Of a stretch of 64,000 bases of DNA, positions 1 to 64,000 are shown in pieces. The notes beneath the pieces are model-generated. The model saw nothing but the letters and a program-made list of their open reading frames with translations, was not told the DNA's origin and searched no databases. The DNA lies in contig NZ_KE384547.1 in assembly GCF_000426625.1 (NCBI RefSeq), forward strand, positions 2,037,159 through 2,101,158, in the 5' to 3' direction. The position numbers and the translations under genes were made by a program. Numbering within the stretch: position 1 is the stretch's first letter; each line of letters starts with the position of its first letter. Source of the DNA: Psychrilyobacter atlanticus DSM 19335 (GTDB taxonomy: Bacteria > Fusobacteriota > Fusobacteriia > Fusobacteriales > Fusobacteriaceae).

Positions 1-7
1 CCAAGAA

Positions 8-32
8 TAGGAGGCAGTTTGACAGCCTCCTA
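8..32 (-). terminator. Hairpin downstream of the PTS gene
   Basis: TAGGAGGC at 8-15 pairs with GCCTCCTA at 25-32 around a 9-nt loop. It lies just beyond the stop of the minus-strand PTS gene, but the T-run on that strand is short, so termination is probable rather than certain. Confidence 0.5.
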
Positions 33-45
33 AAATACTTTTTTA

Positions 46-1614
46 TTAAATAAGTTTTTGCATCTGTTTTTTTAATACCTGTACTTTTGTCCCAACTATT
101 ATTTGAACGTTTGTGTCGTTTAGTTTTACCACATTTACAGCTCCAGCTTTTTTTATAGCTTCTACATCGATAATAGATGCATCTTTTAATACCAGTCTCA
201 ACCTTGTTATGCAGTTGTCCAAACTGACTATATTTTCTTTCCCGCCTATTGCCTCTAACATTATTTTGGCATTATATCCTGCCATATCCCCGCTGTCCAT
301 AGCGTTTACAGCTTCTTCAGAATCATCTCTTCCTGGAGTCAATATATTATATTTTTCTATGTACCATTTGAATGCTACATAATATAATCCAAACCATATA
401 ACTCCTACTGGCAGTACTAAATACCATTTAGTCCATAATCCCTGTAATACTCCAAATACGAAAAAATCTATTATATTTCCATCTGTATTTCCAATAACCA
501 CACCTAAGATCCCCATTACCATAAACCCAAGTCCTGTCATAACAGTATGAAAAAGGTAAAGAACTGGTGCTATAAATAAAAATATGAATTCAATAGGTTC
601 GGTAATTCCTCCTACTGCTGCTGCTACAACTGCTGATATAAGTAGACCTTTTACTTTCGTTCTATTTTTTAAAAAAGATGATTTATACATAGCAAAAGCT
701 GCTCCTGTCAATCCAAATATAAATGATGGCATCTTTCCTTGCGATAAAAATCTAGTATATTGAGGGGATACAAATTCTGGCCCCTGAGTAAATTGATGAT
801 AAAATATATTTAGTGCACCTGATATAGTTTCCCCACTGGCAGTCACAATCTGTCCCCCAGCTTCTGTAAATCTTATTGTCGCTACTAATATATGATGTAA
901 CCCAAATGGTAATAAGAGTCTTTCCCCTGCTCCAAATAAAAACGGTCCAAAGATTCCTGCTTTTTGAATTCCGCTCCCGACTGCTAATATTCCTGTCTCA
1001 AAGAATGGCCAGATAACAGGTACTATAATTCCCACAATTGACATAATAAGTACGGTAGCTATTGCTACAAATCTTGTCCCTCCAAAGAAAGAAAATGCAT
1101 CTGGAAGTTCAATATTTTGATACTTTGAATGAATCATATAAACCAAGATACCACATATGAGTCCACCTAGGGCTCCCGTATCTATACTCTCTATTCCCAT
1201 TATCATCCTTGTATCGGTAGACTCCAATATTCCTCTAGATGTCAGATAAAAATTTGTTCCCAGTTGCAGGGATATATATCCTACTAATCCTGCAAAGGCT
1301 GCTATCTCCTTATTTTCCCTGGCTAATCCTAAAGGTATGGACACTGCAAACATCAATGGTAAAAAAATAAACGCTACTAAACTGATTTTGATCATAAAAT
1401 TAAATATAAATTGTAATGCTGGTATTCCTAAAAATGGAAACATCTCAATAGTTGTAGCCCCTGTAAATGCGGCTCCTAATCCTAACAAGATTCCCATAGC
1501 TGCCAGTAATGCCACCGGTAACATAAAAGTTTTTCCTAAGTTCTGAAAAAATTCCCATCCACTAACACCGTTTGACTTTTTTGCACTCTTCATTTTAATT
1601 GCACCTGTACTCAT
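46..1614 (-). CDS. PTS transporter EIICB, glucose/maltose (MalX-like) family
   Basis: Membrane sugar permease of the phosphotransferase system that imports and phosphorylates a sugar, probably a glucoside or glucose. The first ~420 residues are a multi-span EIIC domain (segments such as LPVALLAAMGILLGLGAAF). The C-terminal EIIB domain carries the phospho-accepting cysteine in DNCITRLRL, about Cys468 of 522. The open frame extends 54 codons upstream, but the ATG at 1612-1614 is preceded by a strong AAGGGGGAAGG site and starts the typical MSTGAIKMK sequence, so I place the start there. No EIIA is nearby, so a shared EIIA must act in trans. The exact sugar cannot be read from the sequence. Confidence 0.88.
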   Translation of the reverse strand: MSTGAIKMKSAKKSNGVSGWEFFQNLGKTFMLPVALLAAMGILLGLGAAFTGATTIEMFPFLGIPALQFIFNFMIKISLVAFIFLPLMFAVSIPLGLARENKEIAAFAGLVGYISLQLGTNFYLTSRGILESTDTRMIMGIESIDTGALGGLICGILVYMIHSKYQNIELPDAFSFFGGTRFVAIATVLIMSIVGIIVPVIWPFFETGILAVGSGIQKAGIFGPFLFGAGERLLLPFGLHHILVATIRFTEAGGQIVTASGETISGALNIFYHQFTQGPEFVSPQYTRFLSQGKMPSFIFGLTGAAFAMYKSSFLKNRTKVKGLLISAVVAAAVGGITEPIEFIFLFIAPVLYLFHTVMTGLGFMVMGILGVVIGNTDGNIIDFFVFGVLQGLWTKWYLVLPVGVIWFGLYYVAFKWYIEKYNILTPGRDDSEEAVNAMDSGDMAGYNAKIMLEAIGGKENIVSLDNCITRLRLVLKDASIIDVEAIKKAGAVNVVKLNDTNVQIIVGTKVQVLKKQMQKLI

Positions 1615-1648
1615 AAAACCTTCCCCCTTAAAACTTAAATATACTAAA

Positions 1649-1677
1649 ATTATACTTTCATGTCCTGCTATTTTCAA
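1649..1677 (-). promoter_or_regulatory. Sigma70-type promoter of the PTS gene
   Basis: On the minus strand TTGAAA (1672-1677) and TATAAT (1649-1654) are separated by 17 bp, about 35 bp upstream of the chosen ATG. It lies inside the N-terminal extension of the open frame, which supports the downstream start. Confidence 0.6.
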
Positions 1678-1908
1678 TTCTCTATTTTCTTCACTTTTTT
1701 CGGAATAAAAGTTTTGACATATCAAAGTAAGAGAAGTGAAATTACTCCCTGTTAAATTCTTTAAATATTTAAACATTAACCTTCTTATATCTCACTCTTT
1801 CAGCCAATAAAAATAACAGATAAGTCAAGTCAATATGATTTTTTAATAAAATTAGAGAAAAATTTAAATTTCCCTCTCTAATAATATCATTCTGTCAACA
1901 AAAAATCA

Positions 1909-1937
1909 TTGACACAATGAGCTAACTGTTATATAAT
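1909..1937 (+). promoter_or_regulatory. rplM-rpsI promoter
   Basis: TTGACA (1909-1914) and TATAAT (1932-1937), 17 bp apart, form a full consensus vegetative promoter. Transcription would begin near 1944, giving a leader of about 70 nt before the rplM GTG. This fits the very high expression expected for ribosomal proteins. Confidence 0.85.
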
Positions 1938-1943
1938 ATCAAA

Positions 1944-1990
1944 GATAAAGCCCTTTCCCACGAGGAGCCGTTATAAATAGTATTTTATAA
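1944..1990 (+). promoter_or_regulatory. Possible structured leader of rplM
   Basis: Between the promoter and the ribosome binding site there is a CCCTTTCCCACGAGGAGCCG stretch followed by an inverted repeat, TTATAAA (1971-1977) and TTTATAA (1984-1990), with a 6-nt loop. L13 operons in other bacteria have autoregulatory leaders; equating this one with them is inference. Confidence 0.3.
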
Positions 1991-2015
1991 CATTTATTTC
2001 AAGGAGGAACAAAAC

Positions 2016-2453
2016 GTGAAAAACAAATATAGTTTTATGTTAAGAAAAGAAGATGTAGTTAGAGAATGGTTACATTATGACGCTGATGGTGTAGTATTAG
2101 GTAGATTAGCTGCAGAAATCGCAAAGAAATTAATGGGAAAAGATAAGGTAACTTATACTCCTCATATCGATGGTGGAGATTACGTAGTAATCACTAACAT
2201 GGAAAAAATCACAGTTACAGGAAAAAAATTAACTGACAAAATTTATTACAATCACTCAGGATTCCCAGGTGGATTAAGAGAGAGAAGATTAGAAGAAGTT
2301 TTAGCTAAGAACCCTGCAGAGGCTTTATTTTTAGCAGTTAAGAGAATGTTACCTAAGAACAGATTAGGTGCACAACAATTAACTAGATTAAGAGTATTTG
2401 TTGGATCTGAACATGAGCATGCTGCTCAAAACCCTGAAACTAAATCTTTATAA
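2016..2453 (+). CDS. rplM: 50S ribosomal protein L13
   Basis: Structural protein of the large ribosomal subunit. The 145-residue sequence has the family signature regions WLHYDADGVVLGRLAAEIAK and LRERRLEEVLAKNP, and a tail rich in basic residues (KRMLPKNRLG). The start is GTG at 2016, eight bases after AAGGAGG. It is first in an operon with rpsI (20-bp gap), the usual L13-S9 arrangement. The N terminus (KNKYSFMLRKEDVVREW) is typical in length for the family. Confidence 0.97.
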   Translation: MKNKYSFMLRKEDVVREWLHYDADGVVLGRLAAEIAKKLMGKDKVTYTPHIDGGDYVVITNMEKITVTGKKLTDKIYYNHSGFPGGLRERRLEEVLAKNPAEALFLAVKRMLPKNRLGAQQLTRLRVFVGSEHEHAAQNPETKSL

Positions 2454-2473
2454 TAAATAGGAGGTAAATTAAA

Positions 2474-2863
2474 ATGGCTGTACAATTTAGAGGAACTGGA
2501 AGAAGAAAAACTTCAGTAGCAAGAGTAATCTTAGTACCTGGTGAAACAGGTGTTACTATAAATGGAAAAGAAATGAGCGACTATTTCGGAAGAGGAATCT
2601 TAGGAGATATCGTAAACCAACCTTTAGTTTTAACTGAAACTGCTGAGAAATTTGGAGTTAAAGTAAACGTAAATGGTGGAGGAACTACTGGTCAAGCAGG
2701 AGCTATCAGACATGGTGTTGCTAGAGCATTATTAATGGCTGATGAAACTTTAAAAGGTGCTTTAAGAGAAGCTGGATTCTTAACTAGAGACTCAAGAATG
2801 GTTGAAAGAAAGAAATTCGGAAAGAAAAAAGCAAGAAAATCACCTCAATTCTCAAAGAGATAA
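2474..2863 (+). CDS. rpsI: 30S ribosomal protein S9
   Basis: Small-subunit ribosomal protein whose C-terminal tail reaches the P-site tRNA. The 129-residue protein begins [17 protein letters not shown] and ends with the conserved basic tail ([12 protein letters not shown]), including the terminal Lys-Arg. A TAGGAGG site precedes the ATG. It is co-transcribed with rplM and followed by a strong terminator. Confidence 0.97.
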
Positions 2864-2872
2864 GGTTATTTC

Positions 2873-2919
2873 AAAAAGAGATATATTTCCACTGTTGTGG
2901 AGATACATCTCTTTTTTTT
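2873..2919 (+). terminator. Terminator of rplM-rpsI
   Basis: AAAAAGAGATATA pairs, with an internal mismatch, to TACATCTCTTTTT around an inner TCCAC/GTGGA helix, followed by a run of eight T. Confidence 0.85.
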
Positions 2920-2945
2920 ATTTATCTATAACTTTAAGGCAACCA

Positions 2946-3158
2946 TCAATGTTCACACGATTCTCCCTCACTTTCTTTATAAGCTTGTATCCTTTGTAAT
3001 TTTTCATAAACGTCTTTCCTGATATAATGAATTACTTCTCCAATTTTTAACATGTATACTTTTTCCTCTAAGCCTATTACTTCTATTTCTTCAAAAGTAT
3101 GATAGTGTTCTCCATAAAAACTTTTTATTTCTCCGTGAAAATCAATAAATCGAACCAT
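2946..3158 (-). CDS. Small hypothetical protein, 70 aa
   Basis: I do not recognise a family. The product is small, acidic and histidine-containing (MVRFIDFHGE at the start, YGEHYHTFEEIEV inside, GESCEH at the end), with no signal peptide or membrane segment, so it is likely cytoplasmic. A strong AAGGGAGG site sits just before the ATG, which argues for real translation. It converges on the rpsI terminator and stands alone. The single Cys and His residues near the ends could suggest metal binding, but that is speculation. Confidence 0.65.
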   Translation of the reverse strand: MVRFIDFHGEIKSFYGEHYHTFEEIEVIGLEEKVYMLKIGEVIHYIRKDVYEKLQRIQAYKESEGESCEH

Positions 3159-3350
3159 ATTAAACCTCCCTTATTCGCTATCCAATAAAACAATATACAT
3201 TAATGTTATTATTTAACTCTATTGAATTTCCTTTAAAAACATTATTCATTTCATATTTATTAAAAAAAGCCCACACCCTCTAACGAAAACATAAGCTTTT
3301 TAACTCACTTTATTTTTTTGACGTCGCAAATTTCGCTTCTCTGTTCAACT

Positions 3351-3395
3351 TTCTCTCTCTTAATTTAGGAGAGAGAAGAAGGAAGAGTGAGGTCT
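3351..3395 (-). repeat. Hairpin-bearing short repeat (copy 1)
   Basis: An imperfect hairpin (3352-3362 with 3366-3376) is followed by a TGAGGTCT block just downstream of the stop of the ferritin-like gene. Related copies are at 28311-28347 and 32129-32162; all share a GACCTC block and a TCTCCTA/TAGGAGA-like stem. Confidence 0.5.
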
Positions 3396-3400
3396 TAGAG

Positions 3401-3886
3401 TTAGTACTTACTCAACTGTCTTTCAAATGCTCTGAGATGATTTTTCGATCCATCCCTGAGATAAGTAAACACTTCCCTTACATCATCAGGTAAATTTTCA
3501 TCTTTTAGAAACTTTTCGTACATAGCTATATTATCTATCTCTGCCTGCACTCCTATTTCAAAAGTTTCTTTTAAAGTTTCCGGAATTACGAGATCTTTTT
3601 CCTCTAATTTTTCATAGTTGACATTATATTTTTCAATTAATGGTTTTAACATTTCCATATGAGTTTCCTCAGCTCTTCTTATATTTGAAAATGGTCTGTC
3701 GATATCAAAAGTTTTCATTATCTTGTCATACTCTGTTTTTGCAAAGATTTCATCCTCTATTGCGTATTTAATCATTTCCTGAACCGTCACATTATTATCT
3801 TTTTCAGCTCCTGTATGGCCGTAACCAGCAAAAGTTAAACTACTCAACACCAATATCATTATAATTCCTATAAATTTCTTTTTCAT
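3401..3886 (-). CDS. Secreted ferritin-like domain protein (DUF2202 type)
   Basis: A 161-residue protein with an N-terminal signal peptide (MKKKFIGIIMILVLSSLTFA, probably cleaved after the Ala-Gly region). The mature part is a helical ferritin-like bundle: Glu-rich helix 1 (YAIEDEIFAKTEYDKI), EETHMEML in helix 2, EIDNIAMYEKF in helix 3 and KNHLRAFERQL in helix 4. The paired ExxH-type motifs are consistent with a di-iron site. DUF2202 is the best family match from memory. The function is unknown; a role in metal or oxidative stress in the cell envelope is inference. GGAGG lies upstream of the ATG. It is monocistronic. Confidence 0.75.
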   Translation of the reverse strand: MKKKFIGIIMILVLSSLTFAGYGHTGAEKDNNVTVQEMIKYAIEDEIFAKTEYDKIMKTFDIDRPFSNIRRAEETHMEMLKPLIEKYNVNYEKLEEKDLVIPETLKETFEIGVQAEIDNIAMYEKFLKDENLPDDVREVFTYLRDGSKNHLRAFERQLSKY

Positions 3887-3972
3887 CTTCCTCGGCCTCC
3901 TTTAGAATTCCTCTTTAAATTACTCCTACTTAACTCTACTCTTTAAATATGAAATTTATGTGAAGATATAAA

Positions 3973-4002
3973 AAACCTCCTACTTTTATAAGTAGGAGGT
4001 TT
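3973..4002 (-). terminator. Terminator of topA
   Basis: AAACCTCCTACTT (3973-3985) pairs perfectly with AAGTAGGAGGTTT (3990-4002). On the minus strand it is followed by a run of T, just after the topA stop. Confidence 0.85.
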
Positions 4003-4008
4003 CAAGTT

Positions 4009-6630
4009 TTATTTTTCTTCTTTTACTTTTTTAGTTGTTGTTTTCTTCTTAGCCGGAGCCTTCTTTGCAGGTGCTTTTTTAGCTACAGCTTTTTTTACTG
4101 GTTCTTTTTTCTTTGCAGGAGGAGCTACTGAAAGTTCCCCTGTTTCCTTATCTTTTAATATCTTCCTTGTATTTTTACAAGTTGGATAGTTACTACAAGC
4201 CAGGAATTTTCCCCTTCTACTTGCCTTGATCTCAAATTTACTACCGCACTTTTCACATACTCCAGCTTCAGCTATAAGCTTGTCTTCTACAGCTTTGATC
4301 TCATCCAATAGATATTTAATTATTATAACTCCATCTTTTTCCTCTAACTGCCCTTCTTTTACCATCTTTTTTATGCTTGTTGGCAGTGGTATTCTGATCT
4401 CATCAATAGCAAAGTTTTCACTTTCTAGATATTCTCCATATCTTCCCTTTTTTAAGATCATCATAGTTCCATCTTGTGTTTTCATGTCGGTATCTTTTTC
4501 TTCAAAATATTCATTCATCTCTAACAATCTTTCTTTTAGAGCTATCATCTCTACATCGATCTCTATACTTCCATCTCTCAAGACACCTATAACAGTACTA
4601 GATAATGGTAGTCTTTTGTTATCTGTTTCATAATTTTCACTCTCTAAGTATTCCCCGAATCTACCTTTTTTCAAGTTATATCTGACATCTTTGATCACTA
4701 TATCAGTAGGTATTCCCCTTTTAATTCTTTCTCTCTTCTGCACTATCTCATTAATAAAGATATGCCCATCCTCTAATTCCTGCTCATCGATCTCCACTGT
4801 TTTTAATGGGATTCTTCCACTACAGGTTTCAAAGTGTTCACACTCTAAATACTTTCCAAATCTACCTGTTTTTAGGAGCATCTTCCCTGTACAGCCATCC
4901 ACTGGACATGGTACATCAGATTCAATCCTTCTGTTAGTAATTTTTTCTACCTCTTTATCAAAGTTATCCAGAGCCTTTTTAAAGTCTACATAAAAGTCAT
5001 CTAAAACATTGGTCCACTTTATTTCTCCTTCTTCGATTGAATCCAGAGCGTCTTCCATACTAGATGTAAATTCTACTCCTAATATTCTTGGGAAATATTT
5101 ATTCAATATCTTTTCTACATCATAACCTAATTTAGTAGGTACAAATGATTTCCCCATAAACTCTACATATTCTCTCTTCTTCAAAGTTTCTATTATAGAT
5201 GCATAGGTAGAAGGTCTTCCAATTCCATCCGCTTCTAACTTTCTTACCAATGAAGATTCAGTAAATCTTTTAGGAGGTTTAGTCTCGTCTGCCTTTATAT
5301 TTAATTTTTCTAAATTTAACTTATCTCCCTTTTCAATACTAGGAAAACTAGCTGTTTTTATCTCATCTTCCTCTTTGAATACTTTATAGTATCCGTCAAA
5401 GGTTACCTTATTTACGATCCCTCTAAATTGGTATTTATCATATCCACTTATCAGAGTAAATTGGTCATATTCCATAGGTGCTAATTGAGAAATTATGAAT
5501 CTTTCCCAAATCAATTTGTATAATCTGTATTGGTCAGAGTTTAGATATTCCTCGATATTCTCTGGCTCTAAATCTATATAAGTAGGTCTTACCGCTTCAT
5601 GGGCGTCCTGTATTTTCTTTTTATCATCTGTTTTTTTCTTCTTTTCTTTCCCTATATATTTTTCACCATATTTCTCTAAAATAAATTCTTTAGCCTGTCC
5701 TTGAGCTTCCTCTGATATTCTAGTAGAGTCAGTTCTCATATAGGTAATCAGACCTTTTTGAGTTCCATCTATTTTCAATCCTTCATATAAACTCTGAGCT
5801 ACTCTCATAGTTTTAGAAGCTGAAAAACCTAAGTATGATGAAGCTAATTGTTGTAATGTACTTGTTTTTAATGGCAGTGGCGGCTTCTTTGTTTTTTTCG
5901 ATATCTCAGTGCTAGTTACTTCAAAAGTCGGATGTGTTTCTAGAGATTTTTTTAACTCCTCCATCTTTTCCTCATCCCACATCTTGATTCCTCTGTCATC
6001 CCCTGATTTATAGAGATTTAGATCTATGTTATCACTGAAATTTCCACTTACTTCCCAATATTTTTGAGGAATAAATGCCTTTATTTCATCTTCTAAGTCA
6101 CAGATTAATTTTAATGATACCGATTGAACTCTTCCTGCACTGGTGTTAGAAGATATTAGTTGCCATAAATATGGACTGATAGAGTATCCTACTATTCTGT
6201 CTAATAATCTTCTTGCTTGTTGTGCATCGACCCTGTCTTGATCTATGGTTCTAGGATTTTTTACTGCGTCTCTTATTGCAGTTTTAGTTATCTCATTAAA
6301 TTCTATCCTATTTTTTTCTTTTGGATCTAATTTTAATATATGAGCTATATGCCAAGCTATAGCTTCCCCTTCCCTATCCGGGTCGGCTGCCAGATAAATT
6401 TTATCTGATTTTTTTGCCAATGCTCTCAAGTTTTTGGTTATTTCACCCTTACCCTTTATTGTCGAATAAGAGGGTGTAAAATCATTCTCTATATCTATCC
6501 CCATCTTTGTCTTGGGAAGGTCCCTTATATGTCCATATGAGGCTGTAACCTCATAGTTACGTCCTAATATTTTCTTTATAGTATTTGCCTTTGCCGGCGA
6601 CTCCACTATAACTAGATTTTTTTTAGCCAC
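4009..6630 (-). CDS. topA: DNA topoisomerase I (type IA)
   Basis: Relaxes negative supercoils by a transient single-strand break. The TOPRIM domain begins with LVIVESPAKANTIKKILG and contains the metal-binding DPDREGEAIAWH; the catalytic tyrosine is in GLITYMRTDSTRIS near residue 300. The C-terminal part has one four-Cys ribbon (CPVDGC...ECEHFETC), two ribbon-like repeats without cysteines, a second four-Cys ribbon (CEKCG...CSNYPTC) and a Lys/Ala-rich tail. The frame is open to a GTG at 6639, but the GTG at 6630 has GGAG eight bases upstream and gives the usual MAKKNLVIVES start. It is the last gene of the run from uvrB. Confidence 0.96.
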   Translation of the reverse strand: MAKKNLVIVESPAKANTIKKILGRNYEVTASYGHIRDLPKTKMGIDIENDFTPSYSTIKGKGEITKNLRALAKKSDKIYLAADPDREGEAIAWHIAHILKLDPKEKNRIEFNEITKTAIRDAVKNPRTIDQDRVDAQQARRLLDRIVGYSISPYLWQLISSNTSAGRVQSVSLKLICDLEDEIKAFIPQKYWEVSGNFSDNIDLNLYKSGDDRGIKMWDEEKMEELKKSLETHPTFEVTSTEISKKTKKPPLPLKTSTLQQLASSYLGFSASKTMRVAQSLYEGLKIDGTQKGLITYMRTDSTRISEEAQGQAKEFILEKYGEKYIGKEKKKKTDDKKKIQDAHEAVRPTYIDLEPENIEEYLNSDQYRLYKLIWERFIISQLAPMEYDQFTLISGYDKYQFRGIVNKVTFDGYYKVFKEEDEIKTASFPSIEKGDKLNLEKLNIKADETKPPKRFTESSLVRKLEADGIGRPSTYASIIETLKKREYVEFMGKSFVPTKLGYDVEKILNKYFPRILGVEFTSSMEDALDSIEEGEIKWTNVLDDFYVDFKKALDNFDKEVEKITNRRIESDVPCPVDGCTGKMLLKTGRFGKYLECEHFETCSGRIPLKTVEIDEQELEDGHIFINEIVQKRERIKRGIPTDIVIKDVRYNLKKGRFGEYLESENYETDNKRLPLSSTVIGVLRDGSIEIDVEMIALKERLLEMNEYFEEKDTDMKTQDGTMMILKKGRYGEYLESENFAIDEIRIPLPTSIKKMVKEGQLEEKDGVIIIKYLLDEIKAVEDKLIAEAGVCEKCGSKFEIKASRRGKFLACSNYPTCKNTRKILKDKETGELSVAPPAKKKEPVKKAVAKKAPAKKAPAKKKTTTKKVKEEK

Positions 6631-6657
6631 TTCTATCACTCCAATATTTTGTCTTTA

Positions 6658-7713
6658 CTACACTCTTCTATATTTACCACCTGCAATAGCTCTCACAAGT
6701 TTTTTTAATTCTAAATTTGTTAATAATCCCAAAAGTTTTCCTATAGGAATATGTGTTTCAGTTATCAGTTCATCCAAACTTTTTTCTACAACCAATACAC
6801 TATACACCTTTTCCTCTTCTGAATCTATATCTATTTTCACATTAATTTGATTTTCTCCATCCCAGCCATACTCCTCCAATATATCTTTTCCACAGGTAAT
6901 CAACTTACCATAGGAGTCTTTAATGAGATTATTATTCCCCTCAAAGGATATATAGTCTGGAAATCCCGGAATAACAAATACATCTCTGCCTTCCTCTAAA
7001 GCCAGTTTAGCAGTTATTAAACTTCCGCCTTTTTTATAACTCTCTACTACTGTAACTCCCCTGGTCAATCCCACTATTATCCTGTTCCTTCTGGGAAAAT
7101 TATACCTGTCTGGAGGAGCACCTAATGGATATTCACTTATAAGGGTCCCTTCTTTAGCGATTCGTTCCCATTCATATTTATTTTCAGGAGGATAGATCAC
7201 ATCTAACCCACTTCCTACAACAGCTATGGTATTTCCACCTAGGTTCAAGGCCCTCTTATGAGCAGTTACATCTACTCCAATTGCTAATCCACTGGTTATA
7301 GTAACTCCTGCTCCTACTAAGTCTCCCACTAATTCCCTGCACGCAGATTCTCCATAATTAGTCATCTTCCGTGTTCCAACCACTCCTATATTTTTGTCAT
7401 AAAAGTTCATCTTCCCCTTTATGTATAGAAAAACTGGTGGATGAGAGATGTTTTTCAAATATAATGGATACTCTCTTTCCTTTATAGAAATTGTTTCAAT
7501 ATTTAAATCTAGCATTTTTTCCCTATAAAAATCAAGATTAATTTTATAAGAATTTAAAATTTTATCAATATCTTCGTATTTAAACCTCATAATTTTATTA
7601 TAAAATGACCTGTCATGGAGAAAAATTTCTTCAAATTCTTCACACAAATTCATCAGTTTAATTATTATACTGTCTCTTACTCCCGCTACTCTCAATTTAT
7701 ACCAAGAATCCAA
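6658..7713 (-). CDS. dprA: DNA-processing protein DprA
   Basis: Loads RecA on incoming single-stranded DNA during transformation and protects it. The Rossmann-like core is clear: GVVGTRKMTNYGESACREL, SGLAIGVDVTAHKRAL, VVGSGLDVIYPPEN and FPRRNRIIVGL, ending with the DVFVIPG strand. A winged-helix-like C-terminal segment follows. The start is a judgement: a TTG at 7711-7713 lies seven bases after GGAGG, while the frame is also open to a TTG at 7743 without a good site. The product is about 351 residues. It sits 27 bp before topA, the common dprA-topA pairing. Confidence 0.93.
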   Translation of the reverse strand: MDSWYKLRVAGVRDSIIIKLMNLCEEFEEIFLHDRSFYNKIMRFKYEDIDKILNSYKINLDFYREKMLDLNIETISIKEREYPLYLKNISHPPVFLYIKGKMNFYDKNIGVVGTRKMTNYGESACRELVGDLVGAGVTITSGLAIGVDVTAHKRALNLGGNTIAVVGSGLDVIYPPENKYEWERIAKEGTLISEYPLGAPPDRYNFPRRNRIIVGLTRGVTVVESYKKGGSLITAKLALEEGRDVFVIPGFPDYISFEGNNNLIKDSYGKLITCGKDILEEYGWDGENQINVKIDIDSEEEKVYSVLVVEKSLDELITETHIPIGKLLGLLTNLELKKLVRAIAGGKYRRV

Positions 7714-7783
7714 AGCTTTCACCTCCACGACAGTTTCAATCAAAATATAATTTAAAAATCTTTTTTATTTAATTTTTTGTCAC

Positions 7784-8677
7784 TTAATTTCTTCCTAGCT
7801 TACTATATATATACCCCAAATTTTTTCTTATTTTCTTAGAGTCAGGAAATTTAGCCTGTGCCTTTTCCAAAATATCTTTAGCACTGCTGTATTTATACTC
7901 AGCCATATAGATATTTGCCATGGCTATATAGACATTTTCATCCTCCTGGTATATTAGGTATTTTTCCAGATTTTCTATTGCCTTACCATAATCACCTTTC
8001 ATCTGGTAAGAGCTTCCTAACCCGAGATATCCTCTATAAAAGTCTGGTTTTTCAGATAAAAGTTTATTATAGAATGTAATAGCCGTATCATATTTCCCTA
8101 AAAATCTAGCTGTTGTAGCTGCACCGAAATAATTTCTATAATCTCCTCCTTTATCTCTCTTAAATACAGTATAAGCTCTTTCAAAAGATTTATCATTCAT
8201 ATATATACTTCCCAAAATATAAATATCCTCGCTGTTTATATAATTAGTTTTTTTCAGATAGCTTTCAAATTCCTCAAAATATTCCTCTTTTTTATCGTAT
8301 CCCCACTTAGAAACATTTTTTTTATCTATAGTGAGTTTTTTTTGCATTGCCTTCGTATCCTGAGGATTTAATTTTAAAATTTTTCTATATACTCCCAAGG
8401 CTTTATCCGTTTGATTCAGGCCCTCATATGACTCTGCCACCCCACGAAGAGACTCTATATCATCTTTTTTCACCTTAAAGGCACTCAGATAAAAATCCAG
8501 TGAATCACTGTAATTCCCCTCTATATAAGAATTTCCTCCTGCTTCCATATACTTCTCATAAGTTGCAAGAGACTCACTTGCGCTTATATAGCTGCCCTCT
8601 GTAGTAAGACTACCTTGAACCTCTGCATATCCTATTGAAACTATCCCAATAAATAATACTACCAATAATTTTTTCAT
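7784..8677 (-). CDS. Periplasmic TPR-repeat protein
   Basis: A 297-residue protein with a signal peptide (MKKLLVVLFIGIVSIGYA) followed by tetratricopeptide repeats through most of its length, for example ALGVYRKILKLNPQDTKAM, AITFYNKLLSEKPDFYRGY and AIENLEKYLIYQEDENVY. TPR arrays mediate protein-protein contacts; no catalytic domain is visible. The ATG begins directly after the xseA stop and its ribosome binding site lies in the end of xseA, so the two are translationally linked. Its role beside DNA-processing genes is unknown. Confidence 0.8.
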   Translation of the reverse strand: MKKLLVVLFIGIVSIGYAEVQGSLTTEGSYISASESLATYEKYMEAGGNSYIEGNYSDSLDFYLSAFKVKKDDIESLRGVAESYEGLNQTDKALGVYRKILKLNPQDTKAMQKKLTIDKKNVSKWGYDKKEEYFEEFESYLKKTNYINSEDIYILGSIYMNDKSFERAYTVFKRDKGGDYRNYFGAATTARFLGKYDTAITFYNKLLSEKPDFYRGYLGLGSSYQMKGDYGKAIENLEKYLIYQEDENVYIAMANIYMAEYKYSSAKDILEKAQAKFPDSKKIRKNLGYIYSKLGRN

Positions 8678-9877
8678 CTATTTTATCTCCTCTACTCTAC
8701 TGATTACACTACCATCATGATAGATAATCTCTATTTTTTCACCTTTTTCTAATTCTCCTGCACCTCTTATAACCTTGTTACCCGCTTTAGTTATAGTATA
8801 TCCCCTCTTCAATATTCCTTCTGGATTCAATGAACGGAGTTTTTCCATCCTTACTTCTAAAAGATATTTTTTTTGTATTAAACTATTATTAATAACTTTT
8901 TTTAACCTGTCTTCCCTATCCATCAATAGATTATTTCTGTCTACAACAGTCTCTAAATAACTCCTCAAGATATAGCTTCTTTTTAAAGTTTCTAATTTTT
9001 CCTTTTTTTTCTGTAGGTTCCCCAGCAAGCTGTTGTTTAGCTTCTTCTTCCTGTCTTCCAAAGTCTCCATTAGCAGGTCTTTTCTAGGAACAACTAACTC
9101 CGCTGCATGGGTCGGAGTAGAAGCACGCATATCTGCTGTAAGATCTGTCAAAAGATTATCTATCTCATGACCTACAGCTGAAACAATGGGAGTTTTAGTA
9201 TTAAAGTATGCCAAAGCCACCTCTTTTTTATTGAATGACCATAGGTCTTCTACACTTCCTCCACCCCGTCCTGCTACAATAAGATCTATCTCCTCCATCT
9301 TATCCAGAGTTTTTATCCCTTTTATGATCTCATCTTCAGATCCTATCCCTTGAACCTTGGCAGGATAGACATAGATATTTATATTTTCATATCTAAGTTT
9401 AGCAGTATTTATTATATCTTTTACTGCCGCTCCTGTTCCCGAAGTTACTATTCCAATATTTTGAGGTAATTTTGGAATAGGCAGTTTATATTTTGTGTCA
9501 AAATAACCCTCTTTAGCCAGCTCTCTTTTAGTTCTTTCCAACTCCTCAAAGAGTTTTCCCAGAGTCCCCTCTTTTTCCACATGAGCTACCAAAATTTGAT
9601 AGTTCCCATTAGCTTCATACAGTGTCACTTTTCCAAATAATTTTATCTTGTCTCCCTCTTTTAAATCCTCTGGTATTTTTTTAAATTTATATCCAAAAGA
9701 CACACATTTTACACTGGCCTTACTGTCTTTAAGAGTAAAATAAAGATGACCACTCTTATAATAATTTATCCCCGAAATTTCGCCTTTTAGAAAAAAATTA
9801 TTAAAGCTATCGTTCCCTTCTAAATATTCCTTTACCATCTTATTTATTTGACTTACTGAAAATATCCTATCCTTCAT
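8678..9877 (-). CDS. xseA: Exodeoxyribonuclease VII large subunit
   Basis: Catalytic subunit of exonuclease VII, which degrades single-stranded DNA. An N-terminal OB fold (about residues 1-105) binds DNA. The catalytic domain has GRGGGSVEDLWSFN, VGHEIDNLLTDLTADMRAST and PTHAAELVVP. A long coiled coil follows and the tail has the LNPEGILKRGYTIT motif. AAGGAGAG precedes the ATG. The small-subunit gene xseB, often next to xseA, is not adjacent; a TPR gene occupies that position instead. Confidence 0.95.
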   Translation of the reverse strand: MKDRIFSVSQINKMVKEYLEGNDSFNNFFLKGEISGINYYKSGHLYFTLKDSKASVKCVSFGYKFKKIPEDLKEGDKIKLFGKVTLYEANGNYQILVAHVEKEGTLGKLFEELERTKRELAKEGYFDTKYKLPIPKLPQNIGIVTSGTGAAVKDIINTAKLRYENINIYVYPAKVQGIGSEDEIIKGIKTLDKMEEIDLIVAGRGGGSVEDLWSFNKKEVALAYFNTKTPIVSAVGHEIDNLLTDLTADMRASTPTHAAELVVPRKDLLMETLEDRKKKLNNSLLGNLQKKKEKLETLKRSYILRSYLETVVDRNNLLMDREDRLKKVINNSLIQKKYLLEVRMEKLRSLNPEGILKRGYTITKAGNKVIRGAGELEKGEKIEIIYHDGSVISRVEEIK

Positions 9878-9949
9878 ATACTACTCTCCTTTACCTTCTT
9901 ACATTTATAGATATCGATTTTTATGGATATTAAAATAAATAAAAAAGAA

Positions 9950-11410
9950 TTATATCTCCAATATTTTTATTCCATCTTCCCAAACAGTTATTTTTTTATC
10001 TTCAGACACCTTTATAGCTAAACCATATTTAGATCCACTTATTGCAGCAGCCGTCCTGGCCCCTTCGACCTTCTCCTTACTTCCATTCATATCCAATTTC
10101 ACTAACCTTCCAAATGATAAAAGGTTGAATTCATTGTCAAGGGTCACAGCACCATCTACCTTAGATATTAATTTCAAGTATTCAAAATTATGATTTTTTA
10201 TTCTGGTATTTTCCCCACCCTTTAACACTGTCCTCTTATATATACTATTATCTTCATTCCCACCTATAAATATTTTTTCTCTCTCTTTTTTTTTTATAGT
10301 TCTTTCTAGAATTATAAAAAGTCCTCCCTTACCTTCTTCTAGGAGGTTTTTAATAAGGCATACCAAAACATCTACATTCATTATAATATTTTCAATTATA
10401 TCTTTTTTCTCTATTTTATCATTAAAAAGGTGAAATACAAAAGAATCCATATAAAATTTTTCTATAATCAAAAATTTTAAAATATGAAAAGATTTTAACT
10501 TCCATTTCCCACTTCTATACGAAAGATAGTTATCTATAGAATTTTGTAAATATAATTTCAACTCTTTATTTTTAATTTCCATATATATATAAGGGAATCT
10601 TTCTCTCTTTTCCTTATTATAAGTATTAAAAAGAACTTTCGAGGATATCATCTCTTCGTTGGAATATTTAACCAATTTATCTATCTTATCCTCACTCATC
10701 TTAAATCCAGCTTTAAGTTCTATGCTTATACTATCTTTATCTATATAGCTTAAAATATTTTTAGACAACAAAGATATAAATGAGATTAAATATCCGTTAT
10801 TTTGACTCCTTAAATTAACCAGCATCCTTTCTTTGAACACCGTATGCTTTTCATCATTTACTCCTAACCCATAACCTTTGAAATCACTGTCTATAATCAA
10901 TACCAAATTATCTCCATTTAACATCTTTAGGGATAATTTCTCTTTGAATATTTCTTCTATTTTTTTAGGAGTATCAAAGGGCAGGAAATTTAATCCCATT
11001 TTTTTCAATTCCTCTGGGATAATTTCTCTATTTTTAAAGAGTAATATATTTAGGTTTGAATTTTCACTTTCATAAGTTTCATTGCATATCCTCTTTATGG
11101 TATCCATAAAGTTCATCTGTTCACCTGTAACTACCAGCTTTTCCTTTACCATATGACCTATTAATTTTTGAGAAAACTCTTCTATCAGGTCGGTAAAGTA
11201 GATATTATTATTTTCCTCATAGTATTCCTCTAAAATTATATCCAGAATCTCAAAAATTTCACCTATATGTTCCAAAGTTTTTTTTATAAATTTTGAATTA
11301 AATTCCGGTATAAATTCCACATGATTACCATGAGCTTTCAGCTTTAATTTTACCCCTAAATACTCACTGAGCTTCTCTAAAAATTCTCCATAATAATCTA
11401 TTTTTTTCAT
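9950..11410 (-). CDS. Protein with C-terminal diadenylate-cyclase-like (DisA_N/DAC) domain
   Basis: 486 residues. The last ~120 resemble the DAC fold that makes or binds cyclic di-AMP: GGLFIILER matches the family GALIVIER strand, DGAVTLD (Asp419-Gly-Ala) matches the catalytic DGA motif, and the GARTAAA segment (450-456) sits where active enzymes have GTRHRAA, followed by a family-like LAIKVSEDKKITVWEDG end. The RHR triad is therefore replaced by Arg-Thr-Ala, so it may be a divergent enzyme or a nucleotide sensor. The N-terminal ~350 residues are unrecognised and contain no membrane segment. The start codon overlaps the stop of the upstream alarmone-synthetase-like gene by 4 bp (ATGA), indicating coupled translation. 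Domain identity is inferred by eye. Confidence 0.65.
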   Translation of the reverse strand: MKKIDYYGEFLEKLSEYLGVKLKLKAHGNHVEFIPEFNSKFIKKTLEHIGEIFEILDIILEEYYEENNNIYFTDLIEEFSQKLIGHMVKEKLVVTGEQMNFMDTIKRICNETYESENSNLNILLFKNREIIPEELKKMGLNFLPFDTPKKIEEIFKEKLSLKMLNGDNLVLIIDSDFKGYGLGVNDEKHTVFKERMLVNLRSQNNGYLISFISLLSKNILSYIDKDSISIELKAGFKMSEDKIDKLVKYSNEEMISSKVLFNTYNKEKRERFPYIYMEIKNKELKLYLQNSIDNYLSYRSGKWKLKSFHILKFLIIEKFYMDSFVFHLFNDKIEKKDIIENIIMNVDVLVCLIKNLLEEGKGGLFIILERTIKKKEREKIFIGGNEDNSIYKRTVLKGGENTRIKNHNFEYLKLISKVDGAVTLDNEFNLLSFGRLVKLDMNGSKEKVEGARTAAAISGSKYGLAIKVSEDKKITVWEDGIKILEI

Positions 11411-12546
11411 TTAGCCCCCTTTTTGTTTCTAAAAATAATATTCTTTAGTGAATATTTAGTAGGCTTTTTGGATTTGTTTTTATACTCTAGATGATATTTT
11501 TCCATCATTTCTGCCATTCCTTTTCTCTCGTCGTCGGTCAATATCTTAAACATCTCTAAAAATTTTAACTTTTCGCTGAGCGGTTCTCCTCCTAACAGTA
11601 CATAGGCCATGGAATAAAATATACCTCTTTTCTCTATTACATTTTCTCCTGTTTCCTGGACTATTTTATTGGTTACAAAAATTATTTCTCTTTTTTTAGT
11701 CTGGAGTATAGTTTCTAGGTCTCCTATCCTCTTTAATTTGAAATAATTCAATAATTTTATTATCTCTACAGGAGCTTCTTCCCTTACCTCTTCCTTTAAG
11801 TTGAGTTCTGCCAAAGTCTCTCTAAAAAGATTATTTAAGATAACATTGTTTTCCATAAAATACCTGATGGTTATATTATTTAACGGGCTATCACTAGGCA
11901 TATTTTTCCCCATCTTCATAGAATCATGTACTTTTTCCTCATATTTTATCAGATCCTGTTTTATATTTACAAATTCCTTATCAGCTAACTCCAGTAAACT
12001 TGCGACCCTAGAGAAACTTCTTATTAATTCATCTGGGATTCCTATCCTGCTTTTATACCCCAAATCATGTTCTATGGTAGCCCAAGTATGCTGTAGAAGA
12101 CTCCTTATCTGAATCTCAAACCTTATCCCTTTAAATTTTTTATACTTCTCTTCTAATGGGAATGACACCACGTAGTGAAGGGACATATATCCAAAAGATC
12201 TAGGATCCAATGCTTTTCTCTTATCGATAGTATTTTTTTCATCTATCACAAAAAATTCTTTTATTTTTTCAGCAGCTATGTCTACCTGATCCTCCATAAA
12301 AGTAACTACTCTCACTCCTACAACATCGGTAATATCGGATAACCTCTGATACTTTCTCCCCTTATCATGAATTTTTTTACTCAGACTCCCCTTGGTTTTT
12401 ATTCGAAAATCTATACTTTGAAGTCTGTATTCCCTATTTTCAATCTCATTTTCAAAGATCTCTTGTATGACCTCTATCATCTCATTATAGACGGGCACCA
12501 TCTTATCATATTTTTTTAAAAATCGATCTACTTTTATATTTTTCAT
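11407..12546 (-). CDS. RelA/SpoT-type (p)ppGpp synthetase domain protein
   Basis: 379 residues with an N-terminal synthetase domain and no HD hydrolase domain. Motifs seen: SIDFRIKTKGSLSKKI, the Mg-binding DVVGVRVV (Asp74), GYMSLHYVV (119-127) and EIQIRSLLQHTWATIEHDLG (144-163), all with the residues conserved in active synthetases. The C-terminal ~190 residues are helical and unrecognised, longer than in the usual small alarmone synthetases, and end with a basic tail. AGGAGG precedes the ATG, 17 bp after uvrB. It likely transfers pyrophosphate to GDP or GTP; a different acceptor, as in toxic SAS enzymes, cannot be excluded. It overlaps the DAC-like gene. Confidence 0.85.
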   Translation of the reverse strand: MKNIKVDRFLKKYDKMVPVYNEMIEVIQEIFENEIENREYRLQSIDFRIKTKGSLSKKIHDKGRKYQRLSDITDVVGVRVVTFMEDQVDIAAEKIKEFFVIDEKNTIDKRKALDPRSFGYMSLHYVVSFPLEEKYKKFKGIRFEIQIRSLLQHTWATIEHDLGYKSRIGIPDELIRSFSRVASLLELADKEFVNIKQDLIKYEEKVHDSMKMGKNMPSDSPLNNITIRYFMENNVILNNLFRETLAELNLKEEVREEAPVEIIKLLNYFKLKRIGDLETILQTKKREIIFVTNKIVQETGENVIEKRGIFYSMAYVLLGGEPLSEKLKFLEMFKILTDDERKGMAEMMEKYHLEYKNKSKKPTKYSLKNIIFRNKKGAK

Positions 12547-12563
12547 GATTTCCTCCTAATCAC

Positions 12564-14540
12564 CTATATTTCCAACAATAATTTGTCTAATTTTAACATT
12601 TCATCCCTCTTTTTTATAGCTCCTTCAAAATCTAATTCTCCAGCTAACTGACTTATTTCCACCTTTAATCTTTCTATCTGCTCTATTATATCCTTTTTAG
12701 AAGTGTATATCATTACCTCTTCATTTATCTCATCTATATCTAAACCATAATCGAGATTGAGCAGATCTTCTGAGATCTCATTTATAGTTGACCTAGGGTC
12801 TATATTATTATTTATATTATATTCTATTTGTTTTTCTCTTCTTCTATCTGTTTCTGAGATAGCCTCTTTCATAGATTTTGTCATGATATCTGCATATAGG
12901 ATAGCTTCTCCCTCTATATTTCTGGCGGCTCTTCCCATTGTTTGTATCAGTGATCTCCTACTCCTTAAAAACCCTTCTTTATCTGCTTCTAATATAGCTA
13001 CCAAGGATACCTCTGGAATATCTAGTCCTTCCCTTAATAAATTTATTCCTACTAATACATCAAATTCCTTTTTTCTCAACCCCCGAATTATCTCGATTCT
13101 CTCTAGGGTATCTATTCCAGAATGCATATATTTTACCCTTACACCTAAATCTGCATAATATTCTGTCAGCTCTTCTGCCATTTTTTTTGTCAGTGTAGTC
13201 ACTAAAACACATTGTCTTTTCTCTACTCTTAACCTTATCTCCTCTAAGAGGTCATCCACTTGATTTTTAGTCGGTTTTATTATTATTTTAGGCTCTACAA
13301 TTCCTGTAGGACGAACCAGTTGTTCTGCTACTGCTTCACTATTTTCTAATTCAAAGTCTCCAGGGGTAGCCGAAACAAATACCATCTGACCTCCTACCTC
13401 TCTGAACTCTTCAAATTTTAGAGGTCTGTTATCTAAAGCAGATGGTAATCTAAATCCATTTTCTACCAAAGTTGTTTTTCTAGATCTGTCTCCCTTGTAC
13501 ATCCCGCCAATTTGAGCCAGCCCTATATGAGATTCATCTATAAAGATTAAAAAATCATCGGGAAAGTACTCCAGTAGTGTATGAGGTTTCTCCCCCTCTT
13601 TTTTCCCCGACAGGTATCTGGAATAATTCTCTATGCCCTTACAGTAACCGATCTCCTTTATCATCTCGAGATCGTATTCAGTCCTTTGTTTTATCCTCTG
13701 GGCTTCCAGGAGCTTTCCTGAATTTTCAAATTTTTCCACCTGGATCTCCAGATCATTTTTTATCTCCTCCATGATCTGCTCTAACTTCTCTCCCTCTGTC
13801 AGGTAGTGAGTGGCCGGCATAATCATTATTCTCTGAATATTCCTTTTTATACTCTGCCCTGTAAGGGTGTTTATTTCAGAGATACTTTCCAGTTCATCCC
13901 CCCAGTATTCAAGCCTGTATCCACTCTCCTGATATACAGGATAGATATCTATAATATCTCCCTTTACCCTGAATTTTCCCCTTTCAAAGGCTATATCATT
14001 TCTTTCATATCTCAAGTATATTAATTTTTTCATAACTTCATCTCTGCTCATACCACTCTTAAGGTCGATAGCTAAGGTCATCTTCTTATATGTTTCAGGA
14101 GACCCTAAACCATAGATAGCCGATACAGACGCTACTATTATAACATCTTTTCTAGTTAAAAGGGCTGCAGTAGCCGAATGTCGCATTTTATCGATCTCAT
14201 CGTTGATAGATGAGTCTTTCTCTATAAACGTGTCTGTAGACGGTATATAAGCCTCTGGTTGGTAATAATCGTAGTAGGATACAAAATATTCTACTGCATT
14301 CTCAGGAAAAAACTTTTTATACTCTGAATACAGCTGTGCTGCCAGAGTTTTATTGGGAGCCATAATAAGGGCCGGTCTATTAGTTTCCTTAATTACATTG
14401 GCTATAGTAAATGTTTTCCCTGATCCCGTTACTCCTAATAATGTCTGATCTCTATAATTATTATTTAACCCCTCTACCAGAGTCTTTATAGCACTTGGCT
14501 GATCTCCTGTAGGAGTATAATTTGATACTAATTTAAACAT
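12564..14540 (-). CDS. uvrB: Excinuclease ABC subunit B
   Basis: Damage-verification helicase of nucleotide excision repair; works with UvrA and recruits UvrC. The 658-residue sequence has Walker A (GVTGSGKT), the damage-probing beta-hairpin ([17 protein letters not shown]), the IDESH Walker B box, QTMGRAARN helicase motif VI and a C-terminal UVR domain ([20 protein letters not shown]). GGGAGGG lies just before the ATG. It heads a run of minus-strand genes, all with gaps under about 80 bp, that ends at topA. Confidence 0.98.
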
Positions 14541-14596
14541 CTTAGCCCTCCCTAATATTTATCCTCATTCCTCTTCCTTTCAAAGAGCAAAGGAAT

Positions 14597-14628
14597 AAAA
14601 AAAGAGTAGCTTAAGCTACTCTTTTTTT
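14597..14628 (-). terminator. Perfectly palindromic terminator
   Basis: AAAAAAAGAGTAGCTT (14597-14612) is followed at once by its exact complement (14613-14628). It ends the EamA gene and separates it from uvrB. Symmetry means it could act on both strands. Confidence 0.85.
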
Positions 14629-14635
14629 ATCTTTC

Positions 14636-15523
14636 TTATATCTTAACTGTTTTCTTGTTAAATTTCAAAAAATTCCATTTTGTTTCTGCGGTTATTATTG
14701 CTATAAAGATAGCAAATCCCCCAATAATCATATTTAGAGTTAATAACTCTCCCAATAAAGCCACTGAAAACAATGTTCCAAAAACTGCTTCTGTTGATAT
14801 AATTATCGCCGTTTTTGTAGAAGTTGTATGAGCCTGTGCCCAAGTTTGTAGGAAAAATGCCAACATTGTTGTTACTAATCCCACATAAAATATGGCTGCC
14901 CAAGTCTGAGAAGATATCACCGGTGGTAGTGTTTCCACACTAAATGCTGTCACAAATGAAAAGATAGATGCAAAGATCATCTGTAGGAAACAAAGGATAA
15001 AAGGTCCTGTTTTATCTACATAATGACCATTTGAAACTATGTGTCCCGCAAATAAAACTGCACAGACTAGAGACAAAAATTCCCCATATCCAAAACTCAT
15101 ATTATTTCCTGTAGATAAAAATGCTGTCCCTAAAAAACAAATAATAACTGCTGCAAAAACATATTTATCAGGCTTTTTCTGAGTCACAGCCCAATATAAA
15201 AAAGGTACTATAACCACATTTACCCCTGTTAAAAAAGCATTTTTAGACGGCGTCGTATACTGCAGTCCTACTGTCTGTGCTCCAAAAGCCAAATACAATA
15301 AGATCCCTACTAAAAATCCTCCCAATATATCCTCTTTTTTCATCTTCTTTATCCTATTAAAAAAAATAACTCCTAGAGATATTCCTGCTATTAAAAATCT
15401 AAATCCCATCATATAAAATGGTGATATCCCTGCATCCAATAATATCTTAGTGGCTACAAAGCCCGACCCCCATACAATTGATACCAATAATAATGTTACA
15501 TCTGCTACTAAACTTTTTTTCAT
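14636..15523 (-). CDS. DMT-family (EamA) transporter
   Basis: Inner-membrane carrier of the drug/metabolite family with about ten hydrophobic segments in two EamA repeats. The first repeat begins LVADVTLLLVSIVWGSGFVATK with the family motif FRFLIAG; the second ends near LGELLTLNMIIGGFAIF. The substrate is unknown; relatives export amino acids or metabolites. The frame extends ten codons further, but ATG at 15521-15523 follows AAAGGTGA and gives a normal N terminus, for 295 residues. It is a single-gene unit with its own terminator. Confidence 0.85.
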   Translation of the reverse strand: MKKSLVADVTLLLVSIVWGSGFVATKILLDAGISPFYMMGFRFLIAGISLGVIFFNRIKKMKKEDILGGFLVGILLYLAFGAQTVGLQYTTPSKNAFLTGVNVVIVPFLYWAVTQKKPDKYVFAAVIICFLGTAFLSTGNNMSFGYGEFLSLVCAVLFAGHIVSNGHYVDKTGPFILCFLQMIFASIFSFVTAFSVETLPPVISSQTWAAIFYVGLVTTMLAFFLQTWAQAHTTSTKTAIIISTEAVFGTLFSVALLGELLTLNMIIGGFAIFIAIITAETKWNFLKFNKKTVKI

Positions 15524-15974
15524 TTTAATCACCTTTCCCTTTTGTATAACCAAAATGCTAACCTAACCTACAGATATAATAAATTGAAATATTCACTATA
15601 TTCATCTTCTTTCCACCTATACATTCTACTTCTTCTTCACAAAAAAAGATAATTCATTTTATTCATCCTGTATATGTTATACTATATATTATATTCATCC
15701 TAGGAATATTTTGATTTTGTTCTGCTACCATGATTTTTTCTTGTGGAATTATAGGGCAGACCTTCCTAATAATAGGGGCTGTTGTTATTTTATTGGAATC
15801 ACAATGACAAACTTTCTTCAGAGATGCGTTTTATAATATAATAATTAGTATGACTTTATTCTATTACAATCTATAAATAATTATAATTTATTAAGAAATA
15901 AGAGGTTTTCTTTTTTATCATAAGTATATTATAGAAATAAATCTGAATAAATTACCCAAAGGGAGTTGAACATA
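15524..15974 (+). other. Intergenic region between divergent genes
   Basis: AT-rich spacer between the EamA gene and the diguanylate cyclase. A TATAAT at 15882-15887 could be the cyclase -10 box but its -35 is poor. A 25-codon hydrophobic open frame at 15730-15807 has no ribosome binding site and looks like a remnant. Nothing else was recognised. Confidence 0.4.
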
Positions 15975-17471
15975 ATGTTAAGAGCAAAAAGTTTATTTAT
16001 AGTAACAATTTCTAGTATTGTAGTCTTTATTTTGATTTTTGTTAATCTAAAAAAATCAGTAGAAAAAGATTATGAACAGATAGAGGTTGGAATATCTAAA
16101 TCAATATATAAATTGATAAACAATGAATTTCATAGTTCATATTCAAACTTAGAAAGACTTAATGTTGATTGGTCTAAATGGGATGATAGCTATAATTTTA
16201 TAGATTCAGGTGATCCTAAAATAAGAGAAGATTATATTAAGAGTAACTTAGTTGATACCATTTTAGAAGACTTAGATTTAAACCTTATTCTCTTTTTAAA
16301 TGATAATGGGAAAATAGTATACCAGACAAGCTCTGATGACGACTCCGATGAGGATCTTTCTTCAAGAGAGGTTATAGAATTAAAAAACGAGATAGAGTTT
16401 CATAAACAAAAAACAGGAATGATAGCTGGAAAAAATAATAAAATTTTAATTTTTTCCAACTTAGGAATAACAGACAGCAATAATTCAAAAAAACCAGTTG
16501 GTAACTTAATTATGGGTTATTTTCTAGATGAAAAAAAATTGAAAACTTTAGAAGAAAAATTAGGAATTCCATTTAATATATTAGGAGTTTCTGAAAATTC
16601 AAAAAATCCATATGAAATCAAAATAGAAAAAGATACCGTCCTCAATAAATTTTATATTCCAACCCTTTCTGGCCGGAGCATTGTCTTAGAAAATCAAAGA
16701 GATGCCAATATATTATTTTTAGGAAAGGAAAATATAAAGAAATATATAGTAATGCTGTTAATAAACTTTTTAATTTTGATTTTTGTTATCTATATCTTTA
16801 TGGAAAGATTTATTGTAAAGAGGTTAAGAAATATGGAACACTCAGTTAAAGAGATCATAAAACATAAGGATTTAGGGAAACGCCTTGAAATCAATGGGAA
16901 AGATGAAATTGGGGATTTAGGAAAAAATATAAACAACCTCTTAGAAGATATTGAAAAGATGAAAAAAAGGCTTTATAATTTAGCTACCTATGATGTAATG
17001 ACAGGGATACTTAACAGACATATCGGCCTGGAAAAATTAAATAAAAAATTTAAAAAAGTTAAGAAAAATAAAGGTACTCTAATAGCTGTCTTTATCGACA
17101 TAAATAATCTCAAATATGTAAATGATCGATTTTCCCATGAAGAAGGGGATGAGTTGATTAAAAATATTGTTAAAACTATAGAAGGCAGCCTCCTCCCGGA
17201 AGATATTTTTCTACGGTTTGGAGGAGATGAATTTATCCTGGGATTTGATAGATTAAATATAGCAGAAGTAAGGGTATTATTTAATGATATTGAAAAACAA
17301 TTTGAAGAATATACTAAAAACAATTCAAAACAATACAAGACCAGTATAAGTGTTGGAATGGTAGAATGCTCTGGAGACGATACCTTGGAAGAATATATCA
17401 ACCTAGCAGATATAGAGATGTATAAAGATAAGAAAAACAAGAAAAAATTACCAGAACGAATATATATATAA
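15975..17471 (+). CDS. Membrane diguanylate cyclase, CHASE4-HAMP-GGDEF
   Basis: Predicted to sense a periplasmic signal and synthesise cyclic di-GMP. An N-terminal membrane helix (LFIVTISSIVVFILIFV) is followed by a CHASE4 sensor with the hallmark WSKWDDSYNF, a second helix (VMLLINFLILIFVIYIF), a HAMP-like linker and a GGDEF domain. The active motif GGDEF is intact at about residues 416-420, and FIDINNLKYVND holds the metal and substrate Asp residues. The inhibitory RxxD site is LxxD here, so product feedback may be absent. ATG at 15975 with GGGAG upstream is preferred to a TTG nine bases earlier. The terminator is split by an IS. Confidence 0.9.
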   Translation: MLRAKSLFIVTISSIVVFILIFVNLKKSVEKDYEQIEVGISKSIYKLINNEFHSSYSNLERLNVDWSKWDDSYNFIDSGDPKIREDYIKSNLVDTILEDLDLNLILFLNDNGKIVYQTSSDDDSDEDLSSREVIELKNEIEFHKQKTGMIAGKNNKILIFSNLGITDSNNSKKPVGNLIMGYFLDEKKLKTLEEKLGIPFNILGVSENSKNPYEIKIEKDTVLNKFYIPTLSGRSIVLENQRDANILFLGKENIKKYIVMLLINFLILIFVIYIFMERFIVKRLRNMEHSVKEIIKHKDLGKRLEINGKDEIGDLGKNINNLLEDIEKMKKRLYNLATYDVMTGILNRHIGLEKLNKKFKKVKKNKGTLIAVFIDINNLKYVNDRFSHEEGDELIKNIVKTIEGSLLPEDIFLRFGGDEFILGFDRLNIAEVRVLFNDIEKQFEEYTKNNSKQYKTSISVGMVECSGDDTLEEYINLADIEMYKDKKNKKKLPERIYI

Positions 17472-17478
17472 ATATAAT

Positions 17479-17497
17479 AAAAAAAGAGAACTAAATT
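17479..17497 (+). terminator. Left arm of a terminator split by the IS
   Basis: Seven A followed by GAGAACTAAATT. It is the exact complement of 18954-18972 on the other side of the IS. Together they form a 19-bp terminator stem for the diguanylate cyclase gene. Confidence 0.7.
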
Positions 17498-17594
17498 TAA
17501 ACTGTAACCATGAAACTGGACACTTGAAAAAGAGTGTTAGTTTCATGGTTTTTTTGATACAATTTTTTAATAAGAGTTTAAAGGGGTGAATTAA

Positions 17595-18005
17595 ATGTCT
17601 AAAAAAATATTTTCAGATATAGAAGTTACTAAATTATCTAAAAATAAAAATATTTCTAAAGTTTCAAATAAAGCTATTACATATACTTTTGAATTTAAAA
17701 AGAAATTTATTGAGGAATATAAAATGGGAAAGCCTCCGCGTATAATTTTTGAGGAAGCTGGCTTTGATGTGGATATTTTAGGTATGAAAAGAGTTGAAAC
17801 TTCCTCTAAACGTTGGAGGAGAGCTTTTAAAGATAATGGTGAACTGGGTTTAATGGATTCCAGGAAAACATCTTCTGGAAGACCTCTGAAAAGAGAGTTA
17901 ACAGATTTAGAAAAAATTAAACGTTTAGAAGCACAGATTGAATATTTAAAAATAGAGAATGAATTTTTAAAAAAGTTAGACGAGATCGAAAGGGGGGATG
18001 CTTAA
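17595..18005 (+). CDS. IS3-family transposase OrfA (helix-turn-helix)
   Basis: 136 residues. The N-terminal half has a helix-turn-helix (EFKKKFIEEYKMGKPPRII) for binding the IS ends, with a second basic region around RRAFKDNGELGLMD. The C-terminal leucine-zipper-like coil (IKRLEAQIEYLKIENEFLKK) matches IS3 OrfA proteins. AAGGGGTG precedes the ATG. The stop lies just after a run of six G (17992-17997), where a -1 shift would join it to OrfB. Confidence 0.9.
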   Translation: MSKKIFSDIEVTKLSKNKNISKVSNKAITYTFEFKKKFIEEYKMGKPPRIIFEEAGFDVDILGMKRVETSSKRWRRAFKDNGELGLMDSRKTSSGRPLKRELTDLEKIKRLEAQIEYLKIENEFLKKLDEIERGDA

Positions 18006-18055
18006 ATAAAACTGAGATTTTTGAAGCTATTAAATTAATAGTTAAAAGATATAAG

Positions 18056-18907
18056 TTGAAATCAAAAATTAAATTTCTATGTTTTCAAGCGGGGGTTTCC
18101 AGGTCTGGTTTTTACAACTATATTAATTCAGAAAAAAATAGAAATAATAAAGAAGCTAAAGATTTAAACTCCAAAAGATTAATTCTAAAAGCTTTTAATA
18201 GAAGAGGTTTTAAGAAGGGCGCCCGAAGTATCAGGATGATTTTAGAGAATGAATTTGATACTATTTTTAATTTGAAAAAAATAAGAAGAATTATGAAAAA
18301 ATACGAAATAATATGTCCTCACAGAAAACCGAACCCCTATAAAAACATAGCTAAAGCAACTAAGGAACATTCGACTGTCCCTAATATATTGAAAAGAGAA
18401 TTTAAACAAGAAGTTCCTAAAAAAGTTCTCCTAACTGATATCAGCTATCTAACTTATGGAATTGGAAAAAGAGCTTATCTTTCAACAATAAAAGATGGTA
18501 GTACTAATGAAGTATTAGCTCATGAGGTGTCTCATAGTCTTAGTATTGATATTGCTTTAAACACGGTTAAGCGCTTAGTTAAAAGAAAGTTTAAACTCCA
18601 TCCAGAGTGCATTATTCATTCGGATCAAGGCTTTCACTATACTAATCCTAAGTTTCAAAGATTAGTGAAATCAAAGAAAATTATCCAATCAATGTCGCGA
18701 AAAGGTAACTGTTGGGATAATGCTCCTATGGAGTCATTCTTTGGACATATGAAAGATGAAATAAATTTAAAGCCCTTAAAAACATTAGATGATGTAAAGA
18801 AAGAAGTATCTAAATATATGAATTATTACAATAACCATAGGTATCAATGGAACTTAAAAAAGATGACTCCTGTGCAATACAGAAATCATCTTTTAACAGT
18901 ATCTTAA
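18056..18907 (+). CDS. IS3-family transposase OrfB (DDE integrase core)
   Basis: Catalytic half of the transposase. The rve-type core has the DDE residues in LLTDISYL, IIHSDQGFHY and DNAPMESFFGHMKDE, preceded by an HTH_21-like segment. The first in-frame TTG at 18056 has no ribosome binding site, but the frame is open upstream to 17963, overlapping orfA in the -1 frame, and the two share a GAAAGGGGGGAT slip site. The real product is therefore probably an OrfAB fusion made by frameshifting. No internal stops are seen. Confidence 0.9.
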   Translation: MKSKIKFLCFQAGVSRSGFYNYINSEKNRNNKEAKDLNSKRLILKAFNRRGFKKGARSIRMILENEFDTIFNLKKIRRIMKKYEIICPHRKPNPYKNIAKATKEHSTVPNILKREFKQEVPKKVLLTDISYLTYGIGKRAYLSTIKDGSTNEVLAHEVSHSLSIDIALNTVKRLVKRKFKLHPECIIHSDQGFHYTNPKFQRLVKSKKIIQSMSRKGNCWDNAPMESFFGHMKDEINLKPLKTLDDVKKEVSKYMNYYNNHRYQWNLKKMTPVQYRNHLLTVS

Positions 18908-18953
18908 CCATACCTTTTTTTAAAGTGTCCTTGACAAAGGGTACAGTTTAATT

Positions 18954-18972
18954 AATTTAGTTCTCTTTTTTT
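18954..18972 (+). terminator. Right arm of the split terminator
   Basis: AATTTAGTTCTC followed by seven T. It pairs exactly with 17479-17497. The hairpin stem is whole in each arm, so the IS sits within the loop. Confidence 0.7.
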
Positions 18973-19014
18973 ATGCTAATTTTAAATGACCTATAATTTC
19001 TAATTCTATTTTTT

Positions 19015-19212
19015 CTATTCGCCTTTCATAAATTTTTCTACACAAGACCTGCAAAAACAACCACCTGTATCGGCTTTTTTAGCTTTTTTTAATTTTTCCA
19101 GAACTTCTTTTGGTATCTTAGCATCCATACACCAGCAAGTATGGGGGTCTCTTCCATTTTCATGGGCACAATTATTCTCATTCCCGCAAATAGGACATTT
19201 TTTTTTATCCAT
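19015..19212 (-). CDS. Cysteine-rich CWC-type small protein
   Basis: 65 residues with nine cysteines: KKCPICGNENNCAH at the start, the HTCWCM segment that gives the CWC family its name, and CFCRSCVEKF near the end. The pattern suggests a small zinc-binding protein, likely cytoplasmic; no function is known to me. AGGAGGAG precedes the ATG. It is a single gene between the IS target and the lipoprotein gene. Confidence 0.8.
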   Translation of the reverse strand: MDKKKCPICGNENNCAHENGRDPHTCWCMDAKIPKEVLEKLKKAKKADTGGCFCRSCVEKFMKGE

Positions 19213-19253
19213 AACTCTCCTCCTGACTATTTTTATTATAAATTAAATATTAA

Positions 19254-19285
19254 AATTAGGAGATAGATGATTCTATCTCCTAATT
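19254..19285 (-). terminator. Hairpin after the secA-lipoprotein unit
   Basis: A 14-bp perfect stem (19254-19267 with 19272-19285) around the loop TGAT, starting AATTAGGAGATAGA. The T-run on the minus strand is interrupted. Confidence 0.7.
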
Positions 19286-19295
19286 CCATATCTTT

Positions 19296-20036
19296 TTATT
19301 TTCCCCATCTAGATAAACTAGATATTAATTCTGGGAATGCTATTTCCATAGCCTTTGCATTTAAGTTGTTGAGTTCTAAAGTTGTTAAATTTTTCTTCTT
19401 AGATAGTTCTACAAGCTTCACCGTATCTTGCGAAATTTCAGCACTATAGATTGATTCTCCATCAAAGAATTCCTTTCTTTCTAACCACTTATTTAATAAT
19501 TTTCTTACCTTTGTTCTATCTTTATCAGTCATCTCATCTTCAGTTTTTTTATTTAATTCCAAGATATAATTTCTTTCATTTTCTGTTGCAACCACTGTCA
19601 TCAAGTGCTTTGAAGTAGTAGGATAAACAACATTATATCCAATTACTAAGTTCTTTACTAGTTCCTTGGTATCTTTGATATTTTCATCTTTTAACTTATA
19701 CTTTCTTTCTAGCTTATTCAGATATTTTTTAGTCAATTTATTGAATTTTTCAATATCTTCATCTTTAATTTCTTTAGTTTTTAAACTATTTAAAAAGATC
19801 TCATCCTTACTATCTTTTTTTATGATTTGTCTAGTTGTCAAATAATGAACCGGTTCTTCATTGTTATACCAGTCAGATAAGATAGATTCTCTTACCAATA
19901 TTTCATCCATTACTTTATATGGCTCTTTTAAAGTTTCTGTAGTGATCTTATATTTACTAGTATCCACATCTAAAGATGAACATGCTCCTAAAAATACTAC
20001 CATTATTACCAACAAAATTTTATTCATTCTCTTCAT
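19296..20036 (-). CDS. Predicted lipoprotein of unknown function
   Basis: 246 residues. The N terminus is a lipoprotein signal with lipobox LGAC (MNKILLVIMVVFLGACSS). The rest is charged and largely helical (EEPVHYLTTRQIIKKDSKDE, KLLNKWLERKEFFDGES) without a family I recognise. It begins 3 bp after the secA stop and its ribosome binding site (GGAAGG) is in the secA end, so it is probably co-expressed with secA. Attachment to the outer or inner membrane is likely. Confidence 0.7.
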   Translation of the reverse strand: MKRMNKILLVIMVVFLGACSSLDVDTSKYKITTETLKEPYKVMDEILVRESILSDWYNNEEPVHYLTTRQIIKKDSKDEIFLNSLKTKEIKDEDIEKFNKLTKKYLNKLERKYKLKDENIKDTKELVKNLVIGYNVVYPTTSKHLMTVVATENERNYILELNKKTEDEMTDKDRTKVRKLLNKWLERKEFFDGESIYSAEISQDTVKLVELSKKKNLTTLELNNLNAKAMEIAFPELISSLSRWGK

Positions 20037-20039
20037 AGT

Positions 20040-22745
20040 CTACACCCTTCCACAACATTTTTTGTATTTCTTTCCAGATCCACAAGGACACAAGTCATTT
20101 CTGCCTACTTTATCAGAAACTCTAGATTCTTTAGCTGAATCTGTATTCCCTTCCGAATCATCATTAGCCTCATATCTTATATTTTTATTTCTATTTTTCG
20201 CTTCCTTTATCTCTACTTCCCTCTCTTCAGGTACCCTGATCTGTACTTTAAATAGATAAGAGATCGTCTCTTCTTTTATAGTTTTTAACATCTTAGCATA
20301 TAAATCTCCAGAGATTAATTTATATTCTGTAAGTGGGTCTTTTTGACCATATGATCTAAGATAGATTCCCTCTCTTAAAGCATCTAAAGTTTTTAAATGT
20401 TCTCTCCATCTAGAGTCCACTATCTCAAATAATATATATTTTTCCAGCTTTCTCATAAGTTCAGTACTAAATTCTTCCTCTTTGGCTTTATATTTTTCTA
20501 CTATTTTTTCCGATAAAGAATCAGAATATTCCTCGATAGTTAAACTTTTATATTCTTCCTTATCCTCTATAACATAATCAAACAGTTCTTCTATTTTTTC
20601 TACTAACCCGTCTATATCCCAATCTTCTTTAAATTCTCCTACGAATTTTTCAACGACTTCACATGAGACTGTATCAGTTAACATACCAAAAACAGTTTCA
20701 CTAAGATCATCTTTTTCTAAAGCCGTATTTCTACTCTCATAGATAGCTTCCCTCTGTTTATTGTTAACATCATCAAATTCCAATAGATTTTTTCTGATTC
20801 CAAAGTTTCTAGCTTCTACTTTTTTCTGTGCATTTTCAATAGCTTTACTTATCATACTGTGTACAATAGGCTCCCCTTCCGGTAATCCTAATTTATCCAT
20901 TACAGCAGCTACTCTTTCCGATCCAAATAATCTCATAAGCTCATCTTCTAATGAAAGATAAAATTCTGTTGCTCCTGGATCTCCTTGTCTACCTGATCTA
21001 CCTCTTAACTGATTGTCTATTCTTCTAGATTCATGTCTCTCAGTTCCTAAGATAAATAGTCCACCGGCTTCTAATACCTTTACTTTTTCGTCTGCACACT
21101 GAGCTTTGTATTTTTCAAGTACTTCTTCATAATTAGGATCATCAATCGTTCCAACTTCATCTAAAGTCAAGAATTCCGGGTTACCTCCTAACATGATATC
21201 AGTTCCTCTTCCAGCCATGTTTGTAGCGATAGTAATTGATTTATATCTTCCGGCTTGAGCTACTATATCTGCTTCCTTTTCATGGAATTTAGCATTTAAA
21301 ACCTCATGAGGTATTTTTCTCTTTTTTAAACGCTCAGATAAAACTTCTGAACTTTCAATGGAAATTGTTCCTACTAAGGCAGGCTGTCCATTGGTATAAA
21401 GTTCTTCAATCCTTTCTATTATGGCATTTATTTTCTCATCATGTGTTTTATAAACTAAATCCGGGTTATCCATTCTTACTATGGGTCTATTTGTAGGAAT
21501 AACTACTACTCCTAATTTATATGTATGCATAAATTCAGGTGCTTCCGTTTCCGCAGTACCTGTCATTCCAGACAATTTTTCATACATTCTGAAGTAATTT
21601 TGTAATGTTATCGATGCTAAAGTCTGGTTTTCTCCAGCTACTTTTAATCCCTCTTTAGCCTCTAAAGCCTGATGCAGACCATCTGAATATCTTCTACCTT
21701 CCATGGCTCTTCCTGTGAACTCATCAATAATTACGATTTGACCATCTCTAACTAAATATTCCTTATCTCTATAAAATAATTCCTTAGCTTTTAGAGCCTG
21801 CATCATATAATGAGTCAACTCTACATTTTCAGGAGAGTATAGGTTTTCAATGTCTAACTCTTTTTCTATCTTAGCTATTCCTTTTTCTGTCAGAGTTATG
21901 TTGCTTGATTTTTCATCTACCTCATAATCTTTCCAAACATCATCTGGAATATTCATCTCTTTTTTCTTCTTTATATCCTTGATTTTTTCCGTTTCATAAC
22001 TTCTAACTAATTTTTTAGATACCCCGTCAAATACTTTATACCATTTTTGAGTATCTGCAGCTGCTCCTGATATGATAAGTGGTGTTCTAGCCTCATCTAT
22101 TAGAATTGAGTCTACCTCATCTACAATACAGAAATGAAGGTCTCTTTGAACTCTATTCTCCACTCTAGATACCATGTTATCTCTCAAATAATCAAAACCA
22201 AATTCACTGTTTGTTCCATATGTAATATCAGCTCTATAGGCTGCCCCTCTTTTATCCATAGGCATGTTATTATATAGAACATCTGAAGTTAGTCCTAAAA
22301 AGTCGTATAATCTTCCCATTAACTCCCTGTCACGGGTAGCTAGGTAATCATTTACCGTTACTACATGAACTCCCTTACCATTCAATGCATTTAAATATAC
22401 AGCCAGAGTTGCAACTAATGTTTTTCCCTCTCCTGTTTTCATCTCAGTTATTTTCCCTTCGTGTAACACCACTCCACCTATCATTTGTACATCGTAGTGT
22501 CTCATCTCAAGAACTCTTATAGCTCCTTCTCTTACTACTGCAAACGCTTCTGCTAAGATATCATCTAAAGTTTCACCCTTATCTAATCTCTCTCTAAATT
22601 CTATAGTTTTAGCTTTAAGATCCTCATCTCCTAATTTTTTTATCTCAGGTTCTAAGTTATTGATCTCATCTACAATAGCTAAAATCCTTTTTATTTCTCT
22701 GTCATTTTTTGTTCCAAAAATTTTCTTTACTAAGTTACCGATCAT
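20040..22745 (-). CDS. secA: Preprotein translocase ATPase SecA
   Basis: Motor that drives proteins through SecYEG. 901 residues with Walker A ([13 protein letters not shown]), the [19 protein letters not shown] box, the second nucleotide-binding domain ([29 protein letters not shown]) and a helical wing. It ends with a zinc-binding SEC-C motif ([13 protein letters not shown]), used for SecB or ribosome contact. ATG at 22745 gives the standard N terminus [18 protein letters not shown]. Confidence 0.98.
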
Positions 22746-22818
22746 CTGTCATTACCTCACTCAATTTTTGATTTCTCAAAGTCAAAAACTTTGATTTCAA
22801 TACACTTCACCGCTTATA

Positions 22819-22848
22819 ATGATAACATAAAAAAGGAGAGACCGTCAA
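22819..22848 (-). promoter_or_regulatory. Probable secA promoter
   Basis: On the minus strand TTGACG (22843-22848) and TATCAT (22819-22824) are 18 bp apart, about 70 bp upstream of the start. A TCAAAGT/ACTTTGA inverted repeat lies between the promoter and the start, in the leader. Confidence 0.5.
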
Positions 22849-23004
22849 TTAAATGAACCTCATTTTCATCTCTAAAATATCTCTTAATTATATATGAATT
22901 TATCATGACTTTTTTATACGTATATATAGTATAGAACCTTAACAAACTGTTAAGAAAGAATTAACATTTCATAAAGTTTTTTTCTCATAGATTAACAAAA
23001 CACC

Positions 23005-23033
23005 TTGATGTTTAAATATGTATTTGTTATACT
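23005..23033 (+). promoter_or_regulatory. Promoter of the ClC gene
   Basis: TTGATG (23005-23010) and TATACT (23028-23033) with a 17-bp spacer and an extended TGT before the -10. The leader to the ATG is about 95 nt; I see no known riboswitch in it. Confidence 0.65.
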
Positions 23034-23134
23034 TTATAGGCAAGAATAATTATATACTGCGCTTCAGAAGCTTTATTTTACTTAGTTTTTGCAGCAACAA
23101 TTATATAATTCATAAAAAAAAAGGATGATGAAAT

Positions 23135-24745
23135 ATGCAAGAGGATGTACAGGGAGCAGTTAATACATGGCAAAATTTGAGGAGACGTAGACACAATTTA
23201 CTATTAGTTTTCTATAGTATTATTGTGGGAGTATTAACAGGTTTAGTTATTGTAGCGTATAGAGAGGGACTGGATTTTTTAAATACAATAAGACACACTA
23301 CCTTATTGGACGTAAAAAGGACAACATCTTTTGTAGGAATATCCCAATTAGTAGCTCTTTTTATAGGTGCAGCAATAATTTTACAGATACTCTTATCTAA
23401 ATTTCCATTAATAAGCGGAAGTGGAATTCCACAAGTAAAAGCCCTTTTGATGAAACAGATTAAGTTCAATTGGTTCTATGAACTGATCAGTAAGTTCTTA
23501 GGAGGATTACTCAGTATAGGAAGTGGACTGTCTCTAGGAAGAGAGGGACCATCTATACATCTAGGAGCTCAAATAAGTGAGGGAGTCAACAGTTTTTTCA
23601 AAACTAAAGAAGCTGAGAAAAAATATCTTATCTCTAGTGGAGCTAGTGCTGGTCTAGCAGCGGCATTTAACGCACCTCTAGCTGGAGTTATATTTTCTTT
23701 AGAAGAACTTCACAAATATTTTTCTCCATTACTACTTATTTGTACCCTATTAGCCAGTATAAGTTCTGACTTCGTAACCAAATTATTTCTAGGATATGAC
23801 CTGGTATTTGATTTCGATACTAAGTTACCTGCACAGCTTTCCATAGGAAAATATCTCATTTCACTTATAATCTTTGGAATTATTATAGGATTAGCAGGAA
23901 AATTATTTACTGATGGAATTGTATTCTTTCAAAATTTATATAAAAAAGCAAAACTCAATTCATATATCAAAGCCGTTTTAGCCGTTCTTCTCTCTTTAGG
24001 TGTTGGATTATTTTTTTCAGAGGTTGCAGGTGGAGGACATCACCTCATTCAAGAAATAGCTCATAGATCTACTCCTATGAAAGTTTTATTTATTCTTTTA
24101 ATAGCTAAATTTATATTTACATTATTTTCATATAGTACAGGATTTCCAGGAGGAATCTTCCTTCCTATGCTGGTTGTAGGAGGTCTCCTAGGTAAAATAT
24201 ACGGCCTTGTTTTAATGGATATTTTTGATCTAAAAGAAGTCTACGCAGTTCATTTTATGATCCTGGGTATGGCTGGATATCTGACAGCAGTCGTAAGAGC
24301 CCCCATTACAGGAATAGTTCTTATCCTTGAAATGACAGGTAGATTTGATCACCTATTCAGTTTAACTCTCGTTTCAACACTAGCTTATGTCTTGACTGAA
24401 TTTATTAATTTAGACCCCATATACGATATTCTTTATAGAAATATGATATCTAATCTTTTTGCTTCAGAAAAAACACCACAAAAAGTTTCATCTAAATCAT
24501 CTAAAGTAACACTATTAATACCTGTTATTGCAGACTCTTTTTTAGATGGAAAACATGTTTTTGAAATATCATGGCCTGAAAATTGTCTTCTTGTTGGAAT
24601 CAGAAGAGAGATAAAAGAGATCATTCCAAAAGGAATAACCAAGATAAAAAACGGAGATTTCCTTATTGTACTGACAGATAAAACAGATGCTGGAATAATC
24701 AGTCCCAAACTATATAAGATGGGAACAGTCACAACAGTAGGATAG
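23135..24745 (+). CDS. ClC-family chloride/proton antiporter with C-terminal TrkA_C domain
   Basis: 536 residues. The ClC pore motifs are complete: GSGIPQVKAL, GREGPSIHLGA with the gating glutamate, NAPLAGVIFSLEEL with the proton-path glutamate, and GFPGGIFLP. These residues point to an exchanger rather than a channel. After about ten membrane spans the C-terminal ~80 residues form a TrkA_C-like ligand-binding domain (ENCLLVGIRREIKEIIPKG, GDFLIVLTD). It would act in the inner membrane, possibly in acid or halide handling. It is monocistronic, with its own promoter and terminator. Confidence 0.92.
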   Translation: MQEDVQGAVNTWQNLRRRRHNLLLVFYSIIVGVLTGLVIVAYREGLDFLNTIRHTTLLDVKRTTSFVGISQLVALFIGAAIILQILLSKFPLISGSGIPQVKALLMKQIKFNWFYELISKFLGGLLSIGSGLSLGREGPSIHLGAQISEGVNSFFKTKEAEKKYLISSGASAGLAAAFNAPLAGVIFSLEELHKYFSPLLLICTLLASISSDFVTKLFLGYDLVFDFDTKLPAQLSIGKYLISLIIFGIIIGLAGKLFTDGIVFFQNLYKKAKLNSYIKAVLAVLLSLGVGLFFSEVAGGGHHLIQEIAHRSTPMKVLFILLIAKFIFTLFSYSTGFPGGIFLPMLVVGGLLGKIYGLVLMDIFDLKEVYAVHFMILGMAGYLTAVVRAPITGIVLILEMTGRFDHLFSLTLVSTLAYVLTEFINLDPIYDILYRNMISNLFASEKTPQKVSSKSSKVTLLIPVIADSFLDGKHVFEISWPENCLLVGIRREIKEIIPKGITKIKNGDFLIVLTDKTDAGIISPKLYKMGTVTTVG

Positions 24746-24760
24746 AAAATATAACAGTTC

Positions 24761-24790
24761 AAGGAGTACTCCCTAAAAGGGATACTCCTT
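24761..24790 (+). terminator. Terminator of the ClC gene
   Basis: AAGGAGTA...TACTCCTT enclosing an inner CCCT/AGGG stem, followed by a T-rich run. Confidence 0.8.
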
Positions 24791-24831
24791 TTATTTTACC
24801 CTATAATACACTATCTTAAATATGATTTTTT

Positions 24832-24840
24832 TGATATAAT
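24832..24840 (+). promoter_or_regulatory. Extended -10 promoter of the prepilin gene
   Basis: TGATATAAT at 24832-24840 is an extended -10 box; the -35 region is weak. It lies about 25 bp before the TTG start. Confidence 0.45.
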
Positions 24841-24862
24841 ATCGTTTTAAGGAGGGATTAAT

Positions 24863-25696
24863 TTGAAAAAACTAAATAAAGGATTTACAGTAATTGAATT
24901 ACTTATAGTCATTGCTATAATAGGTATCTTAGCCACAACTTTAGCTCCAAAACTTTTAAAAGAGATAAGAAAGGCTACAGTAGCCGAAGTTCAGCATAAT
25001 TTAGGTGTAATCAGATCCAGGTTATCCCTAGATGATACTTTATCAGAGGAATTTCCAGATTTTTTTACTGTTGAAGATGTTGATAAAACAGACTTATTAA
25101 AATCATACAGTATAGAACCTACCCCTGGATTTACAGGCGCAGATGGAGTTAATCATAAAGAAACTTCCCAAGTTGTTACTCCTAGAGATAATACAGGAGG
25201 ATGGTTCTACATTAGAGAAACAGGTGAAATCTATGCCAACCTTCCAAATGGAGCCTATACAAAAGATGCAAAGTATGAAATATGGGATGAGCTCGGTTCA
25301 GAGGACAACAATAAACCTGTAGATCCAGATACCGAAAAAAACGATTGGGATAAAATCGAATTTCCAATTTCTAAAACTAGTGGTAGTTTAACCGGTTCTG
25401 GTGGAGATGCTTATGAACTCGGTGGCCAATATGTAGTTGAGATAAAACCTAATATTGGTTGGCTACCAAATTTTATATCTGGCAGTGGTAAATTAAACGG
25501 AAATTACTATGTTTATATAGACGATAATTTAGTCAACAGCGGTTACAAATCTCCTACACAAGATGGGAACTCTATCAATGTACCACCATCTCGACAAGAA
25601 GCTGGAATTACTCAACCTAAAAGCTTAAAAGTAGCCTTTGAATATGTAGAAAATGGTGTGACAAAAATTATTTATAGTGAACTTGAACTCTACTAA
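24863..25696 (+). CDS. Type IV pilin / pseudopilin-like protein
   Basis: 277 residues. The N terminus is a class III signal: KLNKGFTVIELLIVIAIIGI, with cleavage expected between Gly and Phe by a prepilin peptidase, and Glu at +5 for assembly. The C-terminal domain is beta-rich and acidic, with a Gly/Ser segment around SGSLTGSGGDAYELGG. The start is TTG with AAGGAGGG just upstream. No other pilus or type II secretion genes are close, so the assembly machinery must lie elsewhere. It could be a pilus subunit or a secretion pseudopilin. Confidence 0.85.
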   Translation: MKKLNKGFTVIELLIVIAIIGILATTLAPKLLKEIRKATVAEVQHNLGVIRSRLSLDDTLSEEFPDFFTVEDVDKTDLLKSYSIEPTPGFTGADGVNHKETSQVVTPRDNTGGWFYIRETGEIYANLPNGAYTKDAKYEIWDELGSEDNNKPVDPDTEKNDWDKIEFPISKTSGSLTGSGGDAYELGGQYVVEIKPNIGWLPNFISGSGKLNGNYYVYIDDNLVNSGYKSPTQDGNSINVPPSRQEAGITQPKSLKVAFEYVENGVTKIIYSELELY

Positions 25697-25699
25697 CCT

Positions 25700-25727
25700 A
25701 AAAAGGATGCGAAATCGCATCCTTTTT
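25700..25727. terminator. Shared terminator between prepilin gene and ligA
   Basis: AAAAAGGATGCGA pairs with TCGCATCCTTTTT. The genes converge here and both strands have T-runs, so it can serve both. Confidence 0.85.
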
Positions 25728-25739
25728 TTCTTCTAACCT

Positions 25740-27773
25740 CTACTTTGTCAGTTCTAAAAACTCCTCCTCAGTAAGAATTTTTACACTGCCTAACTCCTCT
25801 GCTTTTTTCAGCTTACTTCCTGGTTTTTCTCCTACTATAAGGTAATCTAATTTCTTAGATACACCAGACATATTGGTTCCGCCTAATTTTTCTACGATAT
25901 CCTTGATCTCCTGTCTCTTAAAGTGGATCAATTTTCCTGTAGCTAAGAAGGTTTTTCCCACAAACTCCTCCAAATGAGCTCCCTCATCTACCTCTTCTAT
26001 CTCAAAGTTAACTCCTGCATCCTTTATTTTTTCTAAAATTCTCATATTATCTTCATCTCTAAAGTATCCATACACAGACTGAGCTACCTTCCCTCCTACA
26101 CCATCTATTGATAGCAAGTCTTCTACTTCCATCGCTGCTAAATTTTCTATATTTTTACTCTCTTTAGACAGTAATCCTCCTAAAAATTTCCCTACAAATG
26201 GAATTCCTAAGGCATATAGTGTTTTAGAATAATCTAATCTTTTACTCTCCTCAATAGAGGTAAGTAGTTTTTCAATACTCTTACTTCCCAAATTATCTAA
26301 TTTTTCTAACTCATCTTTTTTTAGATAAAGTTCATAGAAGTCACTTATTTCCCTTAAAAATCCTAATTCTATAAATTTTTCTACTATCTTCGCTCCACCG
26401 ATTATATTCATAGCATCACGGGAGATAAAATACTCCATCTTCCCCTGTAATTTTGCCCTACAGTGAGGATTCATACATTTTAAATTTACCAATCCTTCTT
26501 CTTTCTCTAACTCTGAATCACATACAGGACAATTTGTAGGAGGGATTATCTCCCCTTCTGTCCCATCTCTTAATTCTTTTACTGGTTTTACAACCTGTGG
26601 AATTATCTCAGCAGCTTTTTCAATAAATACTGTATCCCCAATTTTTATATCTTTTCTAAGTACCTCGTCATAGTTGTGAAGACTGGCACGTCTGACCATA
26701 CTTCCAGATACTTCTACTACCTCTAGTTCCGCCACTGGAGTTACCTTCCCTGTTCTCCCTACCTGCCAAGTTACATCATTTAATTTTGTAGTTACCTGTT
26801 TAGCAGGAAATTTGTAGGAGATAGCCCATCTAGGTGCCTTAGTTGTAGCTCCTAATTCTTCATATAAACTCAGATTATTGACTTTTATTACTAACCCGTC
26901 AGTTTCATAGTCTAAATGATTCCTCTCATCTTCCCAGTATTTTATCCTGGTTCCTAAATATTCTATAGTTTCACATAGGTCATAGACCTTTGTAGTTTTA
27001 AATCCCAATCCTTCTAAATATTTTATGCTGTCAATATGAGTTTCAAGCCCTAATTCTTCACTGTTCACCAGATAATATATATAAGCATCCAAGTTTCTCT
27101 CTCCTACAATGGCAGCGTCTTTTTGACGAAGGGTTCCACCAGCTGCATTTCTAGGATTAGCGAATACTTCCTCCCCTGACTCCAACCTTTTTTTATTTAA
27201 TGATTCAAATTCAGTTAGCGGTAATACAATCTCTCCTCTGACCTCTATCGATACATTTTCCTTTAGATATTTAGGGATAGAACTTATCTGCATTATATTC
27301 TCAGTTACATCTTCTCCTACTTTTCCATCTCCACGGGTTACAGCCTGGATTAAACGGCCATCCTCATAATGGATACTTATAGAAATTCCATCTAATTTTA
27401 ATTCCAACACATAGTCTACCTGGATATTGTCGTTTTCTAAACTATCTTTATTTAAAATCCTTTTTACTCTCCCATCAAAGTCTTCTAAATCTCCTAAATT
27501 ATAGGTATTAGATAAACTCAGCATAGGTTTTTTATGGGTAACTTTCGTAAATTTACTATCTTTTAGTCCTCCACCTACAACTACTGTAGGAGAGGTTTCC
27601 GTCTTATATTCAGGGTTTTCTAATTCTAATTTTTCTAATTTTTTTAATAACTTATCATACTCTACATCTGAGATCAAACTCTCGTTTTTTTCATAGTAGT
27701 GGTAGTTATGTTTATGTAACTCTTCTTTTATTTTTTCTATCTCTGCTTTTATATTTTCTTTCTCTTTCATCAT
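25740..27773 (-). CDS. ligA: NAD-dependent DNA ligase
   Basis: Seals nicks during replication and repair. The adenylation domain has the lysine motif ELKLDGISISI and RGDGKVGEDVTENI; an OB fold follows, then a four-Cys zinc finger (CPVCDSE...KCMNPHC), helix-hairpin-helix repeats (LDNLGSKSIEKLL, IDGVGGKVAQSVYG) and a C-terminal BRCT domain (FVGKTFLATG). ATG at 27771-27773 lies seven bases after GAGGAG, so I discard the five upstream codons from a TTG. The product is 677 residues. Confidence 0.97.
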   Translation of the reverse strand: MMKEKENIKAEIEKIKEELHKHNYHYYEKNESLISDVEYDKLLKKLEKLELENPEYKTETSPTVVVGGGLKDSKFTKVTHKKPMLSLSNTYNLGDLEDFDGRVKRILNKDSLENDNIQVDYVLELKLDGISISIHYEDGRLIQAVTRGDGKVGEDVTENIMQISSIPKYLKENVSIEVRGEIVLPLTEFESLNKKRLESGEEVFANPRNAAGGTLRQKDAAIVGERNLDAYIYYLVNSEELGLETHIDSIKYLEGLGFKTTKVYDLCETIEYLGTRIKYWEDERNHLDYETDGLVIKVNNLSLYEELGATTKAPRWAISYKFPAKQVTTKLNDVTWQVGRTGKVTPVAELEVVEVSGSMVRRASLHNYDEVLRKDIKIGDTVFIEKAAEIIPQVVKPVKELRDGTEGEIIPPTNCPVCDSELEKEEGLVNLKCMNPHCRAKLQGKMEYFISRDAMNIIGGAKIVEKFIELGFLREISDFYELYLKKDELEKLDNLGSKSIEKLLTSIEESKRLDYSKTLYALGIPFVGKFLGGLLSKESKNIENLAAMEVEDLLSIDGVGGKVAQSVYGYFRDEDNMRILEKIKDAGVNFEIEEVDEGAHLEEFVGKTFLATGKLIHFKRQEIKDIVEKLGGTNMSGVSKKLDYLIVGEKPGSKLKKAEELGSVKILTEEEFLELTK

Positions 27774-28172
27774 TGTTCTTCTCCTCAAAATTTCTTTTTT
27801 TATACTAAATTATATCATAAAATTTAAACCCCTGAAACAGATATATCAAGTTTTAGATTATAAATTCTTCTACCCTCTCCTCTTAGTTTCTCCCTCTCTA
27901 GGGAGAAACAATGCTAGTAGTTTTGGGTATTTCCATTTAATTTTTTATTTTTTTATTTTTAATTTCTTTTTCTTGGTTTTAATCGAAGTTTATAGTCATC
28001 TTTAACGGCATTATAAAAATATTGTTAAATCTAGTATGAATAAAAAGATCTTGAAAAATATTCGATTATCTGAGCATAGCGAGTTTCGATTTTTTCAGTC
28101 TTTTCAATTACGAAATAGATATTTTTATTAGCCACTGATTTTCTTTGGATCTTTTTCTTAGATCAATCACAT

Positions 28173-28204
28173 TTAAAATTAGATTTAACTAAATCTAATT
28201 TTAA
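28173..28204. repeat. Palindromic mini-element (copy 1)
   Basis: Perfect 15-bp arms, 28173-28187 (TTAAAATTAGATTTA) and 28190-28204, separated by two bases. The same core occurs at 52707-52741 in another intergenic repeat region, with 18 identical bases in the left part. Confidence 0.7.
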
Positions 28205-28310
28205 TAATCGTGAATCGAAATGATCTCGTATCAAAGACGAAAACTTTGGAATTTTATCATGTACCCCTATTAAAGAGGAATTCTTTAGAAATTTCTTCTT
28301 TGAGTCAACT

Positions 28311-28347
28311 GACCTCTCTCTTCTTTTCTCTCTCCTAGATTAGGAGA
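28311..28347 (+). repeat. Hairpin-bearing short repeat (copy 2)
   Basis: GACCTC followed by a CT-rich stretch and a TCTCCTA/TAGGAGA stem (28331-28337 with 28341-28347). It is related to 3351-3395 and 32129-32162, here in the opposite orientation. Confidence 0.5.
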
Positions 28348-28454
28348 AAGAAGCTAACTTTCTTAAAAAAATATCTTTGACACCAACTAACTCTAACTTT
28401 TAAATCTTTTCATTTTTTTCAACATTTTTGTTCGTTTTTAGTTATAACTTACCC

Positions 28455-28483
28455 TTGTTATTTAGTGATTTAAATGGTAATAT
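28455..28483 (+). promoter_or_regulatory. Promoter of the pyrophosphatase gene
   Basis: TTGTTA (28455-28460) and TAATAT (28478-28483) with a 17-bp spacer and a TGG extension before the -10. Confidence 0.55.
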
Positions 28484-28515
28484 ATCTAGGTTAAAAAGAA
28501 ATATAAACACAGTGA

Positions 28516-28553
28516 ATTAGGAGTTGCTACCTGCAATAGGTAAGGCTTCTAAT
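28516..28553 (+). promoter_or_regulatory. Structured leader hairpin upstream of ppaC
   Basis: ATTAGGAG (28516-28523) pairs with CTTCTAAT (28546-28553), with one G-U pair; inside, TACCT (28528-28532) pairs with AGGTA (28538-28542). The two helices flank an asymmetric internal loop, so this is more than a simple terminator. It lies in the ~90-nt leader and lacks a T-run. It does not match a riboswitch consensus I know. Confidence 0.4.
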
Positions 28554-28581
28554 ATTTTACTATAATTTTAGGAGGTCAACA

Positions 28582-30198
28582 ATGAAGGACAAGGTTTTAA
28601 TTTTTGGACATAAGAATCCAGACACAGACTCTATATGTTCAGCTATTGCATATTCTAACCTTAAGGATCAATTAGGACTTAATACAAAAGCTGTTAGATT
28701 AGGAGAATTAAATAAGGAAACTGAATTTATTTTAAATCATTTTAAAGTAGCGACACCACCGTTACTTACTACTATAAAGCCACAGGTCAAAGATCTGACT
28801 AAGGTTGAAAAAGAATTAATAAAGGAAACTGATTCTATTCAAAAAGCATTAGAAATCATGACTACTGAAAATTATTCAAGTTTACCTGTTGTAAATAAAG
28901 ATAATAAATTAGAAAATATGATCCATATCTCGGAGATTGCAAATGCATATTTAGAGATGAGTACTAGAGATATCTTCTTTGACTATGAAACAACATTTGA
29001 AAATGTTTGGGAAACTTTAAAAGATTCTTCTGTTGTTATCAACGGAGTTTATCCTACTGGTAAGATAGAGGGTAGATTGAGAGGAGTTTCTGAATTAGCT
29101 AAAATTTCTGAGGGAGATGTAGTAATCACTACACTTTTTTCTGGACATATCAAAAATGCTGAAAAAGCCGGAGCAAAAATCATATTTTTATGTGTAGATA
29201 AAAATGATGAGATCCCTGATTACGATGTAAATATACCACTTGTTAGAGTTAATAAGGGAATTTTTAAAACATTTAAGATGATCTCACAATCAGTACCTGT
29301 AAAGGCTATCTTAAAGCACAAAAACTTTTTCCATTTTAAAACTACTGATTTTATAGAAGATATCCAAGATATCATGAAAGATTCTTCTCAGACTAATTTC
29401 CCAGTTGTAAATGGAGATGGAACTATATTTTCGACTATCAGATCTAAGCATATTATGAATTTTGGGAAAAATGAAGTTATCTTAGTAGACCACAATGAAA
29501 ATTCTCAATCAGTAGATGGAATTGAAACTGCCAAAATATTAGAGATAGTAGATCATCATAAATTTGGAAACTTTGAAACTTCTGAACCTCTTATGATTAG
29601 AGCAGCAGCTGTTGGTTGTACTTCTACAATAGTTTATGGATTATTCAAAGAAGAAGGACTTACTCCTGATAAAACTATAGCCGGACTTATGTTGAGTGCT
29701 ATTTTATCGGATACATTGATATTTAAATCTCCTACTTGTACACCAAAAGATGTTCAAGCCGCTAAAGAATTAGCTGTTATTGCAGGAGTTGACTATGAAA
29801 AATATGGTATGGAAATGTTAATTGCAGGAACTTCATTAGGAGATAAAACTCCTAACGAGATTATAACTATGGATATGAAAGAATTTTCTATGGGAAAATT
29901 CCAAACTGCTGTAGCACAGATCAATACAGTTGATATCGATGGATTATTAAGTAATAGAGAAAATCTAGAATCTGCTATGAATGGGATGATAGATGAAAAT
30001 AACTACGATTTATTCGTACTAGTTATGACCGACATAGTAAATAATGGTTCTAAGATCCTAGCATTGGGTGATTCTACTGAATTAGTAGAAAAAGGATTCA
30101 ATGTGGAATTAGAGGTCGGGACTGCATGGCTAGACGGTGTAGTTTCAAGAAAAAAACAAATTGTTCCTTTCCTTATGGCGGCCAGCCAGGGAATGTAA
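28582..30198 (+). CDS. ppaC: Manganese-dependent inorganic pyrophosphatase with CBS-DRTGG insert
   Basis: Family II pyrophosphatase that hydrolyses PPi to phosphate in the cytoplasm. The DHH domain has GHKNPDTDSICSAIAY, DHNENSQ and DHHKFGNFET, and the DHHA2 domain ends with SRKKQIVPFL. Between them, residues ~75-300 contain two CBS repeats and a DRTGG-like domain, making 538 residues rather than ~310; in relatives this insert binds adenine nucleotides (including Ap4A) and regulates activity. AGGAGG precedes the ATG. It is a single gene with a structured leader. Confidence 0.93.
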   Translation: MKDKVLIFGHKNPDTDSICSAIAYSNLKDQLGLNTKAVRLGELNKETEFILNHFKVATPPLLTTIKPQVKDLTKVEKELIKETDSIQKALEIMTTENYSSLPVVNKDNKLENMIHISEIANAYLEMSTRDIFFDYETTFENVWETLKDSSVVINGVYPTGKIEGRLRGVSELAKISEGDVVITTLFSGHIKNAEKAGAKIIFLCVDKNDEIPDYDVNIPLVRVNKGIFKTFKMISQSVPVKAILKHKNFFHFKTTDFIEDIQDIMKDSSQTNFPVVNGDGTIFSTIRSKHIMNFGKNEVILVDHNENSQSVDGIETAKILEIVDHHKFGNFETSEPLMIRAAAVGCTSTIVYGLFKEEGLTPDKTIAGLMLSAILSDTLIFKSPTCTPKDVQAAKELAVIAGVDYEKYGMEMLIAGTSLGDKTPNEIITMDMKEFSMGKFQTAVAQINTVDIDGLLSNRENLESAMNGMIDENNYDLFVLVMTDIVNNGSKILALGDSTELVEKGFNVELEVGTAWLDGVVSRKKQIVPFLMAASQGM

Positions 30199-30208
30199 GA
30201 CATATTAC

Positions 30209-30243
30209 AAAAGAGGAGATAGCTTACAGCTATCTCCTCTTTT
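30209..30243. terminator. Bidirectional terminator
   Basis: AAAAGAGGAGATAGC (30209-30223) pairs perfectly with 30229-30243. It sits between the convergent ppaC and alcohol dehydrogenase genes. Confidence 0.9.
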
Positions 30244-30259
30244 TATTTAATATTTTAGT

Positions 30260-31426
30260 TTACAGTGCTTTTTCTATAATTTTTCTTGTTATTTCTAGAG
30301 TTTGATCCCCTCTTTCAGATAATTTTACCATCCCATGAGATTCCAAAGAATTGATGACTGTATCTATATCACTCTCTCCTATTTTATAATCTGATAATTT
30401 AGTTGTTATATCTAAACTATGGAAAAATTCTTCAGTTTTTACAATAGCTAAATCTATCTTTTCTTCATCAGTCCCTTCCCTTATGTCCCATACTCTTTCT
30501 GCATATTGAAGTAATTTTTCAAATTTTTCAACCTTTCTAACTTTCCAGGTAGCAGGTAAAATAGCAGCCAAAGTTTTAGCATGATCTACACCAAATATTG
30601 CTGTTAATTCATGTCCTACCATATGAACAGACCAGTCTTGTGGTACTCCAGCACCAATAAGTCCATTGAGCCCCATTGTAGCTGACCATACTAAATTAGC
30701 CCTAGCATCATAATTAGTTGGATTTTCTATAGTTTCTTTCCCTACTTCTACTAATGTCTGAAGAATTCCTTCTGCTGCTCTATCTTGGAATCCAGCATTT
30801 ATTGGATAAGTAACATATTGCTCTACTACATGAACAAATGTATCTACGACTCCATTAGCTACTTGAGTTTTTGGTAAAGTAAATGTTAGTTCTGGGTCTA
30901 GTATAGAGAATATAGGAAATGATTTTTTACTAAAGATAGCTAATTTATTTTTTCCATTGCTGATTACTCCTCCATTATTCATCTCTGAACCTGTAGCTGG
31001 CAGTGTTACTACAGTTCCAAATGGTATAGTTTTATCAACTGATATCATCCCTTGAGTTAATAATTCGTCCTCTTTTCCTATATATTCATCTTTACAAGAA
31101 GCTATTCCAATGAATTTAGTCCCGTCCATAACAGAACCTCCTCCAACAGCTAGGATAAAGTCAATTTTTTCATCTCTCACTAATTTAACAGCTTTCATCA
31201 AAGTTTCAAATTGAGGATTTGGCTCTATCCCTCCAAATTCAAAGATCTCTCTATTTGATTTTTTTAACTCATCCATTACTTTATCTAAAGTTCCAAATTT
31301 CTTTACTGATCCTCCACCATATGTAATAAGAACACGAGAATTTTTTGGCACTAAACTATCTAATTGTTTCATCTCACCTTTTCCAAACACAATTTGTGTA
31401 GGGTTGTAAAAATTAAAATTTAACAT
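30260..31426 (-). CDS. Iron-containing alcohol dehydrogenase
   Basis: NAD(P)H-dependent reduction of an aldehyde to an alcohol, or the reverse. The N-terminal Rossmann part has VFGKGEMKQL, ITYGGGSVKKFG and AVGGGSVMDGTKFI; metal ligands are in DTFVHVVEQY and GHELTAIFGVDHAKTL. The family resembles the BdhA/YqhD group of 388-residue enzymes. ATG at 31424-31426 follows AAGGAGG; the frame is open 13 codons further upstream without a site. The MerR gene lies 97 bp upstream and the pair is probably one operon. Confidence 0.92.
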   Translation of the reverse strand: MLNFNFYNPTQIVFGKGEMKQLDSLVPKNSRVLITYGGGSVKKFGTLDKVMDELKKSNREIFEFGGIEPNPQFETLMKAVKLVRDEKIDFILAVGGGSVMDGTKFIGIASCKDEYIGKEDELLTQGMISVDKTIPFGTVVTLPATGSEMNNGGVISNGKNKLAIFSKKSFPIFSILDPELTFTLPKTQVANGVVDTFVHVVEQYVTYPINAGFQDRAAEGILQTLVEVGKETIENPTNYDARANLVWSATMGLNGLIGAGVPQDWSVHMVGHELTAIFGVDHAKTLAAILPATWKVRKVEKFEKLLQYAERVWDIREGTDEEKIDLAIVKTEEFFHSLDITTKLSDYKIGESDIDTVINSLESHGMVKLSERGDQTLEITRKIIEKAL

Positions 31427-31444
31427 TTTATTCCTCCTTGTACG

Positions 31445-31463
31445 GGCAATCCATAAATTGTCC
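31445..31463. repeat. Imperfect palindrome in the merR-adh spacer
   Basis: GGCAAT and ATTGTCC arms around CCATAA, related to the perfect palindrome GGCAATTCATGAATTGCC at 45664-45681. Both follow the same ACGGG/CAGGG context. Confidence 0.4.
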
Positions 31464-31523
31464 ATTTATTAATTATTTTTTCGTATCATACCTATCCAAA
31501 AAAAATCTATCTTCTTTGAAATT

Positions 31524-31919
31524 TCAGCATTTTTCTTCATCATAGATCTTAGATTTAATGATGCAGTTCCCTTCTTCATTCTCATACCTTTTTACCTGTT
31601 CTAATACCTCTTTTTTTATGAGATTTAATTCTTCTATTTTTTCCTGTATTATATCTACATGATTTAATAGAATTTCCTTTCTTTCTACAACAGTTTTTTC
31701 ACCATCTTTTTTTAAACCTATATAATATACTATCTCTTTTAATGACATCCCTGTGTCCTTGAGATTAAGAAAAAAATCTATCCAAACTAAATCACTATCT
31801 GTGTAGACCCTGTTACCATTATTATCTCTAGCAATCTCCTTTATGACACCGTTTTTTTCATAGTATCTAAGCTTCGATTTAGATATTCTAAAATGTTTTG
31901 CTACCTCATCTATAGTCAT
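31524..31919 (-). CDS. MerR-family transcriptional regulator
   Basis: 131 residues. The winged helix-turn-helix is typical: TIDEVAKHFRISKSKLRYYE, then NGNRVYTDSDLVWIDFFLNLKDTGMSL. A dimerisation coiled coil follows (NHVDIIQEKIEELNLIKKEV). The C-terminal region has two cysteines (NCIIKSK, EEKC) that could sense a reactive compound. It resembles the aldehyde-responsive AdhR/NmlR group, which fits the downstream alcohol dehydrogenase; this is inference. GGAGGTGA precedes the ATG, and its own promoter has MerR architecture. Confidence 0.88.
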   Translation of the reverse strand: MTIDEVAKHFRISKSKLRYYEKNGVIKEIARDNNGNRVYTDSDLVWIDFFLNLKDTGMSLKEIVYYIGLKKDGEKTVVERKEILLNHVDIIQEKIEELNLIKKEVLEQVKRYENEEGNCIIKSKIYDEEKC

Positions 31920-31947
31920 AGGTCACCTCCTAATTTCTTATATATTG

Positions 31948-31978
31948 AGTATACATCTTAAACCATGGTTTAAGGCAA
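31948..31978 (-). promoter_or_regulatory. MerR-type promoter with operator palindrome
   Basis: On the minus strand TTGCCT (31973-31978) and TATACT (31948-31953) are 19 bp apart, the long spacer typical of MerR-activated promoters. The spacer is filled by a perfect 18-bp palindrome CTTAAACCATGGTTTAAG (31957-31974). The regulator is likely to bind here and control itself and the dehydrogenase. Confidence 0.75.
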
Positions 31979-32076
31979 ACTTTTTTTTAGAAATATGACA
32001 TTTCATCCAATTATGACCTATGCTTTTGAATTCTTTAAATATATCCATAAATATTTTTTTTTTTAAAACAATAAAA

Positions 32077-32112
32077 AAACCTCCTAAAAGTATTTATACT
32101 TTTAGGAGGTTT
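32077..32112 (-). terminator. Terminator of the opp operon
   Basis: A 16-bp perfect stem (32077-32092 with 32097-32112, arm AAACCTCCTAAAAGTA) with a 4-nt loop and a T-run on the minus strand. Confidence 0.88.
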
Positions 32113-32128
32113 CTCTTATCTCTATTTT

Positions 32129-32162
32129 TTTCTCCTAATCTAGGAGAAGATAGATGAGGTCT
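32129..32162 (-). repeat. Hairpin-bearing short repeat (copy 3)
   Basis: TTCTCCTA/TAGGAGAA stem followed by a GAGGTC block that abuts the oppA stop. It is the same design as 3351-3395 at the end of another minus-strand gene. Confidence 0.5.
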
Positions 32163-33825
32163 ATTCTGTTATTTCAACATTTCCAAAGTACCAAGTACCT
32201 AAGATATCTCTTTCCCAGTTTTTAACTTTGTCTTTAACCATTATTATACCTGTATAGTAATAGATAGGCATAGTGATTAATTCATCCATCATGATTTTTT
32301 CTGCACCATAAAGATCTTTATCTCTATCTAGACCTTGAGCTACCTTTGAATTCTCAATTAATGCATCAAACTTTTTATTCTCAGGGAAATCTCCTTTAGT
32401 ATAGTTCCATTGTGCATCGTTGTTTCCTGAGTAAGAAGTCCATAGATCTAAGAATGTCATAGGGTCGTTATAGTCTCCAATCCATCCAGCTCTTGCTACT
32501 TCAAAGTTTCCTACATGTCTAGTATCTTGGAATACAGCCCACTCTTGATTTACTAAGTTAACTTCGATTCCTAAGTTCTTTTTCCACATCTCTTGGATTG
32601 CTTCTGCAATTGCCTTATGTCCTTCATTAGTGTTATAGATAAGCTCTACTGGAGCCATTCCTTCACCATTTGGATATCCAGCCTTAGCTAAATATTCCTT
32701 TGCTTTTTCTACATCAGCAGTAGTAGAGATTCCATAATCTCCTGCTGTTGCTCTAAAATCATTTCCTTGTGAATCTACTAATCCAGTTGGAACAAATCCA
32801 GTTGCCGGCTGTTGCCCACCTTTAGAAACATCTGTTACAATTTGTTCTCTGTCTATAGCTAGTGTAAGAGCTTTTCTTACATTGATATCGTTAGTTGGTG
32901 CTTTGTTTACATTAAAGATATAGTAGTATGTTCCTAAAAATGGTGTTATATGGAAAGTAGGGTCTTCTACTTGTCTTTTAGGAATCTCTTGTACCGGTAC
33001 TTGTCCAGCACCTAATACATCAATTTCTTTATTATCATATGCTGTTATAGCTGTTCCGTGATCAACTATCATAGTCATAGTAATTTTATCTAACTTAACA
33101 CTGTCTTTATTCCAATAGTATTCATTTGGAACTAAGATAACCTTGTCATTCATATGATATTCAGAGATTTTGAATGGACCATTTGAAATTGTGATGCTAG
33201 GATCCTTTGCCCATCCTTCTGGTTTTTGAACTACCGCATCTTCTCTAACTGGCATAAATGTATAGAACGTTACTAAGTCTAAGAAATACGCTGTAGGAGC
33301 TTTTAACGTAACTTTAAAAGTCAAGTCATCCACTGCTTCTAAGCCAACATTTTCTTTAGTACCTTTTCCTTCAAAAAACTCCTGCCCGCCTTTAATATAG
33401 TAAAGTTGGAATGAATATTCAGAAGCTACTGCTGGATCTAATGCTCTTAACCAAGCATATTTGTAATCTGCTGCTGTTACAGGTTTTCCATCAGACCATT
33501 TAGCATCTTTTCTAAGATGGAATGTATATGTCATCTTGTCATCTGAAATATCTACAGATTCTGCTCCTGCTGGTTGAGCTTTTCCGTTGGCATCTGTCCT
33601 CATAAGACCTTCAAAAGTATTGTTTACAACTATTCCACCATCTGTTGCAGAGTTTAGCTGTGGGTCTACAGATTTTGGATCTGCTCCTAAGTTAAATACC
33701 ATAACTTGTTCTACCTGCTTTTCCACTGCTGCTGCATCTGTTTCTTTAGGTTGTTCTTTTTCCCCTCCACAAGCAGTAAGTAATACTGCCATTAGAAGCG
33801 TCACTACATAAAAGATTTTCTTCAT
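32161..33825 (-). CDS. oppA: Oligopeptide ABC transporter substrate-binding lipoprotein
   Basis: Captures peptides outside the membrane and delivers them to OppBC. The lipoprotein signal ends in LLTACGG. The mature protein is a family 5 solute-binding protein: VFNLGADPKSVDPQLNSATD at the start, RKDAKWSDGKPVTAADYKYAW, and INVRKALTLAIDREQI with the second-lobe pattern. The length is 554 residues. ATG at 33823-33825 has GAGGAGG seven bases before it, so the upstream five codons are discarded. It is the last gene of the opp operon and may also be expressed from its 94-bp upstream gap. Confidence 0.95.
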   Translation of the reverse strand: MKKIFYVVTLLMAVLLTACGGEKEQPKETDAAAVEKQVEQVMVFNLGADPKSVDPQLNSATDGGIVVNNTFEGLMRTDANGKAQPAGAESVDISDDKMTYTFHLRKDAKWSDGKPVTAADYKYAWLRALDPAVASEYSFQLYYIKGGQEFFEGKGTKENVGLEAVDDLTFKVTLKAPTAYFLDLVTFYTFMPVREDAVVQKPEGWAKDPSITISNGPFKISEYHMNDKVILVPNEYYWNKDSVKLDKITMTMIVDHGTAITAYDNKEIDVLGAGQVPVQEIPKRQVEDPTFHITPFLGTYYYIFNVNKAPTNDINVRKALTLAIDREQIVTDVSKGGQQPATGFVPTGLVDSQGNDFRATAGDYGISTTADVEKAKEYLAKAGYPNGEGMAPVELIYNTNEGHKAIAEAIQEMWKKNLGIEVNLVNQEWAVFQDTRHVGNFEVARAGWIGDYNDPMTFLDLWTSYSGNNDAQWNYTKGDFPENKKFDALIENSKVAQGLDRDKDLYGAEKIMMDELITMPIYYYTGIIMVKDKVKNWERDILGTWYFGNVEITE

Positions 33826-33919
33826 AAATTTCCTCCTCAAATAAATTGATAAACGTTGTTACTAAAAAACCAATCACTAAAGTAATAAGTTATTATACAT
33901 ATTCTTTCTATGGAATCCT

Positions 33920-34930
33920 TTATTTTTTGGTTCCCTCATAAAACTCCTTGGAAAAATGACAAGCTACTATCCTTCCTGGAGCTATCTCTTCTAATAATGG
34001 TTCTTTTTCACTACAGATTCCTTCTGCGTATTTACATCTAGTTCTAAACCTGCATCCACTAGGAGGATTTAACGGGCTGGGTACATCTCCCTTTAATATT
34101 TCCCTGTCTACTTCTGCATTCAGCTCTGGATCTGGAATAGGTATTGATGAAAGCAATGCTTTCGTATATGGATGAATAGGTTTGTCATAGAGAGCATCTG
34201 ATTCTGCTATCTCCACCATCTTACCTAGGTATAATACTCCAATTCTATCTGAGATATGTTTTACCATAGACAGATCATGAGCTATAAATAGATAGGTCAA
34301 TCCTAATTTCTTCTGAAGATCATCCAACATATTTACTACCTGAGCCTGTATAGATACATCCAGTGCAGAGATCGGTTCATCACAGATTATAAATTCTGGT
34401 TCTACTGCTAGTGCACGAGCTATTCCTATTCTCTGTCTTTGTCCTCCACTAAATTCATGGGGATATCTACTTGCATGTTCCTTACTCAGTCCTACAGTAT
34501 CTAATAACTCATAGATTCTTTTTTGTCTCTCTTCACCCTTTGCTAGGTTATGAATATCCAGTGGTTCTCCTATAATATCTCCTACTGTCATCCTTGTATT
34601 TAATGACGCATATGGATCTTGGAAGATCATTTGGATCTTCCTTCTATAAGGTTCTAACTCCCTTTCATTCAAGTGACTTATATTTTTACCATCATAGATT
34701 ATATCTCCACCAGTCACATCATAGAGTCTTATTATAGTTCTTCCAGTAGTAGATTTACCACATCCTGATTCCCCTACCAGTCCAAAAGTTTCACCTTTTT
34801 TTATGTGAAAACTAATATCATCTACAGCTTTTAGATGCTGCATCTTCTTCTTAAAAAATCCTGTATTTTTAGAAAAATATTTTTTTAAATTCTTTATTTC
34901 TATTAGAGTGTTATCGTTTTTATTGTCCAT
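33920..34930 (-). CDS. oppF: Oligopeptide ABC transporter ATPase OppF
   Basis: Cytoplasmic ATP-hydrolysing subunit. Walker A GESGCGKST, signature EFSGGQRQRIGIARAL, Walker B FIICDEPISALD and the switch His in FIAHDLSMV. The C-terminal oligopeptide-type extension has the cysteine motif CRFRTRCKYAEGIC that holds an iron-sulfur cluster in some relatives. It starts one base after oppD ends. Confidence 0.94.
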   Translation of the reverse strand: MDNKNDNTLIEIKNLKKYFSKNTGFFKKKMQHLKAVDDISFHIKKGETFGLVGESGCGKSTTGRTIIRLYDVTGGDIIYDGKNISHLNERELEPYRRKIQMIFQDPYASLNTRMTVGDIIGEPLDIHNLAKGEERQKRIYELLDTVGLSKEHASRYPHEFSGGQRQRIGIARALAVEPEFIICDEPISALDVSIQAQVVNMLDDLQKKLGLTYLFIAHDLSMVKHISDRIGVLYLGKMVEIAESDALYDKPIHPYTKALLSSIPIPDPELNAEVDREILKGDVPSPLNPPSGCRFRTRCKYAEGICSEKEPLLEEIAPGRIVACHFSKEFYEGTKK

Positions 34931-34931
34931 T

Positions 34932-35930
34932 CTATCTAACCCCTCCCTTTAACTCTGTCTTAGGAGCATCAGGATGAAGTAACCAACACATAGATTTGTG
35001 ACCTTCTCCACATTCAAAGAATTCTGGACGCTCCTCCATACATACATTCATAGCATGTTCACACCTTGCTGCAAAAGGGCACCCCTTTGGAGGGTGTAAT
35101 AGATCTGGTGGTGTTCCATCTATAGGTACCAGCCTTTCCTTATTTTCTATCTTTGGTATAGATTTTAACAGCCCTACTGTATATGGATGCTTTGGGTTAT
35201 AGAAGATATCTTCTACCTTTCCCTCCTCCATAATAAGTCCACCATACATAACCAATACTCTCGAACAGACATCGGCCACTACACCTAGATCATGGGTTAT
35301 TAAGACTATCGATGTATTTAATTTGTTTTTTAATTCCTTCATAAGATCTAATATTTGAGCCTGGATAGTTACGTCTAATGCTGTAGTTGGTTCGTCAGCA
35401 ATAAGTAGATCCGGTTCACATGAAAGAGCTATAGCAATCATTACCCTTTGTCTCATTCCTCCACTGAATTCATGAGGATATGCTTTTACCCTTTTTGCTG
35501 GATCAGGTATTCCTACTAACTCTAACATCTCAATGGCTCTTTCAAGGGCTTCGGCTTTAGATACATTTTGATGTTTTCTAATGGCCTCCATAATTTGGTC
35601 CCCTACAGTATATACAGGATTTAATGAGGTCATAGGGTCTTGAAATATCATAGCTATCTCATTTCCTCTTACACTCCTCATCTCTTTTTTATTTTTCTTT
35701 AAAAGATCTTCCCCCTTAAATACTATTTCACCACTTTTTACAACTCCTGGATATTGCAGTAATCCCATTACAGACATAGAAGTAATACTCTTTCCACTTC
35801 CTGATTCCCCTACAATTCCCAAGGCTTCTCCTTTATTTAAACTATAACTTACACCTCTTACAGCCTGCACTTCCCCTAGGTGGGTAAAAAATGAAGTTTT
35901 TACGTCCTTTAATTCAATTAATTTTTCCAT
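34932..35930 (-). CDS. oppD: Oligopeptide ABC transporter ATPase OppD
   Basis: Second ATPase subunit of the peptide importer. Walker [10 protein letters not shown], signature [16 protein letters not shown], Walker [13 protein letters not shown], switch LITHDLGVV, and the C-terminal [14 protein letters not shown] cysteine motif. GGGGGG precedes the ATG. It would pair with OppF as an asymmetric dimer under OppBC. Confidence 0.94.
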
Positions 35931-35938
35931 GTTCCCCC

Positions 35939-37111
35939 CTATTTTCTCAATCTTGGATCTAATGCATCTCTAAGTCCATCTCCTAAAAAGTTAAATGCAA
36001 GCATTGTTATACTTATTGCAAGTGATGGAAAAAACAATTGATATGGATAAGTTCTTATTCCTGCCAAGGCATCACTGGCTAAAGTTCCCCACGATGCTTG
36101 AGGAGCACTTACTCCCAGCCCTATAAAACTTAAAAATGATTCTGTAAATATTGCATTTGGTATCATCATAGTCAGTGATACGATGATAGGTCCCATTGCA
36201 TTTGGTATGATATGCCTGCTGAGTATTCTAAAATTTTTAGCTCCTATAGTTTTTGCAGCCATAACATATTCTTGTTGTTTTATACTAAGAGTTTGACCTC
36301 TTACAATTCTAGCCATTCTTACCCAGAAGGTAAGTCCCATGGCTATTATAATCGTTTTTAATCCTGGAGCTATAATTACCATAAGTAAGATTACATATAA
36401 CAGTAATGGAATTGTACTTATTATGTCCATTATTCTCATCATTACTGCATCTACTTTTCCACCTAAATAACCAGATATTCCTCCATAAAAGATTCCAATA
36501 AAGAAATTTACCAGGGTAGCTACTATTGCTACTGTAAGTGATATTCTTGCTCCGTAGAGAACCCTTATGAAGAGGTCTCTTCCATGGGAGTCAGTCCCAA
36601 AGAAATAAGTTTTATTAAAAACTCTCTTTGCAACTTCTGTTTCTTTACCTTCTACCAATATTTTATATTTTTGAATACTTGGATTTTTCCTAGCTAATTT
36701 AGCATTTTTATAATCCAATACTACCTTTTTTCCATCGACTTTATAAATTTTTTGTAAATTCATCATGTCATTTTTAACCGGTTTCAATGAATCCAATAGT
36801 TTCCCATCAGAAGTCACAGTAAATAGTTTATATTCTGGATGTACATATATATAATTTGATTTATCTACTTCATATATATCAAATCTAGGAGCTATATTAC
36901 CAAATTTAAGATCTTGATCTTCATAACTAAATTTAGATAACATAGGTCCGAAAATTGCTGTTATAAATAATAAGATTATTACCACTAGTCCTATCATAGA
37001 TAGTTTATTTTGTTTCAACCTTCTCCAAGCGTCCTGCCAATATGTAAGACTCGGTCTTATCTTCTTCTCGCCTTTAATTTCCTCCGATGCTTTTTCCCAT
37101 CTATTATCCAT
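35939..37111 (-). CDS. oppC: Oligopeptide ABC transporter permease OppC, long form
   Basis: Membrane permease with about six spans. The first (SMIGLVVIILLFITAIFGP) is followed by about 120 extracytoplasmic residues (DIYEVDKSNYIYVHPEYKLF and on), then the FFGTDSHGRDLFIRVLYGAR motif and the EAA loop (TIGAKNFRILSRHIIPNAMG) that contacts the ATPases. The extra domain makes it 390 residues, against roughly 300 in enteric OppC. ATG at 37109-37111 has GGGGGAAGG upstream; the six earlier codons are discarded. It slightly overlaps the end of oppB in its leader only. Confidence 0.93.
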   Translation of the reverse strand: MDNRWEKASEEIKGEKKIRPSLTYWQDAWRRLKQNKLSMIGLVVIILLFITAIFGPMLSKFSYEDQDLKFGNIAPRFDIYEVDKSNYIYVHPEYKLFTVTSDGKLLDSLKPVKNDMMNLQKIYKVDGKKVVLDYKNAKLARKNPSIQKYKILVEGKETEVAKRVFNKTYFFGTDSHGRDLFIRVLYGARISLTVAIVATLVNFFIGIFYGGISGYLGGKVDAVMMRIMDIISTIPLLLYVILLMVIIAPGLKTIIIAMGLTFWVRMARIVRGQTLSIKQQEYVMAAKTIGAKNFRILSRHIIPNAMGPIIVSLTMMIPNAIFTESFLSFIGLGVSAPQASWGTLASDALAGIRTYPYQLFFPSLAISITMLAFNFLGDGLRDALDPRLRK

Positions 37112-37121
37112 ACCTTCCCCC

Positions 37122-38042
37122 TTAATCATGTAATTTAATCCTAGGATCTATTAATACATAGATGATATCTACTAAAAACACCATAATTATATAAAATCCT
37201 GCATAAAAGATTGTTACTCCCATGATAACTGTATAGTCTCTATTTCCTACACTTTCTACGAAATATTTTCCCATTCCAGGTATAGCAAAGATCTTTTCGA
37301 TAACAAATGATCCAGTTAAAATTCCTGCTACCATTGGTCCTACATAGGTAACTACTGGCAATAATCCATTTTTTAGAGCATGTTTACCAATTACTACAAA
37401 TTCTGATAACCCCTTAGCTCTAGCTGTCCTGATATAATCCTGCTGTAATACCTCTAACATGGATGACCTGGTCAGCTTAGATACGAAAGCTAAAGAGAAT
37501 CCGGAGAGAGCTATTACCGGCCCAATATAATGTTTCCAAGAAGTAAGTCCGAAAGATGGCAATATCCCTAACTTCCCACTAAATATATATATAATCATAG
37601 TCGCTATTACAAAACTCGGGATTGTTACCCCTAAAGTAGCTAATACCGTTACTATATAATCTTCCCACTTATTTTGCTTCAGTGCAGATATTATCCCCAA
37701 AGGAATACCTATTATAAGCACAACTAATACAGCGGTTCCTCCTACCTTTGCAGATATAGGTAACCCGACTTTTACTAAATCAATTACATCTACCCCCACT
37801 TTTTGAAACGAAGGACCAAAATCAAAACTAAACACCCCTTTCATATAGTCGATATATTGTATATGTAACGGTGCATTCAAGTTAAATTTGGCCTCTAATG
37901 CTGCGATTACTGCTGGTGGCAATGGCTTTTCCCTTGTAAAAGGCCCCCCAGGAATAGCGTGCATCAAGAAAAAAGTCGCTGTAATAACTATATACAGTGT
38001 AAATAACATTTGACCTAATCGTTTAAAAATAAACTTTCCCAT
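37122..38042 (-). CDS. oppB: Oligopeptide ABC transporter permease OppB
   Basis: First gene of the operon and first permease. 306 residues with about six spans, the N-terminal FIFKRLGQMLFTLYIVITATFF, AIPGGPF and an EAA loop (ARAKGLSEFVVIGKHALKNGLLP). AAGGGAGGAAG precedes the ATG. It forms the pore with OppC. Confidence 0.95.
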   Translation of the reverse strand: MGKFIFKRLGQMLFTLYIVITATFFLMHAIPGGPFTREKPLPPAVIAALEAKFNLNAPLHIQYIDYMKGVFSFDFGPSFQKVGVDVIDLVKVGLPISAKVGGTAVLVVLIIGIPLGIISALKQNKWEDYIVTVLATLGVTIPSFVIATMIIYIFSGKLGILPSFGLTSWKHYIGPVIALSGFSLAFVSKLTRSSMLEVLQQDYIRTARAKGLSEFVVIGKHALKNGLLPVVTYVGPMVAGILTGSFVIEKIFAIPGMGKYFVESVGNRDYTVIMGVTIFYAGFYIIMVFLVDIIYVLIDPRIKLHD

Positions 38043-38450
38043 TTCTTCCTCCCTTATTATTAAAATTTGCTTAACCTATACATATCATTCTCGATATATA
38101 TAACTATAAATATAGCACATAAATTCTAAGAATCCAAATTAATCTACCTGATAAAAACTACATTTTTATAACTTTATAGTTTCATTTCGTCGCATTTGTA
38201 TCATTTTTTTAACACTTTTGTAAATTAAAAAATGGTTTCCATAACATTTTAGATGAATAAAAATTAATTTATTTTTTAATTATTTTCCCCTATAAAATTT
38301 TAAATTTTCATAAGTTAAAATATAAAAATAACTAAAAACGAAGTTTAATTTTTAGTTATTTTTATATAATCAATATACATTATTATTTATAAAAAATATA
38401 GAAAACTGAATTTTTAGGACTAAACACCTTTTTTATAGTATTCATATAAA
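38043..38450. other. opp operon upstream region with a long hairpin
   Basis: About 400 bp without a gene. It must hold the opp promoter but I cannot fix one. A perfect 18-bp inverted repeat (38321-38338 with 38349-38366; arm TATAAAAATAACTAAAAA) with a 10-nt loop is the only clear structure. Nothing else was recognised. Confidence 0.5.
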
Positions 38451-38475
38451 ACCCCTCCTAAAAATTAGGAGGGGT
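38451..38475 (-). terminator. Terminator of the amino-acid dehydrogenase operon
   Basis: ACCCCTCCTAA (38451-38461) pairs with TTAGGAGGGGT (38465-38475), followed on the minus strand by TTTTAT. Confidence 0.85.
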
Positions 38476-38495
38476 CCATACTTTTATAATCCGGC

Positions 38496-38843
38496 CTATA
38501 CGGCCGCTATCACAGATACTTCTACCAAGAGTGATTCCCTGGCCATATTAGCTTCCACACAGGCTCTTGCCGGAGCAGTTCCTTCCTCCACCCAGCTGTC
38601 CCAGACTTCATTCATCTCTTTAAACTGGTCCATATCTTTAATATAAACTGTAGCCGAAAGAACCTTATTCTTATGGCTCCCGATATCAGCCAGAAGCTGA
38701 TCTACCTTTTCCAAAGTTGTTTTTGTTTGTTCTGCCATTCCCTTTGTTTCATCTTTGGGAACCTGCCCACATAAATAAGCTACATTATTATGAATCACTG
38801 CATGACTCATCCTTTTTTTAGTGTTATGTCGTTCAATACTCAT
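38496..38843 (-). CDS. RidA-family enamine/imine deaminase
   Basis: 115 residues of the YjgF/YER057c/UK114 fold. The conserved Arg is in [13 protein letters not shown], with LLVEVSVIA at the end. RidA proteins hydrolyse reactive imines released by amino-acid-degrading enzymes. The gene starts 2 bp after the symporter stop with AAGGAG upstream, so it belongs to the dehydrogenase operon, where it would clear the imine product of the oxidase. That role is inferred from context. Confidence 0.9.
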
Positions 38844-38845
38844 GA

Positions 38846-40267
38846 TTATTCTCCTTTTATTTCAATTTTAGTTTCGGGAATTATTTTTTCAGCAGTAACC
38901 AGATGGTAAAGATAAAGCACAATACACGAAGATCCTATCCCAACTATTGTAAATGGTATCGTGGAATTTGTATAAAGGTTATATACAGTGAAACAAATCC
39001 CTGTAACCATAGATAAGATGGCCCCCTTATAGTTTAATACCATTCGCTTCTTTAAAATATAACCTAAATAAATAGGTCCCAATAGAACTACCGCTGACAG
39101 TCCATATGATAATATAAGCCACTGAAGAGCCTGAGGGTATAAAATTGCAAGAAAAGCTGCTAAATAAGTCACCACAACTGCCGCTATCCTCGTTATCAAA
39201 AGTTTATTGGAAAAATTATTTAAAGGCATTACCTTCTTAAAAAAATCTTCCGATACACTTACTACTACTGACTGGATAGACCCATTCACTGTAGATAATA
39301 TACTCACCATAAGAAATCCGGAGAAGAGACCCATAAACCATTTAGGAAATTGGGCTAAAAGCCACCCTGTAGCCATCTCTCCGTCCATTCCAGGCATAAG
39401 ACTCCTAACTCCTATTCCTGTTACTACAGACCATATTTCAACTATTATTATTACTACTCCTGTTATAATCAGACTTTTTTTGACACTTTTAGCATCTTTA
39501 ATAGCGCATATCCTTTGGATCGCCATCTGATTGGTAATCCCACCAGGAATTACAGAGGTAACCCAGAGGAGTATTGTCCCCCATCCAATAAGGGTCATTC
39601 CCTTTGGAAATTCTGTCATATCTTTAGGTACCCTGGAGATCATCTCTCCTACACTTCCATTCATATTTATAAGGAAAAATAAAGATACTGCGGTTACTAT
39701 CAGCATCATACAGCCAAAGAAAAAATCTGTCCATGCTACAGATGAAAGTCCTGCTGGAAGTACAAATATCAGACAAAGAGTTGCAAATCCTACGATCATA
39801 TATTTAGGATCTACTCCAATTATAGGTGAAAATAATTTGGAAAAAGCTACTAACTGTGTACAGAGCCATCCAAACGGTACTATTATTGCTGCTATGGTAG
39901 AAAATAAGGCTAAGCCCCTGTTTTTCCCATAGAGTTTTTCCAAAACATCAGGTATAGTATTAAAATTTTCTTTTCTCAACCAATCCGCTATAAAACATAA
40001 TACAAAAAATATACATGCCATTATGATTCCATAGGTCAGTACACTCCATCCATGTGTATACCCTATACCTACATGGGCTACAACAAAACCTCCACCCATT
40101 ATTGCTGCAAATTGTGTACCTATTGTTACGTATAATGGTAGTGATCTTCCCCCATTAACCCAAGCCTCTTCACTCCCCTTAGTTTTTCTGCTTATTACAT
40201 AGGTTATCGAAAACCCTATACCTATAATGATAACAGAAAAAATTATAACTACTAATGCCGAACTCAT
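38846..40267 (-). CDS. Sodium:solute symporter (SSS family)
   Basis: 473 residues with about 13 membrane spans, beginning [20 protein letters not shown] and including the SSS-type [20 protein letters not shown] and [20 protein letters not shown] segments. SSS proteins import proline, sugars or other solutes with Na+. In this operon it most likely imports the substrate of the neighbouring dehydrogenase, perhaps proline, hydroxyproline or a D-amino acid. Substrate choice is inference. AGGAGG precedes the ATG. Confidence 0.88.
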
Positions 40268-40349
40268 AAAATACCTCCTATTTTATTTGGGTAAAAGGCT
40301 ATCATTATGAGTTCAATATTATTAGTAGGCTTGACGGCCTTTTTTATTT

Positions 40350-41528
40350 TTATTTTGAAAACCTATTCGGAGCAAACCCCGACATATCAACGAACGTTTT
40401 CCCATCCATTATGATATCTGCCACAACTTTTCCAGTTACTGGAGCCAGGGCAATTCCGTCTCCCTCATGACCTGCAGCCATAAAAAATCCCTCTATCTCA
40501 GTCCATCCAATGAGAGGAAGACCGTCTGGAGTAAATGGTCTCAATCCTCCCATAGTTCTGATTATACTCATATCTTTTAATTGAGGAAAATAAGTAACAG
40601 CATTTCTGATAACCTCTCCGATCCCTTCATAGGTAACATTTTTATCATAGCCTACAAATTCTCTTGTCGCTCCAAACATAATATTTCCCTTTGGAGACTG
40701 ACTTAGAGCAAGTCCAATTCCTAATTTAGCAATCATTTCAGGAGCATCTTTCAAAAGATCCGGATTATGTTTTGCCATCATATATTTTGCCGAAAGAATA
40801 GGCATGTCTATAAAATAATCTACTTCATCAGTTATACAGATTTGGCCTCTTCTTGGTTTTATAGGAGCTTCTATCCCTAATTTCTCACATAGCAGAGGTG
40901 CCCATACACCAGCTGCATTAATTATAGTAGAAGCATAAAATTTACCTTTTGAAGTTTCCACTCCTATTGCTTTTTTCCCCTCTGTAATTATCTCCTTTAC
41001 TTCTGTTCCCAAAACTATCTTCGTTCCGTTAGCCTTAGCTCCCTTTGCAAGAGCTATGTTTAAGGCTATAGGATCAACTTCTCCATCCATTGGACTATAA
41101 GTAGCTCCTATAATATCCTGGGAGATTCCCGGTTGAAGTCTGTTTACCTCATCCAATGAAATAATATCAACATCCAATCCTGTTTTTTTCTGTTTTTCTA
41201 CAAACCCTTTCATTATCTCCATCTCTTTTTCATTTTCAATGAGGATCATCCCACCTTTTTGCCTGAAGTGGATAGGTTCCCCTAACTCTTCTTCTAAAGT
41301 TTTGTACATCTTTAAACTTTCAAGAGCTAAGGCTAAATGCACACCTGGTTTTTTAGACTGCATCAACACCAGCTGGTCACTAGAACCCGATGCACCTCTG
41401 GCATGGTCATATTTTTCAAAGAGAGTTACTTTTTTTCCTCTTTTAGAGAGGTTGTAGGCTATAGAAGTTCCGATTACTCCCCCACCTATTACAATTACAT
41501 CTGTATCATTTATATTTTTATTGTTCAT
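40350..41528 (-). CDS. FAD-dependent amino-acid oxidase subunit (DAO/HcnC-like)
   Basis: 392 residues. It begins with the dinucleotide-binding motif VIVIGGGVIGTSIAYNLSKR and the acidic FEKYDHARGASG, and ends with the DAO signature GGLRPFTPDGLPLIG and GHEGDGIALAPVTG. It resembles the catalytic beta subunits of D-hydroxyproline or sarcosine dehydrogenases and HcnC. With the four genes upstream it would form a soluble or membrane-peripheral complex that oxidises an amino acid and passes electrons through the iron-sulfur subunits. The ribosome binding site is more distant than usual (13 nt). Confidence 0.88.
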   Translation of the reverse strand: MNNKNINDTDVIVIGGGVIGTSIAYNLSKRGKKVTLFEKYDHARGASGSSDQLVLMQSKKPGVHLALALESLKMYKTLEEELGEPIHFRQKGGMILIENEKEMEIMKGFVEKQKKTGLDVDIISLDEVNRLQPGISQDIIGATYSPMDGEVDPIALNIALAKGAKANGTKIVLGTEVKEIITEGKKAIGVETSKGKFYASTIINAAGVWAPLLCEKLGIEAPIKPRRGQICITDEVDYFIDMPILSAKYMMAKHNPDLLKDAPEMIAKLGIGLALSQSPKGNIMFGATREFVGYDKNVTYEGIGEVIRNAVTYFPQLKDMSIIRTMGGLRPFTPDGLPLIGWTEIEGFFMAAGHEGDGIALAPVTGKVVADIIMDGKTFVDMSGFAPNRFSK

Positions 41529-41533
41529 AGTTT

Positions 41534-41797
41534 CTATTTCACCTCCAAGAATTCACTTATTTTTGCTACTCTTGCAGGGGGTCTAGATGAACCTGGAGTT
41601 ATTTTTTCAGGAGATTCCACCTCTGAAAGCATTCTAGCGATAATCTTCCCACAACTTCTTCCCTGACAGAGACCCATTCCTGCATGGGTTCTTATCTTTA
41701 CTCCCGCTACAGTTGTAGCCCCGTCTTTTATAGCCTCTTTTACATCCTCTACTGTTACTTCCTGACATCTGCATACAAAAACTTTATCATTACACAT
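41534..41797 (-). CDS. BFD-like [2Fe-2S]-binding subunit
   Basis: 87 residues with the bacterioferritin-associated ferredoxin pattern: VCRCQEVTVEDV near the start and GLCQGRSCG later, giving the four cysteine ligands of a [2Fe-2S] cluster. In HcnB and related dehydrogenases this domain is fused to the FAD/NAD subunit; here it is a separate gene. It lies 5 bp upstream of the DAO gene. Confidence 0.88.
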   Translation of the reverse strand: MCNDKVFVCRCQEVTVEDVKEAIKDGATTVAGVKIRTHAGMGLCQGRSCGKIIARMLSEVESPEKITPGSSRPPARVAKISEFLEVK

Positions 41798-41801
41798 TAT
41801 T

Positions 41802-42302
41802 TTACCCCCTATAGATGGTTCTTATTCCCATAAAATATTCTTTTGGAATTTCTACACTGATAAGAGTTGTACCATCATTTTTTTTATCATTTTTTACATT
41901 TAATACTTTACCGTCAGCAATATATTTTCCAAATCTGTCTCCACAAGGAACTTGATCTCCTTTTTGGGGGAGGGGCAGATATTCAAATGGGAATTCTACC
42001 ATTGATGTTTTTTCACTGTAGTTTTTATGAATTTTAAAAATAGCCAGTCCAGGACATTTTGGAATACAAACGCCACACCCTATACATTTTTCCCCATCTA
42101 ATTTAGGAAGATTTGTAATTGAACTTCCCACCTCTATTGCACCAAATGGACAAGCTGCCTCACAAGGATTACAAGGTATTTTCTGAACACACTCTATTGA
42201 TACAACAGGCCCTTTTTCAAATCTTTCCTCACTTGGGGTTCCAGGACAGCCTTTTATCTCATCCATAGAAGGAACTCCCGTAAACTTTACTCCTCTATTC
42301 AT
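41802..42302 (-). CDS. Ferredoxin-type 4Fe-4S subunit
   Basis: About 166 residues with two 4Fe-4S motifs: PCNPCEAACPFGAIEV and CIGCGVCIPKCPGLAIF. An electron-transfer subunit between the FAD proteins is the likely role. Its start overlaps the end of the preceding gene; the second ATG (42300-42302) lies six bases after GGAGG and is preferred to the one six bases upstream. A ferredoxin subunit is not part of the classic HcnABC set and hints at an electron acceptor suited to an anaerobe. Confidence 0.87.
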   Translation of the reverse strand: MNRGVKFTGVPSMDEIKGCPGTPSEERFEKGPVVSIECVQKIPCNPCEAACPFGAIEVGSSITNLPKLDGEKCIGCGVCIPKCPGLAIFKIHKNYSEKTSMVEFPFEYLPLPQKGDQVPCGDRFGKYIADGKVLNVKNDKKNDGTTLISVEIPKEYFMGIRTIYRG

Positions 42303-43395
42303 TAGCATCCTCCATATATCTACTTATCTGAACATTTTTCGATTGTTTTCTTTTTTCACCAAATTCTCCATCTCTCAAAGTATTTAATCTATTCCATACC
42401 TGATCTTTCAACTCTTTTGCTTTCTCTCTACTATAAAGTCCCAGAGATTCTGAAGCCGCTATACCAGCTAGACGCCCCTCTTCCATAGCAGAACTGGCCT
42501 CTTCTACTCCCGAAATATCTCCTGACACATATATTCCCGGAATTGTAGACTCCATATTTTCATTGTGTTTTGGTACATGTCCTCCAAAAGTCGGAATAAA
42601 TGTAAAATCACACCCAATAGTCCAGGCTATTTCAGACATAGGACTAAGCCCTACAGCAATACAAATAGTGTCTACATCTAAAATCTTCTCTGTCCCTTCA
42701 ATCATTTGAAATCTGTCATCCAATTCACATATCTCTACCTTACTTACTTCACCATCTCCCATGGCTCTTTTTACAGTATGAGAAGTATAGATAGGAACTC
42801 CTCCACGACTGATCTTAGATGCATGAACACCATATCCACTAACATTTGGAGCTGCTTCTACCAACCCGACTACATCAGCACCGGCCTGCATCAACTGGTA
42901 AGAAACAATTAATCCTACATTCCCTGATCCAACCATCAGAACTTTTTTTCCTGGTAAAACTCTATTTACATTTATCATCGTTTGAGCTGCTCCTGCCCCC
43001 ATGACACCTGGAAGATCAGATCCTGGGAAAGCAAGGGTATTTTCTGTAGCCCCTGTTGCAAGGATAATTTTATCTCCTTTTATTTGATGCTGCTTACCGT
43101 CTTTTGAATAGACTACTGTTCTTCCTTCAAATATCCCATAAACAGGAGCATCCAGTATAACATTCACTCCTAACTCCTTCGTTTCCTCCAAAAGTTTAGT
43201 TCCTATGTCGTATCCCCTGGTTCCTGCCAGATGTTCCCTTGAACCAAAGAACTTATGAATCTGCTTAAAAAGCTGCCCTCCGGGTTTTTTATTTTCATCT
43301 AAAACAGTAACTTGACCTCCGGATTTTGCAATTTCTATTCCTGCAGCAAGACCTGCAGGTCCGCCCCCTATAATTACAACCTGAGTTTCTTTCAT
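42295..43395 (-). CDS. FAD/NAD(P)-binding oxidoreductase subunit (HcnB-like)
   Basis: 366 residues with two Rossmann motifs: VVIIGGGPAGLAAGIEIAKS at the start and VLMVGSGNVGLIVSYQL in the middle, plus GIYVSGDISGVEEASSAMEEGRLAG near the end. It matches the alpha subunit of sarcosine/hydroxyproline-type dehydrogenases. The frame is open 44 codons further but ATG at 43393-43395 with GGGGGAGGAG upstream is the clear start; it overlaps the preceding stop. The C-terminal BFD domain found in HcnB is missing because it is encoded separately. Confidence 0.9.
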   Translation of the reverse strand: MKETQVVIIGGGPAGLAAGIEIAKSGGQVTVLDENKKPGGQLFKQIHKFFGSREHLAGTRGYDIGTKLLEETKELGVNVILDAPVYGIFEGRTVVYSKDGKQHQIKGDKIILATGATENTLAFPGSDLPGVMGAGAAQTMINVNRVLPGKKVLMVGSGNVGLIVSYQLMQAGADVVGLVEAAPNVSGYGVHASKISRGGVPIYTSHTVKRAMGDGEVSKVEICELDDRFQMIEGTEKILDVDTICIAVGLSPMSEIAWTIGCDFTFIPTFGGHVPKHNENMESTIPGIYVSGDISGVEEASSAMEEGRLAGIAASESLGLYSREKAKELKDQVWNRLNTLRDGEFGEKRKQSKNVQISRYMEDANE

Positions 43396-43706
43396 TACTC
43401 CTCCCCCTTTCCATATCCGATCTGTGTTTCTACACTCATTCCTTCCTCTACAGGAGTTACACAAGTTCTGACATTGGGTTTTCCATTTACTACCATGACA
43501 CAGTCTGTGCACCTTCCTATTCCACAATAGACTCCTCTATCCCTCTTGTATTTAGGAGTTTTTCTAAATTTTCTTATCCCTGCACTCATAAGAGTTGCCG
43601 CTATTGTCTCACCTGCCATAGCATTTAATGGCTTTCCATTGTAATAAATAGTGACATATTCTTTTCTTTCTTCCTCACCTAGTATCGGATGATCAACTAC
43701 CCTCAT
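43395..43706 (-). CDS. [2Fe-2S] ferredoxin-like subunit (HcnA-like)
   Basis: 103 residues of a Fer2_4-type domain: AMAGETIAATLMSAG, then RGVYCGIGRCTDCVMVVNGKPNVRTC with the cluster cysteines. The start ATG at 43704-43706 follows AAAGGAGG; 26 codons of open frame upstream are ignored. It is the first gene of the seven-gene unit. Confidence 0.9.
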   Translation of the reverse strand: MRVVDHPILGEEERKEYVTIYYNGKPLNAMAGETIAATLMSAGIRKFRKTPKYKRDRGVYCGIGRCTDCVMVVNGKPNVRTCVTPVEEGMSVETQIGYGKGEE

Positions 43707-44000
43707 CTTATAACCTCCTTTTTTTATCCACTTAATAAAATGATTACATGATAAGTATATGGCTGAGATTATCTGTGAAAGCAACCTAAAAAATAATATT
43801 TATTTTTATTAAAAAAAAATGCTTTTTAATTAATTTTTTTGACCCCTTTATTTTTGTGACGTTCAGTTAAAGTGTTTAAAAACTAAAGTTTTTGTTCTGC
43901 AGATTCAAAACACCCCTCACAGATGAGTAGCCAAAATTTTGTTTTTAGATAAAATGGAAGTATAATTAAAATAGAATCAAATAAATTGAGGTGAAAAAAA
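43707..44000. promoter_or_regulatory. Divergent control region of the dehydrogenase operon and its regulator
   Basis: For the operon, minus-strand TTGCTT (43779-43784) and TATACT (43754-43759) are 19 bp apart. For the regulator, TTTGTT (43938-43943) and TATAAT (43961-43966) are 17 bp apart. Both -35 boxes are weak, as expected for regulated promoters. No palindrome stands out as the operator. Confidence 0.4.
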
Positions 44001-44723
44001 GTGAACAGTGATGAGATAAACTACGACTACTCTATATTGAAAATCCTTGAAAAACATCAAAAGCCTACAGGTGCTTCCCTAATAAAAAGGGAACTTAAAA
44101 ATTTAAAGATAAGTATCAGCGAAGCAACTATTGGGAGAATCCTTTTCAACTTAGATAACATTGGCTTAACTATAAAAGATGGGTATAGGGGCAGAGTTAT
44201 AACCGACAAGGGAAAACTTTATTTAAAAAATATCCAAAGGAAAAAAGACAGAAGAAAAAAAGGAGAATTATTTTTAAATGTTCTGGATATCCAGGAGATC
44301 GACAAACTTTTAGAAGCTTTAGAAGCTAGAAAGGTGATAGAGAGCCAGATGGCTAAATTTGCCGCCACGAATTCCAATATTCAAACGGAAAAAGATTTTA
44401 AGGTAATTATAGAAAGTCATGAAAAGGTGGTAAAGAATCTTGCTGAATATGAATATAATATCCCCTTTCATAAGTATGTAGCTACCCTTGCAGGAAATAA
44501 AATATTGGAACTCATGCTTCAAATGGTGATGGATGATACTAGGTTTACTCCAGCCTTAAAAAAAATAGAAAAAAGTTTGGGAACAAAAACTATTGAGGAA
44601 CATAAAATTATAGCTACGGCTATAATAAAAAAAGACCCTGAAGGTGCTGAGAAAGCCATGTCTAATCATATAGAAGCTCTTATAGAAAAGGTCAAAAAAA
44701 TTAAGGAAACAAAATATATTTAA
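44001..44723 (+). CDS. Transcriptional regulator, winged helix plus FCD domain
   Basis: 240 residues. The C-terminal FCD domain has three conserved His positions (FHKYVA, EEHKII, NHIEAL) that bind a metal and ligand in FadR-family regulators. The N-terminal part is not the usual GntR helix: ILKILEKHQKPTGASLIKRE with YRGRVITDKGKLYL resembles the HTH_12 winged helix of NrpR and RNase R leaders. GTG at 44001 follows GAGGTG. It is divergent from the dehydrogenase operon, so it probably controls that operon in response to an organic acid or amino acid. Confidence 0.82.
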   Translation: MNSDEINYDYSILKILEKHQKPTGASLIKRELKNLKISISEATIGRILFNLDNIGLTIKDGYRGRVITDKGKLYLKNIQRKKDRRKKGELFLNVLDIQEIDKLLEALEARKVIESQMAKFAATNSNIQTEKDFKVIIESHEKVVKNLAEYEYNIPFHKYVATLAGNKILELMLQMVMDDTRFTPALKKIEKSLGTKTIEEHKIIATAIIKKDPEGAEKAMSNHIEALIEKVKKIKETKYI

Positions 44724-44730
44724 TTAAAAA

Positions 44731-44766
44731 AAAAAGCCCTCCTAATTTTTTTAGGAAGGCTCTTTC
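44731..44766. terminator. Terminator between the regulator and kdsA
   Basis: AGCCCTCCTAA pairs with TTAGGAAGGCT with one mismatch. A run of ten T on the minus strand makes it a strong kdsA terminator, and it can also end the regulator transcript. Confidence 0.8.
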
Positions 44767-44781
44767 TCTATTCACAATTTT

Positions 44782-45621
44782 TTATCTTTTAACTATTCCA
44801 TCTATCTCTAATGCTACCTTTAATATTTCTTCTAAATCTTCTAATTTTAACATATTCGGCCCATCACAAGGAGCACAGTCTGGATCTTCATGTACCTCTG
44901 CAAATATTCCATCTACTCCTACAGCTAGTGCAGCTCTCATAAGTGGGAATACATATTCACGATTTCCACCTGTACAAGTTCCCTGTCCTCCTGGGATTTG
45001 TACTGAATGGGTAGCATCAAATATCACAGGATATCCAAATTCTCTCATCTCCATGAATGATCTCATATCTACCACAAAGTTGTTGTATCCAAAGGTTGCT
45101 CCCCTTTCACACAACATAAAGTTTTCACTTCCAGCTTCCTGCATCTTGTTTACCACATTTTTCATATCCCAAGGAGCTAAAAATTGACCTTTTTTAACAT
45201 TTACAGGTAACCCTGTTTTAGCAGCTGCTACTAATAGGTCTGTCTGTCTACATAAAAATGCAGGTATTTGTATCATATCTACAACTTCTGCTACCCTTTC
45301 ACACTGCCAAGGCTCATGTACATCTGTAATCACAGGTATATCATAGGTATCCTTTACTTTTTGTAAGATTCTTAATCCCTCATCTATCCCTACTCCTCTA
45401 AATCCGTGGATCGATGATCTGTTAGCTTTATCAAAAGATGATTTAAATACATAATTTATTTCTAACCTGTCGCAAATCTCTTTGATCTTACCAGCTACTC
45501 TGATACTCATCTCCTCGGATTCAATTGCACAAGGCCCTGCTAAAAGAGTAAATTTACCTTTATTTCCACCTATCTCAAATCTATCTGCTATTCTTACTGA
45601 TTTTACCTCTTTCATCAACAT
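44782..45621 (-). CDS. kdsA: 3-deoxy-D-manno-octulosonate 8-phosphate synthase
   Basis: Condenses phosphoenolpyruvate with arabinose 5-phosphate to Kdo-8-phosphate for LPS. 279 residues with [48 protein letters not shown] and [15 protein letters not shown]. The Cys in GPCAIES marks the metal-dependent class; metal-independent enzymes have Asn there. Its presence shows an LPS-bearing outer membrane. GGGAGG precedes the ATG. Other kds genes are not adjacent. Confidence 0.96.
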
Positions 45622-45636
45622 ATTTATTCCTCCCTA

Positions 45637-45681
45637 TCGCCTACGGCGAAATAATAAATACAGGGCAATTCATGAATTGCC
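45637..45681. repeat. Double palindrome upstream of kdsA
   Basis: A small CGCC/GGCG hairpin is followed by the perfect 18-bp palindrome GGCAATTCATGAATTGCC (45664-45681). The second part has an imperfect relative at 31445-31463. Confidence 0.5.
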
Positions 45682-45727
45682 TCTCTATAAACTCAAATTT
45701 TATTTTCAATCATAAACTTATTCAAAA

Positions 45728-46501
45728 TTAAGATTTTACCTTATAAAATATTGTTCCAATATATTCCCATACAGCAGCCCTGATATCTGCAAAATTACCG
45801 GCATTGGGAAAATAACTATCCATCCCGTAACTCTCTTTATATCTGGACAGATACCCTGTAGGAGCTGGTATTACCTCCACACCATATTTTTCAAAGATAT
45901 ATTTTGATCTTTTCATATGTGTTGCAGAAGTTATAAGAGCTCCTTTTTTATACCCATTTTTATCCATTATACCTTTTGTTAATTCTGCATTTTCTTCTGT
46001 GGTTCTGCTCCTACCTTCAATTATTATATCACTTGCAGGCACTCCTAGATCCACCATTAATTCCTTATATATACTTCCCTCTGATTTTTCTCCATTATAC
46101 ACTATCCCACCTGTAACTATTATTTTTTTAGGAGATTCTTTATACAGACGTACTCCCTCAATTACCCTAAATAATGCTGCTTTACTTGGACTGCCAGTTG
46201 AAGAAGATAAACTTTTAGGAGAATTATCATAGATCCCTCCTCCCAAAACCACATAACAATCGACTTCCTCCAGCTGATCTCTAGCTATGGGAAGATAGTT
46301 TTTTTCCAAGGGCTGTACTATCATATCTTTTACCGGTTCAATAGATAATAAATAGATAACTGTTATTGTCATCAACAACAAAAACTTTGCCTTCGCTGCA
46401 GATCTTTTACGAAAACTCATTATAAATACAATGATCAGAAGAATTATAAATATCCCAGGAGATATCAATATATTCGATATAAATTTTTGTAATAAAAACA
46501 C
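45728..46501 (-). CDS. YdcF/ElyC-family (DUF218) membrane protein
   Basis: About 257 residues. Two N-terminal membrane helices (SPGIFIILLIIVFIMSF and KFLLLMTITVIYLLSI) anchor a DUF218 domain: VVLGGGIYDNSP, IIVTGGIVYNGEKSEG, EGRSRTTEENAEL and ITSATHMKRSKYIFEKYG. Family members affect envelope or undecaprenyl-phosphate metabolism, though their reaction is not settled. A GTG at 46499-46501 lies six bases after AGGAGG and is the best start. It sits just after murE, consistent with a cell-wall role. Confidence 0.82.
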   Translation of the reverse strand: MFLLQKFISNILISPGIFIILLIIVFIMSFRKRSAAKAKFLLLMTITVIYLLSIEPVKDMIVQPLEKNYLPIARDQLEEVDCYVVLGGGIYDNSPKSLSSSTGSPSKAALFRVIEGVRLYKESPKKIIVTGGIVYNGEKSEGSIYKELMVDLGVPASDIIIEGRSRTTEENAELTKGIMDKNGYKKGALITSATHMKRSKYIFEKYGVEVIPAPTGYLSRYKESYGMDSYFPNAGNFADIRAAVWEYIGTIFYKVKS

Positions 46502-46568
46502 CTTCCCCCTCCTTCTCAATTATAAACATTTTCTCATCAACTACCCACAGACTATATTTTTGTTATTT

Positions 46569-48041
46569 CTAAATATTTGCCAGCATTTCCTCTAGACATT
46601 GTCTCGCTACTATTCTATCGTCAAAATCAAATGTTTCTTCTCCGACAGTTTGTGTAACCTCATGCCCTTTCCCTGCTATTAATACAATATCATCTTTTTT
46701 TGCCATCATTATTGCTTTTTTTATAGCTTCCCCTCTATCTGGGATTATTTCATACTTTTCAGTTTCTTTTTTATTATTTTTATCTAAAAAAGCTTTTTCT
46801 ATATCCGACATTATACTTTCAAGAGGTTCTGTTCTTGGGTTGTCTGATGATAATATCGTATAGTCACTGAGTCTTGCAGAGGCTTCTCCCATTCCAAATC
46901 TTTTATCTCTACCTTTGTTTCCACCACACCCGAATATTGTTATTATCCTGCCATTCTTAATTTCATTGAGTGCTCCGAGTATATTACTTAGACCATCCCC
47001 TGTATGGGCATAATCTACTATAACACTAAAGTCTTGTCCACAGTTCACACCTTCAAATCTCCCTGGAACTCCTTCTATTTTTTTTATTTTATTAATGGTT
47101 TCTTCTACATCAAAACCTAATTTGATACAGATACCTAATCCCGTTAATATATTTAACATATTAAATTTACCCAATAAATTAGTCTTTACTATATATTCTT
47201 TATTGTCGTAAGTTATAGATAATTTTTGACTTGAATTAGTTATCTCTATAGTTTTCCCTTTTAGGTCACCTACATTTTCACCAAAACCAAGTCCACCAAA
47301 TTCATCATACAGCTTCTTTCCAAATTTATCTCCAATATTATATACTCCATTACTTTTATCTTTCAATTTTAAGAATAATTTTCTCTTTGCATTGAAATAG
47401 CCATCTACCGTTTTGTGGAAATCTAAATGATCTATCGTTAAATTAGTAAACCCAGCTACATCAAAATTTAACATTGCTACCCTTCCCATTTCAAGAGCGT
47501 GGGAACTCACTTCCATAATTAAATAATTTATATTCTTTTCAATAGATTCCTTACACATTTTTACCAGATCCATAGATTCCGGAGTCGTATTTGGAGCAGG
47601 AATAACCTTATTTCCTATCTTATACTCTACCGTCCCTATCCTAGCTACTTCTATATCACCCATTAATTTTTCCAGTATATATGTTGTTGTTGTTTTTCCA
47701 TTGGTTCCTGTGATTCCTATTACAGTCATTTTATTTTGCGGCCAATCATAAAAATTAGAAGCTATAACCCCTAAATGCAGCCTAAGATCTTCCACCAAGA
47801 TATATGTAATCTCTTTATTTAATATCTCAACTTCTTTAGAAACCAATATACATCTAGCACCTAATGATACAGCCTTTTCTATATAGTCATGCCCATCAAC
47901 AGTGCTTCCATCTAGTGCAGCGAATATATTTCCTTCCACTATTTTTCTCGAGTCATACTCCATTCCGGTAAACTCCATCTCTTTCCCGGAGTTTAATATT
48001 TTATATTCAATATTTTTTAATATTTTTTCTATATCTTTCAT
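46569..48041 (-). CDS. murE: UDP-MurNAc-dipeptide:diamino acid ligase MurE
   Basis: Adds the third amino acid to the peptidoglycan stem peptide using ATP. 490 residues with the ATP loop VIGITGTNGKTTTTYIL, the TTPESMDL and EVSSHAL substrate segments, VDYAHTGDGLSN, and the diamino-acid recognition motif DNPRTEPLESI. DNPR is the form found in meso-DAP enzymes; fusobacteria commonly use meso-lanthionine, which is similar in shape, so the residue added here is uncertain. AGGAGG precedes the ATG. Confidence 0.95.
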   Translation of the reverse strand: MKDIEKILKNIEYKILNSGKEMEFTGMEYDSRKIVEGNIFAALDGSTVDGHDYIEKAVSLGARCILVSKEVEILNKEITYILVEDLRLHLGVIASNFYDWPQNKMTVIGITGTNGKTTTTYILEKLMGDIEVARIGTVEYKIGNKVIPAPNTTPESMDLVKMCKESIEKNINYLIMEVSSHALEMGRVAMLNFDVAGFTNLTIDHLDFHKTVDGYFNAKRKLFLKLKDKSNGVYNIGDKFGKKLYDEFGGLGFGENVGDLKGKTIEITNSSQKLSITYDNKEYIVKTNLLGKFNMLNILTGLGICIKLGFDVEETINKIKKIEGVPGRFEGVNCGQDFSVIVDYAHTGDGLSNILGALNEIKNGRIITIFGCGGNKGRDKRFGMGEASARLSDYTILSSDNPRTEPLESIMSDIEKAFLDKNNKKETEKYEIIPDRGEAIKKAIMMAKKDDIVLIAGKGHEVTQTVGEETFDFDDRIVARQCLEEMLANI

Positions 48042-48126
48042 TTTTACCTCCTATAATCTCCTATAGCAAAGTTTCAAACTTAATTTTAAATGTATCAAAT
48101 CTTTTAATCTATAATGATTTTATATT

Positions 48127-49083
48127 TTAAATATTTATTTTTTGCCCTATATTCAACTGAACTGCTTTTTCATATATAGTTTTTGCAACATATAGATCTA
48201 AAAGAGCCATCCCTACTGATTTGAAAAAGACAGTTTCATCAATTTTTTTTTCTTTATCCTTTAGAAAAGAACCTATAGTGTGGATTTGTTCCTCTTTAAT
48301 TAGACCTTCTGCTAATGGATAACAAAGGTCTCCTGATTCTTCCTTTGCAAAATAAGTGTCTGTATAGATCTTATCTACAAGAGAATATATATCCTTTGGA
48401 AGCTCCCTCATAGTAGGTTTATATGATCCTATTGCAATAAAAGTTTTACCTTTTAGAAGCTCAGCTTTGTTAGGCAAAACAGGCTTATCTGAGCTGGTAG
48501 CAGTAACCACAATATCAGTCCCCTCTAAAACCTCTTCTACAGAACTGCAAATAACTACCTCTACATCGATCTTCTTTTTTAAACGATTAGAAAAATCTTT
48601 TAATTTTTCTATATTCCGTCCATAAATTTTCACTTTTTTTATAGGTCTGACTTTTGATATAAACAATATCTGCTGAAAACCTTGGACTCCTGTTCCTATA
48701 AGTCCTAAAGTAGAGGAGTTTATTTCAGAAAGATACTTAGCTCCTACTCCTCCCACTGCCCCAGTTCTAACTTCTGTCAGCGTTTTTCCATCTATCATTG
48801 CTAGTGGTTCTCCAGTATTAGGATCATTTAAAGTCATAAAACCATCTATAACCGGCTTGCCTACTTGACTATTTTCAGGAAAGATCGTCAAAGATTTTGT
48901 CCCAAAAATTTCATCTGTAAAACAAGGCATATAGAGAAGTGTATTTTCTTTGTTATTTACATGGATCCTATCTGGCATATCAAAATTATTATCTTCATAA
49001 GCTAAAAATGCATTTTCTACACTATCCATAACTTCTTCTAAAGAAATTATCTTTTCAATTGCTGCTCTATTTAAAAAAATCAT
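48127..49083 (-). CDS. Ornithine cyclodeaminase / mu-crystallin family protein
   Basis: 318 residues. The NAD-binding part has STLGLIGTGVQGFQQILFIS and VKIYGRNIEKL; the catalytic part has RVTE-like TEVRTGAVGGVGAKYL and DGFMTLNDPNTGEPLAMIDG. Family members include ornithine cyclodeaminase, alanine dehydrogenase and ketimine reductases; I cannot choose between them. A hairpin lies between the Shine-Dalgarno sequence and the ATG. It stands alone between murE and the RluA-family gene. Confidence 0.87.
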   Translation of the reverse strand: MIFLNRAAIEKIISLEEVMDSVENAFLAYEDNNFDMPDRIHVNNKENTLLYMPCFTDEIFGTKSLTIFPENSQVGKPVIDGFMTLNDPNTGEPLAMIDGKTLTEVRTGAVGGVGAKYLSEINSSTLGLIGTGVQGFQQILFISKVRPIKKVKIYGRNIEKLKDFSNRLKKKIDVEVVICSSVEEVLEGTDIVVTATSSDKPVLPNKAELLKGKTFIAIGSYKPTMRELPKDIYSLVDKIYTDTYFAKEESGDLCYPLAEGLIKEEQIHTIGSFLKDKEKKIDETVFFKSVGMALLDLYVAKTIYEKAVQLNIGQKINI

Positions 49084-49123
49084 ATTTCTGTATGATAAAT
49101 ATTAGTTTTTATCATACCCTCCT
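49084..49123 (-). promoter_or_regulatory. Hairpin between Shine-Dalgarno sequence and start codon
   Basis: Read on the minus strand: AGAGGAGGG, then TATGATAAA (49108-49116), an 8-nt loop, its exact complement TTTATCATA (49091-49099), then CAGAAAT and the ATG at 49083. Linear spacing from GGAGG is far too long, but with the hairpin folded the effective spacing is about seven bases. Confidence 0.65.
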
Positions 49124-49219
49124 CTTCATTATAGATATAAATTCCTAATCTATTACTCATATTTTTGGCAGTTAAATTCTATAGATACCAAATATTTTTT
49201 TTATTTTAACCCTCACTAT

Positions 49220-50083
49220 TTAAATTTTCTTCAGAAAATTTTCAGGTATCTCTCTCTCTATCTCGATGTTATACTTAGGTATATTTACATAGTATGAATA
49301 AAGAAACATCATACTTTCCTTGCTGATCCCATATTTCATATCTCCTACAATAGGCATCTTCTCATTGGCTAACTGAACTCTCAACTGATGAGTTCTTCCT
49401 GTTCCAAGGAGTCCTTCCAGCAGAGTTCTTTCTTTTCCATTTTTAATTGTCTTGAAGTAACTGATACTCTCCTTAGCACCCTCTTCATACTCATCTAATT
49501 CTATCACCTTTGTTTCTGTCTTCTTCAGATAAGATTTAATTGTAAATTTATTTTTTTTCGGTTTCCCGTCTACCAGGATATAATATTTTTTCTCTACCCT
49601 TCTCTCTCTGATCTCTTCCGATAATTCTCTTACTACCGGTAAGGTCTTAGCTCCTATAATCATCCCTGAAGTAGCCTTATCTATCCTGTTTACAAAGGTA
49701 AAATTCATATTATTTGTATATGCTTTTAACATCTCTGACAATCCATAGTCATGTCCACTTCCCTTGTGCATTACCATATTTGGTTTTTTATCAAATATCA
49801 GTACCCTCTCATCTTCATACACAATTCCGGCTTTTAGATATTTTATTTCCTTCTCTGTCAATTCTATAAATGATTTTTGCACAGTAGCTCCCTCACGTAA
49901 AAATACATTTACTACGTCACCTACCTGGAGCCTGTATTTTCCTTCTACTTTTTTCCCATTTACCTTGATCTTCTTGGTTCTAAGATATTTAAATATCTCT
50001 CCTAATTTTACTCCCTCATATTTTTTTCTGACAAACTTATCCACTCTAGTATCTTTGTATTCCTCTGTTATCTTATAATCCAT
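49220..50083 (-). CDS. RluA-family 23S rRNA pseudouridine synthase
   Basis: 287 residues. An N-terminal S4 RNA-binding domain (TRVDKFVRKKYEGVKLGEIF, KIKVNGKKVEGKYRLQVGD) precedes the synthase domain, with catalytic Asp in FVNRIDKATSGMII and GLLGTGRTHQLRVQLA near the end. It isomerises uridines in 23S rRNA, like RluC or RluD; the exact target is not clear. GAGGTGG precedes the ATG. Confidence 0.9.
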   Translation of the reverse strand: MDYKITEEYKDTRVDKFVRKKYEGVKLGEIFKYLRTKKIKVNGKKVEGKYRLQVGDVVNVFLREGATVQKSFIELTEKEIKYLKAGIVYEDERVLIFDKKPNMVMHKGSGHDYGLSEMLKAYTNNMNFTFVNRIDKATSGMIIGAKTLPVVRELSEEIRERRVEKKYYILVDGKPKKNKFTIKSYLKKTETKVIELDEYEEGAKESISYFKTIKNGKERTLLEGLLGTGRTHQLRVQLANEKMPIVGDMKYGISKESMMFLYSYYVNIPKYNIEIEREIPENFLKKI

Positions 50084-50207
50084 TATTCCACCTCTAAAAC
50101 TATTCTATTTCTTAAAATTATATCATATAATTCCCATTCTTTCCTAAATTACATAAATTCAAATAACATTTTTACAATTTATTAAAAATATCTTATAATG
50201 GAGTAAT

Positions 50208-50229
50208 CATTGTTAAATTTTAAACAATG
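50208..50229 (+). promoter_or_regulatory. Palindrome upstream of the antiporter gene
   Basis: CATTGTT (50208-50214) and AACAATG (50223-50229) form a perfect inverted repeat around 8 bp, 39 bp before the start codon. It could be an operator or a leader hairpin. Confidence 0.4.
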
Positions 50230-50267
50230 TTTCATAATGTTAATTAATTTTATTAGGGGGAATTTAC

Positions 50268-52052
50268 ATGGATTTTATGAAAATCCAGATATTAGCTATC
50301 GGAATGCTGATACTTGGTGCGTACACAGGGGGAGTAATTGCTAAAAAGATAAAATTAGGGGAAACTGTAGGTCAAATTTTAGGTGGTATGATTGTAGGAC
50401 CGCATTTTTGGACACTTGTACATGATTGGGCTGCTACAAAGGAAAATTTAGTTTCTACATCTGTTTTTCACAAATTAGAATATTTATATACCCATGGTTT
50501 TATAACCTATGGAAATGTTATAGAAGAAAGTCATTTTTTCGTCTTTTTCTTCTTAGGGCTGATAGCCTTCAGTTTAGGGGAGGAACTTCACTTTGATAGA
50601 TTGAAACAGATGGGAATTAAACCAACCATCATATGTCTTACTCAGGCAATGCTTGCATGGGTTTCTATAACTCTGGTCTTTTATAAAGTGTTTCATTTTC
50701 CAGTTATAAATGCCGCCATTGTAGGTTCTATAGGAATAGCTACAGCACCGGCTCTTACATTTATCCTTATGAACAAATTAAAAGTTGAAGGAAAATTAAA
50801 AAATATTTTGGCCAATATCGTGGTATTAGATGATATTATCGAAGTTATATTCTTTTCTGTATTTTTAGGTATAGCCGTAATGATGCAGAATGGGGAGGAA
50901 CTATCCTTTGGATTTCTTGCTTTTGAAGTTATAAAGGAATTTTTCTTTGCTATTTTAATAGGAGTTGTTATTTTTTTCCTCCTAAAATTCACTGTTAAAC
51001 CTAAAAAGGTAGACGAGACAGAGGGACTTGAAATTGAAGTTGAAAGTTTTTACGGGCCCATGCCTTCAATAGAACTTTTCTTTATTATCTCAGGAATTAT
51101 CGCTGTAGGTTCTGCTGTGGCACTGCATTTCCACTTACCATTCTTGGTAATGGCAGTAGTTGCCGGTGCTTTAGTATCAAATTATCATTATCATGCTATC
51201 TTTCATTCCCTGCAATTAGGTAATGTTATGCCGGCCTTAAATTTATTCTTCTTTGCACTAATCGGAGCCAGTGTAAAATTAGAAACTTTCTCCAGTAAAA
51301 CATTTGTCTTTGTCTTAGGATATCTGTTGGTAAGAGGTAGTGCAAAACTTATAGGAACATGGCTTGGATGTCGTATAACAGGTCAGGAAAAAGAGATCAC
51401 AAATAGTTTACCAAAACTGATGCTTCCCCAGGCTGGAATGGCAGCAGTCGAAACTATCCTGGTAGCTACTGTCTTAAAAAATAATGGTGGAGATCTTATC
51501 TTCAACACTATCATTCCTGCTCTGGTTATCTTTGAGATTGGAGGAGCATGGATCTCTGAGAGAACCCTTATCTCCTGGAATAAATTTATGGGTGAAAAAT
51601 ATAAATCCCATAAAAAGAAAAAACATTTTGCCATTGAAGATATCGTGGGAAATATTTGGGAATTTAAAGCCCAGAATAAAGAGAATACAGTTGAAAAATT
51701 AACTGAACTTCTTAAAGAAAAATCATTGATCAAAGATACCCATGAAATTTCCCACGCAATTTTAACCAGGGAAAAGTTAGCCAGTACAGCTTTGGGTAAA
51801 GGAGTCGCTATTCCTCACTGCCGTACAGATGAAGTGAGTAAAACTATCTGTGTGTGTGGGTTCTTAGAAAACCCTGTAGAGTGGAACTCTCCAGATGGAA
51901 AACCGATAGATATAGTTTTTCTGGTTATCACTCCTAAGGATAAACCTCAGGAATATCTCCAGACTGTTAGGAGTATAATTCTTACCTTAAAGGAGTTAAG
52001 TCTTGAAGGGGAACTAAATCATAGTTTGTTGAGGAATATATTGGTAGGATAA
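50268..52052 (+). CDS. Cation:proton antiporter (CPA2) fused to a PTS EIIA domain
   Basis: 594 residues. Residues 1 to about 430 form a multi-span Na+/H+ exchanger domain, with LGMLILGAYTGG-like entry spans, GSIGIATAPALTFILM, VVLDDIIEVIFFSVFLGI with the acidic pair, and LMLPQAGMAAVETILVA. Residues ~460-594 are a PTS EIIA domain of the fructose/nitrogen type, with the phosphorylatable His in GVAIPHCRTDEV. The fusion suggests that ion exchange is controlled by phosphoryl flux through the PTS. GGGGG precedes the ATG. It is monocistronic. Confidence 0.88.
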   Translation: MDFMKIQILAIGMLILGAYTGGVIAKKIKLGETVGQILGGMIVGPHFWTLVHDWAATKENLVSTSVFHKLEYLYTHGFITYGNVIEESHFFVFFFLGLIAFSLGEELHFDRLKQMGIKPTIICLTQAMLAWVSITLVFYKVFHFPVINAAIVGSIGIATAPALTFILMNKLKVEGKLKNILANIVVLDDIIEVIFFSVFLGIAVMMQNGEELSFGFLAFEVIKEFFFAILIGVVIFFLLKFTVKPKKVDETEGLEIEVESFYGPMPSIELFFIISGIIAVGSAVALHFHLPFLVMAVVAGALVSNYHYHAIFHSLQLGNVMPALNLFFFALIGASVKLETFSSKTFVFVLGYLLVRGSAKLIGTWLGCRITGQEKEITNSLPKLMLPQAGMAAVETILVATVLKNNGGDLIFNTIIPALVIFEIGGAWISERTLISWNKFMGEKYKSHKKKKHFAIEDIVGNIWEFKAQNKENTVEKLTELLKEKSLIKDTHEISHAILTREKLASTALGKGVAIPHCRTDEVSKTICVCGFLENPVEWNSPDGKPIDIVFLVITPKDKPQEYLQTVRSIILTLKELSLEGELNHSLLRNILVG

Positions 52053-52056
52053 AATT

Positions 52057-52093
52057 AAAGAGCCACTCAGAAATTTTCTGAGTGGCTCTTTTT
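52057..52093 (+). terminator. Terminator of the antiporter gene
   Basis: AAAGAGCCACTCAGAAA pairs with TTTCTGAGTGGCTCTTT, followed by more T. Confidence 0.92.
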
Positions 52094-52590
52094 TTATAAC
52101 GTGAACCTGACCATCATGACCTTCGAAAAAAGTTCCAAAGTTTCCGTCTTTGATACGGGTTACCTTTTTTCTTGAAAAAAAAGCTAACGGAAAAATTCAA
52201 GAAGGTTTATAATTGTCTTTGTGAGTAAGTCAGTGGATCCCTGTTTCTTAGTGGGGTACCTGACGGGCATGGTATGTACGACGAAACTCGCTAAATATTT
52301 ACTGTGAAGTCTGACGACTATAAACTTCAAAATTAGACTTTAAATCCAAAGATAAATCAAATATTTTTATAAATTTTTTTTCATATTTCATGTACACAAT
52401 TTTTATAATGTCATTTTATTTCATTACCCACTTTAAAAAAACCTCCTAATTTACCTCCTAAGCCCTTCTAAAAACTTCCCCTTGTGATTATATAGGTTGT
52501 TTGCTTAAAACTCAAACTAGGAACGTCCATATTCCTTGGTACCATTGGGGTTGAGAGATGAGAAATGACTTAGACCAGTGAGTAGACTAA

Positions 52591-52629
52591 AAGACCACTG
52601 ATTGGACCTTTAGTCCATTCAGTGGTCTT
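52591..52629. repeat. Long hairpin in the intergenic region
   Basis: AAGACCACTGA (52591-52601) pairs with TCAGTGGTCTT (52619-52629), with an inner GGAC/GTCC helix (52604-52607, 52613-52616). No gene ends nearby, so it is not an obvious terminator. Confidence 0.6.
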
Positions 52630-52701
52630 ATTTAGCCCTAAAAAATGGGTTAAATTACAGTATTTTAGAAAAACTTTACTATAGATGTCTCCCTACGAGG
52701 G

Positions 52702-52750
52702 TTCATATTTAAAATTAGATTTAATTATATCTAATTTTAATAATTATGAA
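52702..52750. repeat. Palindromic mini-element (copy 2)
   Basis: TTCATA...TATGAA ends and a TTAAAATTAGAT/ATCTAATTTTAA core. It interrupts the repeat relative to copy D, where the flanking CGAGGG and GGGGAAGAGGG blocks are nearly adjacent. Confidence 0.6.
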
Positions 52751-52783
52751 ATCCCCGCCAACAAGGGAAGAGGGTCTCTTTTT

Positions 52784-55438
52784 TTATCCATTGAATTCCA
52801 CCTTATAAACCTTGGCATCTTCTTTTAATTTCAACTCACCTTTTTGAACAAATGAAATTAATATTCTTTGTCTAAATTTTTCTAATTTTTCTTCTGGAGT
52901 TCCGTTGCCTTTTAAAAACCTATATTTTAAAACCTCTTCTTCTCCCTTAACTTCAATGATATCTTTTGTATCAATTATTTTTAGATACGCATAACCAACA
53001 TTATCATCAAATTTTTTCAATATATTCTTATCATATTCATTCTCATCATTAGAATCATAATGAATGAATCCTTCTATATCATTTGAATCCAATATATAGA
53101 TCCCTTCCTTATCACTATCTAAATTATAAATTGGACTTTCCACCCCATTGTATTTATAAATTCCTTCCAATATTTCCCCATATTTTTCAAAATATTTTTC
53201 ATCTAAATCCGACTTAATTATAATATTTTCTTTTACAGAACCTTTTTTATCATAGAAAAAATCACCTATATATATTCCGGTCAAAATAACCCATGGTTTC
53301 CCTTTTATTTTTTCCAAAGTTTTTTCTATCTTTTCTCCACTTTTAATACTTTTCTTATCTAGTGAATTTACAATTATTCTTTCTATCCTCTCGTTTTGAT
53401 CTTTTCCTAAAGGTTCTATTATAAATTCTATTCTATCACCTAAATAAATTTCAGTAAAAAACTCTTTTTCCATATACCGAATTATTCCCACTGATTCTAT
53501 TGGTGACTCTTCTTTTTTATATAAATATTTATCAAATTTATTTAACATTTTTACAATTCTCGAAGTACTCAATATATTCTTTAAGATTTCTTTCATAGTT
53601 TTTATTTTATCTAGCGATATTTCCGATTCTATTATTTTTTCCTTTTTCTTCTGTTCTGTGTCTTTTTCAAATTCAATTAATAAACCTTTTACATCTTTAT
53701 AACTTTCTTCTGTTATATTAATTTTATCTTTATTATTTTCTAAATCATTCAATAACCCACTAGCCTTCACTTTAAAATTATTTACTCTCTCAATTGATTT
53801 TTCTATCCCTTTCATATTTTTATTTTTAAAATATCGTCTTAAATGCTCATCATCTGACAATATTTTTTCATTCCTTTTGAATTGGCTACCCTTGGCTAAC
53901 AACTCAAAAAATAATTTTTTTATTTCACCTGTTTCTCTTCCATCCCAGATAGTTACTCCTATTATTTCAAACTTTGGTACAAAATAATTTTCCCAATCCA
54001 ATTCAGTTGCTATTTCTTTTTCTTCTATAAATTCATATAACTCTATTAAATCTATTAAACTATTCTTTAACAATATTTTTTCTATATATTTTATATACTT
54101 ATGGATTTTTTTATATTGAATTCTATTATTTTCTCTCTTACTTTTTTCTTCTCTTAAATATAGTAAAGCTCCAAAATAAATTGAGGTTTCTAATAATTTA
54201 TAATCTTTTTTTAGTCCTTTCTTATATTTAAATTGATATTTTATCAAACGAATAAACTGTTCAAAAAAATAAAAATCATCATTTTTTACAGATTTTTTTA
54301 TTCCCTCGACAATAACTTTAAAAATTTGTGAATACCATTTAATACCTTCTTCAAAATTTTCCTTATAAATTTTCCAAAGTCCAAGTACATCAAAGTCTAA
54401 TCCAAAAATAACTTTTGAAGCAAATTTATCAGTCCCATCTTTATAATAATAATCATACACTTTAGTTACTCCATAAAATGCTCTATTAAATTTTTCTTTA
54501 TCATCATTTTTATAATAATAATCAGCTATTTTTATGTGCAAATAAGATATTTTTCTAAAGACATCATCATCTTGATTTTTTATTGCAACATCATAGAGAT
54601 CATATAGTAATCCTATTAAACTTTTTGTATGTTTTAAACTTATTACATTATTCCTTAATAGTAATAATAATAATTTTTTATTTTCATCAGTTGCTGATGC
54701 ATCATTATCTTTTACTCCTTGATATAACTCATTTAGTGTAGCATTATATAACTCTACTATTTCTTCTTCTTCCTGCAGTTTTAAAAGTTTATCCAATCCT
54801 TCAAAAGAATATAAAGAATTTTCTATTTTCATAATCCATTTTACTGCTTCCATCAATAGAAAAATTAAATATCCAATTGCACCAACTAAAAATATTTTTT
54901 CTATTTTAAAAAACAACATTATATAGATAAAAAATGATATATAAAACATATCTCCTTTTTTAGTCAGCATCAATAATAACTGTCTTTTTGATTTACTTTT
55001 AAACCCAATTATGTAAAGATAAATTGGAATCATTAAAGCCGTGACCCCTATAAATAAACCAATAAAATTTCCACTATCAAATAAAAATTTAGTTACTCCA
55101 CCTAACGAATTAGCATATATATAACTTGATTTTAAAATATTGCTTTCAATGATCAAATCCTTTGTTGTTCCTTCTGAAAAACCAAGAATTAAATTTAACT
55201 CTTTCTCAAAAAATTTAATCAAAAGAAAATATGAAATATTTAGTATCCAAAATATATTTATATTCCCTATAAAAGAAATCAATTTTTTAATCTTTTTAAA
55301 AGATACTTTTTCTTCTAACTTCCTTATGATTTTAAAAGGCATAAAACTTCTAAGACTTTCTTTTTTCATCCATACCCACACAAAACACATATTTAAAGCT
55401 ACTATCAATATTAATTTAATTACACTAGATTCTATCAT
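52784..55438 (-). CDS. Large membrane protein of unknown function, 884 aa
   Basis: I recognise no family. The first ~210 residues contain about five membrane helices (VIKLILIVALNMCFVWVWM; INIFWILNISYFLLIKFF; IGLFIGVTALMIPIYLYII; FYISFFIYIMLFF; IFLVGAIGYLIFLLMEAV). A helical, Lys/Glu-rich cytoplasmic region follows to about residue 660 with TPR-like spacing (FRKISYLHIKIADYYYKNDD), then a more beta-rich C-terminal domain. GGGAG precedes the ATG. It is a lone gene flanked by repeat copies C and D, very AT-rich, and may be horizontally acquired. Confidence 0.7.
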   Translation of the reverse strand: MIESSVIKLILIVALNMCFVWVWMKKESLRSFMPFKIIRKLEEKVSFKKIKKLISFIGNINIFWILNISYFLLIKFFEKELNLILGFSEGTTKDLIIESNILKSSYIYANSLGGVTKFLFDSGNFIGLFIGVTALMIPIYLYIIGFKSKSKRQLLLMLTKKGDMFYISFFIYIMLFFKIEKIFLVGAIGYLIFLLMEAVKWIMKIENSLYSFEGLDKLLKLQEEEEIVELYNATLNELYQGVKDNDASATDENKKLLLLLLRNNVISLKHTKSLIGLLYDLYDVAIKNQDDDVFRKISYLHIKIADYYYKNDDKEKFNRAFYGVTKVYDYYYKDGTDKFASKVIFGLDFDVLGLWKIYKENFEEGIKWYSQIFKVIVEGIKKSVKNDDFYFFEQFIRLIKYQFKYKKGLKKDYKLLETSIYFGALLYLREEKSKRENNRIQYKKIHKYIKYIEKILLKNSLIDLIELYEFIEEKEIATELDWENYFVPKFEIIGVTIWDGRETGEIKKLFFELLAKGSQFKRNEKILSDDEHLRRYFKNKNMKGIEKSIERVNNFKVKASGLLNDLENNKDKINITEESYKDVKGLLIEFEKDTEQKKKEKIIESEISLDKIKTMKEILKNILSTSRIVKMLNKFDKYLYKKEESPIESVGIIRYMEKEFFTEIYLGDRIEFIIEPLGKDQNERIERIIVNSLDKKSIKSGEKIEKTLEKIKGKPWVILTGIYIGDFFYDKKGSVKENIIIKSDLDEKYFEKYGEILEGIYKYNGVESPIYNLDSDKEGIYILDSNDIEGFIHYDSNDENEYDKNILKKFDDNVGYAYLKIIDTKDIIEVKGEEEVLKYRFLKGNGTPEEKLEKFRQRILISFVQKGELKLKEDAKVYKVEFNG

Positions 55439-55887
55439 CTACTCTCTCCCTATTTATATTTTCTTTATTTAGACGAGTTTAAAAAACTCCATACAAAGTC
55501 AGAGTTTTTAATCCTTTTAATTTTGAAGGCGACCACACTTTAACAATAATCATTCTACTAAGAGTAATATCTTTAGACCTTTATCGAAGTTTATAGTCGT
55601 TCTACTTCAGCAGTACTGTTTCTACAATGACGATTGTGTCTTACTAACAAAGACAATTTATAAACCTTCTGGCACTTTTTGGTTACTTTTTCTTGCTACA
55701 GAGAAAAAGATAACCCGTATTAAAGAGGGACTCTTTATCTCAAAATTCTATGTTTACAAAGTAAATTACTAGTATTTTGGGGATGCCCCTTGCGAGTAGA
55801 ACTTTTCTCTCCTAATGCTAAAAACATTTTACTATAGGTTTCTCCCTACGAGGGAGAACACCGACAACAGGGGAAGAGGGTCTCCTC
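55439..55887. repeat. Intergenic region with dispersed-repeat copy D
   Basis: About 450 bp without a gene. The unit at 55586-55669 starts GAAGTTTATAGTCG and ends TTATAAACCTTC, so its ends are themselves inverted repeats; the corresponding unit in copy C (52201-52328) is in the opposite orientation. The tail (55822-55888) matches copy C directly. A TTCTCCCT/AGGGAGAA hairpin lies at about 55840-55858. Confidence 0.65.
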
Positions 55888-56379
55888 CTACAAAAGATCT
55901 TCCTCTTTATATGCAGGTCTTTCCTGATATGGGTATCCTATAGAAATTATGCAAAGGAGTCTCTTGTTATTTGGTACTTCCAAGATCTCTTTTGCAAGGA
56001 CCTCTGCATCTCCTCCATCTTTAGTAAACCTGTTTCTCATCTGCACCCAGCATGATCCTAATCCTTGGTGACGAGCTTCTAACTGGATAAATGTCGATGC
56101 AGTACTGCAATCCTCTATCCAGGTGTCAGATATCTCTTCATCTCCTACTACAGCTATGGCTGTAGGAGATTCTGCCAAAAATAATCCTCCCTTTGGTTTT
56201 ACCATGGATAATTTTTTTAACACGTCTTTATCCTCTATTACTATAAATTCCCATGGTTTTTTATTTTTTCCACTGGGAGCTACTTTCCCGGCAGCTAATA
56301 TATGATTTATTTTTTCCTCTTCTACTTTTTTCTCTTTATATTTTCTGATACTTCTTCTCTCCAATAAAATCTTTAACAT
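55888..56379 (-). CDS. Nitroreductase-family protein
   Basis: 163 residues, a FMN-binding enzyme likely acting as a cytoplasmic NAD(P)H-dependent reductase. The N terminus LLERRSIRKYKEKKV and the APSGKNKKPWEFIVI motif bind FMN; GLGSCWVQMRNRF and IISIGYPYQERP are also family-like. The substrate is unknown. ATG at 56377-56379 lies seven bases after GGAGG; a TTG two codons upstream is too close to the site. Confidence 0.9.
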   Translation of the reverse strand: MLKILLERRSIRKYKEKKVEEEKINHILAAGKVAPSGKNKKPWEFIVIEDKDVLKKLSMVKPKGGLFLAESPTAIAVVGDEEISDTWIEDCSTASTFIQLEARHQGLGSCWVQMRNRFTKDGGDAEVLAKEILEVPNNKRLLCIISIGYPYQERPAYKEEDLL

Positions 56380-56492
56380 CTTCAATCCTCCCTGAATATA
56401 TTTAAATTATTTAGTAAAAGTATACCACAAAATTTAATATTACTCTTATCTCCACCACGGTTTCTTTCCATTTAAAATAAACATTAAATCAT

Positions 56493-56520
56493 AAAAAAGA
56501 GACGACCTGAGTCATCTCCT
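56493..56520 (-). terminator. Terminator of the AbgT gene (repeat type)
   Basis: GAGACGAC and GTCATCTC arms with a G-T pair and T-run on the minus strand. It is nearly identical to 58324-58350 and related to 61577-61606. Confidence 0.85.
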
Positions 56521-56583
56521 AAAAATATATTTAATTTTTCTTTTATCTCTTCTATAGTTTGCTTTTTATTACATCGTATTTTT

Positions 56584-58170
56584 TTAGGCACCCATTATAT
56601 AAGTCGATGTTGCTCCTGGTCCGATAGGAATTCCTAAATATGACCATAGAACAAATAAAACTATCCACCCAATTAAGAATGCTACTGAATATGGCACCAT
56701 CATAGAAACTATCGTTCCTACACCCATCTCATCCTTATCCCTCTTATACTTAGCCGCAAAAGCTACTATAATCGGGAAATATGTCATCAATGGTGATATG
56801 ATATTTGTCGTTGAATCTCCTATTCTATAAGCTAACATCGTATACTCCGGAGAATATCCTAGCTGCATAAATAACGGAATAAATACCGGCGACATCATAA
56901 GCCATTTACTTGTCAGTCCACCCATGAATACATTGATTACTGCCGTCAATAAAATAAATGCAACCATCAATGAAACCCCTGTAAGACCTGTTGATTTTAA
57001 TAAATTGGCTCCATTAACCGCTATTATTGTTCCTATCTTAGAAGCATTAAAAGCATAGATAAATTGAGCTGAAATAAATATAATTACTATTACAGATGCA
57101 CACTGCTTCATCGCATCTACAAGACCATCAACTATATCTAGTGCACCATTTTTAAATTTACCACTTGCAAATCCAAATACAACTCCAGGTATAAAGAAAA
57201 ATAATCCTAAGATAAAGATTATAGCTCCTGTAAACGGGTCAACACTCTTCCCATTGGCATCCACATAAGTTCCCAACGGAGCCCCTTCCATCGTCAATAG
57301 ATAAATTCCTAAGATAAATAAAACTATAGATAATAATGCCATCTTAAGTCCTTTTTTCTCCCCCTTAGATAACTCAAATTCATTCCCTTCATCTGCTGTA
57401 TCTTCTTTTCTTATATATTTTCCCAGTGTTGGTTCTACTATTTTATCGGTTACTACCCATCCTATTAAAGTTATAAGAACTGTCGATGCAATTAAAAAAT
57501 ACCAGTTACTCATAGGATCTATTGCATAACCAGAATCTATTATTTGAGCCGCTGGAGTGGTTATACTAGCCATAACTGTATCCACTGTTCCAATTAATAA
57601 GTTAGCTGAAAATCCTCCCGATACTCCTGCAAAGGCCGCTGCCATACCTGCTAATGGGTGTCTTTTGAATCCCATAAATATAATAGCTCCCAATGGAATC
57701 AACACTACATATCCTGCATCTGCTGCCATATTTGACATGATCCCTGCAAATACTACAACCGGTGTTACCAATGATTTAGGTACTCCTAATACAATCTTCT
57801 TTATCATAGCATTTATAAGACCTGATTTTTCCGATACTCCTACTCCCAGCATAGCTATAAGGATAGCTCCGATCGCTGGATGATTTACGAAATTAGGTAT
57901 TACCATCATAAATAAATTTCTTATTCCCTCTACTGAGATTAAATTTACTATACCTGTTGTTACGTCTACTATGTCTCCACCTTTTACACTTTTATACGTT
58001 ACTTCCATTCCCAGTTTAGATAATAAAAATGATAATACATATACTCCTACCGTAAACATGAAAAACATAATTACCGGATGAGGCAGCTTATTCCCTACCT
58101 TTTCCACTACATTTAAAAATTGTTGAATCCTTTTTTTCTTTGAAACTCCTACTACACTACTACCTTGCAT
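56584..58170 (-). CDS. AbgT-family transporter
   Basis: 528 residues with about twelve membrane spans. Family features include NKLPHPVIMFFMFTVGVYVLS at the start, ADAGYVVLIPLGAIIFMGF, FAGVSGGFSANLLIGTVD and MVPYSVAFLIGWIVLFVLWS at the end. Relatives import p-aminobenzoyl-glutamate or export sulfonamides. ATG at 58168-58170 follows GGAGG by seven bases, so the twelve codons upstream are discarded. It is monocistronic. Confidence 0.92.
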   Translation of the reverse strand: MQGSSVVGVSKKKRIQQFLNVVEKVGNKLPHPVIMFFMFTVGVYVLSFLLSKLGMEVTYKSVKGGDIVDVTTGIVNLISVEGIRNLFMMVIPNFVNHPAIGAILIAMLGVGVSEKSGLINAMIKKIVLGVPKSLVTPVVVFAGIMSNMAADAGYVVLIPLGAIIFMGFKRHPLAGMAAAFAGVSGGFSANLLIGTVDTVMASITTPAAQIIDSGYAIDPMSNWYFLIASTVLITLIGWVVTDKIVEPTLGKYIRKEDTADEGNEFELSKGEKKGLKMALLSIVLFILGIYLLTMEGAPLGTYVDANGKSVDPFTGAIIFILGLFFFIPGVVFGFASGKFKNGALDIVDGLVDAMKQCASVIVIIFISAQFIYAFNASKIGTIIAVNGANLLKSTGLTGVSLMVAFILLTAVINVFMGGLTSKWLMMSPVFIPLFMQLGYSPEYTMLAYRIGDSTTNIISPLMTYFPIIVAFAAKYKRDKDEMGVGTIVSMMVPYSVAFLIGWIVLFVLWSYLGIPIGPGATSTYIMGA

Positions 58171-58323
58171 TTTTTTGCCTCCTGTATCATTTTTTATAGA
58201 TACCAAAGCCCCCTATTTTAAACTATTGCACTAGTTTAATATACTTCTTCATTTATTTCAAGTTTTTTATTAGAATTATTAGAAAATCATTAGTTTTTTT
58301 ACAGAAAATTTATTTTACTAGAT

Positions 58324-58350
58324 AAAAAAAGAGACGACCTGAGTCATCTC
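58324..58350 (-). terminator. Terminator (repeat type)
   Basis: GAGACGAC (58331-58338) and GTCATCTC (58343-58350), T-run on the minus strand. Almost the same sequence as 56493-56520. Confidence 0.85.
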
Positions 58351-58351
58351 C

Positions 58352-58897
58352 TTATATTACTACTTCTTGATCAAAGGTGAAATCCAAATATGTATCCCTA
58401 GGAATTCCTATGGCTCCTCCCTTTGTTAATAATGCTGCTCCTAAACCAACTGCTGCTCCAGTTCCGGCTCCATCATGTCCATCTATAAGCCCGCCAATAG
58501 CTGCTCCTCTAGCTGCTTTTTTAGCTGTATTCTTTCCTGACCCTTCTTCTCCTACATAATTTAGCATATTAGTTTCTATTACTACCAACCTATTATCAAC
58601 CATTACCTGGGTTAATTTAATGGTTAGTTTAGATGACCCCACCAGCCTTCCAGCCTGAACAGATTCCACAACCGTACCATAAACTTTACTTCCAGATTTT
58701 ATAGCTACTTTATTATCTATAACTATATCTCCTTCTAATATTGCAGAAAATTTATGTCCTGCATTGTGTTTACTCCCATCTATAGTATCCACAGTTTTTA
58801 TCATCATAGAAGTTCCTCTTGGTATAACTAACTTTCCTTCCTCACTATAACTTACCAATCCCATCATTAAAAATAATATTGTTATAATTTTTTTCAT
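58352..58897 (-). CDS. Secreted protein with glycine-zipper segment, unknown function
   Basis: About 181 residues. A signal peptide (KKIITILFLMMGLVSYS) is followed by a beta-rich domain (LVIPRGTSMMIKTVDTIDG, SKVYGTVVESVQAGRLVG) like the outer parts of TrbI/VirB10-type envelope proteins. Residues ~125-165 are Gly/Ala rich (AARGAAIGGLIDGHDGAGTG), a glycine-zipper able to enter membranes. Three ATG codons follow GGAGGG; the third has the best spacing. The promoter has a palindrome shared with the neighbouring gene. Confidence 0.7.
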   Translation of the reverse strand: MKKIITILFLMMGLVSYSEEGKLVIPRGTSMMIKTVDTIDGSKHNAGHKFSAILEGDIVIDNKVAIKSGSKVYGTVVESVQAGRLVGSSKLTIKLTQVMVDNRLVVIETNMLNYVGEEGSGKNTAKKAARGAAIGGLIDGHDGAGTGAAVGLGAALLTKGGAIGIPRDTYLDFTFDQEVVI

Positions 58898-58941
58898 CAT
58901 CATCCCTCCATAAACCAGGTTATCTTTCTTTTTATAGAGTG

Positions 58942-58982
58942 ATTATAACATATAACCAACTTTACAATTTCCGGAAAACGGA
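58942..58982 (-). promoter_or_regulatory. Promoter with Crp/Fnr-like operator
   Basis: Minus-strand TATAAT (58942-58947) and a 13-bp palindrome TCCGTTTTCCGGA (58970-58982). The palindrome centre is 29 bp upstream of the first T of the -10 box, i.e. near -41. No -35 hexamer is seen. Confidence 0.6.
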
Positions 58983-59032
58983 TTTTTTAGTTTTATTCTC
59001 AACTAATTTTCTGAATTAATTCTAAAAAAATA

Positions 59033-59521
59033 TTAATCGATCATTGATTTTGAAATGTTAAAAAATGGAAATATTGGTAAGAATCCATCAGGTGAATAAT
59101 TTACAAGACCTATTTGGAACCCATCTAATTTTTTTGTTGTATTGATCAATCCCCATTGTGCTCCTTTAATATTTTGAGCTACATTGATTGTTCCAATCTG
59201 TACTCCCTCACTTTTTCCTTTATGGTAGTTAATTGCCCCTTGACCTAAACCAGTAAAGTTTCCATCGATCTTATTCATTCCAAAAATTGAAAACTGATAT
59301 CCGGTAAAATCTTTTGATTTAGATAGTGATAATAAATTCAAATCTAGTCCATTGTAGTCTCTTGTTTTATTTCCTTCTCCCATCTCAACTTCACCATCTA
59401 AAGTTCCACCTGCCGTCCAGAATAAAACATTTAATCTTGCACCTGTATTTTTTTCATCTATTCCATTTGCCATAGAAATAGAACCTATTACCAACATTAA
59501 TATTAATACTATTTTTTTCAC
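59033..59521 (-). CDS. Secreted protein with LA_2272-type surface repeats
   Basis: 162 residues. A signal peptide (KKIVLILMLVIGSISMANG) precedes a beta-rich domain with short repeats of the form G-x-Q-x-G-x-I/V-N: SEGVQIGTINVAQ, IKGAQWGLINTTK, LDGFQIGLVNYS. Such repeats are typical of surface or outer-membrane proteins. Start is GTG, six bases after GGAGG. It lies downstream of the Crp/Fnr-family gene and has its own palindrome-bearing promoter. Confidence 0.75.
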   Translation of the reverse strand: MKKIVLILMLVIGSISMANGIDEKNTGARLNVLFWTAGGTLDGEVEMGEGNKTRDYNGLDLNLLSLSKSKDFTGYQFSIFGMNKIDGNFTGLGQGAINYHKGKSEGVQIGTINVAQNIKGAQWGLINTTKKLDGFQIGLVNYSPDGFLPIFPFFNISKSMID

Positions 59522-59563
59522 TTCATCCCTCCAGAGTTTATATTATATATTCTTTACAGGATG

Positions 59564-59604
59564 ATTATAACTTATAAGTGAAAAGCAAGTTTCCGAAAAA
59601 CGGA
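59564..59604 (-). promoter_or_regulatory. Promoter with Crp/Fnr-like operator
   Basis: Minus-strand TATAAT (59564-59569) and palindrome TCCGTTTTTCGGA (59592-59604), with exactly the same 29-bp centre-to-box distance as at 58942-58982. Confidence 0.6.
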
Positions 59605-59608
59605 GTTT

Positions 59609-60235
59609 TTAGTTTTTATTTCCTTCAAAAAATTCCCTTAATCTATCCCTATCTATTATTTCTATATATTTCTTTTCTTTGACAATAACCTGTTCCTCAA
59701 TCAGTTTATTGGTTATCTCATAAAGTCTTGTTTTATTAATATTTAAATAGTCACAATAATCTAAGAATCTTTCATAAAAAACCCTATCCTCTACAGCTGT
59801 TATATCCAATATATAGGCAAAATATCCCAAAGGACCATAAGCTAAAAACATTGTCAAAGCTATTGTATTCAATATTATTTTCTCATTGTCATAGACTAAC
59901 ATCTTCAAAAAATCAGCCCTCTCTAGCAACTTTTCAAATAATTTTTTTTCTAAAAACGCTATTTTTGTATCATCATATTTAGCTACACAATCAAAAACAT
60001 TATCATTGTTGGAATCAAATATATATAAATTTATCCCCATAAATTCTCCTGATTTAAATCCAATTGGATAAAGTATTACCCTATCAGAAAGATGTTTAGA
60101 AACTAATACTTCTCCATTTAAAATATATCCAACCTCTCTATCCCAGCCTGAAGTATAGATAAATTCACCTTTTTTAAAAGTTTTTATTTGATATTCATCA
60201 TTTTTAGCTATCTTAAAAAATTCTTCTTTATTCAA
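59609..60235 (-). CDS. Crp/Fnr-family transcriptional regulator
   Basis: 208 residues. The N-terminal cyclic-nucleotide-binding-like beta barrel includes YQIKTFKKGEFIYTSGWDRE and VGYILNGEVLVSKHL, then a long dimer helix and a helix-turn-helix (FLDYCDYLNINKTRLYEITNKLIEEQ). There is no cysteine cluster like that of Fnr, so oxygen sensing by Fe-S is unlikely. AAGGTGG precedes the ATG. It probably controls the two secreted-protein genes downstream, each of which has a palindrome at the class II position. Confidence 0.82.
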   Translation of the reverse strand: MNKEEFFKIAKNDEYQIKTFKKGEFIYTSGWDREVGYILNGEVLVSKHLSDRVILYPIGFKSGEFMGINLYIFDSNNDNVFDCVAKYDDTKIAFLEKKLFEKLLERADFLKMLVYDNEKIILNTIALTMFLAYGPLGYFAYILDITAVEDRVFYERFLDYCDYLNINKTRLYEITNKLIEEQVIVKEKKYIEIIDRDRLREFFEGNKN

Positions 60236-60256
60236 TTTATCACCACCTTTTTAATA

Positions 60257-60322
60257 AAAAACTCAGAGATCACAAAAGTTTGTAGATTTTTTATCTACAC
60301 TCTTTTGATCACTCCGAGTTTT
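60257..60322 (-). terminator. Long terminator hairpin of the DUF1254 gene
   Basis: Three helices in line: AAAACTC/GAGTTTT, CAAAAG/CTTTTG and TGTAGAT/ATCTACA, followed on the minus strand by a T-run. It separates the lipoprotein gene from the Crp/Fnr gene. Confidence 0.75.
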
Positions 60323-60339
60323 ACATCAACATCCTTTAA

Positions 60340-61407
60340 TTATTTATTTTTTATCTTATCTGCTGATTTATATGCCCAATCAAGAGTTTCATCTACATTT
60401 TTTGGCATATAAGCTCTGATTCCTCCAGTATATCTTCCTTCTGGGATATCCAAGTTATTTTTAGTCCCTGGTTTTCCAAAGTTTACAGTATATGATCCAT
60501 CTGCATTAGGCTCCATATTTGATGAATTTATGGCAAATTCTTTAGTTGCAATCCATCCGGTTTTATCATAGACAGTTATCGAATAAAATGCGTAGTTATC
60601 AAAATCTAAATCTGGTTTTTCAAATGTAACTGTAATAGGTTTATCATTATTGAATAACGAATAGACTGCTTGTTCCTTAGCGTACCCACCCCATCCAAGA
60701 GCTGATGCTACAGTTGCTGTTTCAAAATCTACATAATTTTTAGTTCCAAACCCATTTTCTAATCTATACGGTTTTGAAGCAAAGTCTTTTTGCAATTCAA
60801 CGTTTACAATATCAAGTGATTCTTTATCAAAGTTTTTAGGAATCCATTCTTGAGCTGATTTAGCTTCTATATTTATCTTATCTTGAGCTGCATGGGCATC
60901 TTTAAGTCCATCTTCTCCAGTGTTTACACCTGTTCTAGCAAGAACATAGAGAAATTCACCTTCTTCTATCTCTGGATTATCTTTATCAATAGTCAGTGAT
61001 TCTCCATTTTGAATCGAAGCCACTTGATTATGATGACTATCTAATATCAATACAGTTTGATATCCCTCATATTTCTCTAATGAAATTGTAGCTCCTTCCG
61101 ATACATCTATTATAGATCTCGAATAGAGGGTATCTCTATTCATTCTAACTACATCTTGAGTTTCTACTGTCACAAATTTTCTTTCGTGAACCAAAACATT
61201 AGCTTTTTCACCTTGTTTTTTCCACTGTTTCATAAAATACGCATTTGTTTCTGCTTCTTTAAAGTTTGTTTTAGTTACCATAACCGATTTAGTTTTATCA
61301 ACTGTTTGTTCTTTTCCTGCTTGTTGATTTGTTTCTGTCTTCATTTCATTGTTCACGCATGCTCCTAAAGCAGCTACCAGCATAACTCCTAATAATACCT
61401 TCTTCAT
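60340..61407 (-). CDS. DUF1254/DUF1214-domain lipoprotein
   Basis: 355 residues. The lipoprotein signal ends in LGAC. The N-terminal half has the DUF1254 pattern (VRMNRDTLYSRSIIDVSEG) and the C-terminal half the DUF1214 pattern (ITVTFEKPDLDFDNYAFYSI, GWIATKEFAINSS, RAYMPKNVDETLDW). The function of these domains is not established. TAGGAGGG precedes the ATG. It is followed by a long terminator. Confidence 0.85.
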   Translation of the reverse strand: MKKVLLGVMLVAALGACVNNEMKTETNQQAGKEQTVDKTKSVMVTKTNFKEAETNAYFMKQWKKQGEKANVLVHERKFVTVETQDVVRMNRDTLYSRSIIDVSEGATISLEKYEGYQTVLILDSHHNQVASIQNGESLTIDKDNPEIEEGEFLYVLARTGVNTGEDGLKDAHAAQDKINIEAKSAQEWIPKNFDKESLDIVNVELQKDFASKPYRLENGFGTKNYVDFETATVASALGWGGYAKEQAVYSLFNNDKPITVTFEKPDLDFDNYAFYSITVYDKTGWIATKEFAINSSNMEPNADGSYTVNFGKPGTKNNLDIPEGRYTGGIRAYMPKNVDETLDWAYKSADKIKNK

Positions 61408-61473
61408 CGATATCCCTCCTATTCATTCTGAATATAAATTATAATGATAATTTTGGCAATTTTTTTCTATAGA

Positions 61474-61517
61474 ATTATAGTATCTTATACTTTACTATAT
61501 TTCTTCCGTTATATGGA
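61474..61517 (-). promoter_or_regulatory. Possible third palindrome promoter
   Basis: Minus-strand TATAAT (61474-61479) with TCCATATAACGGA (61505-61517) upstream. It keeps TCC-N7-GGA, but the centre is 32 bp from the box rather than 29, so the link to the other two is weaker. Confidence 0.3.
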
Positions 61518-61576
61518 ATTTTTTCCCATACTCTCCTAATATATATAATTTTTTCTTAATTTTCCTTTTTATAAAT

Positions 61577-61606
61577 AAAAAAAGGAGATGACCTAGGTCA
61601 TCTCCT
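61577..61606 (-). terminator. Terminator of ispH-rpsA
   Basis: A 24-bp perfect palindrome at 61583-61606 (AGGAGATGACCT and its complement), with T on the minus strand. It is related to the terminators at 56.5 and 58.3 kb. Confidence 0.88.
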
Positions 61607-61631
61607 AATAATATACTTTATAATTTTAAAA

Positions 61632-63242
61632 TTATTCAGTCATTCCATATTTCTTTAATAATTCTGCATCTTCATCTCTGTCAGCATCTAATTCTATCTT
61701 CTTGATAGATAATTTTACTTTTTGATCAGCAGCTGAGATTTCAATAACTTCAGCAGTTACTTCTTGACCAATTTCAAATTTTTCTTTTAAATCTTTAACG
61801 AAGTCTTTTGAAACTTGAGAGATATGGATCATACCATCTAAACCATGTCCCATGTCGATGAAGATTCCGAAGTCAGCGATACTAGAGATTTTCTTAGTAA
61901 CTACGCTTCCTACTCCTACTTCTTCAGATAAGATTTCCCAAGGGCTTTTAGTTAATTGCTTAATTCCACCTTTGATTTTCTTGTTTTCTTTATCTATAGC
62001 TAAAATTTGGAATTCTACCTTATCTCCTACAGCTAATTTGTTCTCTAACTTAGCCCAAGCGAAGTCAGATGTATGGATAAATGCATCGATTCCTTCTTCA
62101 ACTTCAACGAAAACTCCGTAAGGTTTTGTATCAACTATTGTTCCAGTTGCTTTATCTCCCTCTTTGAATTTCTCATCGATGATAGCCCAAGGATCTACGC
62201 TTAATTGCTTGATTCCTAATTTTAATTTCTTGTCTTCAGAGTTTAAATCTAAGATTCTAACTTGTACTTTATCTCCAGCTGAAATAAATTCACCTAAGTT
62301 GATTTTCTTGTTGTTCCAAGAGAAATCAGAGATATGAACTAATCCTTCGATTCCGTCTTCTAATTTAACGAAAGCTCCAAATTTAACAATTTTAGTAACT
62401 TCTCCTTCAACAGTTGTATCTACAGTATACTTATCTGCTGCTGTTGCCCAAGGATCTTGAGATAATTGTTTGATAGATAATTTAAGACTCTTCTTCTCAG
62501 CATCTAATGTGATGATTTGAGCATTGATCTTATCTCCTGCTTTATATAAAGTGTTTAAGTCGTCTACCTTACCCCATGAAATTTCAGAGATATGGATGAA
62601 TCCTAATACATTTTCTACTCTTACAGATAATCCAAATTTTAATACACTCTTAACTTCTACTTCAACGATTTGATTTTCGCTTAATTTAGCAAATGCTTCT
62701 GCTTCTACCATAGCTACTACATCTCTTCTAGAAACTAATACTTTCTTTCTGTTTCTTTCTGTTTTGATATCTTTAACTATAACTTCTACTTCTAAACCAA
62801 TTACGTTTTCTGTAGAATCTTTTCTGATTTGAGATAAAGAGTTAGGCATGAATGCTGAGTGAGCCATTACTTCTACTATATATCCACCATTTACTTTTCT
62901 TACGATTTTACCAGTTACTACTTCTTTATTTTCAAGGGCAGCTTCTAATTTAACTACAGCTTCCTCTTGTACAACTGCTCTTCTTGATACTCTGATATGT
63001 CCTTCATCATCACTGTCTTCAGTGATAGCTACTCTGATCATATCTCCTACTTCAAATTCAGTTATTTCTTCAGTTCTAACGATTCCTTCAGTAGCTCCTT
63101 TTATATCTAAGTAAGAATAATCTCTCTCCTTACTAATTATTTCAGCTTCTACTATTTCCCCTCTTTGTACCTGCTTTGGTGCATATTGATTTAACATTTC
63201 CTCAAAGCTTAATTCCTCAAAATTCTCTGTGTTATCAACCAT
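61632..63242 (-). CDS. rpsA: 30S ribosomal protein S1
   Basis: 536 residues with six S1 RNA-binding repeats; examples are GATEGIVRTEEI (first), NVLGFIHISEISWG (third), DGIEGLVHISDFSW (fourth), EGIDAFIHTSDFAW (fifth) and HGLDGMIHISQVSK (sixth). It brings mRNA to the 30S subunit during initiation. AGGAGG lies eight bases before the ATG, inside the ispH coding end; the ATG overlaps the ispH stop by 8 bp. In some Clostridia and Fusobacteria the two are fused; here they are separate but coupled. Confidence 0.95.
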   Translation of the reverse strand: MVDNTENFEELSFEEMLNQYAPKQVQRGEIVEAEIISKERDYSYLDIKGATEGIVRTEEITEFEVGDMIRVAITEDSDDEGHIRVSRRAVVQEEAVVKLEAALENKEVVTGKIVRKVNGGYIVEVMAHSAFMPNSLSQIRKDSTENVIGLEVEVIVKDIKTERNRKKVLVSRRDVVAMVEAEAFAKLSENQIVEVEVKSVLKFGLSVRVENVLGFIHISEISWGKVDDLNTLYKAGDKINAQIITLDAEKKSLKLSIKQLSQDPWATAADKYTVDTTVEGEVTKIVKFGAFVKLEDGIEGLVHISDFSWNNKKINLGEFISAGDKVQVRILDLNSEDKKLKLGIKQLSVDPWAIIDEKFKEGDKATGTIVDTKPYGVFVEVEEGIDAFIHTSDFAWAKLENKLAVGDKVEFQILAIDKENKKIKGGIKQLTKSPWEILSEEVGVGSVVTKKISSIADFGIFIDMGHGLDGMIHISQVSKDFVKDLKEKFEIGQEVTAEVIEISAADQKVKLSIKKIELDADRDEDAELLKKYGMTE

Positions 63243-64000
63243 TACAACGTCCTCCTAATAATATACTTTCTATTTTTTCAACTATTTCATCAGGTGTGGA
63301 AGCACCTGCTGTTATACCTATTCTGTTACCCTTTTCAAACCATTCAAAATCTAGATCTTTATAAGTTTGTATCAGATAGCTCTTTTGGTTTATCCCCTTG
63401 GAGATATTGTATAATTTTTTTGTATTTGAACTATTTTTCCCACCTATAATGAGCATTACATCTACCTCGGTAGATAATTTTTCTACTGCTTTCTGCCTTT
63501 CAAAAGTAGCACCGCAAATAGTATTTCCAACCTTACAGTTTTCATATTTATTTTCTATGTATTCAGTCATCTCTTTATAGAGATTTTTATTTAAAGTAGT
63601 CTGAGCTAATATATAGTATTTTTCTGATTCCTCAAATTTCATCTTTTTTAATTCATCAAAATCTTTTACTACTTTCACATCACATCCGAAAGATATGATC
63701 CCCCTAACCTCAGGATGAAATTCATCTCCTATGAAGATGATCTTATATCCACTTTTTTCATGATTTATAAGTTCTTCCCTACTTCTTTTTACAAAAATAC
63801 ACGCTACATCATACATTCTAACATTTTTTTGATTTAAAATCTCATATATTTTTTTTATTGTTCCATGGGCACGAATTATTACAGAGTCTCCCTGACGGAT
63901 TTCATCTCTTCCCTCTAGAACTTCTTCCTCTGTGACAACTATAATCCCCTTAGACTTTAATTGCTCTATCACCTGTTCATTATGGACTAGCATCCCCAGC
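63235..64000 (-). CDS. ispH: 4-hydroxy-3-methylbut-2-enyl diphosphate reductase (partial)
   Basis: Last step of the MEP isoprenoid pathway, an Fe-S enzyme making IPP and DMAPP. The visible 250+ residues have LVHNEQVI, RAHGTIKKI, ACIFVKRSREE, the TICGATFERQ cluster-region cysteine, IIGGKNSSNT and GITAGASTPDEIVEKI. The N-terminal part with the first cluster cysteine (near MKIIRAKNAGFCFG in relatives) lies beyond the window; the frame is open at the edge. It overlaps rpsA by 8 bp. Confidence 0.92.
   Translation of the reverse strand, partial: LGMLVHNEQVIEQLKSKGIIVVTEEEVLEGRDEIRQGDSVIIRAHGTIKKIYEILNQKNVRMYDVACIFVKRSREELINHEKSGYKIIFIGDEFHPEVRGIISFGCDVKVVKDFDELKKMKFEESEKYYILAQTTLNKNLYKEMTEYIENKYENCKVGNTICGATFERQKAVEKLSTEVDVMLIIGGKNSSNTKKLYNISKGINQKSYLIQTYKDLDFEWFEKGNRIGITAGASTPDEIVEKIESILLGGRCNG

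Follow-up and report, generated by a model that had tools for sequence, protein, structure and literature searches.

The Gene Pair and Its Surroundings

The DNA analyzed here, termed the window, is a 64,000-nucleotide stretch of the genome of the marine bacterium Psychrilyobacter atlanticus DSM 19335 (Fusobacteriota; contig NZ_KE384547.1, positions 2,037,159 to 2,101,158). Its minus strand carries an overlapping pair of genes (Table 1), of which the first in the order of transcription encodes a small alarmone synthetase and the downstream one encodes a protein whose C-terminal domain resembles diadenylate cyclases (the DAC-like protein). The coordinates and the overlap given in the initial annotation are correct, and the neighbors it named (uvrB, xseA, dprA, and topA) agree with the NCBIfam assignments. 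Terminator-like sites with long stems are located directly outside the uvrB-to-topA run, at positions 14594–14631 and 3972–4003, and no comparable long-stem site is found within it, suggesting that the run is likely a single transcription unit. On the plus strand, about 1.4 kb from uvrB, lies a gene for a membrane-type GGDEF diguanylate cyclase (15966–17471), the third nucleotide-signaling gene of the neighborhood. An IS3-family transposase gene pair is also present on the plus strand (17595–18907).

Table 1. Features of the gene pair and the surrounding transcription unit, in window coordinates
Feature	Position	Strand	Remarks
Small alarmone synthetase, 379 aa	11407..12546	-	RelA/SpoT-type synthetase domain (~residues 7–200) and ~180-aa C-terminal extension
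DAC-like protein, 486 aa	9950..11410	-	N-terminal ~340 aa and C-terminal DAC-fold domain
Overlap of both reading frames, 4 bp	11407..11410	-	Putative translational coupling
Probable single transcription unit	4009..14540	-	uvrB, synthetase, DAC-like, xseA, TPR protein, dprA, topA (NCBIfam names)
Predicted DAC-fold domain, residues ~345–486	9953..10378	-	Pfam, hhalign, AF2, Foldseek, VIA-align
GGLFIILER, residues 362–370	10301..10327	-	GALI motif position (adenine contact)
DGA, residues 419–421	10148..10156	-	Kept; invariant in alignment
GARTAAA, residues 450–456	10043..10063	-	GxRHRxA position; Gly and Arg kept, no His
SED, residues 469–471	9998..10006	-	(V/I)SEE position; Ser kept

The Small Alarmone Synthetase

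The synthetase matches the Pfam RelA_SpoT model above its cut-off (E = 2.4e-19), and no Pfam match to a hydrolase (HD) domain is found. The closest solved relative is YjbM from B. subtilis (PDB 5dec, E = 2e-17), and the R..K..K, D, GY.S.H, and EIQIR residues are all kept in the alignment of the two proteins. These conserved residues (R48, K50, K58, D74, R79, G119-Y120, H124, E144, Q146, and R148) are the positions at which members of the YjbM family bind ATP, Mg, and GTP. With a RelA_SpoT domain, the catalytic residues, and no HD hydrolase, the protein is by its sequence a small alarmone synthetase with intact catalytic motifs and is predicted to synthesize the starvation signal (p)ppGpp, which bears out the initial annotation of a synthetase with all catalytic motifs and no hydrolase. 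The synthetase domain and catalytic residues are common to the YjbM/RelQ-type small synthetases of B. subtilis, whereas the ~180-aa C-terminal extension and the apparently coupled DAC-like gene set the paired synthetase apart from them.

The same genome encodes a separate long Rel (open frame of 729 aa) and two more short synthetases; the presence of the long Rel rules out that the paired synthetase is a fragment of it. The other Fusobacteriota examined contain solitary synthetases of ~360 aa that are only 25–27% identical to the paired one and have no DAC-like neighbor. A second small synthetase with a C-terminal extension is encoded in the P. atlanticus genome (L012:2889-3956; 25% identical to the paired one), and its counterparts in other Fusobacteriaceae (L013, L014, L015) are located directly before a GAF-domain-like gene.

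The DAC-Fold Domain

The only relevant Pfam match of the DAC-like protein is to the DAC family (PF02457), and the match falls below the curated cut-off of 27 bits with either the whole protein (21.1 bits, E = 2.5e-4) or its C-terminal 147 aa (24.4 bits, E = 2.4e-5). The DACNV, DACNG, DACNK, DACND, and DACNH models may be absent from the copy of Pfam that was searched; these DACN-type sensor families were reportedly described by Burroughs and colleagues in 2015. Independent matches to the Pfam DAC model are obtained for six of the seven Psychrilyobacter members (best E = 2.3e-5). In profile-profile comparisons with hhalign, residues 345–482 align with DisA residues 13–133 with the motifs in register (82%) and residues 410–486 align with DacZ-type cyclases (93%), as compared to 0.2% for an unrelated control alignment. 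One further hhalign comparison is left out of account, since its second alignment contains sequences of the genus and makes it circular. Furthermore, a family profile that includes the relatives described below picks up DacZ-type cyclases in distant genomes (E = 1e-5 to 9e-9). Neither the DAC-like sequence nor the alignment built on it has a significant match among PDB sequences.

The structure of residues 331–486 predicted by AF2 has a pLDDT of 75 and a pTM of 0.74. Foldseek and VIA-align searches with this model match only DACs (Z = 10.7–13.2, the highest being DisA) before the score drops to Z = 3.0 for the next, unrelated fold; 14 of the 22 rows of the input alignment come from canonical DACs or from a DAC of the DS-2 type, so the predicted structure may lean towards the DAC fold. 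Taken together, the Pfam, profile-profile, and predicted-fold evidence indicates that residues ~345–486 are a divergent diadenylate-cyclase (DAC) domain, such that the profile search and structure prediction proposed in the initial annotation both favor its C-terminal DAC assignment. A model of all 486 aa, computed from nine sequences of the genus, has a pLDDT of 30 and is too poor to be of use. For the N-terminal region, profile comparisons with the relatives yield no more than a short S.R.G.W segment that is equaled or exceeded by 2 of 100 column shuffles, and no homology is claimed. No Pfam match to a CBS domain is found in the protein.

Active-Site Motifs and the Missing Histidine

The window protein shares with DisA and the DacZ-type cyclases the predicted fold and the order of the GGL/GAL, DGA, GxR, and SE motifs, and the GGLFIILER, DGA, and GARTAAA segments named in the initial annotation are all found where it placed them. 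In contrast to these enzymes, the window protein has no RHR His, a segment from GARTAAA to SED that is two residues shorter, a different N-terminal region, and a Pfam score under the PF02457 cut-off. In CdaA, the ligand is contacted by the Leu of GALI, the Asp of DGA, the Thr-Arg-His of GxRHRxA, and the Ser/Glu of (V/I)SEE, and the positions of the GGL segment, DGA, GxR, and Ser correspond to adenine, ribose, and phosphate contacts (PMC7288161). Family members with the full set of motifs all have RTA, RST, or RGA in place of RHR; the His is present in all DisA/DacZ-type enzymes inspected (11/11). CdaS no longer forms c-di-AMP once its RHR is mutated to AAA (PMC4568413). Given the loss of the His, the shortened segment, and the CdaS result, canonical cyclization by this domain appears unlikely; with the contact motifs retained, nucleotide binding is plausible.

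The nearest characterized protein type is the CBASS-associated DAC of DS-2, a validated three-gene phage-defense system in which the predicted catalytic residues of the DAC are required for defense; 15 of 30 homologues of this DAC sit with CBASS (PMC13092281). Like the window protein, the DS-2 DAC (NCBIfam DS2_3, NF053872) consists of a large N-terminal region and a divergent DAC domain. The window protein itself gives no match to the DS2_3 model at E up to 10, and its gene is surrounded by uvrB, the synthetase gene, and xseA with no adjoining CBASS phospholipase or CD-NTase, unlike the DS-2 arrangement. A Bacillota protein that does match the model (L074, 409–1806; E = 2.7e-66) has GARYNSA at the GxRHRxA position and thus also lacks the His, with RYNSA in place of the RTAAA of the window protein. 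The gene for this protein (L074 and L076) lies among transposase and restriction-like genes.

The requirement for the predicted catalytic residues in the DS-2 DAC, together with its His-less relative, suggests that catalysis is not necessarily lost with the His. Consequently, the domain could still be an enzyme, a divergent cyclase with an altered active site that forms c-di-AMP or another product, in which case the operon would make two signals. The strict retention of DGA and GxR is consistent with such an activity, but the DACs that have been tested need the RHR motif, the RHR-bearing segment is two residues shorter, and DisA is already encoded in the genome; a live cyclase is therefore considered unlikely.

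Relatives Outside the Genus

Relatives outside Psychrilyobacter were first reached through a gut contig labeled as bacteriophage (MT837587.1), which encodes one of them (L054, 5184–6551). This record also carries a long S-layer-like protein and resembles a gut bacterial contig more than a phage. The other relatives are from Vescimonas (Clostridia; L055), Agrobacterium vitis plasmid pRvVAT039d (L056), a Paracoccus plasmid (L057), and another member of the Fusobacteriaceae (L058). The gene on the Paracoccus plasmid stops before the RHR-position motif; the four relatives with all motifs have GGRTAAA, GARGAAC, or GARSTAA, none with a His. Matches in 398 Bacillota genomes are limited to DisA and a single protein of the DS2_3 type. 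No relatives turn up in the viral contigs scanned, and neither the window protein nor L058 gives a match in tblastn searches of plasmids.

Because the His-less motif recurs in unrelated relatives, it can be viewed as a trait of the family rather than an accident of one genome, and this recurrence rules out a sequencing or species-level oddity. By the sequences available, the missing RHR His is a family signature. The initial annotation took the loss of RHR as a hint of a sensor function, and the pattern of the loss across the family argues in the same direction. A tree of the domain groups most of the His-less proteins weakly (support 85/80) and contains long branches, and consequently is not relied on here.

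The DAC-like gene on the Agrobacterium plasmid, which encodes an RTA-type relative, adjoins a CBASS operon comprising a patatin-like phospholipase, a DncV-like cyclase, ThiF, and Mov34. This setting recalls that of the DS-2 DAC and suggests a possible DS-2-like arrangement in Alphaproteobacteria. Within this region (L056:5599-11399), the CBASS operon is on the opposite strand to the DAC-like gene.

Conservation and Distribution of the Pair

As far as their contigs extend, all eight genomes of the Psychrilyobacter type contain the pair with its uvrB/xseA neighbors, and the two frames overlap or abut in each. Within the genus, both genes have dN/dS values of ~0.03–0.13 and are under strong purifying selection, and in the DAC-like protein conservation is highest over the last 82 residues. 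A profile built from the genus gives no convincing match in the other 90 of the 98 Fusobacteriota searched, where five matches (E = 0.006–0.07) each span just 43–50 residues. A wider profile adds only L058 across the phylum. The synthetase neighbor is absent at L055, L056, L057, and L058. The absence of the pair from the other Fusobacteriota searched, together with the relatives that lack a synthetase neighbor, indicates that the adjacency is a gain at the level of the genus, or has been lost elsewhere, and is not a widely inherited module. The synteny expected by the initial annotation thus holds throughout the genus and does not extend to the rest of the phylum.

These observations bear on two further explanations. 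The two proteins may be independent stress factors encoded in one DNA-repair operon, where the DAC-like protein would act in DNA maintenance and the synthetase would meet the same stress with no contact between them. The apparent single transcription unit from uvrB to topA and the occurrence of relatives of either protein alone favor this explanation, but frames that overlap or abut throughout the genus suggest fixed stoichiometry or coupling, and independence appears fairly unlikely. Alternatively, the pair could be a domesticated defense or toxin-antitoxin unit in which the synthetase is a growth-arresting effector and the DAC-like protein is the trigger or neutralizer. The relative beside a complete CBASS operon on the Agrobacterium plasmid, the plasmid-borne or patchy occurrence of other relatives, and the tie of DS-2 between this protein type and defense are consistent with such a unit, as is the match of the synthetase to a PADLOC candidate family, which other RelA_SpoT domains may also show. 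Against it, the genus keeps the pair at a single core locus rather than in a defense island, both genes are subject to purifying selection, and the guanine-stacking Tyr (GY.S.H) and the sequence similarity to YjbM suggest that the synthetase is an ordinary producer of (p)ppGpp. This second explanation is considered very improbable.

Proposed Function of the Pair

A cyclase fold that lacks the catalytic His suggests that the DAC-like protein is probably a sensor of adenine nucleotides that may control the synthetase. It is proposed that the degenerate DAC domain has lost cyclization and has probably retained the binding of an adenine nucleotide (c-di-AMP or ATP), and that the protein would be a sensor for the translationally coupled synthetase or a partner that regulates it. 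The protein would act on the synthetase, perhaps through its N-terminal region, such that the state of the c-di-AMP/ATP pool would raise or lower alarmone synthesis. This reading, in which a non-cyclizing domain regulates the synthetase, is the one favored here, albeit tentatively and at somewhat less than even confidence. We infer ligand binding, lack of catalysis, contact with the synthetase, and the direction of control. A narrower version, in which a DAC-fold pseudo-cyclase that binds c-di-AMP (or ATP) is a dedicated regulator of the small (p)ppGpp synthetase, appears fairly unlikely. The interpretation given in the initial annotation is partly supported: its observations are confirmed and the pair is fixed in the genus, but the single two-nucleotide signaling module that it suggested is hypothetical and, as relatives elsewhere have no synthetase neighbor, not supported as a general arrangement.

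The genome encodes DisA beside radA and also encodes a PgpH-type protein, suggesting that this organism probably both makes and degrades c-di-AMP. A c-di-AMP riboswitch (RF00379) is not found in the genome. The logic of a c-di-AMP reader that controls an alarmone synthetase is already known from DarB and CbpB, c-di-AMP receptors of Firmicutes that switch Rel (PMC7900238, PMC8549634), and by analogy the same logic may apply to the window pair. However, DarB and CbpB are CBS-domain proteins that act on a long bifunctional Rel, whereas the candidate sensor in the window has a predicted DAC fold and is operon-coupled to a small synthetase, its putative target. The stand-alone synthetases of B. subtilis are not bound by DarB, a finding that counts against the proposed sensor function, as does the restriction of the synthetase link to one genus with relatives that lack it.

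Implications

Where c-di-AMP and (p)ppGpp are known to be linked, in a few Firmicutes, the connection passes through CBS proteins and PgpH. The degenerate DAC family is otherwise seen alone or beside a phage-defense operon; here, an entire genus has it at a fixed place beside a (p)ppGpp synthetase. The parts are of known kinds. In the literature searched, no description was found of a small synthetase paired with a His-less DAC-like protein, although other papers could contain one, among them the review of DAC architectures that the DS-2 authors cite. That the pair forms a compact, operon-encoded link of two second messengers outside Firmicutes, with a dead synthesizing domain as the receptor, is at present rather speculative. 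Should the DAC-like protein bind c-di-AMP and modulate the synthetase, it would illustrate how a signal-making fold is turned to signal reading. The pair would also provide a two-protein system for direct tests of the cross-talk between c-di-AMP and (p)ppGpp, and it would open a way to learn what DAC proteins without the His do in CBASS-linked systems.

Follow-up and report, generated by a model that had tools for sequence, protein, structure and literature searches.

A hairpin between the Shine-Dalgarno sequence and the start codon in Psychrilyobacter atlanticus, a candidate split ribosome-binding site probably left by the end of a mobile element

Introduction

To our knowledge, split initiation sites are known only from a few phage genes. 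In thrS of Escherichia coli, a hairpin lies upstream of the Shine-Dalgarno (SD) sequence, not between the SD and the AUG. The ribosome accommodates this long hairpin within the binding site and does not unfold it, according to the available excerpts of PMC3936740. In phage T4, as given in the part of PMC3014915 at hand, hairpins shorten the distance from SD to AUG from 27 to 11 nt in gene 25 and from 22 to 5 nt in gene 38. A leader motif found before varied genes of Firmicutes and Fusobacteria, the trpB motif (SRC-39-1), is described in the excerpts of PMC11109978. Among mobile elements, circles of the IS110 family rebuild a promoter across their joined ends, and IS621 has a CT core (PMC11208160, in excerpt). 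The accessible passages of PMC11208160 and PMC11187229 make no mention of an SD target for IS110, and the open-licence literature, as far as its accessible text goes, yielded no description of SD-targeting insertion elements or of a family of hairpins flush with the SD.

The locus analyzed here lies in a 64,000-nt stretch of the P. atlanticus DSM 19335 genome (contig NZ_KE384547.1), referred to as the window. Its genome, G000, comprises 3.54 Mb in 3 contigs. Pfam was applied to four window genes and to the IS110 domains, and NCBIfam to the four window genes. Genes outside the window (guaA, adk, rfbD, CoaBC, SecD, alaS, etc.) carry names that we presume from reading their translations by eye. 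Distances and promoter elements were judged against the usual SD spacing and promoter consensus.

Results

Architecture of the Site

The features of the locus were as follows.

46569-48041, minus strand: murE, downstream and co-directional
48127-49083, minus strand: OCD/mu-crystallin (ornithine cyclodeaminase-like) gene, 318 aa
49081-49083, minus strand: start codon ATG of the OCD/mu-crystallin gene
49084-49089, minus strand: residual spacer AGAAAT from hairpin to ATG, 6 nt
49087-49210, minus strand: leader of about 125 nt, edges approximate, in G000 and G007, absent from G002
49090-49099, minus strand: hairpin 3' arm TTTATCATAC, its complement containing TATGAT
49100-49107, minus strand: loop AACTAATA, 8 nt
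49108-49117, minus strand: hairpin 5' arm GTATGATAAA, abutting the SD
49118-49123, minus strand: SD sequence AGGAGG
49220-50083, minus strand: pseudouridine synthase gene, upstream and co-directional, its stop just ahead of the leader

The minus strand thus reads AGGAGG, a 10-bp hairpin, AGAAAT and ATG, with the hairpin starting at the base after GGAGG. The preliminary description had placed a hairpin between the SD and the start codon, and the minus-strand sequence bears this out. Its perfect stem also stands, at 10 bp instead of 9 bp since the outer G-C pair had been omitted, and its short spacer measures 6 nt instead of seven bases. The SD is strong and too far from the gene, with 34 nt from GGAGG to ATG in linear sequence and 6 nt from the end of the stem. 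The OCD/mu-crystallin protein matched PF02423 (E 6e-64), and because the match to the family begins at residue 3 of the protein, the annotated ATG start is taken to be right. Folding of 121 nt around the site, performed on the plus strand, gave a z of -3.1, with 2 of 200 shuffles equally good; the sense strand of the leader folded at -9.5 kcal/mol with the identical 10 bp.

The leader also holds an open frame of 26 codons (49160-49080, minus strand) that overlaps the start codon by ATGA; it was rejected as a real gene, given that indels shift its frame in G007. Separately, part of the window loop (49101-49105) can pair with 49145-49149 (ATTAG/CTAAT, minus strand). By eye, hairpin loops in the genus of the window (g1) may likewise pair about 20-25 nt upstream of the SD, a possible pseudoknot around it (L057, with TATATAGG/CCTATATA, and L058, L064, L190, L191, L193, L196, and L197). 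Such pairing was not seen, again by eye, in L060 or in the other genera inspected.

Recurrence Across Genomes

The pattern TATGATAAA-N4-12-TTTATCATA occurred a single time in the 3.5-Mb window genome, and the main proof that the site is not a product of chance is its recurrence elsewhere. Across 61 genomes of the family, GGAGGGTATGRT-N6-24-AYCAT matched 14 times, in 10 genomes, and its reversed form 4 times. Twelve of the 14 led into a correctly placed ORF of 60 aa or longer; L053 fell within coding sequence, and L064 had a start codon at the right distance with a short or broken frame. A covariance model built from 13 sequences (R1) matched 70 of 96 Fusobacteriales genomes at E<=1, a threshold that allows about one chance match per genome; among the matches listed, 83 were below 0.01, the model's own sequences included, where about one was expected. 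Of 30 R1 loci displayed, L073, L083, and L090 were cut at contig ends and left out of the judgement, and the 27 readable ones all had SD, hairpin and start codon in order (L092 with a non-ATG start only).

Beyond the family, the pattern GGAGNGTATGATA-N0-28-TATCATACA, which does not contain the ATG, was found at 67 places among 84,980 species genomes. By record title, 6 belonged to Fusobacteria and 61 to Clostridia-type Firmicutes, the latter titled Clostridia, Clostridium, Lachnospiraceae, Clostridiaceae or as single named Firmicutes such as Floccifex porci. At 66 of the 67 places, some of which are near-identical orthologues, the start codon opened an ORF of at least 40 aa or one running off the locus. 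A second covariance model of 50 sequences (R2) matched all 18 chosen genomes, with 1-13 matches each, and a looser pattern gave 24 matches, and its reversed control 0, in 12 genomes chosen for holding an exact match. The SD and hairpin pattern had no match in viral contigs. The site thus recurs in many genomes of Fusobacteriales and Clostridia-type Firmicutes, contrary to the earlier view that such an arrangement is rare in chromosomal genes, and its target genes are unrelated and differ from species to species.

This last property bears on whether the site is a cis-regulatory RNA, i.e., a riboswitch, thermosensor or protein operator in which the hairpin or a pseudoknot gates the SD. The conserved stem sequence and the pairing between loop and upstream bases seen by eye at several sites of the window's genus would suit such an RNA. 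Nevertheless, the target genes are neither related nor conserved between species, the loop is free in length and sequence (3-25 nt, one of 42), and the upstream pairing was not encountered in the other genera inspected. No Rfam family fitted at the gathering score: 13 Fusobacterial loci gave no match, 18 further loci none at the motif, and the window region none at E<=1. A regulatory RNA is therefore judged improbable, and nothing was seen in favor of control by temperature, ions or a binding protein, as had been suggested earlier.

Geometry and Covariation

Among 78 rows aligned by the covariance models, 76 had a hairpin of at least 5 bp and 68 a start codon; the stem ended mostly 7-10 nt before the start (range 3-12), and the SD lay 28-49 nt before it. 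The 67 pattern places gave a similar picture, with 7-11 nt from stem end to start in 66 and linear SD-ATG distances of 28-51 nt. Covariation was assessed on 48 hairpins picked by hand for stems that could be anchored to a common set of pairs. The share of paired cells in these was 96.0% (shuffles, 88.3%), and 30 cells differed from the commonest pair on both sides (shuffles, 9.0), with none of 2000 shuffles as high on either measure; since the selection, the models and the patterns favor TATGATA stems, these figures show that pairing is kept rather than how freely the sequence may vary. For the 13-sequence family alignment, 1 of 500 shuffles attained the covariation score, and slid controls scored lower. 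Conservation of the stem with compensatory changes, the check proposed in the preliminary description, was thus found in the 48 selected hairpins. Its reading that the hairpin bridges an over-long SD-ATG distance gains support from these compensatory stems and from a stem-end distance of mostly 6-11 nt, as opposed to 28-51 nt in linear sequence. The hairpin would then bring a distant SD to its ATG.

Two other roles for the stem were weighed against the same set of sites. The stem ATG might be the start of a small ORF ahead of the gene, MIKTNIYHTEI*, with coupling through the ATGA overlap; in the window, this ORF overlaps the start codon by 4 nt. However, the frame of the stem ATG relative to the gene was spread 23/23/20 over 66 sites, with the ATGA overlap in 5 only; a 2-nt indel puts the G007 orthologue out of frame, some stems have no ATG (L200, L075, and L234), and the stem ATG is very close to GGAGG. 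A coupled ORF is hence very improbable, and use of the stem ATG as an alternative start, raised previously, is unlikely on the same frame counts. The perfect palindrome with its spacer could also be a DNA operator for a transcription factor, yet in nearly all sites it occupies the mRNA-sense side between SD and ATG, before unrelated genes. When searched without an SD in 24 genomes, TATGATA-N-TATCATA occurred 148 times and its reversed form 83 times, no more than a mild enrichment. Of the readings considered, an operator has the smallest probability, and a palindrome that inserts randomly or is scattered was rejected on the same mild enrichment.

The claim was also narrowed in sequence. Hairpins of any sequence flush with an SD were counted before ORFs of at least 100 aa in three genomes, each sampled over 400 kb. 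With Watson-Crick pairs and a minimum of 6 bp, the counts were 3, 2, and 4, against 7, 3, and 3 for mirror repeats; with 8 bp and G-U allowed, they were 2, 2, and 4, against 1, 0, and 0 in controls without G-U. Because they were not clearly above the mirror control, a general rule of SD-flush hairpins was rejected and the bridging claim is confined to the TATGAT-type stem. SD-flush hairpins of unrelated sequence do occur before an ATG at L309 and L291 (both G102) and L231 (G097), exemplified by AGGAGT[ACGTCCTACAAAGATTGTAGGGCGT]TTTTTAAAGATG; these could be older diverged cases or chance. Repeated palindromes of the form TATGATAGGAAATTC-N-GAATTTCCTATCATA at several places in Konateibacter (G105:C7 and C6) were taken for putative transcription terminators.

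Gain of the Hairpin at the SD

The OCD protein matched in 11 of the 61 genomes, and a related-locus search with it gave no match. In G007 (protein 95% identical) the hairpin is kept, with one A-U changed to G-U and a loop 2 nt longer. In G002 (90% identical) the whole leader of about 125 nt is missing, and AATAGTGAGGAG-ATATAT-ATG forms an ordinary ribosome-binding site; the junction reads GAGGAG|ATATATATG, i.e., AATAGTGAGGAG followed by ATATATATG. It had been proposed that a relative lacking the hairpin but with normal spacing would speak against bridging. Such a relative exists in G002, and we read it the other way, as favoring bridging, because the point at which the hairpin came or went coincides with the end of the SD, and the spacer left there is normal.

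The CoaBC gene repeats this pattern. In G000 and G007 it reads AAAAGGAG|ATATATC(A/G)ATG without a hairpin, and G002 is similar; in G006 it reads AAAAGGAG|hairpin|ATATATCTATG, in full AAAGGAG-GGTATGATA...TATCATACAA-ATATATCTATG, and G003 is alike. The hairpin is absent from the more distant G001. Taken together, the CoaBC and OCD junctions indicate that the hairpin is an insertion directly after GGAG, with the old spacer retained.

When the leader DNA was compared with 8 genomes of the genus, its 3' part (SD and hairpin) was found before unrelated genes. Scattered through the window's genus are copies of a repeat about 70 nt long, AAATATTTATAGG...SD...hairpin...CATACAAG, which precede genes of unrelated kinds and carry no transposase (L190, L191, L193, L196, L197, L058, L064, and L057); the repeat resembles a miniature element or a solo end.

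IS110-Family Elements Ending in an SD and Hairpin

In genus g6, the SD and hairpin GAAAGGAGGTTGTATNGATAAATATTTTATGTATTTATCATACAAG form the terminus of an element of 1.1-1.6 kb whose transposase, of the IS110 family, is encoded on the other strand. The domains PF01548 (DEDD_Tnp_IS110) and PF02371 (Transposase_20) were present in the linked elements (e.g., L347-L350, L355, L357, and L361), the domain evidence coming partly from fragments of one element. IS110 ends with SD and hairpin were seen in six genomes of two phyla, namely G012, G024, G101 (Floccifex porci), G020, G075, and G093, the last three found via a profile built from IS110 proteins. All 11 such ends lay 7-11 nt before an ATG.

Both ends were visible in 7 copies, and in all 7 the left flank ended in GGAG, the host stopping at AAGGAG, AAAGGAG or ATAGGAG and the left end of the element beginning AC(C/A)A(A/G)CTAT. 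Removing the element in silico from three copies left an SD, a 4-7-nt spacer and an ATG. The sole empty site seen directly is at guaA in G024, AATAAGGAG|AAAATGAATG, i.e., AATAAGGAG-AAAATGA-ATG, where G012 has the element. When the ends were joined in silico, TTGAC(A/T)-N16-18-TATGAT arose by sequence in all seven copies with both ends. This junction promoter scored 10-11 of 12 with the hairpin inside the element and 8-9 of 12 if the element ended before it. By these joined sequences, one arm of the hairpin in the IS110 relatives, with its TATGAT, is predicted to serve as the -10 box once the circle promoter forms (7/7), a double duty that would account for the conservation of TATGAT/ATCATA.

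On the transposase strand, the noncoding end contained AGGAGA-N-TA-NN-GCC in 6 of 7 elements (five from the junction analysis plus L077 and L228). The AGGAGA stretch may be a guide for CTCCTT, the complement of the SD.

A survey of 24 PF02371 loci, present in 9 of 18 genomes, gave 7 with a TATGAT-type hairpin end and 1 (L375) with another SD-flush hairpin, and the three intact PF02371 copies of G007 and others had no SD-flush hairpin end. With 8 of 24 loci ending in an SD-flush hairpin before a gene, these elements are a subgroup. The end of L375 (G024:C1:916663), an IS110-type element, is a different 12-bp hairpin, ATAAGGAGG[ATATGTAATAATCATATTATTATATAT]AAAATAAAAATG, which suggests that other IS110 subgroups share the arrangement with another stem. 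In a draft genome of an uncultured Clostridium (the MAG G106), eight identical copies of SD and hairpin lay at contig ends (L237 and L339-L346); the 8 contigs represent 8 places, nearly all with a gene start, and break a few bases upstream of the SD and hairpin. These copies are probably a multi-copy element lost in assembly, and PF02371 was not found in this draft genome.

Origin of the Window's Copy

The last 43-50 nt of the window leader were about 80% like the IS110 ends (E 0.006), and its left part resembled no left end of an IS seen here. The leader has no transposase, and PF02371 had no match in the window genome. As only its SD-hairpin end is alike, the copy is called a possible relic and not a member of IS110. 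At most solo sites no IS110 was found nearby. In the 67 pattern places the stem was followed mostly by AAA (43) rather than by an AG core, so the Clostridial sites may have another origin.

These observations lend some weight to another history, in which a plain split ribosome-binding site arose or spread as its own translation element and IS110 later captured or targeted it. Most solo sites without a nearby IS, the window genome without a PF02371 match and the dispersed 70-nt copies without transposases would all fit it, and IS621, which uses REP palindromes, provides a precedent for such targeting. Against it, the guaA relative without the element is also without the hairpin, the hairpin is nearly identical among the element copies of G012 and G024, and the TTGAC(A/T)/TATGAT promoter reaches its high score only with the hairpin inside the element. 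A related idea, in which the hairpin is the target rather than the end of the IS, was rejected; it gives the weaker junction promoter, and the empty guaA site contradicts it. Capture or targeting of a pre-existing split site is thus considered rather unlikely, and from the sequences compared we infer a mobile origin for the window site and most solo sites.

Discussion

The site in the window is probably a split ribosome-binding site, most likely what remains of one end of a mobile element whose targets are ribosome-binding sites. This reading draws on what the sequences themselves display: the architecture, the geometry, the covariation, the gain at the GGAG junction and the IS110 end in six genomes. 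We further infer that the hairpin is required for translation, that the copy in the window descends from such an element and lost the rest of it by deletion, and that the SD is recognized by a bridge-RNA guide. In the proposed mechanism, the 30S subunit would pair with GGAGG while the 10-bp hairpin folds away the 34-nt linker, leaving the start codon at the usual effective distance of 6 nt. An IS110-type element would enter a native SD immediately behind its GGAG, at a core that reads AG, or CT on the strand of the transposase, and the native spacer and ATG would remain on the 3' side of the inserted element. The end of the element would supply its own SD and then a hairpin reaching the junction, so that the gene would read SD, folded hairpin, native spacer and ATG. 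If the element body were then lost, for instance through recombination of one GGAG copy with the other, a solo hairpin would remain.

We lean slightly toward the broader view that an RNA-guided IS110 lineage is programmed on the SD, that its end acts as a self-healing ribosome-binding site, and that with time it leaves solo hairpins, making split ribosome-binding sites a permanent component of gene starts in Fusobacteriales and some Clostridia. Such a lineage would insert into genes, essential ones among them, between the SD and the start codon; the insertion would be tolerated because the new SD and its flush hairpin keep the native spacing. If true, a mobile element can land in a ribosome-binding site, where a gene is most sensitive, without killing the gene, SD sequences join the list of IS110 targets, and split initiation sites are a natural feature of bacterial chromosomes. 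Annotation of start sites would also be affected, as SD finders that search a few bases upstream would miss such genes. The family of sites offers dozens of natural test cases for acceptance by the 30S subunit of a hairpin beside the SD helix.

Several known systems invite comparison. The trpB motif was rejected as an identity for the site on account of its different structure; in the excerpts of PMC11109978 it has two hairpins, the second terminator-like, and is not described between SD and AUG. The split ribosome-binding site of thrS is similar in that a hairpin within the site is accommodated, as stated in the accessible part of PMC3936740. With IS621 and IS110, as characterized in the excerpted text of PMC11208160, the linked elements share the DEDD_Tnp_IS110 and Transposase_20 domains, a long noncoding end, a CT core and a rebuilt junction promoter. 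Unlike IS621, their target is the SD before a start codon, and the end of the element bears an SD and hairpin. The closest likeness in arrangement is with T4 genes 25 and 38, in which, according to the part of PMC3014915 at hand, an over-long SD-AUG spacing is restored by an intervening hairpin. The T4 cases are single phage genes, whereas the hairpin described here abuts the SD directly, shares its stem sequence from site to site, is in part the end of a mobile element, and precedes many chromosomal genes that are unrelated and come from two phyla.
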